A DNA stretch of 38,591 nt from Candidatus Omnitrophota bacterium. Lineage in GTDB: Bacteria; Omnitrophota; Gorgyraeia; JACQQV01. Below are positions 1 to 38,591 of this stretch, one piece after another. Every line of letters begins with the position of its first letter. Positions within the stretch are counted from its first letter, which is position 1. The stretch is from NCBI GenBank assembly GCA_016206785.1, contig JACQQV010000025.1:1-38591 (forward strand). The letters are read 5' to 3'. Position numbers and translations under genes: made by a program. Under the pieces are notes generated by a model. That model had not been told where the DNA came from, did not search any database, and worked only from the letters and a program-made list of their open reading frames with translations.

Positions 1-212
1 ATCCCCAGAATCACCGCCCCCTCTTTCCGAAACGCCTCGACTTCCTTGTGAAACCCGATCACCTCCGTCGGGCAGACAAAGGTAAAGTCTTTGGGATAGA
101 AAAAAAGGACCGTCCACTTCCCTTTGAGATCCTTCAGGGAAACGGTCCGTCTCTTTCCGTTTTCGACCGCCAAAGCGGTGAAGGGCGGTGCAGGGTGGTT
201 GACGCAGAGCAT
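1..212 (-). CDS. AhpC/TSA peroxiredoxin, N-terminal part (cut by window edge)
   Basis: The first 70 residues of a thiol peroxidase of the AhpC/Prx1 type, which reduces hydrogen peroxide and organic peroxides in the cytoplasm. The reading frame starts at the ATG at 212-210 and runs off the left edge. The thioredoxin-like fold entry (KWTVLFFYPKDFTFVCPTE) carries the peroxidatic cysteine at about residue 47 in the family motif FVCPTE. The resolving cysteine would lie outside the window. An extended -10 promoter sits 9 nt before the ATG, so the transcript would have an almost absent leader. It lies just downstream of the htrA-like gene on the same strand but has its own promoter. Family assignment is secure; 2-Cys subclass is inferred from the motif. 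Confidence 0.93.
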   Translation of the reverse strand, partial: MLCVNHPAPPFTALAVENGKRRTVSLKDLKGKWTVLFFYPKDFTFVCPTEVIGFHKEVEAFRKEGAVILG

Positions 213-221
213 GGCGAGACT

Positions 222-230
222 ATTATAGCA
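222..230 (-). promoter_or_regulatory. Extended -10 promoter of the peroxiredoxin gene
   Basis: Minus-strand TGCTATAAT ends 9 nt before the peroxiredoxin ATG. A start point about 7 nt downstream of the -10 leaves a leader of only 2-3 nt. The same TCTGCTATAAT core recurs at several other places in this window. Confidence 0.7.
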
Positions 231-259
231 GACAGGAAGCAAAATTCAGTTTAGTATTC

Positions 260-1303
260 TCAGGGCGCTTCGGTCGGCACCACAGTGAGTTCGATCCGCT
301 TCATACCTCGAATGACAGTGAGTGTTGCCGGCTGGGCAATCGGCCACTCCGCAAGGAAGCGGTGCAGATCATCGATACTCTTCACGCTCTGATGGCTCAT
401 GCTGACGATAAGATCACCTTCCATGAGGCCTGCTTGCTCCGCAGGTCCACCCGGTTCAACAAACAGAACTTCTACGACCTCCTCGCTCGGCAGATTGTAG
501 AATCGCTTGAGAGGCGGATCGACCGAACGCCCGCGGCCCGCGATGCCGAGATACCCCCGTCGCACATGACCGTATCTGAGCAATTGCGGAATCACCCATT
601 TGGCCGTGTTGGCCGGAATCGCAAAGCTGATTCCCTGGGCGCCCAGAATGATCGCTGTGTTGATCCCGATCACCCGTCCTCGCGAATCCACGAGCGGACC
701 GCCTGAGTTACCGGGATTGAGTGGAGCGGTATGCTGTATGATGTTTTCGATGAGACGTCCCTCTTCACTCCGCAGGGCGCGTCCCACCGCGCTCACGACA
801 CCGGTTGAGACGGTCGATTGAAAACCGAGAGGGTTCCCGATCGCGATACCGAGCTGACCCACCCGCAAGGAAGCGGAGTCGCCCAAAGAGGCATACGGAA
901 GTTCCGCACCATGCACGCGGATGACAGCCAGATCTGTCGAAGGATCTGCACCGACCGGTGTCGCGTCGAATCTTCGACCGTCGGTGAGTGTGACGTCCAC
1001 GCGACTTGCGTTGGAGACCACGTGACTGTTGGTCAGGATGTAGCCGTCTGGCGTGATGATGACGCCGGAGCCGGCCCCTTCCCGCTCCCTCCAGTAGCCG
1101 GGTGGCCGTACGCCCACGGTGATACTCACAACCGCCGGCCCGACCGCATCCACCACCTGAATGACCGCCCGCGAATAAGCATCCAATAACTCCGCATCTT
1201 GAGAGTGTGCCGGAGTCGTTTCACGCAGACCACCGGAACTACCGCCGTTTTCGCGACGGCCTCCCGTAATCCATGTTAAAACCCGCTCTATCGAATCATC
1301 CAT
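260..1303 (-). CDS. HtrA/Deg-type trypsin-like serine protease with PDZ domain
   Basis: A 347-residue S1C-family protease that would degrade misfolded proteins. The chymotrypsin-like domain spans about residues 45-240 with the catalytic triad visible as H94 (TNSHVV), D124 (STDLAVI) and S200 (GNSGGPL). One C-terminal PDZ domain covers about 247-345. The N-terminus (MDDSIERVLTWITGG) lacks a hydrophobic signal or anchor, which is unusual because most Deg proteases are exported. The upstream sequence gives no better start: the ATG is preceded by GAGGGAG at a good distance and by a -35/-10 pair overlapping the end of typA. The gene could therefore be a cytoplasmic HtrA. Family confidence is high; location is inference. 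Confidence 0.93.
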   Translation of the reverse strand: MDDSIERVLTWITGGRRENGGSSGGLRETTPAHSQDAELLDAYSRAVIQVVDAVGPAVVSITVGVRPPGYWREREGAGSGVIITPDGYILTNSHVVSNASRVDVTLTDGRRFDATPVGADPSTDLAVIRVHGAELPYASLGDSASLRVGQLGIAIGNPLGFQSTVSTGVVSAVGRALRSEEGRLIENIIQHTAPLNPGNSGGPLVDSRGRVIGINTAIILGAQGISFAIPANTAKWVIPQLLRYGHVRRGYLGIAGRGRSVDPPLKRFYNLPSEEVVEVLFVEPGGPAEQAGLMEGDLIVSMSHQSVKSIDDLHRFLAEWPIAQPATLTVIRGMKRIELTVVPTEAP

Positions 1304-1325
1304 GTCGCTCCCTCATTTTCGCTCT

Positions 1326-1355
1326 ATTCTATGCCTTTCACTCTACCCCTGTCAA
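1326..1355 (-). promoter_or_regulatory. Sigma-70 type promoter of the htrA-like gene
   Basis: Minus strand TTGACA (1350-1355), 18-nt spacer, TAGAAT (1326-1331), then 22 nt to the ATG. It begins directly after the typA stop codon, so the protease gene can be expressed apart from typA. Confidence 0.6.
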
Positions 1356-1359
1356 CGAT

Positions 1360-3174
1360 TCAGCGCTTGGAACGTTTCCTTTGCGTGGGATCGAGGATCT
1401 TTTTCCGAAGCCGGATAGCTTTGGGGGTCACTTCGACCAATTCATCCGCTCCGATATATTCGATAGCCAACTCCAGCGTCATCTCCTTTGGCGGGGTGAG
1501 AATAATCGCAAGGTCGGAAGTGGAGGAGCGGATATTGGTCAGTTTTTTCGTTTTGCAGGGGCTCAGATCAAGGTCTTCCCCCCGCGCACTCTCCCCGATG
1601 ATCATCCCCTGATACACCTCAACTCCCGGGCCGATGAAAAGGGCCCCCCGGGCCTCCGCATTGTTGAGGCCATAGGTGGAAGAGACACCCGATTCGATGG
1701 CAATGAGGGAGCCGCGGGGGGCCGTCGCGAATCGCTCCTCCTCAACCGGTTTATAGGTATCAAAGACATGGTGTGCAACCGCGGTACCGCGCGTTTTTGT
1801 CATGAGGGCCCCTTTGAGACCGATCACGCCGCGTGTTGAAATCTGGTATTCAAGATGAAGTTCCCCCGTCGGGCTCTGCAGCATGTTTTTCAAAATCCCT
1901 TTCCGCTGACCGATCTCTTCAATCACAGTACCCTGGTACTCCTGCGGGACATCCACCATCAGAAATTCAAAAGGTTCCTGCTGGACGCCATCCTTTTCAT
2001 GGAAAATGACTTCGGGCTGGGACACCTGCAGTTCGTATCCTTCGCGCCGCATCGTCTCAATGAGAATGGCCAGATGCAATTCTCCCCGACCGGCCACAAG
2101 GAAGGTATCGGGGCTCTCCGTCTCGGTCACCCGGAGCGACACATTCGTTTCAAGCTCCTTGAAAAGCCGTTCCCGAAGGGCGCGGGAGGTGACAAATTTT
2201 CCTTCACGCCCTGCAAAAGGGCTTGTATTGACCGCAAAAGTCATCTGCACCGTCGGTTCGTCGATCACGGGAGGTGTCAAGGGTCTTGGGTCGTTCGGAT
2301 CCGTGATCGTATCGCCGATCCCGATATGCTCAAATCCTGCGACAGCGACAATCTCGCCCGCCTCGGCCCGCTCCACCTCCACACGCTCAAGGCCTTCATA
2401 ACTTAAGAGACCTGTAATTTTGGAAATGGCTTCACTTTTATCTTTTCGGACTAAGAGTGCAGTATCTCCTTTTTGGATAAAACCCCCTGTAATTTTTCCG
2501 ATCCCCATCGTCCCCTTGTAAAAATCGCCGAGGAGGGCGAGAATCAGGAGTTGAAGTGGTTCATCTTCTCTTACGTCGGGGGGAGGAATTTTTTCAAGAA
2601 TCGTATCGAGAAGGGGAAAGATATCGTTTGAATGTTTCTTAAGATCGAGTGTCGCAATTCCCTTCACGGCATCCGTATAGACGACCGGAAAATCGAGCTG
2701 CCTGTCATCGGCATTCAGTTCGCCGAAAAGGTCAAAGGTGCGGTTCACGACGTCCTCCGGTTCAACATTCGGAAGATCGATCTTATTGATGACGACGACA
2801 ACTTTAAGTCCGAGTTCAAGCGCTTTCCTTAAGACAAAACGGGTTTGAGGCATCGGGCCGTCTTTCGCATCCACAAGGAGGAGGACCCCGTCGACCATCC
2901 GAAGTGTCCTCTCCACCTCCCCGCCGAAATCGGCATGACCTGGTGTGTCGACGATGTTGATTTTGATTCCCCCATAGAGGACGCTTGCATTTTTGGCACG
3001 GATGGTAATCCCCCGTTCGCGTTCCAGGTCGAGGCTGTCCATAATCCGTTCGCCCATCTCCTCGATATTCCGGTGGACGCGGGTCTGCCGGAGGATCGCA
3101 TCCACAAGGGTCGTCTTTCCATGATCCACATGAGCGATGATTGCGATGTTTCGGATCGATTTTTGCTGGGTCAT
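1360..3174 (-). CDS. typA: Ribosome-associated GTPase TypA/BipA
   Basis: A 604-residue translational GTPase that acts on the 70S ribosome during assembly and stress. The G1 motif is AHVDHGKTT at residues 14-22, followed by the switch region with RGITI, DTPGHADF (G3) and NKIDLPN (G4); domain 2, the EF-G-like domains and the TypA-specific C-terminus follow, and the total length matches the family. The open frame extends 45 codons further upstream into the helicase gene, but those codons overlap the His-rich helicase tail; I take the ATG at 3174, which gives the family-typical start MTQQKSIRNIAIIAHVDHG. It lies 17 nt after the helicase stop and is probably co-transcribed with it from the promoter before the helicase gene. 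Confidence 0.97.
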   Translation of the reverse strand: MTQQKSIRNIAIIAHVDHGKTTLVDAILRQTRVHRNIEEMGERIMDSLDLERERGITIRAKNASVLYGGIKINIVDTPGHADFGGEVERTLRMVDGVLLLVDAKDGPMPQTRFVLRKALELGLKVVVVINKIDLPNVEPEDVVNRTFDLFGELNADDRQLDFPVVYTDAVKGIATLDLKKHSNDIFPLLDTILEKIPPPDVREDEPLQLLILALLGDFYKGTMGIGKITGGFIQKGDTALLVRKDKSEAISKITGLLSYEGLERVEVERAEAGEIVAVAGFEHIGIGDTITDPNDPRPLTPPVIDEPTVQMTFAVNTSPFAGREGKFVTSRALRERLFKELETNVSLRVTETESPDTFLVAGRGELHLAILIETMRREGYELQVSQPEVIFHEKDGVQQEPFEFLMVDVPQEYQGTVIEEIGQRKGILKNMLQSPTGELHLEYQISTRGVIGLKGALMTKTRGTAVAHHVFDTYKPVEEERFATAPRGSLIAIESGVSSTYGLNNAEARGALFIGPGVEVYQGMIIGESARGEDLDLSPCKTKKLTNIRSSTSDLAIILTPPKEMTLELAIEYIGADELVEVTPKAIRLRKKILDPTQRKRSKR

Positions 3175-3193
3175 GACAGGGCTCGATTCTCGA

Positions 3194-4441
3194 TTAACGG
3201 TGGCGCTGGTGACTGTATGGACTGTGGCGATGGGAACCATGGCGGGGACGCTCGCCATGGTGTGCATGGGGACCGTGCGATGCGGGTGAACGTGATTTTT
3301 TGTAATCAAAATTGGGGAGTGTTACACGGGGAAGGGTCCGATTGAGCCTTTTTTCAATCTCTCTCACGAAGGATTCTTCCTCCCGATCCACCAGAGTGAA
3401 TGCATCGCCGGTCGCCTCCGCCCGGGCGGTACGGCCGATCCGATGAATGTACTCGTCGGCGGTGCGAGGAACGTCAAAATTCACGACATGGCTGATGTCT
3501 TCGATATCGATGCCGCGCGCCGCGATATCGGTGGCCACCATCACCTGGTTTCGGCCCCGGCGAAACTGTTCGAGGGCATGGAGCCTCTGACTTTGACTCC
3601 GGTTCCCATGAAGGATCGAGACCTTAAGACCACGCCTCTCCAGACTCTGTGACAAGCGGTCGGCGAAATGTTTTGTTCGCGTAAAAACGAGAACAGAGGT
3701 CATCTCCTGCCCGCGGAGGAGTTCAACGAGAAGTTCGGTCTTCAGGTGGCGCGGCACCGGATAGACCGCGTGACGGATCCCGACGGCCGGTGCCGAACGG
3801 TGGCCGATCTGGATCGTCACAGGGTGATGGAGAATCTGGTGGATAAGGGCGGAAATATCGGGGGAAATCGTCGCGGAAAACACAAGATTCTGCCGTTTCG
3901 GGGGAAGGACGCGGAGTATCTTCTGGACATCCGGCTGAAATCCCATGTCGAGCATCCTGTCCACTTCATCCAAGACAAAGGTCTCAAGATCGGCGAAATT
4001 GATCCGGCCGGAATAGATATGATCCAGGAGTCTTCCGGGTGTCGCTGAAATGATATCGACCCCCTGTGAAAGGGCCCGGATCTGCGGCTCCATCGGTACA
4101 CCGCCGAAGATGGCGGTCCCCTTCAGATGAACGTGGCGCGAGAGCGCCCGAAGGTGTTCCATCGACTGTAGCGCCAGTTCACGGGTCGGTGCGACAATGA
4201 GTACGCGCACATGCTTGCGGGGTTTCTCCCCAAGGAGCCTGTGGAGGATCGGCAGCACAAACGCTGCGGTCTTCCCCGTGCCCGTCTGCGCGCATCCGAT
4301 GACGTCGCGCCCTTCAAGAATTGCGGGAATAGCCTCCGCCTGGATAGGGGTCGGCCGGAGATATCCCAGGTCATGAATCCCTTTCAGGAGACTCGGGTGG
4401 AGAGCGAGTGATTCAAATGTAGGGAGTTTATCCGACGTCAT
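3194..4441 (-). CDS. DEAD-box ATP-dependent RNA helicase, RhlE-like
   Basis: A 415-residue RNA helicase that remodels RNA structure, for example in ribosome assembly or mRNA decay. The Q motif (PTPIQAEAIP), motif I (AQTGTGKT), Ia (PTREL), motif II written DEVD rather than DEAD, SAT (motif III), ATDIAARGID (motif V) and HRIGRTAR (motif VI) are all present. The C-terminal tail after about residue 385 is rich in His, Arg and Ser and is probably a disordered RNA-binding tail. The ATG lies only 6 nt after the -10 element, so translation is likely leaderless. It heads a two-gene unit with typA. Confidence 0.95.
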   Translation of the reverse strand: MTSDKLPTFESLALHPSLLKGIHDLGYLRPTPIQAEAIPAILEGRDVIGCAQTGTGKTAAFVLPILHRLLGEKPRKHVRVLIVAPTRELALQSMEHLRALSRHVHLKGTAIFGGVPMEPQIRALSQGVDIISATPGRLLDHIYSGRINFADLETFVLDEVDRMLDMGFQPDVQKILRVLPPKRQNLVFSATISPDISALIHQILHHPVTIQIGHRSAPAVGIRHAVYPVPRHLKTELLVELLRGQEMTSVLVFTRTKHFADRLSQSLERRGLKVSILHGNRSQSQRLHALEQFRRGRNQVMVATDIAARGIDIEDISHVVNFDVPRTADEYIHRIGRTARAEATGDAFTLVDREEESFVREIEKRLNRTLPRVTLPNFDYKKSRSPASHGPHAHHGERPRHGSHRHSPYSHQRHR

Positions 4442-4447
4442 GAGGGT

Positions 4448-4456
4448 ATTATAGCA
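4448..4456 (-). promoter_or_regulatory. Extended -10 promoter of helicase-typA; leaderless start
   Basis: Minus strand TGCTATAAT with 6 nt to the ATG. The 20-odd bases around it match, with a single mismatch, the -10 region of the repeat at 6619-6683, which shows the same promoter module was copied or conserved. Confidence 0.65.
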
Positions 4457-4515
4457 GAACTGGAGAGGGTGTCATAGAATATTACGTGGTGGGGAAAGGG
4501 GGTTCGGTGGGTGGA

Positions 4516-4848
4516 TCAATACGTTTTACGGGCGGCGTAGGTAAAAGAGAGGAAGTATTTTTTCCAGGACTCCTCGGTGGAGCGATACTCGTTCGTTCCG
4601 GCAAAGTAATCGACAAGGGTTTCCCTCACGCGGGCCACCTCCTTTAGGCGCGGGAGCCCCTTGACGCTGTTCAATGTCAGATCCAACAGCTCAAGGGCGC
4701 GTTCGGCGGCCTGCCGGGAATAGGTCGCGTTCTTCTTGGCTCGCCAATTGAGGGCTCGTTCCACTTCGCTTCCGATATGGGCCATCTGTTCACAGAAGCT
4801 CAGCCGATTCCAGCGTCCTTCCGCAAGACTTTGATGTTGATACGTCAT
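4516..4848 (-). CDS. Small helical protein of unknown function, partner of DUF5674
   Basis: A 110-residue soluble protein with no signal or membrane segment and predicted mostly helical content. The core RLSFCEQMAHIGSEVERA followed by a segment like AAERALELLDLTL and a Tyr/Trp-rich end recalls a widespread uncharacterised family of four-helix proteins; I know no function for it. Its ATG overlaps the stop of the upstream DUF5674 gene by 4 nt (ATGA), so the two are translationally coupled. Two small coupled genes under a switch-like leader in an accessory region would fit a toxin-antitoxin or stress module, but nothing in the sequence proves that. Confidence 0.8.
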   Translation of the reverse strand: MTYQHQSLAEGRWNRLSFCEQMAHIGSEVERALNWRAKKNATYSRQAAERALELLDLTLNSVKGLPRLKEVARVRETLVDYFAGTNEYRSTEESWKKYFLSFTYAARKTY

Positions 4849-5186
4849 CGGATAATCCTCTTTGCAACAATCAAGATGATCCTCTGGCGCATTTCCTCAT
4901 TTTCCACGCCGCGGCTGCTATTCCCCTGAGACGGACGCATGTTAATCATGGAATCGAATTCAATGAAGTCATCCCCCTGCATCTCCGGATAAAGGTTGAT
5001 TCCCCAGAGACTCTTTTGTTCCGAGCCATCCTCGAGAAGGAGCGCCTCCAGATCAGAATGGAGTTCGGCGTCCACCGCAAGAAGTTCCCGGTCGACATCG
5101 ACAACCGCTTTCACCAGATTTCCGAACCGGTCGGCGGCCATCTGTCTCAGTTCGTTGAGCGTCACTTTTTCCGCAATGATTTTCAC
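4845..5186 (-). CDS. DUF5674 family protein
   Basis: A 113-residue protein matching the DUF5674 pattern as I know it: NELRQMAADRFGNLVKAVVD, then VDRELLAVDAELHSDLEALL, GSEQKSLWGINLYPE, and the conserved FDSMINMRPSQGNSSRGV. The function of the family is not known to me. It starts with GTG at 5186, placed inside the 3' arm of a 14-bp inverted repeat that could mask the start codon (see the leader). AGGAG lies 12 nt upstream of the GTG, on the far side. It is followed with a 4-nt overlap by the helical protein gene. Confidence 0.85.
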   Translation of the reverse strand: MKIIAEKVTLNELRQMAADRFGNLVKAVVDVDRELLAVDAELHSDLEALLLEDGSEQKSLWGINLYPEMQGDDFIEFDSMINMRPSQGNSSRGVENEEMRQRIILIVAKRIIR

Positions 5187-5258
5187 CCCGTTAGAAACTC
5201 CTATTTTTACCTGCCCCGTGACGAAACGATTTATCGTTTCTAACGGGGTTCATCGGGG
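5184..5258 (-). promoter_or_regulatory. Leader with two mutually exclusive hairpins before DUF5674
   Basis: On the minus strand the leader can form either hairpin 1 (CCCCGT with ACGGGG, plus GAAACGAT with ATCGTTTC) or hairpin 2, in which ACCCCGTTAGAAAC (plus coordinates 5236-5249) pairs with GTTTCTAACGGGGT (5185-5198) over 14 perfect base pairs. Both use the same 5' arm, so only one can exist at a time. Hairpin 2 buries the GTG start codon; hairpin 1 leaves it and the AGGAG free. Confidence 0.6.
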
Positions 5259-5260
5259 TT

Positions 5261-5269
5261 ATTATACCA
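5261..5269 (-). promoter_or_regulatory. Extended -10 promoter of the DUF5674 pair
   Basis: Minus strand TGGTATAAT, placing the start point at about 5254 and giving a leader of about 65-70 nt that contains the two alternative hairpins. Confidence 0.6.
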
Positions 5270-5286
5270 GAATGGCGAATGAATCC

Positions 5287-5679
5287 TCAAACAGGATCTG
5301 GATCACTGAGAGCGGCGCATAGGAGGGTGAGTACCAAGTACTGCCAATTGGCAATCACATCGGGTTTCATCAGGATGGTTTGGCCGAGGGTCAGCAGAAA
5401 CATGAGTAGTGAAGTGAGCGTCCACACTTTGCGTGCTTTTTTGCCGGAGAGAATGAGTACAGCCAAAACCGGTTCCGCGATCATGATGAGCCAAGCGAGC
5501 AGAACGTTCAACACGTGTGGCGACCAGGTTTTATCAAAGTCAGCAGTAATATAGCCAACAAACGTGTGAGGCCCCATGAAGATCCATTTCGAAAGACCCA
5601 CGTATAAAAGCCACGCCCCAAAAAAGAGCCGCATCCCGCATAGAAAGAATCTACGCGTGTCGTCATTGAAACATTTCAT
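5287..5679 (-). CDS. DoxX-like small integral membrane protein
   Basis: A 130-residue inner-membrane protein with four hydrophobic segments at about residues 12-34, 55-78, 84-102 and 106-125. The first helix contains RLFFGAWLLYVGLSKW, and the layout with the short loop after it resembles the DoxX/DoxD family, whose members are often redox or quinone related; no catalytic residue is obvious. SD sequence GGAGGAA is well placed before the ATG. It starts 20 nt after the stop of the arginine-repeat secreted protein and is probably in the same transcript. Confidence 0.7.
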   Translation of the reverse strand: MKCFNDDTRRFFLCGMRLFFGAWLLYVGLSKWIFMGPHTFVGYITADFDKTWSPHVLNVLLAWLIMIAEPVLAVLILSGKKARKVWTLTSLLMFLLTLGQTILMKPDVIANWQYLVLTLLCAALSDPDPV

Positions 5680-5699
5680 CTTAAAGGTTCCTCCTTCCC

Positions 5700-5996
5700 C
5701 TATTTTCTATCGCCAGACTCTGTTCTTCGAGATGCGTCTAAGCCGTCTCTACGACCTTTGGATTCTTTTCTTCTATCTCGGAAAAAGAATCTGCGGTCCC
5801 AAAAGCCTAGCCGACGATCTTCAAAAGAGGCCCTACGATCTTTAAAGCGCTCCCTTCGATCCACCTCTTCCTCTTTGGTGGGACTGACGTCTTCTGCTTT
5901 TACCAGCCCTGCAAACGGTTCCGAGCCGATGACCATGAGTCCCAGAAGAAACCCGACACCCCATTTTCTCAAGAGCTGTTTCATGTCTTTGCGCAT
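5700..5996 (-). CDS. Secreted small protein with arginine heptad repeats
   Basis: A 98-residue protein of no family I recognise. A signal-peptide-like start (KQLLRKWGVGFLLGLMVIG, cleavage probably near KAED at about residue 35) is followed by a mature part in which Arg-Arg pairs occur at residues 47-48, 54-55, 61-62, 68-69, 75-76 and 82-83, an exact 7-residue period, then 90-91. Asp usually precedes each pair and aromatic residues fill the middle of the repeats (RRASFED, RRLGFWD, RRFFFRD). In a helix this puts all arginines on one face. The start could be residue 1 or the Met at residue 5. It precedes the DoxX-like gene. Confidence 0.75.
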   Translation of the reverse strand: MRKDMKQLLRKWGVGFLLGLMVIGSEPFAGLVKAEDVSPTKEEEVDRRERFKDRRASFEDRRLGFWDRRFFFRDRRKESKGRRDGLDASRRTESGDRK

Positions 5997-6004
5997 TACG
6001 TATC

Positions 6005-6019
6005 GCGTCCCCGGAATTC
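6005..6019. repeat. Repeat fragment, copy 1 (GCGTCCCCGGAATTC)
   Basis: The 15-bp sequence recurs exactly at 6328-6342. It resembles the ends of small REP-type elements mobilised by Y1 (IS200-like) transposases; that link is from memory of such sequences and not shown here. Confidence 0.5.
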
Positions 6020-6045
6020 TTCACGTAAGGACAAAAGGCGGGTTT

Positions 6046-6054
6046 ATTATAGCA
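6046..6054 (-). promoter_or_regulatory. Extended -10-like promoter before the arginine-repeat gene
   Basis: Minus strand TGCTATAAT about 50 nt upstream of the ATG at 5996. It also supplies the stop codon of the DUF488 remnant. Confidence 0.5.
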
Positions 6055-6301
6055 AAGGAGGGTGGGAAAAGAAATCAAGCTGTTTTGGGTCTTTGGGGTA
6101 AGTAAGTTGGCCATCATGGAGTTTGGCGAAAGGGGTCAAGGTATGGGGTTGGCGCTTTTGAGGGGTCATGAGGTGTTCGACAAGGATACCGCGGGCGGTG
6201 AGACTGTCCGCGACGAGTGAACGGTGGCACTTCCAGGGAAGCGCTTCGGCGCACATGATCGCGGTCGGTTTGTCTTTGCTTACAAAAAATCTGAGGACAC
6301 A
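6047..6301 (-). pseudogene. C-terminal remnant of a DUF488 family gene
   Basis: The reading frame gives a typical DUF488 C-terminus: SKDKPTAIMCAEALPWKCHR, then SLVADSLTARGI, and HTLTPFAKLHDGQLTYP. Intact members are about 120-180 residues; here only about 84 codons remain and the frame meets a TAG inside an inverted repeat at 6295-6333, so the N-terminal half and its start codon are lost. An internal Met could start a 69-residue product, but it would lack the N-terminal half of the domain. I read it as a gene truncated by the inserted repeat. Confidence 0.75.
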
Positions 6302-6342
6302 CTACTTATCTTGGTGAATTAAGTAGTGCGTCCCCGGAATTC
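6295..6342. repeat. Inverted repeat plus repeat fragment, copy 2
   Basis: GGACACACTACTTA (6295-6308) and TAAGTAGTGCGTCC (6320-6333) are inverted with 13 of 14 positions matching, followed by the GCGTCCCCGGAATTC fragment shared with 6005-6019. The element sits exactly where the DUF488 gene is broken and ends just before the stop of the zinc-ribbon gene. Confidence 0.6.
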
Positions 6343-6349
6343 ACGGAAT

Positions 6350-6511
6350 TCAGCGGCCTTGATCCTTCCGCTTCGAAAAACACTCCTTGCAGTAAACCGG
6401 GCGATCTCCACTCGGCTTGAAAGGCACTTCACACTCCTTGCCGCAGTCCGCACAGGTCGCCTTGTGCATTTCCCTCGGTCCACCGAATCCACCTCCTGGT
6501 TGAAACCCCAT
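6350..6511 (-). CDS. CxxC-x17-CxxC zinc ribbon protein
   Basis: A 53-residue protein with a glycine-rich start (MGFQPGGGFGGPREMHKA) and one complete zinc ribbon: CADC, 17 residues, CKEC. This matches the CxxC-x17-CxxC domain family, presumed to bind nucleic acid or protein through one zinc ion; its role is not known. SD AGGAGG lies 4 nt before the ATG. A TATAAT with a 9-bp inverted repeat upstream is its probable promoter and control site. Confidence 0.85.
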   Translation of the reverse strand: MGFQPGGGFGGPREMHKATCADCGKECEVPFKPSGDRPVYCKECFSKRKDQGR

Positions 6512-6556
6512 GGTTCCTCCTTTTGGTTACTCCGACCGGTTAAGGCTCTTCTACAG

Positions 6557-6592
6557 ATTATAAAGATAGAAGATGGGGAACGGTTCTATCTT
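6557..6592 (-). promoter_or_regulatory. Promoter and possible operator of the zinc ribbon gene
   Basis: Minus strand TATAAT at 6557-6562. Directly upstream, AAGATAGAA (6563-6571) and TTCTATCTT (6584-6592) form a perfect 9-bp inverted repeat with a 12-nt spacer, covering the spacer and -35 area. Confidence 0.45.
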
Positions 6593-6618
6593 ACCATAAA
6601 TCGTCCCCTCTTGAAACT

Positions 6619-6683
6619 GGTTCCCCTTTTTAGAGGTATATAGAACGTTTCTGTCCTCAGGGGAAGCTGAGGGTATTATAGCA
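6619..6683 (-). repeat. Structured tRNA-like repeat, copy A
   Basis: Minus strand: TGCTATAAT promoter core, 7 nt, then CTTCCCC ... AAACGTTC ... GGGGAACCA. It lies just 3' of brnA. Compare copies B and C. The short stem after CCCC reads GAG with CTC here, GGA with TCC in B, AGA with TCT in C, so the pairing is kept while the bases change. Confidence 0.7.
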
Positions 6684-6701
6684 AAACTGGAGGAATCGGC
6701 G

Positions 6702-6941
6702 TTACTTTACTGCTGAATATTGGGTAGCGTATCGGTCCACCAGTTCGCGTATCATCTTCTGATATTTTGTGTGACTCCGTTCCGCCGCCTTTTTGAAGAA
6801 ATCTACGCTTGATTTCTTTAGCGAAATTGTCACCTTGATTTTCTCTTCCGGAAGCACCAACTCACTGGGCGGAGGAAGAAAATCTTTAATTCTGCTTAGC
6901 TTCCCAATAGGCATATATCGATCAATCATCCTTTTTTTCAT
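6702..6941 (-). CDS. brnA: BrnA-type antitoxin
   Basis: A 79-residue antitoxin that would neutralise BrnT and bind its own promoter. The C-terminal half (KVTISLKKSSVDFFKKAAER and HTKYQKMIRELVDRYATQY) has the ribbon-helix-helix layout of the BrnA/DUF4415 family. I start at the ATG at 6941, preceded by GGGAGAGG, rather than at the longer open frame that lies inside brnT. It overlaps the end of brnT by 20 nt, the usual toxin-first order of this module. The tRNA-like repeat copy A follows directly. Confidence 0.82.
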   Translation of the reverse strand: MKKRMIDRYMPIGKLSRIKDFLPPPSELVLPEEKIKVTISLKKSSVDFFKKAAERSHTKYQKMIRELVDRYATQYSAVK

Positions 6942-7209
6942 AGTAGCCTCTCCCCTTTCTCCAATATCCCGCACCAAAAATTCTGATTTTGCCACCACGA
7001 TAGGTAAACCGAACTGTTATGATTTTATTCTCGACTTTTCCTATACAAAAGAATCTTTCCTCTTTCTTACTGTGCTTAGAGTCGGTGTAAATTTTTCTTC
7101 TAGGATCTTTGAATACTCTTGCGGCTGTGATAAAGTCAACACCATGTTTATAAATATTGAATAATTCTCTTTCAGGATCCCAGATGAAACTACTTGTCTC
7201 TTTGTCCAC
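6922..7209 (-). CDS. brnT: BrnT family toxin (ribonuclease-type)
   Basis: A 95-residue toxin of the BrnT family, which have a RelE-like fold and cut RNA. Family features seen: FIWDPERELFNIYKHGVDF, the hydrophobic AARVFKDPRRKIYTDS, and RIFGAGYWRKGRGYYE near the C-terminus. It begins with GTG at 7209. The -10 element lies 7 nt upstream, so the message should be leaderless and translation starts at its first base. The promoter carries an inverted repeat over the -35, the expected binding site for BrnA autoregulation. Confidence 0.85.
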   Translation of the reverse strand: MDKETSSFIWDPERELFNIYKHGVDFITAARVFKDPRRKIYTDSKHSKKEERFFCIGKVENKIITVRFTYRGGKIRIFGAGYWRKGRGYYEKKDD

Positions 7210-7216
7210 TATAGGA

Positions 7217-7259
7217 AGTATACCATAAATATGTATGATTGTAAATATAATTATACATA
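7217..7259 (-). promoter_or_regulatory. brnTA promoter and operator
   Basis: Minus strand TTTACA (7240-7245), 17-nt spacer, TATACT (7217-7222), then 7 nt to the GTG. TATGTATGATT (7230-7240) and AATTATACATA (7249-7259) form an inverted repeat with 10 of 11 positions matching, overlapping the -35, a typical place for autorepression. Confidence 0.65.
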
Positions 7260-7298
7260 CTTTTAAGTGCGCTTTCTAACTTATTGCACTAAATGGAG

Positions 7299-7337
7299 TT
7301 ACAAAACAAAGGCGGACCTCTTTGTGGCCCGCCTTTG
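7299..7337 (-). terminator. Intrinsic terminator downstream of repeat copy B
   Basis: CAAAGGCGG pairs with CCGCCTTTG (9 bp) and is followed on the minus strand by TTTTGT. This hairpin and about 58 bp around it are nearly identical to the terminator and 3' end of the tRNA-Asn gene at 9326-9383. Confidence 0.75.
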
Positions 7338-7356
7338 TCGTTCCCGTATCTCGATT

Positions 7357-7420
7357 GGCTCCCCTTCGTGGACGTATATCGAACGTTCCTGGCCTCCGGG
7401 GAAGCAGAGATTATTATAGC
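7357..7420 (-). repeat. Structured tRNA-like repeat, copy B, sharing the tRNA-Asn 3' end
   Basis: Minus strand: TGCTATAAT, then GCTTCCCCGGAGGCCAG, GAACGTTCGA, and GGGGAGCCAATC leading to a terminator. The last block and the terminator match the tRNA-Asn gene at 9326-9385; the first block also resembles the tRNA 5' end (TCCCCTGTAGCTCAG). It has no anticodon arm, so it is not a tRNA. With promoter, body and terminator it could be a small transcription unit of about 110 nt. Confidence 0.65.
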
Positions 7421-7496
7421 AGAGTTGGTGGAGGAGGTATAGGAAGTCGTTTTGTAGATTGTTGCTGAAGACTAGCGAGAGGCACGTCTGATGCCC

Positions 7497-7865
7497 CTAA
7501 GCAAACAGTTTCATAAAAATGGCTGTCTTGAGATATTCAAAATCAATGGGTTTTGTGACATACTCGTAGGCCCCGGCTTCAAAGCACTTTTGTCCTTCTT
7601 TATCATCCATGACAACCGTGACTATACAAACAGGAATGTCCTTATCGATCTCTTTAATCCGCTTCAAGGTCTCGATACCGTCCATGTCTGGCATGATGAT
7701 ATCGAGTAAGATCAGATCTGGCTTTTCTTTTTGCAAAAGGGCGAGTCCCTCTTTACCGCTGGTAGCGGTGATTCCTTCGTATTCTTGGTCTTTTTCAAGG
7801 TAACATTTCAAGAACTTGCCAAAGTTTTCCTGATCATCGATAATCAAGATCTTTTTCTTGGGCAT
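7497..7865 (-). CDS. Stand-alone response regulator receiver protein
   Basis: A 122-residue CheY-like REC domain with nothing attached. The acidic pocket D10-D11, the phosphate acceptor D55 (LLDIIMPDMDG), T83 and K105 (TKP) are all present, so it should be phosphorylated by a sensor kinase, which is not encoded here. As a single-domain regulator it must act by protein contact, for example on a motor, a kinase relay or a diguanylate cyclase. The leader upstream contains a c-di-GMP-I riboswitch and a terminator, so its synthesis should depend on the c-di-GMP level. SD GGGAG precedes the ATG. Confidence 0.92.
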   Translation of the reverse strand: MPKKKILIIDDQENFGKFLKCYLEKDQEYEGITATSGKEGLALLQKEKPDLILLDIIMPDMDGIETLKRIKEIDKDIPVCIVTVVMDDKEGQKCFEAGAYEYVTKPIDFEYLKTAIFMKLFA

Positions 7866-7932
7866 GAGGAACTCCCGTTATCTGCATTTAGAATAACGCC
7901 ATAAAACTTATAGATACCAAGAGTTCCTTAAA

Positions 7933-7966
7933 GAATAAAAAACCCTATTCGAAATCGAATAGGGTT
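7933..7966 (-). terminator. Riboswitch expression platform: intrinsic terminator
   Basis: Minus strand AACCCTATTCGA and its complement form a stem followed by TTTTTTATT. It lies between the c-di-GMP aptamer and the response regulator ATG. The 5' arm CCCTATTC is also complementary to the 3' arm of the aptamer P2 stem (GAATAGGG). Confidence 0.8.
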
Positions 7967-7985
7967 GCCTCTCTTAAGAGGTATA

Positions 7986-8078
7986 TTGGACTCGGCAGCC
8001 AGGCTACCTTAGCGTGTCGCTGGAGGCCCTTTAGCTTTGCGCCCTATTCTTTCGAATAGTTTGCCGTTTCGGTCTTCT
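7986..8078 (-). promoter_or_regulatory. c-di-GMP-I (GEMM) riboswitch upstream of the response regulator
   Basis: Minus strand shows the class signatures: CGGCAAACTATTC, GAAA tetraloop of P2, GAATAGGGCGCAAAGCTA, then GGTAGCCTGGCTGCCGA. The residue equivalent to G20 of the Vibrio Vc2 aptamer (first G of GGCAAA) is G, the c-di-GMP preference, and not A as in the cGAMP-selective variants. A weak -35/-10 pair lies at 8085-8113. Confidence 0.9.
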
Positions 8079-8084
8079 CATCAA

Positions 8085-8113
8085 AGTATGCCTCTTTTAT
8101 TAAACAAAAACAA
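8085..8113 (-). promoter_or_regulatory. Probable promoter of the riboswitch-response regulator unit
   Basis: Minus strand TTGTTT (8108-8113), 17-nt spacer, CATACT (8085-8090); start point at about 8078, directly before the aptamer. Confidence 0.45.
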
Positions 8114-8153
8114 GAGCAAAATGGTAAAAGTGACAAGGAATTTTTAAAAAATT

Positions 8154-8218
8154 GGCTCCCCTTCGTAGACGTATTTAGAACGTTTCTGGCTTCTGGGGAA
8201 GCTGAGAGTATTATAGCA
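8154..8218 (-). repeat. Structured tRNA-like repeat, copy C
   Basis: Minus strand TGCTATAAT, then GCTTCCCCAGAAGCCAG, AAACGTTCT, and GGGGAGCCAATTTTTT. Its promoter-like core supplies the stop codon of the nucleotidyltransferase gene. The GC-rich hairpin followed by six T residues would also work as a terminator for that gene. Confidence 0.7.
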
Positions 8219-8906
8219 GAACCTTCAGGATTTCCTTTTCTTCCGCCTCCTGTAGCCCTTTCACAATCTTGGTCTGCCATTTGACAGATACTGATTTAAA
8301 AGCTTTTTGAATCAGATTTACCTCACCCCGCTTGATCAGGGCTTCCAAAATGTCGATGGCAATGCTCCTGTCTTTGATGGCCTTGTCCTTTTTGGTTCTC
8401 CTCTGAAAAATGATTAACTTGTGCAAGGCGAAATGGACGGGATGGGGCAAGGTCAAAGAAAAATCCTCCACTTTTACCTTGATGGTATTGTCGGATAGGA
8501 ATTCGAGGAATCTTAGTGCGACAGCGTTGAGCCCCAATTGCGGCAGTGAGTAGGGCTTCTCAATGCCCCTTCCCCTCTCAGGAACCAGGAATTCAAGGGT
8601 AAGATCGGGGTGGTCGAGTTTGATATAGCCCTGAGTTCCGTGGAATGTCGTAATAAAACCGAGGTCCTTCAGCAGGTCAGGAATGTCGACTTTCTGTTTG
8701 ATATGAGATGGGGTGTTCACGAGAAAGTCGATGTCTCTTGTTTTCAAGGTGGTTTGGTCCAGATAGGGCGCCGAACCGAAATAATCTTCGTAGAAAACTG
8801 CGCACCAGCTGCCAATCAAAATAAAATGATTTAGGATACCGGTTTTGTGGAACCTTCTTAAAATTTCAAGACAAAGCTCATATTGCTTCTTTTCCACGTA
8901 AAGCAC
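8211..8906 (-). CDS. Nucleotidyltransferase-fold protein (GSU2403-like)
   Basis: A 231-residue protein of the Pol beta-like nucleotidyltransferase superfamily. The helical start is followed by FILIGSWCAVFY, the place of the usual GS motif, and TRDIDFLV with the two metal-binding acidic residues about 27 residues later; a third acidic residue may be in TLEFLVPE. The pattern resembles the GSU2403 family. Members of this superfamily often serve as toxins or antitoxins that modify tRNA or proteins. Its start lies inside the end of the upstream small gene (29-nt overlap), so the two form one unit behind an elaborate operator. Copy C of the repeat begins in its stop codon. Confidence 0.8.
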   Translation of the reverse strand: MLYVEKKQYELCLEILRRFHKTGILNHFILIGSWCAVFYEDYFGSAPYLDQTTLKTRDIDFLVNTPSHIKQKVDIPDLLKDLGFITTFHGTQGYIKLDHPDLTLEFLVPERGRGIEKPYSLPQLGLNAVALRFLEFLSDNTIKVKVEDFSLTLPHPVHFALHKLIIFQRRTKKDKAIKDRSIAIDILEALIKRGEVNLIQKAFKSVSVKWQTKIVKGLQEAEEKEILKVLL

Positions 8907-9198
8907 CTTTCAGGAATTTGATCTGCTTTTTCACCTGGGAGAGCAATTTTCTGTATTTCGCTCTCAGTTTAACGGCCTCCAGATACTTTTGCTTCTCCTC
9001 TTCGGAAATCCTGCCTTTGTAAATATAGTTCACTTTTTGGTCCACCCTTTTCACCAGATAATAATACGGGTGGCCCCTTATTTTTCTAACAGCAAGGCAC
9101 CCTTGGGGCAGACGCCTCAGTGCCTGCTTGTATCCTTTTTTCATACGAAGGGAGTTTTGCAACTCTTCTGCTAAAACTCCCTTAATAACACCTCTCAT
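8878..9198 (-). CDS. Small basic protein, DUF6788-like, partner of the nucleotidyltransferase
   Basis: A 106-residue basic protein with the pattern LPQGCLAVRKIRGHPYYYLV, then VDQKVNYIYKGRIS, followed by a Lys/Arg-rich helix; this pattern is found in DUF6788-type proteins that accompany mobile or toxin-antitoxin-like genes. It could bind DNA or RNA. It starts with a well placed AGGAGG. The TTGACT/TATAAT promoter upstream sits among four copies of a 10-bp motif, so the operon is probably autoregulated. Whether this protein is the repressor is not known. Confidence 0.65.
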   Translation of the reverse strand: MRGVIKGVLAEELQNSLRMKKGYKQALRRLPQGCLAVRKIRGHPYYYLVKRVDQKVNYIYKGRISEEEKQKYLEAVKLRAKYRKLLSQVKKQIKFLKGALRGKEAI

Positions 9199-9208
9199 GG
9201 TTCCTCCT

Positions 9209-9308
9209 GTTACCTAACATACTATATAAAATTATACTTTGTTGGGTAACAAAAGTCAAGAAATAAATTACCCAACAAACCATTGAATTCTATAGCTTGT
9301 TGGGTAAC
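9209..9308 (-). promoter_or_regulatory. Promoter with four operator-like GTTACCCAAC sites
   Basis: Minus strand TTGACT (9254-9259), 17-nt spacer, TATAAT (9231-9236). Around it stand four copies of a 10-bp motif at 9209, 9241, 9267 and 9299. Orientation alternates, giving two inverted pairs, each with exactly 22 bp between arms (32 bp start to start, three helical turns). One pair straddles the -10; the -35 lies between the pairs. Confidence 0.7.
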
Positions 9309-9319
9309 GTCTTCTCCTA

Positions 9320-9356
9320 TAAAAGCAAAGGCGGACCTCTTTATGGCCCGCCTTTG
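9320..9356 (-). terminator. Intrinsic terminator of tRNA-Asn
   Basis: CAAAGGCGG pairs with CCGCCTTTG followed by CTTTTAT on the minus strand, 18 nt downstream of the tRNA CCA. A near-identical copy lies at 7307-7337. Confidence 0.8.
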
Positions 9357-9374
9357 TCGTTCCCGTGTTCAGAT

Positions 9375-9450
9375 TGGCTCCCCCGCGAGGACTCGAACCT
9401 CGGACCTAGTGGTTAACAGCCACCCGCTCTACCAACTGAGCTACAGGGGA
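9375..9450 (-). tRNA. tRNA-Asn(GTT)
   Basis: Complete cloverleaf: acceptor TCCCCTG with CGGGGGA, D arm TAGCTCAGTTGGTAGAGC, anticodon loop CTGTTAA (anticodon GTT), T arm GAGGTTCGAGTCCTC, discriminator G and encoded CCA. Its first bases also supply the stop codon of the GIY-YIG gene, and a 33-nt duplicate of its 5' half lies upstream of that gene. Confidence 0.97.
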
Positions 9451-9686
9451 AAAGATTCCTTTAAAAATTCTCGCCCTATACCAGACTTAAGATACTTTTC
9501 CCTTTCTCTGGCTAAGGCCCTACTAGGAAATTCTTCTTTATGAATGAGGCGAAAAGGTCTTCTTCCTTTAGTGTACTTTGAATCGCCAGAATTATGCTCT
9601 CCAAGTCTTTCTTCTGGATTCTTGGACATGCCAATGTAAAAACTATTGTCCTTCTGACTTCTCAGAATATATGTGTAATATCTCAT
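9441..9686 (-). CDS. GIY-YIG nuclease nested between a tRNA-Asn half and the intact tRNA-Asn
   Basis: An 81-residue single-domain GIY-YIG nuclease. The GIY half appears as YYTYILRS, the YIG half as FYIGMS, the conserved arginine in NPEERLGEHN and the metal-binding glutamate in REREKYLKSGIGRE. The ATG at 9686 follows the tRNA 5'-half copy by 3 nt, and the TAG stop is the TAG at positions 8-10 of the intact tRNA-Asn. A longer open frame upstream reads through the tRNA copy and is not real. Stand-alone GIY-YIG proteins of this size resemble the UPF0213/YhbQ group; the exact fit inside a tRNA gene suggests a homing endonuclease-like mobile role, which is inference. Confidence 0.9.
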   Translation of the reverse strand: MRYYTYILRSQKDNSFYIGMSKNPEERLGEHNSGDSKYTKGRRPFRLIHKEEFPSRALAREREKYLKSGIGREFLKESFPL

Positions 9687-9689
9687 CTT

Positions 9690-9742
9690 AGCCACCCGCT
9701 CCCTGCCTGCCGGCAGGCAGGTACCAACTGAGCTACAGGGGA
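9690..9742 (-). mobile_element. tRNA-Asn 5'-half copy split by a 20-bp palindrome
   Basis: The 33 bases before the anticodon of tRNA-Asn are repeated here exactly, except that a perfect palindrome, CCTGCCTGCCGGCAGGCAGG (9702-9721), interrupts the D loop after TTGGTA. The copy ends precisely between tRNA positions 33 and 34, and the GIY-YIG gene starts 3 nt later. This is the left boundary of the 272-bp cassette (9418-9689). Confidence 0.88.
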
Positions 9743-9784
9743 GCGTTGTGAGTGAGAAAGAACGGTGTTTGTACCTTATACCTT

Positions 9785-10561
9785 TTACTTTGTACTTTCT
9801 ACAGGTTTGGACTCTTTCAGATAAAAGAGGAGGAACATGAAAACGCCGGTCGCGATGAGAAACGTTGTTGGGAAACTCATCAAAAGCGACATCAGAAATT
9901 CGACCCCTGTCTCCCCCATTCCTAATTTGGCAAATAACAAAGCCAAAAGCGCTGCGACCGCCCCCAATACAAGCATGATGAGAAAGAGGAGACAGAACCA
10001 TAGAAGAAACATCTTGGTCAAAATCCAGAGACGAAGACGGGTAAAGGCGTAGCTTTTCTTAAGGGAGGGGATGGCCCTTTCGGACTCTGCAATCAGAATG
10101 GGAGCAGCGTAAGCGGTGGCAAGAAGGAAATAGGAAAAACTGATCACCAGAATCAAAAGAGCCAAACAGACGCCTGTAATTTGGAATGGAAGGGTCTTTG
10201 AAATCAGAAGAAGGAGTAAGGGGCTTGCGGCAACAAGCATGAGAAGGAGCGTGATTCCAAAGATAACGACCTGCAACCCGACGACCCGCCAGAAATAGGA
10301 GAGACCTCCCTTCCAGAGTGTCTTAAGCGTCGCTTCCTGACCTTCCTGCTTTAATTTTAAATAATGGATGAACCCGATTCCGAGAATGAAGTTGAGAAGA
10401 CTCATCAGGAGGCCTACGACGGTTACAGACAAAGAGGGTAACTCTTCTTTGACCGAAGAAAGAAGCATCAAGGGAAGTTCGGCAAGCCAGAATAAAAAAA
10501 CGACCTTCAGATTCTCTCGTACCGACCGAAACCCCTCGCCGACCCACCCTCGTGCATTCAT
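9785..10561 (-). CDS. Polytopic membrane protein of unknown function
   Basis: A 258-residue inner-membrane protein with about six hydrophobic segments (roughly residues 19-37, 47-70, 92-118, 124-152, 175-205 and 222-248). The pairing of a segment before and after SERAIPSLKKSYAFTRLRLW recalls DUF975-like or glycerophosphoryl-diester-type membrane domains that have this repeat of long helices with an ExA..SL.KS linker, but I do not assign a function. The ATG at 10561 has GGGAGG at good spacing; a TGCTATAAT promoter lies 29 nt before it. It is followed by the tRNA-Asn copy. Confidence 0.75.
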   Translation of the reverse strand: MNARGWVGEGFRSVRENLKVVFLFWLAELPLMLLSSVKEELPSLSVTVVGLLMSLLNFILGIGFIHYLKLKQEGQEATLKTLWKGGLSYFWRVVGLQVVIFGITLLLMLVAASPLLLLLISKTLPFQITGVCLALLILVISFSYFLLATAYAAPILIAESERAIPSLKKSYAFTRLRLWILTKMFLLWFCLLFLIMLVLGAVAALLALLFAKLGMGETGVEFLMSLLMSFPTTFLIATGVFMFLLFYLKESKPVESTK

Positions 10562-10589
10562 GGCGTCCTCCCCTTTTAAGGTTTCATAA

Positions 10590-10598
10590 ATTATAGCA
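10590..10598 (-). promoter_or_regulatory. Extended -10 promoter of the membrane protein gene
   Basis: Minus strand TGCTATAAT; start point near 10583 gives a leader of about 22 nt with a clear SD. Another use of the recurring TCTGCTATAAT core. Confidence 0.6.
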
Positions 10599-10631
10599 GA
10601 AAAAATGTGTAATTCAAACCAAAACAACTCC

Positions 10632-10660
10632 TTGCAAGAAGTCCCTCCTTTCGATAAAAT
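10632..10660 (+). promoter_or_regulatory. Promoter of the acyl-CoA dehydrogenase gene; leaderless start
   Basis: TTGCAA (10632-10637), 17-nt spacer, TAAAAT (10655-10660), then 7 nt to the ATG at 10668. This places the start point at the ATG itself and argues against the longer open frame from 10605. Confidence 0.6.
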
Positions 10661-10667
10661 AGGCGCC

Positions 10668-12545
10668 ATGGCGACACAGTTTCTGCATGGACGGAAGATG
10701 ACCGAGGCGCGCCGCCAGGCCTTCGAGGTCGCGGAGGAGGCCCGGCAGGCCGAATGGGAAAAGCCGAGTTTCGTCAGCGACCTTTTTATGGGGCGGGTCC
10801 GGACGGAACTGTTCTTCCCCTTTCCGGACCAGGACGAACAGGACCGGATCGAAGGAGACGCCTTTCTCTCTCGCCTTGAGAAATTTCTTCTCGACAAAGT
10901 TGATCCGGATGCGATCGACCGGACCGGCGAGGTCCCTCCCGATGTCATCAAAGGGCTCGTGGACCTCGGCTGCTTCGGAATGAAAATTCCGAAGGACTAT
11001 GGAGGACTCGGCCTTTCACAGCTCAATTACAACAAGGCGATCGCCATGATCGCAAGCCACTGCGGCTCAACCTCCGTCTGGCTCTCCGCCCACCAGAGTA
11101 TCGGTGTCCCACAACCCTTGAAACTTTTCGGCACGGAAGAGCAGAAGAGAAAGTATCTCCCTCGCCTTGCGAGAGGATCGATCTCCGCATTTGCGCTCAC
11201 AGAACCGGATGTCGGTTCCGACCCTGCGAAAATGTCGACGACCGCCACCCCCACCGATGACGGGTATTACCTTTTAAATGGTGAGAAACTCTGGTGTACG
11301 AATGGCCCGGTGGCAGACATCCTTGTGGTCATGGCACAGACGCCGCCGAAGGTGGTGGAGGGCCGTTCCAAAAAACAGATTACCGCATTTATCGTCGAGC
11401 GGACAATGTCGGGAGTCGAAGTGGTTCACCGGTGTGAGTTTATGGGTCTTAAAGGAATCCAGAACGGGCTTCTCCGGTTCCGGAATGTGAAGGTCCCCAA
11501 AGAAAATATTCTGTGGGGACCCGGGATGGGACTTAAACTCGCCCTCATTACCTTAAATACCGGAAGGCTCACCCTCCCCGCCGGCTGTACCGGCATGGCG
11601 AAACGGTGTTTGAACATCAGCCGCAAATGGGCGAATGAAAGAAATCAGTGGGGTTCGCCGATCGGTCAGCATGAGGCGATTGCGACAAAACTCGCCTACA
11701 TGGCAAGCCACACCTTTGCGATGGAATCGATGACCTGGATCACCTCTGCGCTTGCCGACCGCGGCGATGCAGACATCCGTCTTGAAGCGGCGATGGCGAA
11801 ACTTTTCTGCGCCGAGCATGGGTGGAAGATTGTGGATGAGGCGGTGCAGGTCCGCGGAGGCCGCGGGTATGAGACTGCCGATTCCCTCAAGGCGCGCGGG
11901 GAGCCGCCGATTCCGGTTGAACGGATCATGCGGGATGCACGGATCAATTTGATTATCGAAGGCACCAGCGAAATCATGCGGCTCTTTATTGCGCGCGAGG
12001 CGATGGACCACCATATGCGTCTTTTGGGGGATCTCCTCAAACCGCATCAATCCTTTGCTTCAAAAGGGAGGATCGTAGCAAAGGCGAGCCGTTTTTATGC
12101 GACGTGGTATCCGAGGCAGTGGCTTTTTAGCGGCGGGTTATTTCGACACGAAGCGCTCGATCCCCTCCTCGCTTCCCATATGCGATACGTCGAGCGGGCA
12201 AGTCATCACCTCGCCCGGTCTCTCTTCCATGCAATGGGGATTTATCAGTTGAGTCTTGAAAAAAGGCAGGGGATTCTTTTTCGCTTCGTCGATATCGGAA
12301 CGGATCTTTTTGCGATGGCCTCCGCCTGCTCCCGCGCCCAACATCTCCTCGAAAAACATCCTGCCTCCCACGGCCCCAAGGAGATGGCGAATCTCTTCTG
12401 TCTTCAAGCGAGAGAGCGCCTCGACCGCACTTTCCGCATGCTCTTCTCAAACCAGGACAAAACTACCTACCGCCTCGGCCGGAAAACCTTAAACGGCCGT
12501 TTCAAATGGCTTGAGACGGGCATCGTCAACGAATCCTTCTATTAA
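10668..12545 (+). CDS. Acyl-CoA dehydrogenase family protein, long form
   Basis: A 625-residue FAD-dependent acyl-CoA dehydrogenase, which introduces a trans-2 double bond in acyl-CoA with electrons passed to ETF. The N-terminal helical domain includes GCFGMKIPKDYGGLGLSQ; the middle domain has AFALTEPDVGSDPA and the flavin-binding LNGEKLWCTNG; the C-terminal domain ends with RIMRDARINLIIEGTSEI, carrying the catalytic glutamate position. About 190 extra residues after that (from DHHMRLLG) form an additional helical domain, as in VLCAD/ACAD9-like long-chain enzymes. The start is set by the promoter 7 nt before the ATG. Its stop codon overlaps that of recR, which converges on it. Confidence 0.93.
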   Translation: MATQFLHGRKMTEARRQAFEVAEEARQAEWEKPSFVSDLFMGRVRTELFFPFPDQDEQDRIEGDAFLSRLEKFLLDKVDPDAIDRTGEVPPDVIKGLVDLGCFGMKIPKDYGGLGLSQLNYNKAIAMIASHCGSTSVWLSAHQSIGVPQPLKLFGTEEQKRKYLPRLARGSISAFALTEPDVGSDPAKMSTTATPTDDGYYLLNGEKLWCTNGPVADILVVMAQTPPKVVEGRSKKQITAFIVERTMSGVEVVHRCEFMGLKGIQNGLLRFRNVKVPKENILWGPGMGLKLALITLNTGRLTLPAGCTGMAKRCLNISRKWANERNQWGSPIGQHEAIATKLAYMASHTFAMESMTWITSALADRGDADIRLEAAMAKLFCAEHGWKIVDEAVQVRGGRGYETADSLKARGEPPIPVERIMRDARINLIIEGTSEIMRLFIAREAMDHHMRLLGDLLKPHQSFASKGRIVAKASRFYATWYPRQWLFSGGLFRHEALDPLLASHMRYVERASHHLARSLFHAMGIYQLSLEKRQGILFRFVDIGTDLFAMASACSRAQHLLEKHPASHGPKEMANLFCLQARERLDRTFRMLFSNQDKTTYRLGRKTLNGRFKWLETGIVNESFY

Positions 12546-13141
12546 AGTTCCCTTCTCCCTTCAAGCGCTTTCGCAAGGGTCGCTTCGTCTGTATATTCGA
12601 TGTGACTTCCGACGGGGAGTCCTGCAGCGAGGCGAGTGACCTTCACTTTCAATTCCTTAAGGAGTTTGGAGAGATAAAGTGCCGTTGTTTCCCCTTCGGT
12701 ATCCGAATCTGTAGCAAGGATCACTTCTCTCATCTTCCCTGTTTTCAGACGCTCAAGGAGTTCTTTGATTTTGAGCTCCTCTGGCCCGATGCCGTCCAAG
12801 GGAGAAAGAGAACCCAGAAGGACATGATAGAGACCGCGATAACTTCGGCTCTTTTCAAGGGTCAGGATATCCTTAGGCTCCTCAACGACGCAAAGAAGCG
12901 CATGATCACGACGAAGGTCCTGACAGATGAGACACTGCTCCGATTCACTCAGGTTAAAACAGGTGCGGCAATAACGGAGGGTTGCCTTGACGTCACGGAT
13001 GAGGGTCGCTAACTGTTCCGCCTCATCTTTGGAAGCCCGAAGGATATAAAAGGCGAGCCGTTCGGCCGATTTCTGGCCGATGCCCGGCATCCTCGAGAAA
13101 GCGCGGATCAGTTCCTCCATCCGTTTGGAATAGTTGGTCAT
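12542..13141 (-). CDS. recR: Recombination mediator protein RecR
   Basis: A 199-residue protein that loads RecA at gaps together with RecF/RecO. Domains in order: helix-hairpin-helix (FSRMPGIGQKSAERLAFYIL), a C4 zinc finger (C58, C61, C70, C73), a Toprim domain (about 80-175, with EEPKDILTLE and ATDSDTEGE) and the C-terminal Walker-B-like GSHIEYTDEATLAKAL. Length is normal. The ATG overlaps the dnaX stop (ATGA). The usual ybaB/ebfC gene between dnaX and recR is absent. The stop codon overlaps that of the convergent acyl-CoA dehydrogenase gene. Confidence 0.97.
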   Translation of the reverse strand: MTNYSKRMEELIRAFSRMPGIGQKSAERLAFYILRASKDEAEQLATLIRDVKATLRYCRTCFNLSESEQCLICQDLRRDHALLCVVEEPKDILTLEKSRSYRGLYHVLLGSLSPLDGIGPEELKIKELLERLKTGKMREVILATDSDTEGETTALYLSKLLKELKVKVTRLAAGLPVGSHIEYTDEATLAKALEGRREL

Positions 13142-14664
13142 TCGTCCCGGATCACTTTGCCGTTAAAGGCATCGAGTGAAAATTTAACGATCGGATCATG
13201 CGCCGGTGTTTCTGACGAAGCGGCCTTTTCCTTTTTCAAGGCATGAAAAGCGATCCTGATTTTCTGGTGGAGCAGTTCGGAAAGCGCCTCTTCAATCAGA
13301 TTTCGATTTGCGTTGGATTCAAGGGTCTCCCGGTGAAAACTGTTTTCCGCTTCAAAGGCGACGGTCAAGAGGCCCTCTTCGAGGGAAACCGGTTTTCCCT
13401 CCTTTAAAAAAATGCCGAGCAATTTTTTCTTTGCTTCCACCGCCTGAACCAGGGCGCCCCACTCCTTTTCAATGGAAATAGAGGAAGGGATTTTTGGCAA
13501 TGACGGTAGTGGAGGCGATACCTCTGACTTCTCCAGAGCCTCCAACCGTTCCAAGAGCGTTTCGATATCGACCATCGCATCCCGCTTCGCCAGTTTCACG
13601 AGGGTCATTTCAAGAGGAATGCTCGGCAGACTCGACCGCTTCATGGCAAGGTGCGTCTTTGCGAGAAGGTTTAAGATATAAAGATCTTCTTCGAGAGAAA
13701 AACCCTCTGCCTGGCGATAGACCTCTTGAAGGGCATCTTCGGAAAGGTCCATGAGCGATTTCCCCTCTTCCCCTAATTTTGCGACGGCCAGATTCCGGAA
13801 ATGGAAAATGAGCTCATCCACAAATTGAGAAAGGTCGCGTCCCTCCTTCACCAATTGACCAACCATTTGAAGAAGGGCGAGTTTTTCTTTTTTCTGGATC
13901 ACCTCCGCCACCTTGAATAGGAAACCTTGACCCACCGATCCTAAAGTGCCTAAAACCTGTTCAAGTTCCACGCGTCTTTTGGGGCCACTGGAGAGTTGAT
14001 CCAAAAGAACTTCTGCATCCCGCAGACTCCCCTGTGCGGCGCGGGCGATGGCAAGAAGTGCCTCTTCTTGAACTTCTATTTTCTCTTCCTCGACGATCTC
14101 CTGTAGTTTCGACGCAATGGCCTTCGAAGGGATCCGGTGAAAATCAAAACGCTGGCAGCGAGAACTGATCGTGGCAGGAACCTTGTGCGGTTCCGTTGTC
14201 GCCAGAATGAATTTCACGTGAGGGGGCGGTTCTTCAAGGGTTTTAAGAAGTGCGTCGAAACCGTCGTGCGTAATCTGATGGACTTCATCGATGATATAGA
14301 TCCGGAACTCTCCCCGCGTCGGATGGAATTTGACGTTCTCCCGAAGTTCCCGAATCTGATCGATTCCGCGGTTTGAAGCGCCGTCGATTTCAAGGACATC
14401 GAGGGAGTTCCCCTGAGTTATTTCTTGGCAAGCGATGCACTTGTTGCACGGTGTCTCGGTAGGACCTTTTTCGCAGTTTAAGGCCTTAGACAAAATCCGC
14501 GCCGCCGAGGTCTTCCCGACGCCGCGAGGCCCTGCAAAAAGGTAGGCATGCGTGACGCGACCTAAGCGGATCGCATTTTTCAGCGTCGTCGCGATAGGGT
14601 CCTGGCCGATCAGATCGCTGAAGAGTTGGGGACGATACTTTCGGGCGAAAGCGAGATAAGTCAT
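13138..14664 (-). CDS. dnaX: DNA polymerase III subunits gamma/tau
   Basis: A 508-residue clamp-loader ATPase. Walker A GPRGVGKTS at about 45-53, zinc-binding cysteines 64, 73, 76 and 79, Walker B IIDEVH at 124-129 and the SRC motif at 168-170 are in place; the clamp-loader collar domain and a shorter C-terminal domain follow. Near codon 418-420 the mRNA holds a U UUU UUA heptamer in the frame needed for -1 slippage, followed after 3 nt by an 8-bp stem-loop; a shift would end 17 codons later and give a product of about 437 residues, a gamma-like short form. It lies 41 nt after tRNA-Ser(GCU) and overlaps recR by 4 nt. Confidence 0.97.
   Translation of the reverse strand: MTYLAFARKYRPQLFSDLIGQDPIATTLKNAIRLGRVTHAYLFAGPRGVGKTSAARILSKALNCEKGPTETPCNKCIACQEITQGNSLDVLEIDGASNRGIDQIRELRENVKFHPTRGEFRIYIIDEVHQITHDGFDALLKTLEEPPPHVKFILATTEPHKVPATISSRCQRFDFHRIPSKAIASKLQEIVEEEKIEVQEEALLAIARAAQGSLRDAEVLLDQLSSGPKRRVELEQVLGTLGSVGQGFLFKVAEVIQKKEKLALLQMVGQLVKEGRDLSQFVDELIFHFRNLAVAKLGEEGKSLMDLSEDALQEVYRQAEGFSLEEDLYILNLLAKTHLAMKRSSLPSIPLEMTLVKLAKRDAMVDIETLLERLEALEKSEVSPPLPSLPKIPSSISIEKEWGALVQAVEAKKKLLGIFLKEGKPVSLEEGLLTVAFEAENSFHRETLESNANRNLIEEALSELLHQKIRIAFHALKKEKAASSETPAHDPIVKFSLDAFNGKVIRDE
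13381..13411 (-). promoter_or_regulatory. Candidate -1 frameshift site within dnaX
   Basis: In mRNA sense: T TTT TTA (13405-13411) in the correct phase, spacer AAG, then GAGGGAAA, loop ACCGG, TTTCCCTC (13381-13401). The -1 frame runs 17 codons to a TGA. Confidence 0.5.
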
Positions 14665-14705
14665 AAGTTACTCGTCAAAGGCCTGATGCAAAACAATGGC
14701 AAATT

Positions 14706-14799
14706 TGGCGGAGAGACTGGGATTCGAACCCAGGAACCCACTTTTGGCAGGTTAATCGCTTAGCAGGCGACTCCGTTCGGCCAGCTCCGGCATCTCTCC
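14706..14799 (-). tRNA. tRNA-Ser(GCT)
   Basis: Class II tRNA with acceptor GGAGAGA/TCTCTCC, anticodon loop CTGCTAA (GCT), long variable arm, T arm with GGTTCGAATCC, discriminator G and encoded CCA. It begins 5 nt after the tadA stop and is followed by dnaX, so it is probably cut out of a tadA-dnaX transcript. Confidence 0.97.
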
Positions 14800-14804
14800 T
14801 CGAT

Positions 14805-15287
14805 TTAATTTTCTTTCTGCCGCTTGCGCTTAAAAAACTCCTGAATGAGGAGGCGGCATTCCTTTTCAAGCACACCGGATTTCACAAGAATGCGATGGTT
14901 GAGTCTTCGATGGTGAACGAGGTTGGTGACCGATCCACACGCCCCTGCCTTCGGATCCTTTGCGCCGTAGACAATCCGTTTCGCGCGAGCCAAAACCAGC
15001 GCCCCCGCACACATGGCGCAAGGTTCTATTGTAACATAGAGCTCGGTATTCAGCAACCGCTCGTTCTTGAAAAAAGCAGCCGCCTCGGTGATTGCAATCA
15101 TCTCCGCGTGCGCCGTCGGGTCCTTGAGTAAAACATTTTGATTATGCGCGCGGGCGATAATTTTTCCATCCTGTACGATGACGGCGCCAACAGGCACCTC
15201 GTCCCTCTCGAGCGCCTTTACCGCCTCTTTCAACGCCTCCGTCATGAACCGCTCTTCTACAGTTTGCAATTCCCTTATACCTTTCAC
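14805..15287 (-). CDS. tadA: tRNA-specific adenosine deaminase TadA
   Basis: A zinc enzyme of the cytidine deaminase superfamily that changes A34 to inosine in tRNA-Arg(ACG). HAE (H60, E62) and PCAMC (C90, C93) give the zinc site and proton shuttle; the C-terminal helix RLLIQEFFKRKRQ is the tRNA-binding tail. The open frame from the GTG at 15287 gives 160 residues; a TTG at 15269 or the ATG at 15245 may be the true start, since family members usually begin a few residues before RFMTEAL. Its only known bacterial substrate, tRNA-Arg(ACG), is encoded directly upstream. Confidence 0.95.
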   Translation of the reverse strand: MKGIRELQTVEERFMTEALKEAVKALERDEVPVGAVIVQDGKIIARAHNQNVLLKDPTAHAEMIAITEAAAFFKNERLLNTELYVTIEPCAMCAGALVLARAKRIVYGAKDPKAGACGSVTNLVHHRRLNHRILVKSGVLEKECRLLIQEFFKRKRQKEN

Positions 15288-15337
15288 CTAACACCTTATA
15301 AAGAATCCTATCGTGCACGCACTGAAGTAAAACGAGA

Positions 15338-15356
15338 GCGTGCCTGGGAGGATTCG
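15338..15356 (-). repeat. 19-bp copy of the tRNA-Arg 3' end
   Basis: CGAATCCTCCCAGGCACGC (minus strand) repeats the T-loop and acceptor 3' side of tRNA-Arg(ACG) (15490-15508). The 133 bp between the copies hold two hairpins. The pattern resembles an attachment-site duplication left by a tRNA-targeting element. Confidence 0.65.
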
Positions 15357-15359
15357 GCT

Positions 15360-15423
15360 GTTTCGGCTATTCGCCGAAACTAGCCACCCGCCGGGCTGTC
15401 GTTCCTCGCTATTCGCTCGGAAC
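15360..15423. repeat. Two hairpins with the same five-base loop
   Basis: GTTTCGGC-TATTC-GCCGAAAC (15360-15380, perfect 8-bp stem) and GTTCC-TCGC-TATTC-GCTC-GGAAC (15401-15423, stems around two mismatches) share the loop. They fill the stretch between the two tRNA-Arg 3'-end copies. No gene fits here. Confidence 0.6.
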
Positions 15424-15487
15424 TTTTCGTCCACAGGACGCGCCCGGCTCCCTTCGAATCCCGAAGGGCACGCAAATACGAAAAACT

Positions 15488-15564
15488 TGGCGTGCCTGGG
15501 AGGATTCGAACCTCCGGCCCCCTGCTTCGTAGGCAGATGCTCTATCCAGCTGAGCTACAGGCAC
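15488..15564 (-). tRNA. tRNA-Arg(ACG)
   Basis: Acceptor GTGCCTG/CAGGCAC, D arm TAGCTCAGCTGGATAGAGC, anticodon loop CTACGAA (ACG), T arm GGAGGTTCGAATCCTCC, discriminator G and encoded CCA. The A at position 34 must become inosine to read CGU, CGC and CGA; the enzyme gene tadA follows. Confidence 0.97.
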
Positions 15565-15575
15565 GTTTGAAAGTA

Positions 15576-15604
15576 ATTTTAGCAACTCCCTGAAAATACG
15601 TCAA
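15576..15604 (-). promoter_or_regulatory. Promoter of tRNA-Arg(ACG)
   Basis: Minus strand TTGACG (15599-15604), 17-nt spacer, TAAAAT (15576-15581), 11 nt before the tRNA 5' end. It separates the tRNA from the terminated riboswitch upstream. Confidence 0.7.
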
Positions 15605-15660
15605 TTAAGATTTGGAGGGTGTTGGCGAGGAATGAGAAAGTAATCGGCGTGCTTGTTCAC

Positions 15661-15690
15661 ATAAAAAACCCAAGCCAGGAGGCTTGGGTT
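15661..15690 (-). terminator. Intrinsic terminator after the orphan c-di-GMP riboswitch
   Basis: Minus strand AACCCAAGCC and GGCTTGGGTT pair around TCCT (10-bp stem), followed by TTTTTTAT. Confidence 0.85.
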
Positions 15691-15696
15691 TTAAAT

Positions 15697-15805
15697 TACC
15701 TTCGGTGGCCTGGCGGCCCGGAAGACCATTCCCTTACGGGTCCATAGCTTTGCGCCTCACGATTGCTCGTGATTTGCCCTTCTCGAGTAATGCCTTGTTA
15801 AGGCG
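15697..15805 (-). promoter_or_regulatory. Orphan c-di-GMP-I (GEMM) riboswitch with no gene behind it
   Basis: Minus strand: GGGCAAATCACGA, GCAA tetraloop, TCGTGAGGCGCAAAGCTATGG, then GGGCCGCCAGGCCACCGAAGG. The P2 loop is a GNRA (GCAA) like the GAAA of the other two copies, and the G20-equivalent is G. It has its own promoter and terminator. After the terminator there are only about 95 bp, then the separately promoted tRNA-Arg. Confidence 0.85.
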
Positions 15806-15811
15806 ATACCA

Positions 15812-15840
15812 ACTATACCATAAGAAGTGGGAAAATACAA
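15812..15840 (-). promoter_or_regulatory. Promoter of the orphan riboswitch
   Basis: Minus strand TTGTAT (15835-15840), 17-nt spacer, TATAGT (15812-15817). Confidence 0.65.
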
Positions 15841-15876
15841 GAGGTCACTTTACACATTTTTTTAAGTAAAACAAGA

Positions 15877-16221
15877 TTAAAAGGTGCTTCGATGCCGTGC
15901 CACAAAGCGATACCCCCATTCTGTAAGAGGGGCCGCGCCGGGAACTCTTTGATAGACCCACAACATCCAGCGCCTTCCCGGCGCATACGCAAGCGTTCGA
16001 AAGACCGCTTCGGCACCGCGATAGATTTTCCCATCCGGTTCGACGAGTTGCACGGAATTGATGAAGGATTCTTTCGGAATTTCCGGAAATTGGTCGCCTT
16101 TTTCCTGGAAAGGTGCATAATCGACTTTCTCCCCCGTAAGGTATTGCCAACGGGTAATCCAGCGGCGACAAAATCCACAGTCTCCATCCCAAAGTAAAAG
16201 TGGCTTTTCGAGTTTTGTCAT
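15877..16221 (-). CDS. DUF393 thiol-disulfide oxidoreductase-like protein
   Basis: A 114-residue DCC-family protein with the defining DGDCGFCRRW near the N-terminus, where the CxxC pair resembles a thioredoxin-type active site. Members are assumed to be thiol redox proteins, often near membrane or iron-sulfur genes. The start is the ATG at 16221 that overlaps the stop of the MBL-ferredoxin gene (ATGA), not the longer frame upstream. Translational coupling suggests the two act together, perhaps in a redox or sulfur-related reaction. Confidence 0.85.
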   Translation of the reverse strand: MTKLEKPLLLWDGDCGFCRRWITRWQYLTGEKVDYAPFQEKGDQFPEIPKESFINSVQLVEPDGKIYRGAEAVFRTLAYAPGRRWMLWVYQRVPGAAPLTEWGYRFVARHRSTF

Positions 16222-17087
16222 TGTCGTTTCATCCACGCGATGCACTGTTCAAGGGAATGATGCATCTCCTCTACAGAAGCATGGTGGCGATGGCCATGAC
16301 CCGGCAAGACCCATTCGAAGCGAAACGCAAGAAGCCGCTCCATCGAACGGATCTGTTCCTCCCAAGAATACCAACAGACCTCTTTGGAAGCGGAAAGTCC
16401 TTTACGCGCCTCATTCCACCAGAGATGATCCCCTGTAAAAAGAATTTTTTCTTGATAGAGCAATACCTGGTGGCCTCTGGTATGCCCTGGTGTCGGAATG
16501 ACCAGAAGGTCAGCAGAAACTTGAAGGGCTTCAGGCCCTTCAAGTTTCCTTTCGACGGATGCGGTGCTTGGACCAATATCTCCTCGATGCATCAACCGTT
16601 CGCATCCAAAATGTTTTCGAAATTCCTCATGGTCGGCCACGTCGTCTCCATGCGTGAGAAACATAAGGGAAACACCCCCCATTGCTTCCATCCGACGGAC
16701 AAGGGGTGTTGTAAAACGCGGAGAATCGACTAAGACGTTTCCCTCAGGCCGAACGATCAAGTAACTCGAAGCGCCGTAGGAATCTTCAGAGGTGAATCCG
16801 CAGAAATAAATAGTCTCGGCGATCCATTCAGGAAAGGAAGCGATGGCGCGAGTCAAATCGCGCTTTTCAACTGTCCCGATCGAGGCGGTGGGACAGGCGA
16901 GAAGCGCCATCTCGGCGCGCAAGGCTTCTTCGGGAGTCTCCGGTTGATGGTGGACGACTGATTTGTCGCTGTAGGCGCGAAAGACGGAAGGAGTGATCTG
17001 GCGACACTGGTCACAGTCGATACAACTGGAATCGACGAAAAAATCCCCCGGCACATTTTCGGGTAGCCGCTTACTCACATTGGCCAT
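16218..17087 (-). CDS. Ferredoxin-like/metallo-beta-lactamase fold fusion protein
   Basis: A 289-residue hydrolase-fold protein. The first 75 residues form a ferredoxin-like module (FFVDSSCIDCDQCRQITPSVF and, later, LLACPTASIG) with four cysteines for one iron-sulfur cluster. The rest is an MBL domain: the metal motif is LTHGDDVADH, a variant with HxD rather than HxH, followed by TPGHTRGHQVL, FTGDHLWW and LPGHGHRHH. This arrangement is known in bacteria as an MBL-fold protein with a ferredoxin front, of unproven substrate. The ATG at 17087 is chosen because GGAGGG precedes it. Coupled by ATGA to the DUF393 gene. Confidence 0.88.
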   Translation of the reverse strand: MANVSKRLPENVPGDFFVDSSCIDCDQCRQITPSVFRAYSDKSVVHHQPETPEEALRAEMALLACPTASIGTVEKRDLTRAIASFPEWIAETIYFCGFTSEDSYGASSYLIVRPEGNVLVDSPRFTTPLVRRMEAMGGVSLMFLTHGDDVADHEEFRKHFGCERLMHRGDIGPSTASVERKLEGPEALQVSADLLVIPTPGHTRGHQVLLYQEKILFTGDHLWWNEARKGLSASKEVCWYSWEEQIRSMERLLAFRFEWVLPGHGHRHHASVEEMHHSLEQCIAWMKRQ

Positions 17088-17115
17088 TTTGCTGTCTCCC
17101 TCCATTCATGAAGGG

Positions 17116-18519
17116 CTAAAAAGTGGCGGTGACTCCTGTAGAGAAATAGTTGGTATTGTTGTCGGTGGCATCAGGATGCGCCTTCCCAGGGTCAAAATGT
17201 CCATATTCGACCGCGACGCTCAGGTCAGAAAGAAGCGGCCACGTCAAGGTAAAATCGATCTCGTATCCGATATCGCGGTCGTTGAGGTTTGCCTGGGAAT
17301 CAAATACACCGCCATTCGGCTCATCCTTGTAAAACCGATAGAAATCGACGCTGAGACTTAGTTCCTTCAAGTTGAAAAACGTTGCTTTTTCAAAAGGCTT
17401 AAGAGACATTCCGCCTTTCATCATATGCAGATTCGAAAGGCGCGGCGAGAGAGCATATCCTGTGGGAAGATAACCAAAGTAGAGGAAATTGGTATCGTCG
17501 CCTGCCGTATTCCCACTCACCGTATCGGTCACATTCGTCCGGTCGGAATCTCCAGAACCAAAAGCATATTCAGCGTAGAGAGTCGGCTGCATCGGCAGTT
17601 GCACATCATAGGTGAGGCTTGTATCGGTCGCCCAGGCGCGAATATCCTCTTTGAGATTCGTCCCGGAGGTGTGACTCTCCCCCGTTTCCAGGATCCATTC
17701 GGTCGCGTACCGAAGATTGCGGATGAGGGTCCCTTCGGACCCGACAGCAAAATATTCCGACTGGTACTTAAAGTTCTGGGCGGCATCCTCAGGGTCCTCA
17801 TCGCCATCATCCCTTTGAAAGACTACATAGCCGTAGAGACCATGATTCGGGATTCCGATATATTTTCCTTCAATCCCGTAAAAGGTCCGGCCGCTCTTCT
17901 TTCCGCTCGGTACACTCAGATCCAGATTGTCTTCATTTGGGAGGGTCCGCGTGACAAGACCCATGAGACTCCACGTTGGAAAAGAGGCCAAAAATTCCAG
18001 TCCATCATTCACATTGCTATAGGAAATCCCCTGACCCACACCGTAGAGACGCCTCCCCACCTGCGACCCATAGGGCCGGAGATCGAGACTCAAATAAAGG
18101 TAATCCAGTTGCGGCCCCTTATGATCATGACGGCCGTTGGAATCAGAGGGGTCCCTCCAAGTCTGTTTATCTTTCACGCGCAGATAGAGCGAATGTGTGT
18201 TTTCGGGACCCCCGAAGGAGGGTCTTAAGGAAGCCCTTAACCAGAACCGTTCGTCGACGGAGAAGGTCTTATCCGTTGCATCGCTGGTTGAGGCATTATT
18301 ATCATCATTGGTGAAGTCGCTATACAAATGATTCGCCCAGAACCCATAATCAATGACAAATCTCTTCTCTTTCTTCAGAATCGCAACTTCTGTGGGCTCC
18401 AGTTCCTCCAACGCTTCTTCCTCAACGCGCCTTTCTGTAGTACGTGTCTGGGCTATCCCCTCTTTAGAGACAAGGAAGATGAGGAGGGTGCCCATCACAA
18501 GAAAAAAGGATCTTTTCAC
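17116..18519 (-). CDS. Outer-membrane beta-barrel, alginate-export-like porin
   Basis: A 467-residue exported barrel. The signal peptide (MKRSFFLVMGTLLIFLVS, cleavage near IAQ at about residue 23) is followed by a short linker rich in Glu and then alternating strands that end in the outer-membrane signature with terminal Phe (FSTGVTATF). Segments such as RFWLRASLRPSFGG and YLYLSLDLRPYGSQVGRR recall the alginate-export (AlgE-like) family. It starts with GTG, and its start overlaps the stop of the upstream gene (GTGA). The substrate is unknown; exopolysaccharide or small anions are possible. Confidence 0.82.
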   Translation of the reverse strand: MKRSFFLVMGTLLIFLVSKEGIAQTRTTERRVEEEALEELEPTEVAILKKEKRFVIDYGFWANHLYSDFTNDDNNASTSDATDKTFSVDERFWLRASLRPSFGGPENTHSLYLRVKDKQTWRDPSDSNGRHDHKGPQLDYLYLSLDLRPYGSQVGRRLYGVGQGISYSNVNDGLEFLASFPTWSLMGLVTRTLPNEDNLDLSVPSGKKSGRTFYGIEGKYIGIPNHGLYGYVVFQRDDGDEDPEDAAQNFKYQSEYFAVGSEGTLIRNLRYATEWILETGESHTSGTNLKEDIRAWATDTSLTYDVQLPMQPTLYAEYAFGSGDSDRTNVTDTVSGNTAGDDTNFLYFGYLPTGYALSPRLSNLHMMKGGMSLKPFEKATFFNLKELSLSVDFYRFYKDEPNGGVFDSQANLNDRDIGYEIDFTLTWPLLSDLSVAVEYGHFDPGKAHPDATDNNTNYFSTGVTATF

Positions 18520-19124
18520 TTTTGCTTGGGGGGTTCGTGTTCCAATTTATAACGTGCGGCCTGGCTCATGATCTGGACAAGTTCCTGTCCGCTGAGAAGA
18601 TCATTTACATGACCGGGAGACATAATTCCCTGAAAGACAAGTTCCTTTAAGGCGTATCGTTCAGTGGGTCCAAAAAGATGAAGGGCAATTCCTCCTTTCA
18701 TGCCGAGGGCCTTATAAAAGATATAAGCAGCCGTTCCCCTTCGCAACGGTTCCATCGGATCAAAACTCTCCTTCTCGAACCGCTTGTGGAGAAAGTTTTT
18801 TTCTTTCAAATAGGCTATCTGTGCCTCGAGGGCAATATATTCGTCGTCAACCCCCATGAGAATGACGATGGATTTGGCGGCGTCATAGCGGTAGACGATT
18901 TTTTTTGGAAGCAAATTGATGAAATAGATTTCTTTGAGCGGCTCAGGAACAGGTGGTTTCTCGGGCGGTTTGATCGCGGGGGCAGGCTGAGGGGTAACGA
19001 GGGTCGGTTTAAGGCTTTCCCGTTTCCCCTCTTCAATCCGACGGTCCTGTTGGAGGGTCTGCGTTTCTCCTGATTCAGACCAGAGAAGTAGGAGAATCAA
19101 AAATACGATCGCAAATGGCTTCAC
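18516..19124 (-). CDS. Exported protein of unknown function, paired with the porin
   Basis: A 202-residue protein with a signal peptide (MKPFAIVFLILLLLWSESG), a Pro-rich linker at about residues 40-65 and a conserved C-terminal half containing EPLRRGTAAYIFYKALGMKG, LFGPTERYALKELVFQGIM and a helix before the end; the spacing is reminiscent of SLH-type repeats, though I would not call it one. It probably sits in the periplasm and helps the porin, with which it is translationally coupled. It starts with GTG after TTGAGGAG. Confidence 0.75.
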   Translation of the reverse strand: MKPFAIVFLILLLLWSESGETQTLQQDRRIEEGKRESLKPTLVTPQPAPAIKPPEKPPVPEPLKEIYFINLLPKKIVYRYDAAKSIVILMGVDDEYIALEAQIAYLKEKNFLHKRFEKESFDPMEPLRRGTAAYIFYKALGMKGGIALHLFGPTERYALKELVFQGIMSPGHVNDLLSGQELVQIMSQAARYKLEHEPPKQK

Positions 19125-19141
19125 GGTCTCTCCTCAAGAAA

Positions 19142-19170
19142 ATCGTATCAAGATCAAAACGGGGCGTCAA
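19142..19170 (-). promoter_or_regulatory. Promoter of the porin operon
   Basis: Minus strand TTGACG (19165-19170), 17-nt spacer, TACGAT (19142-19147); start point about 12 nt upstream of the GTG. Confidence 0.7.
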
Positions 19171-19183
19171 GGGAGGTTTTCCT

Positions 19184-19223
19184 CGAAAAGAAAGGGCCGT
19201 GACACCCATCTGTCACGGCCCTT
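19184..19223 (-). terminator. Intrinsic terminator of the sigma-54 dependent operon
   Basis: AAGGGCCGTGACA pairs perfectly with TGTCACGGCCCTT (13 bp) and is followed on the minus strand by TCTTTTC. It separates the secreted-protein operon from the porin operon. Confidence 0.88.
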
Positions 19224-19246
19224 GTTGGAAGGGTGAGACGCCGAAG

Positions 19247-19414
19247 CTACTTCCTAGCTGAAAAAGAGAGGTGGCGAATGAATCGATTGTACTCTCTCAA
19301 AACCATCTGATAGGCCTTGAAGGTAAGATGATTGTCTTCCATGACAGTTTGGTATTCCGTGAGTGCTGTCTGACATTCCGACAGGACCTTGGTCAATTCT
19401 CTTTGCGCAATCAT
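19247..19414 (-). CDS. 55-residue helical protein
   Basis: A small open frame starting with ATG at 19414, 4 nt after the stop of the large secreted protein and preceded by GGGGGGAAA. The product (MIAQRELTKVLSECQTALTE, ..., YNRFIRHLSFSARK) is charged and predicted as one long helix with no signal or membrane part. It lies between the secreted-protein gene and the operon terminator, so it would be induced with it. Function unknown; it could regulate or assist the operon. It is too short for most automatic calls. Confidence 0.7.
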   Translation of the reverse strand: MIAQRELTKVLSECQTALTEYQTVMEDNHLTFKAYQMVLREYNRFIRHLSFSARK

Positions 19415-19418
19415 GGAT

Positions 19419-20870
19419 TCATTTCCCCCCTGCCATCACTTGAAGTGCATTCATCCCCACATCTTCTTTCACAATGTGCCACCGTTCACTGAAGAGATCG
19501 CTCTTGTACTCTGCATATCCGGGGGCCTTTACCGTGAGGTAATATTTTTTCCCGATCGCGAGTTTACAGTTGTAGCGACCTGTGGCGTCTGTGGTTTGGG
19601 GGTTACTCACATTGGGATTGGCCCCTTTATCCAAGACGGCAATCGATCCATCCGCATTGTGGACTGTAACTGTTGCCCCGGCGATCGCTTTGCCACTCTT
19701 TTTGTCATAGATAATCCCATAGGGGCAGCGGTAGAGGTAGAGGTCCTTGTCATAAGCAAAGGTGTAAGTAGCCCCGCTTTCAGGCTCGGTGACAGTCACT
19801 TGCAATTCAAACAGACCGGAATTATACCCAATAATCGTCGTCGCAGGATCGTAACTATAGGTCACGGTGCTATCCTCACCAATTGTCGCTTCTTGGGTTT
19901 GGGTCATCACGGTTTGACCTGCATCGTAATGGACGGTAACCCGCGTCGCTTCCCACCGTCGCGTCACCGGATTATAGACGTAGTTGTAATAGTAGGAATC
20001 ATACGTATTCAGACTCACAAGGCTTGTGGTCACAAGAAGCGTGGTCCCCTCAAATCCCTCCTGCGTCCCAAGGTCGAATGAGTATTGAAGGGTATCTGTC
20101 CTATTCACAGCCAACATGGTATAGGTCAACCTAGGAGCGATGGTGGTGAGATAGTAGTTCAAGTAATTTTGCAAGTAACTCACATACCACGCATAACGCG
20201 TCCCAAAAGTATTGTAGTAATTGATAAGGTTCTGAAGATAGGCAACATACGGATCGGTCACCAGAAAATTGCTGATGAGCGCTGCAAGATCCAAGACTGG
20301 CTCTTTCTCCCGAATCGGGCGACCCCTTTCAGATCCTTCACGGTCACTGTCTTTATCAAATCCATAAGGAGACCGCATATTCGGTTTTCCCATGTTTCCT
20401 TGGCCTCGGGTGTCTTTGGGATTCTGGTCCCACTTGGCATGTTCGAACTTGTTCAGGGACTTTAAGAGTTCACCCATATGATCGGCGCTTTTGCCATGAA
20501 CCCCGAGAGAGCCTGTCATGGCAACTTTTGTCCGACCATTCTCCCCCTTGGAAGAATTTCCCCGATCTGAGATATCGATGTTGTTTCGATCCTGATGAGG
20601 GTGTTGTCTTTCGACCTTGGCCTCGGCAGAGTTTCCGCGGCTTGCACTTTCTGATCGGCCTGATGCGGAATGATTATCTGAAGCGGCCCTGTCAACCTGT
20701 TTTTCCTTCCCGAGTGCCTTTCCATTATTCCCGTCACTATTTCCACCTGCATTCCCCTTTCCTTCAGGAGGGGCAGCGTAACTGAGTTGCCCGACAAAGA
20801 AACATGTGGCAAAGAAGAGAATAAAGAATACAGATATCTTGTGAATCCTATCACTTTTTATTTTTACCAT
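19419..20870 (-). CDS. Large secreted protein with carboxypeptidase-regulatory-like domain
   Basis: A 483-residue exported protein. Signal peptide at 1-32 (FFILFFATCFFVGQLSYA then APP), a low-complexity Gly/Asn/Ser/Lys-rich stretch to about residue 190, a Tyr-rich segment with repeated YLQNxxNYY patterns (about 205-245), a beta-rich middle, and a CarboxypepD_reg-type domain near 385-465 (CPYGIIYDKKSGKAIAGATV, TTDATGRYNCKLAIGKKYYL). No anchor is obvious, so it may be surface bound or released, perhaps in biofilm or adhesion. A consensus sigma-54 promoter lies about 30 nt upstream of the ATG, and the matching activator gene is directly upstream. Confidence 0.8.
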   Translation of the reverse strand: MVKIKSDRIHKISVFFILFFATCFFVGQLSYAAPPEGKGNAGGNSDGNNGKALGKEKQVDRAASDNHSASGRSESASRGNSAEAKVERQHPHQDRNNIDISDRGNSSKGENGRTKVAMTGSLGVHGKSADHMGELLKSLNKFEHAKWDQNPKDTRGQGNMGKPNMRSPYGFDKDSDREGSERGRPIREKEPVLDLAALISNFLVTDPYVAYLQNLINYYNTFGTRYAWYVSYLQNYLNYYLTTIAPRLTYTMLAVNRTDTLQYSFDLGTQEGFEGTTLLVTTSLVSLNTYDSYYYNYVYNPVTRRWEATRVTVHYDAGQTVMTQTQEATIGEDSTVTYSYDPATTIIGYNSGLFELQVTVTEPESGATYTFAYDKDLYLYRCPYGIIYDKKSGKAIAGATVTVHNADGSIAVLDKGANPNVSNPQTTDATGRYNCKLAIGKKYYLTVKAPGYAEYKSDLFSERWHIVKEDVGMNALQVMAGGK

Positions 20871-20910
20871 CTTTGAAACCTCCTTTCATGAACCTCACCT
20901 CTTATAAGAC

Positions 20911-20925
20911 GCAAGGGGCGTGCCA
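20911..20925 (-). promoter_or_regulatory. Sigma-54 promoter (-24/-12)
   Basis: Minus strand TGGCACG, 4 nt, TTGC: an exact match to the two conserved blocks of the sigma-54 consensus. The start point falls near 20899, giving a leader of about 29 nt with AGGAGG. Such promoters need an AAA+ activator, and one is encoded immediately upstream. Confidence 0.88.
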
Positions 20926-21057
20926 ATATCCCTGGAATGATATAAAAAAACTCAACCACCGTTCACAACCGATTTATTCTTAGAGAGATGAAAGGACCTA
21001 AAAAATAAATGGAAAGCCGCTGGGCGAGAGCCGAGAAACTTTTTTAGAGGAAGTGTT

Positions 21058-21072
21058 GTAACGAATCGTTAC
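21058..21072. promoter_or_regulatory. Palindrome, candidate upstream activator site
   Basis: GTAACGA-A-TCGTTAC is a perfect 7-bp-arm palindrome about 165 bp upstream of the sigma-54 start point, a usual distance for enhancer-like sites; a further GTAACG half lies at 21081. It overlaps the stop codon of the activator gene. A related 15-mer (12 of 15 identical) lies at 22870-22884. Confidence 0.5.
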
Positions 21073-22655
21073 GCGGAAGGGTAACGTTTTAACTGGAAGG
21101 TCTCAATCTTGCGGTCGAGACGTGGGCGGGAGATACCTAAGAGAGAAGCGGTCCTTTTCTTATTCCATCCGCAACTCTCGAGCGTCTTGAGGATATGCTC
21201 TCTTTCGATCCCGTCGAGGGAGACGGAAGAGGCCGGTCCTTCCGTCGAAGAGACGGTGTTTGTGGGACGTAACAGGTCTATCGGAAGATGTGCAGGGTCG
21301 ATTTCGTTTCCGGTGGCCAAGACCATCGCGCGCTCGACGGAATTCTTAAGTTCCCTCACATTCCCAGGCCAGTTGTAAGAGAGAAGGAGACCGAGCGCTT
21401 CAGCGGAGATCTTCGGAAGCGGACGTCCCAATTCCTGAGCAAATTGCCGGATAAAAAAATCGAGGAGGAGCGGAATATCCTCCCGCCGTTCCCTCAAGGC
21501 AGGAAGCCGAAGCTCGATCACCTTGAGCCGGTAATAGAGGTCTTCTCGGAAAGTTCCCTTCTGGATGGCCTCTTCCAGATTTTTATTCGTCGAAGCCACA
21601 ATACGCGCTTTGGTATGAATTGTCTGATTGCCCCCGACCCGCTGAAACTCGCGCTCTTGAAGGACCCGCAAAAGTTTTGCTTGGGTATTGGACGCCATCT
21701 CACCGATTTCGTCCAAAAAGATCGTACCATCCTCTGCCTGTTCGAATCTTCCAATCTTCCGCTCGCGGGCATCGGTAAAGGCCCCCTTTTCATGGCCAAA
21801 GAGCTCACTTTCAAGAAGGGTCTCCGAAAGATTGGCGCAGTTCAACGAAACAAAGGGACGATTTTTCCGTGATCCTGCATAATGAAGGAGACGTGCGATA
21901 ATCTCTTTTCCGGTACCGCTTTCTCCCCGGATGAGGACGGTGGAGTCGGTGCTCGAGAGACGTTCGGTCAGCCCCAGGATCTCCCGAACCGCAGAAGATT
22001 TCCCGACAAACTGTTCGCTTTTTCCAAGGGTCTGCCTCAGACTCTGATTCTCCCTCTGAAGACGCGTATGAAGTCTTGCATTTTCAATCGCTATCGCGGC
22101 CTGATTGGCAATCGCCCCCACCAACATCAGATCCTCCTTGGTAAATGCACCATGCGAGAGGGCGCTTTCCAATTGAACCGCCCCCAGAATGGATTTTTTG
22201 TTGATGAGGGGGACGCACAGAATGCTTCGGATCGGTCCCATCTGGATGCTCTGGCTTCCGGTAAAGCGCTCATCTTGAGTCGCATCCATGCTCAGAACGG
22301 GCTTTTGATGTTTCAAGACGTGGCCCAAAACGGTATGGCTCACAAATTGATCGATCTTCCCGTCTTTCGGATAGCGGGATCGCTTCAAGACGAGTGAGGC
22401 ATGCGTGGAGGGTTCGTCCAATAGAAAAATAAATCCATGATCCGCCGGGACAAGCCCAAAGAGGACACTCATGAGTTCCTCAAGGAGTTTATCAAGATCC
22501 AGATAGGATCCAAGACTATTCATGACGCCATACAAAATAAGGAGCTTTTGATGGTCGTTGAGAACCCTGGCAGACTCCTCCTGCGTCAAGGTTTCAAGAA
22601 TCAGCGCCTCTTCCTGAGGGATCTTCTTTCTCTCTGAGGTACGATCTGTTTTCAT
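21069..22655 (-). CDS. Sigma-54 dependent activator, GAF-AAA-HTH
   Basis: A 528-residue bacterial enhancer-binding protein. The N-terminal GAF domain spans about residues 35-195 (signal sensing), followed by the AAA+ domain with Walker A GESGTGKE (244-251), the sigma-54 loop written GAFTDA (291-296, a known variant of GAFTGA) and Walker B FLDEIGE (313-319). The C-terminus is a Fis-type helix-turn-helix (HILKTLESCGWNKKRTASLL then GISRPRLDRKI). There is no receiver domain, so control comes from the GAF ligand and from the c-di-GMP riboswitch in its leader. The obvious target is the sigma-54 promoter 150 bp downstream of its stop codon. Confidence 0.94.
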   Translation of the reverse strand: MKTDRTSERKKIPQEEALILETLTQEESARVLNDHQKLLILYGVMNSLGSYLDLDKLLEELMSVLFGLVPADHGFIFLLDEPSTHASLVLKRSRYPKDGKIDQFVSHTVLGHVLKHQKPVLSMDATQDERFTGSQSIQMGPIRSILCVPLINKKSILGAVQLESALSHGAFTKEDLMLVGAIANQAAIAIENARLHTRLQRENQSLRQTLGKSEQFVGKSSAVREILGLTERLSSTDSTVLIRGESGTGKEIIARLLHYAGSRKNRPFVSLNCANLSETLLESELFGHEKGAFTDARERKIGRFEQAEDGTIFLDEIGEMASNTQAKLLRVLQEREFQRVGGNQTIHTKARIVASTNKNLEEAIQKGTFREDLYYRLKVIELRLPALRERREDIPLLLDFFIRQFAQELGRPLPKISAEALGLLLSYNWPGNVRELKNSVERAMVLATGNEIDPAHLPIDLLRPTNTVSSTEGPASSVSLDGIEREHILKTLESCGWNKKRTASLLGISRPRLDRKIETFQLKRYPSA

Positions 22656-22667
22656 GGTATTTGTATA

Positions 22668-22700
22668 AAATGGAAAACCCTATCCGATTCGGATAGGGTT
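22668..22700 (-). terminator. Riboswitch terminator before the sigma-54 activator
   Basis: Minus strand AACCCTATCCGA and its complement TCGGATAGGGTT form a stem followed by TTCCATTTTA; it ends about 13 nt before the ATG. It covaries with the P2 stem of the aptamer when compared with the copy at 7933-7966. Confidence 0.82.
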
Positions 22701-22710
22701 TCTTTTGATG

Positions 22711-22872
22711 CGTCGGCAGCCAGGCTACCTTGACACGGATGACGGCAGATTTGATACGGATTTTCGCGGATTTACTTTATCCGCGTTCATCCGCCTTTAA
22801 TCCGCGACTCTCCGCGTTATAGGCCCTTTGGCTTTGCGCTCTATCCTTTCGAATAGTTTGCCTTTATCGGTA
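22711..22872 (-). promoter_or_regulatory. c-di-GMP-I (GEMM) riboswitch controlling the sigma-54 activator
   Basis: Minus strand: AAAGGCAAACTATTC, GAAA tetraloop, GGATAGAGCGCAAAGCCAAA then GGGCC, a 90-nt insertion, and AAGGTAGCCTGGCTGCCGA. The conserved cores match the copy at 7986-8078. G20-equivalent is G. Confidence 0.9.
22732..22821. repeat. Repeat-rich insertion in the riboswitch P3 loop
   Basis: The 90 bp carry many GCGGAT/ATCCGC units in both orientations, including the hairpin CGCGGAT, 7 nt, ATCCGCG. The corresponding loop of the response regulator riboswitch is only about 15 nt. The two conserved halves of the aptamer on either side are intact. Confidence 0.75.
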
Positions 22873-22884
22873 ACGATTTATTAC
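22870..22884. promoter_or_regulatory. Second copy of the GTAACG...TTAC motif near the activator start point
   Basis: GTAACGATTTATTAC lies just downstream of the predicted start of the activator transcript and matches the palindrome at 21058-21072 at 12 of 15 positions. It may be an autoregulatory site or part of the aptamer 5' region. Confidence 0.35.
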
Positions 22885-22896
22885 AGAGCTACTGCA

Positions 22897-22925
22897 AGTA
22901 TACCATGCCAAGTAACAAAATGCAA
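22897..22925 (-). promoter_or_regulatory. Promoter of the activator and its riboswitch
   Basis: Minus strand TTGCAT (22920-22925), 17-nt spacer, TATACT (22897-22902); the transcript would begin shortly before the aptamer. Confidence 0.65.
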
Positions 22926-22965
22926 GGGTGGCGGAGAGACATGAGTCCCAACAGAAAAATCCGTT

Positions 22966-23217
22966 TCAGAGTCTCGACAGCATCCCTTTCATCTTCTCGA
23001 TCTTCAGCCCGAGGCCCCGTTGAACCTCCAGCCTATCCTCAGGACCGAGGCGTTCCAACAAGGCCTGATATTTCCCGACAAGGTCGACTGCTGATTGCTT
23101 TGTCTGAGCAATCAGGTCCGCTTCAAGATCTCCTTCATAGGCCATCGCCGCTTCTTCAAGGGCCTCCATCACGGCGCTTCCCAGCTCGTCCATCTCCTTG
23201 CGAATCTCTGGGGTCAT
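22966..23217 (-). CDS. Small acidic helical protein, unknown
   Basis: An 83-residue protein rich in Glu, Leu and Met, probably all helical (MTPEIRKEMDELGSAVMEAL, ..., GLGLKIEKMKGMLSRL). No family recognised. The ATG lies 1 nt after the stop of the preceding small gene, so it is the last gene of the mrp-DUF971 operon. Confidence 0.7.
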   Translation of the reverse strand: MTPEIRKEMDELGSAVMEALEEAAMAYEGDLEADLIAQTKQSAVDLVGKYQALLERLGPEDRLEVQRGLGLKIEKMKGMLSRL

Positions 23218-23218
23218 G

Positions 23219-23455
23219 TCATAGCTCCGAGATAATCTGGGTCACCCGCTGTCTGATCTCTTCTTCCCTCGCGCCTTCAAGATAATCCAGGAGGTCATCC
23301 TCCGGAAAGCCTACGTACTTCTTCGAGTTCCCCTTCCCGAAGGAGATGAGGAAAGTGAAGTTGGTGGGCCTTTCAGGAATTACGCATTTGACCTCCGGGT
23401 CGATCTCCCTGACCAGTGTAAGAAACTTTTCTTTTGCCTCCTCGATCTCCTCCAT
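23219..23455 (-). CDS. Small protein of unknown function in the mrp operon
   Basis: A 78-residue protein with an acidic helical start, a central beta part (TNFTFLISFGKGNSKKYVGF) and an acidic helical end (PEDDLLDYLEGAREEEIRQR). No family recognised. SD GGGAGG before the ATG; it follows the DUF971 gene by 18 nt and is followed at once by another small gene, so it is expressed with the iron-sulfur carrier. Confidence 0.72.
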   Translation of the reverse strand: MEEIEEAKEKFLTLVREIDPEVKCVIPERPTNFTFLISFGKGNSKKYVGFPEDDLLDYLEGAREEEIRQRVTQIISEL

Positions 23456-23473
23456 AGGACCTCCCGATATGTC

Positions 23474-23803
23474 TTAGGTTTGTGGTCGGCATTTCGGACA
23501 GGGACAGAGCTTTCTTAGCTTGGTAAAGGCGTAGATCCCAGTCCGATGTCCATCGCTCCATTGGATGGTAATCGCGTAACGACCCACCAAAGAAATTGTG
23601 AGGGGATGCACCTCTTGAGGAATGGTGTCCGCATCGAATCTTCTTTCTCCGGACATCTCATCGATGCATCCGGCGCAGGGACAGGCCAGACGAAGCTCCC
23701 GGGCCGGAAAGAGACTCTCGTGCCCATCCTTCCATTTCACCAGGACATCATGGACATTGGCGCGCGTAATCTCAGATGGGATCGGGGTTTCTTCTTGCAC
23801 CAT
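23474..23803 (-). CDS. DUF971 (gamma-BBH N-like) domain protein with CxxC motifs
   Basis: A 109-residue DUF971 protein; the fold is found at the N-terminus of gamma-butyrobetaine hydroxylases and alone next to mrp. VLVKWKDGHESLFPARELRL is followed by CPCAGC, and IQWSDGHRTGIYAFTKLRKL by CPCPKC. These four-cysteine clusters could bind zinc or an iron-sulfur cluster. The gene starts 8 nt after mrp, which supports a link with iron-sulfur cluster transfer. Confidence 0.88.
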   Translation of the reverse strand: MVQEETPIPSEITRANVHDVLVKWKDGHESLFPARELRLACPCAGCIDEMSGERRFDADTIPQEVHPLTISLVGRYAITIQWSDGHRTGIYAFTKLRKLCPCPKCRPQT

Positions 23804-23811
23804 AAGATTGG

Positions 23812-24894
23812 TTAAAAAGAAATCTTGATATCTTGTTGCAGTTCGCCCTTCATATTCTGAATACTCACTTGAGCGGCCATTTTCTCAGCCACTTGAATAA
23901 ACGCTTGTGAAAGGGTGGAGGTAGGATCAGATACAACGATCGGTTTCCCTCCGTCGGAAGTGAGACGGACTTGTGTGGCGAGAGGGATCTCTCCAAGGAA
24001 AGGGAGGTCCAATTTCTCCGCCGCCTTCTTGGCTCCGCCGGAACCAAAGATATTTTCCCGCTTCCCACAGTGGGGACAAAGGTAATAACTCATATTCTCA
24101 ATCACACCTAATACAGGGCAATTGAGTTTGTTGAACATCGCGATTGCCTTCATCGCGACCTGAAGTGCCACATCCTGCGGCGTTGAGACGATGACCGCAC
24201 CGGTCAAGGGAATCATCTGACAGAGGGAAAGTTGGATATCTCCCGTCCCCGGTGGAAGATCGACGATCAAATAATCGAGATCTCTCCAAACCACACCTCC
24301 AAGAAACTGCTCAATCGTTTTATGGAGCATCGGCCCGCGCCAAACGACCGCCTCCCCCTCTTTGATGAAAAACCCCATCGACATCACTTTAAGACCGTAC
24401 TTTTCAACAGGAACGATCCGGTTATCCCCTAACGCATTCGGTTTCTCCGTAATTCCCAAAAGGGTTGGGACCGTTGGACCGTAAACATCCGCATCCATAA
24501 GGCCGACCTTTGCCCCATCATAAACCAGGGCAAGGGCAAGGTTGGCGCTCACTGTGGATTTCCCCACTCCTCCCTTACCACTTGCGACCGGAATGACATT
24601 GCGGACCGAAGGAATGAGTTTCTCTTTTGAAGGCCCGCCCGAGGCGCGTACTTTTGAGGTCATCGTAATCTCTACCTGCGAGACACCGGGAAGTTGTGCA
24701 ACGACCTTTTGGGCCTCTTGTTGCATCTGATCTCGCACGGGGCAAGCGGGTGTGGTGAGTTCTATCTTAAACCGGACCGTCCCCCCCTCGATCTGGATAT
24801 CCTTCACAAAATCAAGAGAAACGATATCACGATGTAGATCGGGATCGTTAATCGTTGAAAGGGCCTTAAGGATTTCTTTCTGAGTAACCGGCAT
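23812..24894 (-). CDS. Mrp/NBP35-type iron-sulfur carrier ATPase
   Basis: A 360-residue protein that carries and delivers iron-sulfur clusters. The N-terminal MIP18/DUF59 domain (about 1-85, with DPDLHRDIVSLDFVKDI and TTPACPVRD) is joined to a MinD-type ATPase with the deviant Walker A SGKGGVGKST (about 108-117) and the LPPGTGDIQLSL motif; CPHC near residue 275 is the cluster-binding pair. The ATG is preceded by AGGAGG and a TGATATAAT promoter. First gene of a four-gene operon. Confidence 0.95.
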   Translation of the reverse strand: MPVTQKEILKALSTINDPDLHRDIVSLDFVKDIQIEGGTVRFKIELTTPACPVRDQMQQEAQKVVAQLPGVSQVEITMTSKVRASGGPSKEKLIPSVRNVIPVASGKGGVGKSTVSANLALALVYDGAKVGLMDADVYGPTVPTLLGITEKPNALGDNRIVPVEKYGLKVMSMGFFIKEGEAVVWRGPMLHKTIEQFLGGVVWRDLDYLIVDLPPGTGDIQLSLCQMIPLTGAVIVSTPQDVALQVAMKAIAMFNKLNCPVLGVIENMSYYLCPHCGKRENIFGSGGAKKAAEKLDLPFLGEIPLATQVRLTSDGGKPIVVSDPTSTLSQAFIQVAEKMAAQVSIQNMKGELQQDIKISF

Positions 24895-24935
24895 CTAAAA
24901 ACATCCTCCTTCTGACCGCAATATGCCTCTCGCCC

Positions 24936-24944
24936 ATTATATCA
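24936..24944 (-). promoter_or_regulatory. Extended -10 promoter of the mrp operon
   Basis: Minus strand TGATATAAT about 42 nt before the mrp ATG. Confidence 0.55.
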
Positions 24945-24960
24945 GAAAAAATAAGAATGA

Positions 24961-25050
24961 TGGCGGAGAGACTGGGATTCGAACCCAGGAGGGCCTTGCG
25001 ACCCCACCGGTTTTCGAGACCGGCCCTTTCAACCGCTCAGGCATCTCTCC
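24961..25050 (-). tRNA. tRNA-Ser(CGA)
   Basis: Class II tRNA: acceptor GGAGAGA/TCTCTCC, anticodon loop CTCGAAA (CGA), variable arm GTGGGGTCGCAAGGCCCTC region, GGTTCGAATCC, discriminator G, CCA encoded. Last in a row of three tRNA-Ser genes. Confidence 0.96.
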
Positions 25051-25059
25051 GATGAAAGT

Positions 25060-25147
25060 TGGCGGAGAAGAGAGGATTCGAACCTCTGGTCCCTTGCGGG
25101 ACAACGGTTTTCAAGACCGCCGCATTCAACCGCTCTGCCACTTCTCC
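25060..25147 (-). tRNA. tRNA-Ser(TGA)
   Basis: Class II tRNA: acceptor GGAGAAG/CTTCTCC, anticodon loop CTTGAAA (TGA), long variable arm, discriminator G, CCA encoded. Confidence 0.96.
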
Positions 25148-25151
25148 AAAA

Positions 25152-25241
25152 TGGCGGAGAGGGTGGGATTTGAACCCACGAACCCTTGCGGGTTACGCGC
25201 TCTCCAAGCGCGCGCGCTCAGCCGGGCTACGCGACCTCTCC
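25152..25241 (-). tRNA. tRNA-Ser(GGA)
   Basis: Class II tRNA: acceptor GGAGAGG/CCTCTCC, anticodon loop TTGGAGA (GGA), long variable arm, T loop TTCAAAT, discriminator G, CCA encoded. It starts 10 nt after the M50-like gene, which follows serS. Confidence 0.96.
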
Positions 25242-25251
25242 GATAAAATTT

Positions 25252-25911
25252 TCACAAAAAAAGTTGGTTATAGATCTGCCGGTATGCCATCTCCGTCGAG
25301 GTTAGCGCATTCACAAAATAATTCCTCGGCGAGACCTCCGGAAACACAAATCCAAACACAAGGATAATCACGAGGAGATTCACCACGTAAATCAACTCGA
25401 TCGAGAAAAGTTCCCCAAGTTTTAAAAGGTCCGGTTGTTTCGTCTTCAAGAAGTCGACCGTCATGACCACATGAAACGTCAGAAAAAATCCGATGAGAAG
25501 AAAAAAGAGATCCCGGAACCCTTGGACCTGGAAAAGCCGCACCATGACAAAGGTCAACAGACAAAAAAGAAGCGCATAAAGAGGGGTAAAGTAAGGAGCG
25601 AGGGCGATCACAAAATTTGATTTCGTTGTTTTGGTTTCGCCCCCCTTTCCCGAAACCTTGATCGACTTCACTTCTCCCCCAAACGCTTTGGCCGCGATCG
25701 CATGCACGGCTTCATGTGCCAGCGTGTAGAGAAAGACCGGTTTAAAAAGAAGGGTGTGTAACAAAAAATAGGCAAGGGCGCCATAGATAAAATAGACCGC
25801 ATCTCCCTCGAATTTTTTCAGTTGTTGAAGAGACTGATAGAAGACGTAGCTTTGTACAAAACAGGTCGGGAGAAAGAGAATCCCCAATATCCACTTGAGG
25901 AGGCGTTTCAT
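25252..25911 (-). CDS. M50-like membrane metalloprotease
   Basis: A 219-residue polytopic membrane protein with about five to six hydrophobic segments. The zinc-binding HExxH occurs as [17 protein letters not shown] at the end of the second or third segment, the position seen in site-2 type (M50) proteases; a clear third ligand motif (NPDG-like) is not seen, so activity is uncertain. The ATG at 25911 overlaps the serS stop (ATGA); the longer frame inside serS is not used. Its partner substrate is unknown. Confidence 0.75.
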
Positions 25912-27191
25912 CGCGGAGGCGTTGTGAGACGCTCCTGACCTCCCATATAAGGACGGAGCGCCATCGGGAGAAGCACCGATCCGTCTTCCTCTTGAAAATG
26001 TTCCAGAAGACAAATGACGGTCCGTGCCAAGGCTACGCCCGAACCATTCAGGGTATGAACAAATTGAGAAGCTTTTGTACTTTTGCTCCGGAAGCGGATA
26101 TTGGCGCGCCGGGCCTGAAACGCCTCAAAATTGCTGCAGCTGGAAACCTCTAGATACGTCCCTGTCCCTGCGGCATAAGCCTCGATGTCGTAACATTTGC
26201 TCGCCGCAAATCCTAAATCTCCTGTCGAAAGAAGCATCACGCGATAAGGAATTTCGAGGAGTTGCAGCACTTCTTCCGCATCTTTCAGCAATTTTTCATG
26301 CTCTTCATAAGATTTGTCCGGATGCGTGAATTTCACCAGTTCCACCTTGTCAAACTGATGCACCCGTGTGAGCCCTTTTGTCTCTTTTCCATAGGACCCC
26401 GCCTCCCTCCGGAAACAGGGCGTGTAAGCGGTATAGTAAAGAGGAAGCTCTTTCTCCTCGAGCACCTCATCCCGATGAAGATTGGTGACCGGTACCTCGG
26501 CCGTCGGAACAAGGAAGTAGTCGTCATCCTTCAGTCGATACATATCCTCCTCAAACTTCGGGATCTGTCCGGTCCCGGTCATGCTCTCCCGATTCACCAA
26601 AAAGGGAGGGGAGATTTCCTGATAACCATGTTTCCCGGTATGGAGTTCAAGCATAAACTGGATAAGAGAGCGCTCAAGTTTTGCCCCATCTCCCACATAG
26701 AGAGGAAAAGCGGCCCCCGTTACCTTGGCCCCCCTCTTAAAATCAATAATTCCAAGATGTTCTAATAATTCCAAATGCGTTTTTGGCTTAAAGGAGAACT
26801 TTCTTGGCTTGCCCCAGCTTCTCACCTCCTTATTTGCACGACTATCTTCCCCTAGAGGGACGCTAGAATGAGGTATATTTGGGATTATAAGCACTAAATA
26901 GTCCAATTTTTTAGATATTTCACCCACTTTTTCATCTAAACTGGCTATTTTTTGGGAAATAGCCTTCATTTCCTCCTTCTTGGAAGTAGTATCTTTCTTC
27001 TCACGAAGCAACAAACCGATTTCATCGGAGGCCACATTCCTCTCATGTTTCAAGGCCTCCACTTCCTGAAGAAGACGTCGCCTCTCCTCATCTAAAGAAA
27101 GGAGCCCTTCAAGGTCAAAAGAGGCCCCGCGGTTTTTAAGGGAGGCTTCGACCTTCTCCCGATTTTCCCGAATCCATCGAATGTCTAGCAT
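25908..27191 (-). CDS. serS: Seryl-tRNA synthetase
   Basis: A 427-residue class II synthetase that charges all tRNA-Ser species. The N-terminal antiparallel coiled coil (about 30-105) binds the long variable arm of tRNA-Ser. Motif 2 is seen in TPCFRREAGSYGKETKGLTR, and motif 3 near the C-terminus (VALARTVICLLEHFQEEDGS). Length is normal. It starts 2 nt after the rtcB stop. Three tRNA-Ser genes follow after the M50-like gene, so enzyme and substrates may be in one transcript. Confidence 0.98.
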   Translation of the reverse strand: MLDIRWIRENREKVEASLKNRGASFDLEGLLSLDEERRRLLQEVEALKHERNVASDEIGLLLREKKDTTSKKEEMKAISQKIASLDEKVGEISKKLDYLVLIIPNIPHSSVPLGEDSRANKEVRSWGKPRKFSFKPKTHLELLEHLGIIDFKRGAKVTGAAFPLYVGDGAKLERSLIQFMLELHTGKHGYQEISPPFLVNRESMTGTGQIPKFEEDMYRLKDDDYFLVPTAEVPVTNLHRDEVLEEKELPLYYTAYTPCFRREAGSYGKETKGLTRVHQFDKVELVKFTHPDKSYEEHEKLLKDAEEVLQLLEIPYRVMLLSTGDLGFAASKCYDIEAYAAGTGTYLEVSSCSNFEAFQARRANIRFRSKSTKASQFVHTLNGSGVALARTVICLLEHFQEEDGSVLLPMALRPYMGGQERLTTPPR

Positions 27192-27193
27192 CT

Positions 27194-28654
27194 CTATCCT
27201 TTAATGACCCCTATCGGCCGCATCCGGACAACCATTTTTGAAATCCCTGCCTTCCCCACCACCCGCACCACTTCATTCACATCCTTATAGGCCTCAGGTT
27301 GTTCTTCGTCTAGGCCACCTCGCCCTCGCGCCATGGCAATGATTCCTTTCGCCTCCAATTCCTTCTGAATGGAACGACCTCTTGAAATGCGGACGGCCTG
27401 GCCGCGGGACATGATGCGTCCCGCGCCATGGCAGGAAGAGCCGAAGGTCTCTTCCATCGCCCCCTGTTGTCCCACCAAAAGATACGAATTTCTTCCCATA
27501 TCCCCAGGAATTAAAACCGGTTGGCCGATACTGCGATACCGTTCGGGAAGTTCCGGATGTCCTGGAGGAAAGGCGCGTGTTGCCCCTTTCCGATGAACAC
27601 AGAGTTTCTTTTTCTTGCCCTTCACCTCATATGTTTCCATCTTTGCGATATTGTGGGCGACATCATAAATCAGGTCGAGCCCCAGATCATTTTCACCTCG
27701 ACGAAAAAGATGGACAAAGGCTTGGCGTACCAGATGCGTCAACACTTGACGGTTTGCCCAAGCATAGTTGGCCGCGGCGCGCATCGCGGAAAGATACACC
27801 TCCCCTTCGGGGGAATCGAGGGGGGCACACACCAGTTGCCGATCGGGAAGGGCAATCTTATATTTTTGGGGACAACCGGCCATCTTGCGCAGACTATCCT
27901 CGCAGACCTGGTAGCCCAAACCCCGCGATCCTGAATGAATCATGACTGTCACTTGATCTTTCTCCAGTCCAAAAAACTGCGCCAAAGAGGGATCGTACAC
28001 TTGATCGACGAGCTGGACTTCGATGAAATGGTTTCCGGAACCGAGTGTTCCCACCTGCCCCTTTCCCCGCTCATAGGCCCTCTCTGAAACGGCCGACGGG
28101 TCCGCCCCTTCCATGCAGCCGTCCGCCTCGGTGCAGAGAATATCCTCAGGTCGCCCGAAACCTTGTTTGACCATATAGGAAGAGCCCTGCGTCAGAATCT
28201 TCCGCTCATCCGCCTGGCTGAATTTGATCTGGCCTCCCACCCCTAAACCGCAAGGGACGTCGCGGAAAAGTTGCGCGACCAGTTCTCTCTGTTTCGGAAG
28301 AACCTCTTGCTGGGTGAGGCGCGTCCTCAGAAGTCGGACGCCACAATTGATGTCAAAACCAACGCCGCCGGGAGAAATGACGCCTCCTTCCTCCGGATCG
28401 GTGGCGCAGACCCCCCCGATACAAAAACCATACCCCCAGTGCATATCGGGCATGGCGATGGAATATTTCTGAATGCCCGGTAAAAAAGCGACATTTGCGA
28501 CCTGGTCCAGGGATTTGTCCTTTCGGATATCCTTCAAGAGTTTCTCATCGGCATAAATCAGCCCATCCACCCGCATGCCGCTTTTGTAACTTTTGGGAAG
28601 CCGCCAGCGGTAATCGTCAATCTTCTCTAAAGGACCTTGCCATTCCTCGTTCAT
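27194..28654 (-). CDS. rtcB: RNA-splicing ligase RtcB
   Basis: A 486-residue GTP- and Mn-dependent RNA ligase that joins 2',3'-cyclic phosphate and 5'-OH ends, as in tRNA repair. Key blocks: MPDMHWGYG, GVGFDINCGVRLL (D101, C104 bind metal), HSGSRGLG, and GSSCHGAGRIMSR carrying the guanylated histidine. Length fits the family. Its ATG overlaps the archease stop by 4 nt, so activator and ligase are coupled. Confidence 0.97.
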   Translation of the reverse strand: MNEEWQGPLEKIDDYRWRLPKSYKSGMRVDGLIYADEKLLKDIRKDKSLDQVANVAFLPGIQKYSIAMPDMHWGYGFCIGGVCATDPEEGGVISPGGVGFDINCGVRLLRTRLTQQEVLPKQRELVAQLFRDVPCGLGVGGQIKFSQADERKILTQGSSYMVKQGFGRPEDILCTEADGCMEGADPSAVSERAYERGKGQVGTLGSGNHFIEVQLVDQVYDPSLAQFFGLEKDQVTVMIHSGSRGLGYQVCEDSLRKMAGCPQKYKIALPDRQLVCAPLDSPEGEVYLSAMRAAANYAWANRQVLTHLVRQAFVHLFRRGENDLGLDLIYDVAHNIAKMETYEVKGKKKKLCVHRKGATRAFPPGHPELPERYRSIGQPVLIPGDMGRNSYLLVGQQGAMEETFGSSCHGAGRIMSRGQAVRISRGRSIQKELEAKGIIAMARGRGGLDEEQPEAYKDVNEVVRVVGKAGISKMVVRMRPIGVIKG

Positions 28655-29067
28655 ATGTCAAAAATCACTTCCCCAACCCATCCCTCTTTGGTTTTCTGAA
28701 CCTTGAGCTCATGATACGTGACCGCTTTCACCTCTTTCTTAAGGTGGTGTTTTTCAAAATTGATCCCCTCACCCCGGATGCGGGCCTTAAGGTTTCTCTC
28801 GGTAAGGGTGTCAAACAAAAATTCCTTGTAGAGCATGCGATCCACCGAGGCACGAAACAGGAGTTCCTGGTGCCATAAGACATAGAGGTCTTCGAGTGTC
28901 TCTGCAATCAGGGTGAGTGTCTTTTCCGCTGTCGGGTCGACAGTCTCCAAGTCCGCCATCAGTTCAAACATCCCGACGGCGGCATTTTTGAAAAGCTCTT
29001 CCAGCGTTCTCCCAAACGCCCGGATGCCGACGTCCGCCGTGTGGTCGATCAGTTCGTAGGATTTCAT
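28651..29067 (-). CDS. Archease, activator of RtcB
   Basis: A 138-residue archease that helps RtcB turn over its guanylylated state. It begins with the family signature (YELIDHTADVGIRAFG), followed by LEELFKNAAVGMFELMAD, and ends with KTKEGWVGEVIFDI. The start codon lies 4 nt after the CCA of tRNA-Lys; there is no SD outside the tRNA. After tRNA 3'-end processing the mRNA would start 4 nt before the ATG, which would make it leaderless in effect. Confidence 0.95.
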   Translation of the reverse strand: MKSYELIDHTADVGIRAFGRTLEELFKNAAVGMFELMADLETVDPTAEKTLTLIAETLEDLYVLWHQELLFRASVDRMLYKEFLFDTLTERNLKARIRGEGINFEKHHLKKEVKAVTYHELKVQKTKEGWVGEVIFDI

Positions 29068-29071
29068 AAAG

Positions 29072-29147
29072 TGGTGAGCCGCCCGAGACTCGAACTCGGC
29101 ACAACCGCCTTAAAAGGGCGGTGCTCTACCTGATGAGCTAGCGGCCC
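29072..29147 (-). tRNA. tRNA-Lys(TTT)
   Basis: Acceptor GGGCCGC/GCGGCTC (one G-U), anticodon loop CTTTTAA (TTT), T arm GAGTTCGAGTCTC, discriminator A, CCA encoded. It heads the archease-rtcB-serS unit. Confidence 0.96.
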
Positions 29148-29152
29148 CTAAA

Positions 29153-29178
29153 AAGTTTGGCCAGGCTTAAGCCTGGCC
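29153..29178 (-). terminator. Terminator after frr
   Basis: The perfect 20-bp palindrome GGCCAGGCTTAAGCCTGGCC (29159-29178) followed on the minus strand by AAACTTTTT. It ends the rpsB-tsf-pyrH-frr unit just before tRNA-Lys. Confidence 0.75.
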
Positions 29179-29208
29179 CACAACCAAAGAAAGAGTAAGG
29201 TGTGGGCC

Positions 29209-29766
29209 CTAGAGTTCCAGGACCTCCCTTTCTTTCTGTTTTAAGAGCTCGTCGATTTTGTTAATATGCTTGTCCGTTAACTTTTGGATCTCGTCTTGGG
29301 TGGTGAAAACCTCGTCCTCTGAAATCCCTTTGTCTTTCAGTTTCCGGACCAATTCAATGGCATGATGCCGACCGGTCCGGATGGAGATGCGGCCATCCTC
29401 CGCCATCTTCCGGATGATCTTTGCCAGTTCCTCCCGGCGTTCTGTCGTGAGTTGGGGCATGCTGAGGCGAATCACCCGACCGTCATTGGTGGGAGTGATT
29501 CCCAGATTGGCGCCGAGGAGGGCGCGTTCGATTTCCCCCAACAAAGAACCGTCCCATGGCTGCACGACAATCAGCTTGGGATCCGGGGTGGTAATGGTGG
29601 CGATCTGCTTTAAAGGAGTGGGGGTGTCATAGTAAGAGACCTTCACCCCTTCAAGAAGGGCAGTGGACGCCCGCCCTGTCCTCACCGTCGCGAGTTCCCG
29701 CTGGGTGGCCTCCACCGTTTTGTCCATCTTTTCTTCTGTCTCTCGAAGAAGATCTCTGAGGTTCAT
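29209..29766 (-). CDS. frr: Ribosome recycling factor
   Basis: A 185-residue protein that, with EF-G, splits the post-termination ribosome. Conserved features: ELATVRTGRASTALL near the N-terminus, TPLKQIATITTPDPKLIVVQ, and RRELAKIIRKMAEDGRISIR-like helix in the last third. Length is typical. It follows pyrH by 9 nt in the usual order. Confidence 0.97.
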   Translation of the reverse strand: MNLRDLLRETEEKMDKTVEATQRELATVRTGRASTALLEGVKVSYYDTPTPLKQIATITTPDPKLIVVQPWDGSLLGEIERALLGANLGITPTNDGRVIRLSMPQLTTERREELAKIIRKMAEDGRISIRTGRHHAIELVRKLKDKGISEDEVFTTQDEIQKLTDKHINKIDELLKQKEREVLEL

Positions 29767-29775
29767 CGTGCACCT

Positions 29776-30513
29776 CTATCGCGACTTTTCGGGCCCGACG
29801 ACCGTTCCGATTCGCTCTCCCAGGACGACCCGTTTAATATTTCCTCTTTTTCGAAGATTAAAAACGATGATGGGGAGGTCATTGTCCATACAAAGGGAGA
29901 TTGCCGTCGCGTCCATCACCTTAAGCCCCTTGTTGAGTACGTCAATATAATCAAGCCGATCAAATTTCTTTGCGTGAGCATCTTTCTCGGGATCGGAAGA
30001 ATAAACGCCATCCACCCTCGTCGCCTTTAGGATCACGTCCGCCCCGATCTCGATGGCGCGGAGGGCCGCGGTGGTATCGGTGGTAAAATAAGGATTTCCT
30101 GTCCCTCCGACAAAGATCACCACGCGCCCTTTTTCCAGATGTCGGATGGCCCGCCGACGGATATAAGGTTCGGCAAGCTCCTGCATCTCGATCGCGGTCT
30201 GGACGCGGGTAAAAACCCCCTCTTTTTCCAAGGCATCCTGAAGGGCGAGGCCGTTGATGACCGTCGCCAGCATCCCCATATAATCAGCCGTGGAACGGTC
30301 GATGCCGCCATTCGTGATCCCTTCAGAGCCCCGGAAAATGTTTCCACCACCGATCACGACGGTAACTTGAAGGCCGAGGCTCGCAATTTCTTTGATCTGC
30401 TGGGCGATCGACAGGAGCGCTTCCGCTTCAATGCCGTAGCCACGGTCCCCCTGCATCGCTTCACCGCTTAACTTCAAGACAATACGCTTATAAACCGGTT
30501 TTGCTTTGGGCAC
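29776..30513 (-). CDS. pyrH: UMP kinase
   Basis: A 245-residue amino acid kinase fold enzyme that phosphorylates UMP to [14 protein letters not shown] (N-terminal phosphate-binding), [50 protein letters not shown] and [12 protein letters not shown] are present. It starts with GTG that overlaps the last base of the tsf stop codon (TAGTG). Confidence 0.97.
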
Positions 30514-31034
30514 TACGATCCCCCGAGTTGAAAACGGACGAACCGACGGACCACGATATTCTCACCCACCTTTGCGACCACCTGTGTCAGGAGATCCCGG
30601 ACGGTGAGCATTTGGTCTTTAATAAAAGGTTGCTCCAAAAGACATCTTTCCTTACAGAACGTTTCAAGGCCATTTCCTTTTTTCCCCTCGAGAACCTCCG
30701 GGGGGATGTCTTCTCGTTGAAGATAGGTAGGGCTGGCGGCCGCGATCTGCATGGCGAGATCACGGGCAAGACGTTTGAAATCGTCACAGCGGGCGACAAA
30801 ATCGGTTTCACAGTTCACTTCGACGAGGACCCCGATCTTTCCGCCCGTATGAACGTAGGACTCCACAAGTCCTTGGTTAGCGGTCCGACCTGCCTTGTTT
30901 TGGGCGATCTGATCGCCTCGCTTTTTCAGATGCTCCAAGGCCTTGTCGAAATTTCCGGAAGCCTCTTCCAAGGCGCGCTTACAGTCCATGATCCCTGCGC
31001 CTGTTAATGCTCGAAGTTTTTTAATGAGTTCCAT
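30513..31034 (-). CDS. tsf: Elongation factor Ts, short form
   Basis: A 173-residue nucleotide exchange factor for EF-Tu. The UBA-like start [20 protein letters not shown] and the core [18 protein letters not shown] are clear; the second half is a single core subdomain as in the short Thermus-type EF-Ts, and the chain is shorter than the usual 195-200 residues. It starts at ATG 31034, in the same frame as rpsB and only one codon after the rpsB stop (TAA CCG ATG), which suggests re-initiation by ribosomes that have just ended rpsB. Confidence 0.95.
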
Positions 31035-31037
31035 CGG

Positions 31038-31931
31038 TTACTCACGCGTTTTTGTTTTCTTGGGAGTAACAACCTTTTTCGATTTGGTCTTGGTTTTGGT
31101 GAGGGTCTCGGCGATTTTTGGAATCGCAGGAACGCCGGGAATCGCGGGAAGCTCGGGAATCTCGGCTTCTTCCTCTTCCGCTACCGCGGGGGCATCGGGT
31201 GCAACCGAAACCGCTTCTTCTTCCTTCACAATCCCGGCGATTTTAAATTGCTCACATCCCTCTACAATGGCATCGACGATACTCTTGATCACCAGACGGA
31301 TCGACTTCATCGCATCGTCATTCCCCGGTATCACATAATCAATTCGGTCAGGATCGCAGTTGGTGTCCACAAGCCCCACGATCGGAATGCCCAGCCGCCC
31401 TGCCTCTTCGACGGCAATTTCCTCTTTTTTAGAATCGATCACAAAGATGCAGTCGGGTCTTTTCTCGAGACCCACAAGCCCTCCTAAATTTCTTTCAAGC
31501 TTCACCCGTTCTTTCTCCAGATGCGCTTGTTCTTTCTTGGTATATTTGACGAGCTGGCCTGGATCTTCTTTCAGGCGGGTTAACTCTTTCAGACGTTCAA
31601 TCCCCTTTCTGATCGTTTCAAAGTTGGTGAGGGCGCCCCCCAGCCAGCGCTGGCTGACATAAAACATGCCGCATCGCACCGCTTCCTCGCGAATCGTCTC
31701 CTGGGCCTGTTTCTTGGTCCCGATCAAAAGGACCTTGCCTCCTTTGGCAGTGACATGCCTGAGGAAGTCGCAGGCTTCTTTTAATTTGGCCGCTGTTTTT
31801 TCAAGATCGACAATATAAATGCCGTTCCGCTCGCCAAAGATATATTTTTTCATCTTGGGATTCCACCGCTTGGTCTGGTGACCGAAGTGGACCCCCGCTT
31901 CTAACAATTCTTTAATGACAGGCGCTGCCAA
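31038..31931 (-). CDS. rpsB: 30S ribosomal protein S2
   Basis: A 297-residue S2 protein. [20 protein letters not shown] and [20 protein letters not shown] are diagnostic. The start is the TTG at 31931 with AAGGAGG 6 nt upstream; an in-frame GTG at 31949 lies before the SD and is not used. The C-terminus after about residue 230 is an extra tail, acidic and Ala/Pro-rich, then a Lys/Thr-rich end ([20 protein letters not shown]), about 40-60 residues longer than usual. Confidence 0.97.
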
Positions 31932-31970
31932 TGTTTCCCTCCTTGACACGTTTCAAACGCGATTTTAGAG

Positions 31971-31998
31971 ATTATATCAAAAAAATCCCGCTTGGCAA
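31971..31998 (-). promoter_or_regulatory. Promoter of rpsB-tsf-pyrH-frr
   Basis: Minus strand TTGCCA (31993-31998), 16-nt spacer, TATAAT (31971-31976) within TGATATAAT; leader about 33 nt. Confidence 0.65.
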
Positions 31999-32006
31999 AT
32001 CCTTTT

Positions 32007-33806
32007 TTAAATTTTTGTAACCTCTTGTAACTGAATAGAATAGAGCGTTTTGTAGACCCCTTCCTTTTGAAGCAGCTCCGTGTGGCTCCCCAGCTCTACC
32101 AACCGCCCTCCTTCCAGTACCACAATCCGATCGGCATTCACAACGGTGGAAAGGCGGTGGGCAATGACAAAAACGGTGCGGCCCTTCATGAGCCGCTCAA
32201 TCGCCTCCTGGACCCACCGCTCCGATTCACTGTCCAATTGACTCGTCGCCTCATCCAAAATGAGAATCGGCGGATTCTTCAGGATCGCGCGGGCGATGGC
32301 GATCCGCTGACGCTCCCCGCCTGACAGCTTCATCCCGCGGTCCCCAATGACCGTTTGATGTCCCTTTTCCAACCGGGAAATAAAGTCGTCGGCGTGGGCA
32401 AGACGTGCTGCCTCCTCGATCTCGGAGGCGGTAGCATTCATTTTTCCGTAGGCGATATTCGCCCGTACGGTGTCGTGGAACAAAAAGGTCTCCTGGGTCA
32501 CGAGGCCTACTTGCTCTCGCAAGGAACGGATGGCGACAGAACGGAGATCGGTTCCGTCGATAAAGACACCCCCTTCCGTCGGATCGTAGAAACGGGGGAT
32601 GAGGTTCACAAGCGTCGTTTTTCCCGCCCCACTTCTTCCGACGATGGCGATCACCTCGCCCGCAGAGACAGAAAGAGAAATACCTTGAAGAATAGGCGTG
32701 TCATTGTATCGGAAGGAGACGTTCCGAAATTCGATCTGATGTTGAACGCGAGAGAGGGCCTTTGCATCCTTTTTCTCGACGACGCTGGAAGAGGCATCCA
32801 GAATCTCAAAAATGCGCGGCACCGTCGCAAGGGTCTCTTGGAGAAGTCCATAACTGGAAGTCAGTTTCTTGGCGGGACTCACCAGTGAAAGGAGCGCCCC
32901 GACAAAAAGGAGGAGCACACCGCTGGAAAGGGTTCCGCGCACCACCTCCCGCCCGCCGACAAAAAGGAGGAGAATCGCCCCAAGGGCTGCAACCCCTTCG
33001 CTAAAAGGACCCAAAAGAAGGATCCGTTTGATCCGCTTCATCGTATAGCGGTAAAAATTGTTGTTCGCCTTTTTGAACTTTTCCGCTTCATAAGGCTCCA
33101 TCGTAAAGGCTTTCACGATCCGGATACCGGAGATAAATTCCTGAAGGACGTTATTGATCTCCGCCATGCTTTCCAGGGCGCTTACATTCACCTTCTTCAG
33201 TTTCTTGGCGATGCGGCCCACAGGGATCGTGATAAGAGGAATGAGGACAAGGGACAACATGGCTAACTTCCAATGGATATAGAAAATAATGGATCCGAAA
33301 ACCAAAAGTTGGATGGGGCGATACAGAAAATCGGTAAGCCCTACGGCGATGGAATCCTGAAGGGTGGCGACGTCATACGTGATGCGGGAGATAAGAGTCC
33401 CGACCCTTTTTTCTGAAAAGTGATCCAAGGAAAGAGACTGCATTTTTTCGAACAGGGCATTTCGCAGATCCCGGATCACCCGCTGAGAGAGGATGGACAT
33501 CAGATATTCATGGAGAAAGATGAAAAAACCCTTAAGAAAAACAAGTGCCAAGCCCAATACAGAAAGGAATCCCAAAAGGGCCATCGGCTCCGCCTGATTG
33601 ATCTGGGCGACCACCCCTTCCAGAAAAGGGGGCAAAGAGATAGGAAGAACAACCTTCCCGCGGCTTAAGACCCGGTCTGCGATAGGGACGATCGGAAGGA
33701 GGGAGATTCCTCCAAAACACGCTGAAAGTATTAGAGATACGACAACAGCACAAAGGGTCGCAAGGTGTTTTTTAAGGAAGGCGAGGAGCCTCAGATAATC
33801 TTTCAT
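32007..33806 (-). CDS. MsbA-like lipid flippase, ABC transporter half
   Basis: A 599-residue type IV ABC exporter half-transporter, likely moving lipid A-core across the inner membrane. Six membrane helices lie in the first 310 residues; the ATPase domain begins near IEFRNVSFRYNDTPIL with Walker A VGRSGAGKTT, signature LSGGERQRIAIARA, Walker B ILILDEATSQLD and the H-loop IAHRLSTV. I start at MKDYLRLL (33806), 7 nt after the -10 element (leaderless), not at the ATG that is part of the TATAATG. It shares a divergent promoter region with the lpxB operon. Confidence 0.93.
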   Translation of the reverse strand: MKDYLRLLAFLKKHLATLCAVVVSLILSACFGGISLLPIVPIADRVLSRGKVVLPISLPPFLEGVVAQINQAEPMALLGFLSVLGLALVFLKGFFIFLHEYLMSILSQRVIRDLRNALFEKMQSLSLDHFSEKRVGTLISRITYDVATLQDSIAVGLTDFLYRPIQLLVFGSIIFYIHWKLAMLSLVLIPLITIPVGRIAKKLKKVNVSALESMAEINNVLQEFISGIRIVKAFTMEPYEAEKFKKANNNFYRYTMKRIKRILLLGPFSEGVAALGAILLLFVGGREVVRGTLSSGVLLLFVGALLSLVSPAKKLTSSYGLLQETLATVPRIFEILDASSSVVEKKDAKALSRVQHQIEFRNVSFRYNDTPILQGISLSVSAGEVIAIVGRSGAGKTTLVNLIPRFYDPTEGGVFIDGTDLRSVAIRSLREQVGLVTQETFLFHDTVRANIAYGKMNATASEIEEAARLAHADDFISRLEKGHQTVIGDRGMKLSGGERQRIAIARAILKNPPILILDEATSQLDSESERWVQEAIERLMKGRTVFVIAHRLSTVVNADRIVVLEGGRLVELGSHTELLQKEGVYKTLYSIQLQEVTKI

Positions 33807-33813
33807 GGAGGTC

Positions 33814-33862
33814 ATTATATCAAAAATTTAGACTTGTCGCAATCGGCCCAAAAGGGTATAAT
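33814..33862. promoter_or_regulatory. Divergent promoters with overlapping -35 elements
   Basis: Minus: TTGCGA (33837-33842), 17 nt, TATAAT (33814-33819) for the transporter. Plus: TTGTCG (33834-33839), 17 nt, TATAAT (33857-33862) for the Gfo/Idh-lpxB pair. The -35 elements share three base pairs, so one RNA polymerase should exclude the other. Confidence 0.75.
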
Positions 33863-33896
33863 TTAAAGTCACACCTTAAGTTAGAGTGAGGGGGCT

Positions 33897-34862
33897 ATGG
33901 AGAAAGTCAAGGTTGGGGTTGTGGGCATTGGGTATTTGGGAAGTGAACATGCCCGGATCTACTCGAAACTGCCGGATGCGGAACTGGTCGCACTTTGCGA
34001 TGTCGATCCTTCTAAAAAGGCCCTCGCCCGAAAATACCGCACCCCTTTCTATGAGGATTACCAAACCCTCTTTGACAAAGTGGATGCGGTGAGTATCGCC
34101 ACCCCCACCCAAGACCATCATCGTGCCGCCAAGGCGTTTCTGGAACATGGCCTTCACGTCCTCATTGAAAAACCGATCACAAAGTCTGTCGAGGAGGCGG
34201 ATGAACTGGTGGCCATTGCTCGCCGCAATCGCTGCCTGATTCAAGTCGGCCATGTGGAACGATTCAATAGCGCTCTTCAGACGATTCGGCCCTACGTCCA
34301 ATCCGCCCATTTTCTTGAATGTCATCGCCTTGGGCCATTCAAGCGCCGGTCGCTCGACGTCGGCGTTGTGTTGGATCTTATGATTCATGATATCGACATC
34401 ATCCTTTCTTTGATCCCCTCACCGGTAGAACGGGTCGACGCGGTCGGGATTCATGTGCTGACAGACAAAGAAGACATCGCGAACGCACGGCTCAATTTCA
34501 AAAATGGCGCTGCCGCGAATTTAACGGCAAGCCGCTTAACCAGTAAGTCGATGCGAAAGATCCGGATCTTCTCGGAAAATAGCTATATCTCTCTCGACAC
34601 CTATAGACAAAAGGTGGACCGGTATTGGAAAGAGGGGGACCGGATCCGGATGGAAAAACTACGCGTGAAAAAGAAAGAGCCCCTTCAAGAAGAACTCGCT
34701 TCCTTTATCCAAGCCGTTTTCAAGAAGGAAAAACCACTTGTCTCCGGCGAAGAGGCCCGCGAGGCGCTCCGCGTGGCACTCCAGATCGAGCAACTCATTC
34801 GCTCCAACCCTTCCTGGTCTTCTGCGAAGGGCGCTACCCTTCCTCAATTCTCCCTTCCATGA
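33897..34862 (+). CDS. Gfo/Idh/MocA family oxidoreductase in the lipid A cluster
   Basis: A 321-residue NAD(P)-dependent oxidoreductase. The Rossmann motif VGVVGIGYLGSEHARIYSKL is at residues 6-25, the family EKPI with catalytic-type lysine near 98-101, and the C-terminal beta domain contains LDVGVVLDLMIHDIDIIL. Members of this family next to lpxB are often involved in lipid A sugar variants (as with GnnA, which oxidises UDP-GlcNAc at C3), so such a role is possible here but not shown. SD GAGGGGG before the ATG; it overlaps lpxB by 4 nt. Confidence 0.88.
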   Translation: MEKVKVGVVGIGYLGSEHARIYSKLPDAELVALCDVDPSKKALARKYRTPFYEDYQTLFDKVDAVSIATPTQDHHRAAKAFLEHGLHVLIEKPITKSVEEADELVAIARRNRCLIQVGHVERFNSALQTIRPYVQSAHFLECHRLGPFKRRSLDVGVVLDLMIHDIDIILSLIPSPVERVDAVGIHVLTDKEDIANARLNFKNGAAANLTASRLTSKSMRKIRIFSENSYISLDTYRQKVDRYWKEGDRIRMEKLRVKKKEPLQEELASFIQAVFKKEKPLVSGEEAREALRVALQIEQLIRSNPSWSSAKGATLPQFSLP

Positions 34863-36025
34863 CTGCCTCCAAACCGCTCAAACTCATGATGATTGCCGGT
34901 GAGGCTTCCGGCGATCTTCATGGTGCGTCTCTTGCAAAATCACTCCGACACCTCTCGCCAGAAATCGTTCTCTTCGGCGCGGGTGGCGAGTTGATGAAAG
35001 AAGCGGGTGTTCATCTTGAGGTCGATCTCGTCGAGAAAGCGGTGGTTGGGCTCGTGGAGGTCTTAAGACACCTTTCCGAATTTAAAAAATTTTTCGCTCA
35101 TCTTCTAAAACGGCTCGAAGCAGAAAAACCGGATGCGGTCATTCTCATCGATTACCCCGGCTTTAACCTTCGATTCGCGAAGGCAGCCAAGCGACTTGGA
35201 ATTCGAGTCATTTACTACATCAGCCCTCAAGTTTGGGCCTGGGGCAGATGGCGAATCCCAACGATTCGTGAATGTGTTGACCAGATGATTGTTGTTTTTC
35301 CCTTCGAGGAAATTTTTTATAAACGGCACGGTATTCAAACCCAGTTTGTGGGTCATCCCCTTCTTGATCTTGTAAAAGTCCGTTCAGATCCGGAAGACCT
35401 CCGTCGAGAGCTTTCCATCCCCAGAGAAAAGAAAGTGATCGGTCTTCTTCCCGGCTCGCGCGAGAAAGAGGTTTCGTCACTCCTTCCGGTCATGATCGAG
35501 GCGGCTCGTCTCCTTGCGAGACGTCTTCCCGATTACCGCTTCCTCATTTTCAAATCGCCGACACTCCCTGACAAAACCTATACAACACTCTCAGCGAAAA
35601 ATCTTCCCCTCAATTTTGTGAAGGATCCAGACTACCGATACCGGAACCTCATCGATTTTTCCCTTGTCGCGTCAGGAACCGCAACACTCGAAAACGCGAT
35701 CCTCGGAAAACCGATGGTCATTCTGTATAAGACCTCGCTTCTCACCTACCTATTGGCAAGGAACCTCATCCAGATTCCTTACATCGGGCTCGTGAACGTC
35801 GTGGCCGGAGAGAAAATCGTTCCGGAATGTCTTCAGTACCACGCCACCCCGCGCCATGTCGCAGAGACAGCGCTATCGCTTTTGGAAAATCCTGGAAAAC
35901 TCGAAAGGATGCGACGAGACCTTACAGCACTTCGGGAAAAATTGGGCCAGGAAGGGGCGAGCCATCGCGCGGCCGAGGCGATTCTTAAAGGATTGGATAA
36001 TACCGCTTCAGTTCAAAGTCGGTGA
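34859..36025 (+). CDS. lpxB: Lipid-A-disaccharide synthase
   Basis: A 388-residue GT19 glycosyltransferase that joins UDP-2,3-diacylglucosamine and lipid X. MMIAGEASGDLHGASLAKSL, GFNLRFAK, YYISPQVWAWGRWR, LPGSREKEV and the acceptor-site VASGTATLENAIL are as in the family. The ATG overlaps the stop of the Gfo/Idh gene (ATGA). Its last 41 nt overlap the 3' end of the convergent glnA gene. Confidence 0.95.
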   Translation: MTASKPLKLMMIAGEASGDLHGASLAKSLRHLSPEIVLFGAGGELMKEAGVHLEVDLVEKAVVGLVEVLRHLSEFKKFFAHLLKRLEAEKPDAVILIDYPGFNLRFAKAAKRLGIRVIYYISPQVWAWGRWRIPTIRECVDQMIVVFPFEEIFYKRHGIQTQFVGHPLLDLVKVRSDPEDLRRELSIPREKKVIGLLPGSREKEVSSLLPVMIEAARLLARRLPDYRFLIFKSPTLPDKTYTTLSAKNLPLNFVKDPDYRYRNLIDFSLVASGTATLENAILGKPMVILYKTSLLTYLLARNLIQIPYIGLVNVVAGEKIVPECLQYHATPRHVAETALSLLENPGKLERMRRDLTALREKLGQEGASHRAAEAILKGLDNTASVQSR

Positions 36026-37358
36026 CTTGGCTCCGGTAACGGTCCCACTCGATCTTCTTGTTCTCGATCAGTTTTTCAAAGAGGTGCTCCCCGAGGGTCT
36101 TTCGAACCAGGGTACTTTTTTCGGCGAGTTTGATCGCTTCGTTTAAGTCTGCCGGAAGGGTCCCGATGCCGGATGCCTCCCTTTCTTTCTGTGTCATCTC
36201 GGAAACATTTCGATCGCTCGGAGGCGGTAACGAATAATCTTTCTCAATCCCCTCGAGTCCCGCTGCAAGCATCACACTAAAGGCAAGATAGGGATTACAG
36301 GCAGGGTCGGGCGAACGAAATTCCACGCGTGTGGTATCTTCCCGTCCCGGTTTATACTCGGGAATCCGCACAAGATCCGAACGGCTCCGGACCGCCCAAG
36401 AAATATAGACAGGGGCTTCGTAACCGCTCACGAGGCGTTTGTAGGAATTAACCCACTGATTCGTGATGAGCGTGATTTCAGGGGCATGCCGCAGGAGACC
36501 CGCCATAAACCGTTTTGCAATCGTCGAAAGATGATATTTGTCTTTCGAATCAAAAAAGGCGTTCCGCTCGCTTCCTGAGCGATTTGAAAAAAGGGACATA
36601 TGGGTATGCATCCCAGAACCATTGACCCCTTGAATCGGCTTCGGCATAAACGTCGCGTAGACCCCATGTTTTAAGGCGATCTCTTTCACAACAAGCCGAT
36701 ACGTCATGGCACTATCGGCCATCGTGAGAGCGTCGGTATATCGAAGATCAATTTCATGCTGACTCGGTGCCGCTTCATGATGGCTATATTCGACACCAAT
36801 CCCCATCTCTTCAAGGGTTAAGACCGTTTCCCGACGGAGGTCCGTCGCCACATCAAGGGGAGTTAAATCAAAATAGCCTCCCTGATCAAGGGCCTGCGGG
36901 GCCCCTTCCTGATCCCTAAAGTAGAAAAATTCGAGTTCAGGGCTCACATAGAAAGTGTAGCCCATTTCATGGGCCCGTTTCAGATTCTTCCTTAAGACAG
37001 ATCGGGGGTCTCCCTCGAACGGTTTTCCGCCCGGATAGAGAATATCGCAGAACATGCGGGCAACCGATCCACCCTCCTGCGGCCGCCACGGAAGAAGACA
37101 AAAGGTATTCGGATCGGGGAGCGCAATCATGTCGCTTTCATCGATCCGGGCAAAACCTTCAATCGAGGAGCCGTCGAACCCGATGCCCTCATTCAAAGCC
37201 CCCTCCAGTTCCTCGACGGTGATCGCAACACTCTTCAGAAATCCGAGGATATCTGTAAACCAGAGGCGGACGAACTTCACCCGGAGGTCATGGGCCATCT
37301 TGAGGGCGTATTCTTTGTCGCGGGTAATTTTGGATGCAGCCTTGGTTGTTGTAGTCAT
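35985..37358 (-). CDS. glnA: Glutamine synthetase type I, form without adenylylation site
   Basis: A 457-residue GSI enzyme that makes glutamine from glutamate and ammonia. [66 protein letters not shown] and RVEFRSPDPACNPYLAF are present. The C-terminal stretch where the beta subtype has the adenylylated tyrosine reads DRNVSEMTQKE and has no tyrosine, so it is the alpha type. The start is the ATG at 37358; the frame continues upstream in repetitive sequence. It lies downstream of a second glnA but is separated from it by a terminator. Confidence 0.95.
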   Translation of the reverse strand: MTTTTKAASKITRDKEYALKMAHDLRVKFVRLWFTDILGFLKSVAITVEELEGALNEGIGFDGSSIEGFARIDESDMIALPDPNTFCLLPWRPQEGGSVARMFCDILYPGGKPFEGDPRSVLRKNLKRAHEMGYTFYVSPELEFFYFRDQEGAPQALDQGGYFDLTPLDVATDLRRETVLTLEEMGIGVEYSHHEAAPSQHEIDLRYTDALTMADSAMTYRLVVKEIALKHGVYATFMPKPIQGVNGSGMHTHMSLFSNRSGSERNAFFDSKDKYHLSTIAKRFMAGLLRHAPEITLITNQWVNSYKRLVSGYEAPVYISWAVRSRSDLVRIPEYKPGREDTTRVEFRSPDPACNPYLAFSVMLAAGLEGIEKDYSLPPPSDRNVSEMTQKEREASGIGTLPADLNEAIKLAEKSTLVRKTLGEHLFEKLIENKKIEWDRYRSQVTDFELKRYYPIL

Positions 37359-37359
37359 T

Positions 37360-37450
37360 GTGGAAATTCCAATACCCAAATTACAAACACCAAACAAATT
37401 CCAAGGATCCAATAACCAATTCACCAAACACCGAGTTTGGTTATTCCGTT
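37360..37450. repeat. TTGG-rich repetitive leader before glnA
   Basis: On the minus strand about eight TTGG units occur at irregular 7-13 nt spacing (for example GGTTATTGGATCCTTGGAAT and TTTGTTTGGTGTTTG), strongly G/T rich. The glnA promoter must lie in or before it, but no clear -35/-10 pair is visible. Confidence 0.6.
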
Positions 37451-37455
37451 TTCAG

Positions 37456-37493
37456 AGAAAAATCCCGGCAGAAAGGGACTCCTTCCGCCGGGG
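37456..37493 (-). terminator. Terminator after the upstream glnA
   Basis: Minus strand CCCGGCGGAAGG and CTTTCTGCCGGG pair around AGTC (one mismatch-type pair) and are followed by ATTTTTC. Confidence 0.85.
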
Positions 37494-37513
37494 TTTTAAA
37501 GCACGAACGCTAC

Positions 37514-38591
37514 TTAGATGTCAAAATAGAGGTAGAACTCATACGGATGCGGACGGAGTTTGATAGCAGGAAGTTCTCTCTCCCGTTTGTACTCCAGCCA
37601 CACCTCGATCACATCCTTGGTGAAGACATCGCCCTTGAGGAGGAACGCGTGATCCTTCTCCAAGGCATCGAGTGATTCCTCCAGCGATCCAGGAACGGTC
37701 GGGATCTTGGCCGCTTCCTCTGGGGAAAGTTCATAGGTATTTTTGTCAAGCGGCTGTCCCGGATCGATCCGGTTCTGAATCCCATCGAGTCCCGCCATGA
37801 GCATCGCTGAGAAGGCAAGGTAAGGATTGCAGGAAGGGTCGGGTGGCCGAAATTCGACACGCTTTGATTTTGGATGTGCGACATACACTGGAATCCGACA
37901 GGCTGCCGAACGGTTCCGGGCCGAATAGGCAAGGTTGACCGGAGCCTCATACCCCGGGACAAGTCTCTTGTAGGAGTTTGTCGTCGGGGCACAGAAGGCC
38001 ATGAGCGCCCTTGCATGTTTAATGAGCCCACCGATATAGTACTTGCAAGCCTGGCTGATCAGCGCATAGCCATTCTTGTCATAGAAGAGATTCACATCGC
38101 TTTTGGCCAAACTCTGATGGGTGTGCATTCCAGACCCATTGTCTCCAAAAAGCGGCTTCGGCATATAGGTTGCCACCTTTCCATACTCCCGGGCAACATT
38201 TTTGGTAATGTATTTGAGCATCATGAGGTGATCCGCCATCCGGGTGAGGGTATCATACCGCATGTCGATTTCCGCCTGACCGGCCGTCGCCACTTCATGA
38301 TGATGCTTCTCAACCGGAACACCGACCGCCCGCGCCCGCTTCATGATTTCACTCCGGATGTCCTGGAAGATATCATGGGGGGGGACTGGGAAATATCCTT
38401 CCTTATAACGCGGTTTGTACCCTAAATTCGGTTTTTCATCCCGGCCTGAATTCCATTCCCCTTCAACCGAATCGATGAAATAGTATCCGGAATTCTCCGT
38501 CTGATCAAAACGGACATCGTCAAAGATGAAAAACTCAGGTTCCGGTCCCCAATAACTCACATCGGCAATCCCGGTCTTCTTAAGATAGACC
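37514..38591 (-). CDS. glnA: Glutamine synthetase type I, adenylylation-type, N-terminus outside the window
   Basis: The C-terminal 359 residues of a second GSI; the frame enters from the right edge with [53 protein letters not shown], the [21 protein letters not shown] block and [16 protein letters not shown] follow. Near the end, [16 protein letters not shown] has a tyrosine where the beta subtype is adenylylated, so this copy is probably controlled by GlnE. It differs clearly from the downstream copy. Confidence 0.95.

Follow-up and report, generated by a model that had tools for sequence, protein, structure and literature searches.

A probable gene-replacing homing element formed by a small GIY-YIG nuclease gene and a bacterial tRNA-Asn gene

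In the yeasts Torulaspora and Lachancea, the 3' end of FBA1 is replaced by WHO elements, which leave behind clusters of old gene ends and nucleases; the nucleases are intein and zinc-finger fusions related to HO, and their cleavage has been demonstrated experimentally (PMC7282813). In fungal mitochondria, mORFs with substitute gene ends are found in atp6, atp9, cox2 and nad3 of Glomus and in atp6 of Allomyces, the atp9 case being a GIY-YIG one (PMC3630166). T4-like phages carry SegB, a GIY-YIG homing endonuclease that is co-localised with tRNA genes, cuts inside them and causes tandem amplification (PMC13096335). Here we describe a locus in a stretch of 38,591 nucleotides from a Candidatus Omnitrophota bacterium (the window), in which a small GIY-YIG nuclease gene lies between a broken and an intact copy of tRNA-Asn. 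Judging from the sequence of this locus and its relatives, we think it probable that the window element belongs to a widespread family of minimal homing elements that target and replace tRNA genes. A first-pass annotation of the same DNA had known of no described element with such a plan, a view that we revise, as the WHO elements and the mitochondrial mORFs are close precedents in other settings.

The tRNA-Asn locus of the window

Read on the minus strand, the locus opens with bases 1-21 of tRNA-Asn (9722..9742), followed by a perfect 20-bp palindrome, CCTGCCTGCCGGCAGGCAGG (9702..9721), bases 22-33 of the tRNA (9690..9701), an AAG spacer (9689-9687) directly before the ATG at 9686, the nuclease gene of 81 codons (9441..9686) and an intact tRNA-Asn(GTT) with its anticodon at position 34 (9375..9450; ARAGORN and Rfam). 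The TAG stop codon of the nuclease (9443-9441) is formed by bases 8-10 of the intact tRNA. The reading frame, its GIY-YIG identity, the 3-nt gap, the stop supplied by the tRNA and an inserted unit of 272 bp (9689-9418) had all been described correctly in the first-pass annotation. It had also drawn the upstream tRNA-Asn as running to base 33. The upstream copy does match the intact gene at 33/33 positions (21/21 and 12/12 in the two parts), but it is not continuous, the palindrome having been overlooked. This sits exactly between A21 and G22 and splits the copy, which spans 53 bp with the palindrome included and therefore cannot form a tRNA. The palindrome had 0 matches in 100 shuffles, and RNA folding of the broken copy was no better than that of its shuffles.

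The intact tRNA-Asn is the only tRNA-Asn gene found among the 41 tRNA genes of the source genome (G000; 1.6 Mb, ~95% complete). Because the nuclease is immediately followed, and in the window overlapped, by the sole intact copy of an essential tRNA, the element would be hard to delete. Just past the tRNA, on the same strand, a consensus scan placed a terminator-like hairpin (9326..9356; chance alone would give about one such site in the region), which suggests that the fragment, the nuclease and tRNA-Asn may form one transcription unit. The same scan, itself weak evidence, returned no sigma-70-like promoter within the nuclease ORF. In the window the 5' half of the tRNA is duplicated, with both copies identical over 33 bases, and the replacement is not demonstrably a foreign tRNA. 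Since the rescue copy has the same base as the broken copy at each of the 33 positions they share, divergence does not explain how it would resist the nuclease, unlike in the WHO elements.

We rejected a group I intron at this locus, since Rfam, which detects such an intron at another locus (L003), returned no match to one in the window. An integrase island was also rejected: there is no integrase and no room between the tRNA copies, and the duplicated end of the tRNA is the 5' end, not the 3' end. The earlier description of a minimal nuclease element lacking both an intron ribozyme and an integrase thus holds.

The 81-codon ORF matches PF01541 with an E-value of 1.8e-18 and 67 bits (Pfam cut-off 22.6), and is a URI/UPF0213-like protein consisting of the catalytic domain only, unlike SegB. 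In an alignment of 27 relatives Tyr17, Gly19, Arg27, His31 and Glu63 are invariant, and the catalytic tyrosine, glycine, arginine and glutamate are thus kept. Within the clade of nucleases found at tRNA-Pro, dN is 0.07-0.11 against a dS of 0.59-0.92, so the nuclease is under purifying selection. The nearest solved structures are the UPF0213 proteins 1ywl and 1zg2, followed by SLX1, a structure-specific nuclease; all belong to the same GIY-YIG protein family as the window nuclease. We know of no link between these structures and tRNA replacement.

Several other features of the window were seen on the minus strand. Just past the tRNA-Asn unit lie a nucleotidyltransferase gene (NTP_transf_8; 8211-9198) and, before it, a small gene (9199-9320), with GTTACCCAACAA inverted repeats upstream; the two genes look like a toxin-antitoxin-type pair. 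A BrnT toxin gene (PF04365) followed by a likely antitoxin gene occupies 6702-7209. Rfam matched three c-di-GMP-I riboswitches (7990-8074, 15701-15788 and 22712-22872), among them a match to the GGC subtype and another that extends over 161 nt against a model of 87 positions. Three tRNA-Ser genes with the different anticodons CGA, TGA and GGA stand in a row at 24961-25241.

Recurrence and movement among tRNA genes

We ranked 384 genomes of the source organism's class by likeness to the window protein and fetched the loci, to which named Bacteroidota were added. GIY-YIG domains were present in 39/39 relatives searched, which is expected because uvrC contains one. Among the first 130 loci, 87 of the 138 small GIY-YIG genes had a tRNA no more than 300 bp away, nearly always with both on one strand. 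In 67 pairs the tRNA stood just downstream, and in 51 of these a second copy of its 5' part preceded the start of the nuclease. The combination of a GIY-YIG gene and a duplicated 5' tRNA part, which the first-pass annotation had proposed looking for, therefore exists at other tRNA genes, and the same plan was seen for Asn, Arg, Pro, His, Ser, Leu, Tyr, Glu, Met and Ala. As a control, none of 20 uvrC genes of the same genomes had a tRNA in the ~3 kb on either side, and we estimate that a same-strand tRNA just downstream of a random gene occurs at well below 1% (41 tRNAs in 1.6 Mb). The nuclease gene commonly ends inside the tRNA, overlapping it by 10 bp, ~23-25 bp or ~37-40 bp through in-frame stops of the tRNA. 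At some loci the nuclease lies downstream of an intact tRNA, and 70 of the 180 small GIY-YIG genes finally sampled had no tRNA nearby, so the link between nuclease and tRNA is strong but not universal. A chance repeat was ruled out, because the same arrangement is seen in dozens of other genomes. Together the locus and its recurrence support the earlier proposal of site-specificity within a tRNA gene, with a replacement tRNA.

How far the 5' fragment extends differs between loci, from ~27 bases to the full length. A decayed but nearly complete tRNA, still recognised by Rfam, has been kept at L032 in the cultured type strain Halpernia humi DSM 21580. Insertion exactly between positions 33 and 34, which had been the proposed cut, was dropped as a general rule; the recurrent precise joint is instead the hairpin at A21^G22, with others at 28/29 and in the anticodon loop.

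Most of the host genomes are metagenome bins, and two contigs that share 1.87 kb at 99.6% identity (L073 and L078) were assigned to bins of different families, a likeness that would reflect either misbinning or very recent transfer. These are the points in favour of an assembly or binning artefact. Such an origin of the arrangement is hardly credible, given its presence in many independent assemblies, in a single-contig genome (G054, locus L086) and in the type strain above.

Some loci differ from this plan or carry further insertions. In the family of Halpernia humi the order is mirrored (L206, L210, L213-L230), with an intact tRNA-Met first and the GIY-YIG gene ~37 bp downstream; tandem arrays are frequent there and the nucleases form one clade. 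For two Halpernia-clade nucleases of tRNA-Arg (L202, L203) a CCTGCC palindrome sits in the anticodon arm of the 3' part of tRNA-Arg, and at L202 an intact tRNA-Arg lies upstream of the nuclease. Rfam also placed group I introns in or adjoining tRNA genes beside GIY-YIG genes at L003 (1114-1339) and L049 (2167-2360); at these two loci the introns and the nuclease elements, both invaders of tRNA genes, occur together.

On a nuclease tree of 56 rows the tRNA isotype changes 17 times (shuffled mean 35, minimum 29), whereas host family changes 39 times (shuffled mean 41.6, minimum 38). By this tree the nucleases are related by target and not by host, although support for its deep forks is weak because the proteins are short.

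The clearest comparison of empty and occupied sites came from the orthologous tRNA-Pro(TGG) locus of one genus (g72), which was recognised by a conserved upstream gene. Several species of this genus carry a plain native tRNA-Pro at the site (L233-L241). At L049 the native gene is split, its left piece matching the native gene of a congener at 28/28 positions and its right piece at 28/29, and between the pieces lie a hairpin, a nuclease gene, an intact tRNA-Pro and two units without a nuclease. The intact middle tRNA-Pro matches the congener's native gene at 62/74 positions and that of another genus at 71/74, and shares the acceptor stem of the other genus, unlike that of the congener. Here a single tRNA gene of an essential type has been replaced by a foreign one that arrived with the nuclease. 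Two further species are occupied at the same site (L047, L065), and in another the nuclease is present without an upstream tRNA fragment (L087). Sites with and without the cassette, which the first-pass annotation had suggested as a check for tRNA-Asn, thus exist at tRNA-Pro. It had proposed that the element brings its own 5' half; at this clear empty-site locus a whole foreign tRNA had come in. The first-pass idea was broadly correct, but where the cut falls, what is carried and how singular the element is have to be amended.

Clusters of successive fragments and nucleases were found at seven loci (L016, L042, L044, L095, L098, L166 and L204). L042 and L092 have in common tRNA-Asn and the 1.2 kb downstream, at 91% identity, with different GIY-YIG genes upstream, a difference that may be due either to turnover at one site or to misbinning. 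At L054 and L069 homology is limited to the element; we did not take this as decisive proof of its borders, because tRNAs are conserved anyway.

It could be argued that nothing here is mobile, and that an ordinary GIY-YIG gene was caught up in a tandem duplication of the tRNA and kept through the shared tRNA promoter while the upstream copy decayed and gathered repeats neutrally. Duplication of the promoter together with the tRNA is indeed visible at L032, L042 and L045, the upstream copy is broken as a redundant copy would be, and hairpins are moderately frequent in the flanks too. We nevertheless regard this explanation as decidedly unlikely. The same arrangement occurs at ten or more isotypes, nuclease kinship tracks isotype across many host families, the element is present or absent within a genus with a foreign tRNA as the replacement, and the fragment exceeds the flanks ~5-7 times in hairpin density. 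A housekeeping role, in which the nuclease is conserved because it serves tRNA-linked processing or repair, would agree with the tight same-strand coupling and with purifying selection. It is very improbable, however, as the gene is patchy even within one genus and the isotypes differ between genomes, and as broken tRNA copies are left over and several tandem copies can stand at one locus.

Hairpins in the broken tRNA copies

A GC-rich hairpin breaks the tRNA sequence in 44 of 47 upstream fragments. Hairpin density in the fragments is 9.1 per kb, compared with 1.4-1.9 for the flanks and 0.6 after shuffling of the fragments. The CCTGCC..GGCAGG type lies exactly at A21^G22, in the D-arm, in ~23 tRNA copies (a hand count from listings), which span several isotypes and two bacterial groups, Bacteroidota included. 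The CCGCC..GGCGG types mostly lie from base 13 to the anticodon loop. Hairpin type tracks nuclease clade, with 5 changes on the tree against a shuffled mean of 15.7. At L042 a tandem array is built of units of upstream flank and tRNA bases 1-21; each unit stops at A21, which makes A21^G22 a recurrent breakpoint.

Copies of the palindrome are scattered outside tRNA genes as well, 3 in the source genome and 13 in another (G033), and we therefore dropped the idea that it is a part unique to the element. In the latter genome (L144, L154, L156, L158, L159) the same 20-bp palindrome lies within a longer repeat with inverted ends (GAAGCCT.. and AATATTCTACGAAGCAT..), which resembles a small mobile repeat. 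A literature search by the palindrome sequence gave no match.

These observations raise the possibility that the palindrome itself is the mobile unit. It would insert at the D-loops and anticodon loops of tRNAs, a GIY-YIG protein related to SLX1 would act on the hairpins or cruciforms, and breaks at hairpins would amplify tRNA copies, of which only arrays with an intact tRNA survive. The presence of a hairpin in nearly every broken copy, its exact placement at A21^G22, its dispersed copies, its agreement with nuclease clade and the array ending at A21 all speak for such a scheme, as do hairpin-bearing versions that have no nuclease (L139, L140) and the rank of SLX1 as next structural relative after UPF0213. 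Against it, hairpin sequences vary widely among elements, and the dispersed copies have no common insertion motif and frequently no nuclease gene nearby. Taken alone it also leaves the isotype-specific nuclease clades and the foreign tRNA at L049 unaccounted for, and we consider it unlikely. Within a homing element with gene replacement, the hairpin may be an immunity mark, an insertion boundary, an interruption of the direct repeat, which if unbroken would lead to loss of the element, or a mobilised unit; all four are candidates.

Proposed mechanism and relation to known systems

In the mechanism we propose, the mobile unit would combine a small GIY-YIG gene with a functional copy of the target tRNA gene, either its 5' part or the whole. 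The nuclease would break tRNA genes of a single isotype where these are unoccupied, and repair would draw on the copy bearing the element. The product would begin with the old 5' end of the recipient's tRNA, continue with a hairpin and the nuclease gene, and close with an intact tRNA that is partly or wholly from the donor, with the old tRNA end remaining as a broken fragment. Comparison of the loci supports products of homing with replacement; the cut and the repair are steps that we infer.

A stronger form of this proposal would see in these elements a natural cleave-and-rescue gene drive of bacterial chromosomes. Isotype-specialised nucleases of ~80 amino acids would break essential tRNA genes and install an overlapping rescue tRNA that blocks loss, the hairpin at A21^G22 would be a working part (insertion boundary, immunity mark or mobilised unit), and foreign tRNAs would replace essential ones across phyla. 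We put this forward tentatively, as a possibility that is rather doubtful in its full extent.

If the proposed mechanism is right, this would be a homing element cut down to the bare catalytic domain, one that attacks genes more conserved than any others in the cell and persists through the replacement copy it carries. It would account for the many bacteria in which a short GIY-YIG gene adjoins a tRNA gene and give a route for the horizontal replacement of essential tRNA genes, with a likeness to synthetic cleave-and-rescue drives. It would also raise the question of how a nuclease of 80 residues without a separate DNA-binding domain selects one isotype and spares the rescue copy.

Among described systems, the WHO elements share with the window element a free nuclease gene combined with a piece of an essential target, the replacement of one gene end and the decay of old ends and nucleases (PMC7282813). 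They differ in that their target is a protein gene of yeast, FBA1, whereas the present kind has a GIY-YIG protein of ~80 amino acids, bacterial tRNA genes as targets, hairpins and a presumed cleavage. We rejected membership of the WHO family proper, as the HO-like intein and the zinc finger are absent and the window protein is an 81-residue GIY-YIG domain only. The mORFs likewise consist of an endonuclease ORF in a gene with a substitute end, the native end being a non-functional piece (PMC3630166); they replace the C-terminal part of mitochondrial protein genes, while the present elements would replace mostly the 5' part or the whole of bacterial tRNA genes. Of the features of gene-replacing elements, a broken target with displaced native pieces is seen in the window and, with both 5' and 3' pieces, at L049; a replacement of different origin is found at L049; and clusters of successive nucleases and fragments occur at six loci (L016, L044, L095, L098, L166 and L204).

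SegB has in common with the window element the GIY-YIG nuclease family and a tRNA target. It is phage-borne, however, and no isotype preference, broken target copy or replacement copy has been reported for it (PMC13096335). An endonuclease of the Seg type was rejected for the window, since a scan of viral contigs found no relative that would point to a viral vehicle and a phage tblastn only relatives below 50% identity, so that the gene is not phage-carried by either search. Group I introns in bacterial tRNA genes are likewise mobile insertions into tRNA genes, but the window has no ribozyme and its interrupted copy is superseded, not spliced (PMC3984707). REP/RAYT palindrome systems rely on a Y1 tyrosine transposase, whereas the gene at the window locus encodes a GIY-YIG protein.

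A search of the open-access literature, with subscription papers and preprints outside its scope, found no description of such a tRNA-replacing element. The window element works like the WHO elements and the mORFs, resembles SegB in nuclease family and target, and by the features tested is a member of none of them. As far as could be searched it is undescribed, and we regard it as a new, bacterial form of the gene-replacing homing elements that is aimed at tRNA genes, minimal in its make-up and marked by a hairpin.
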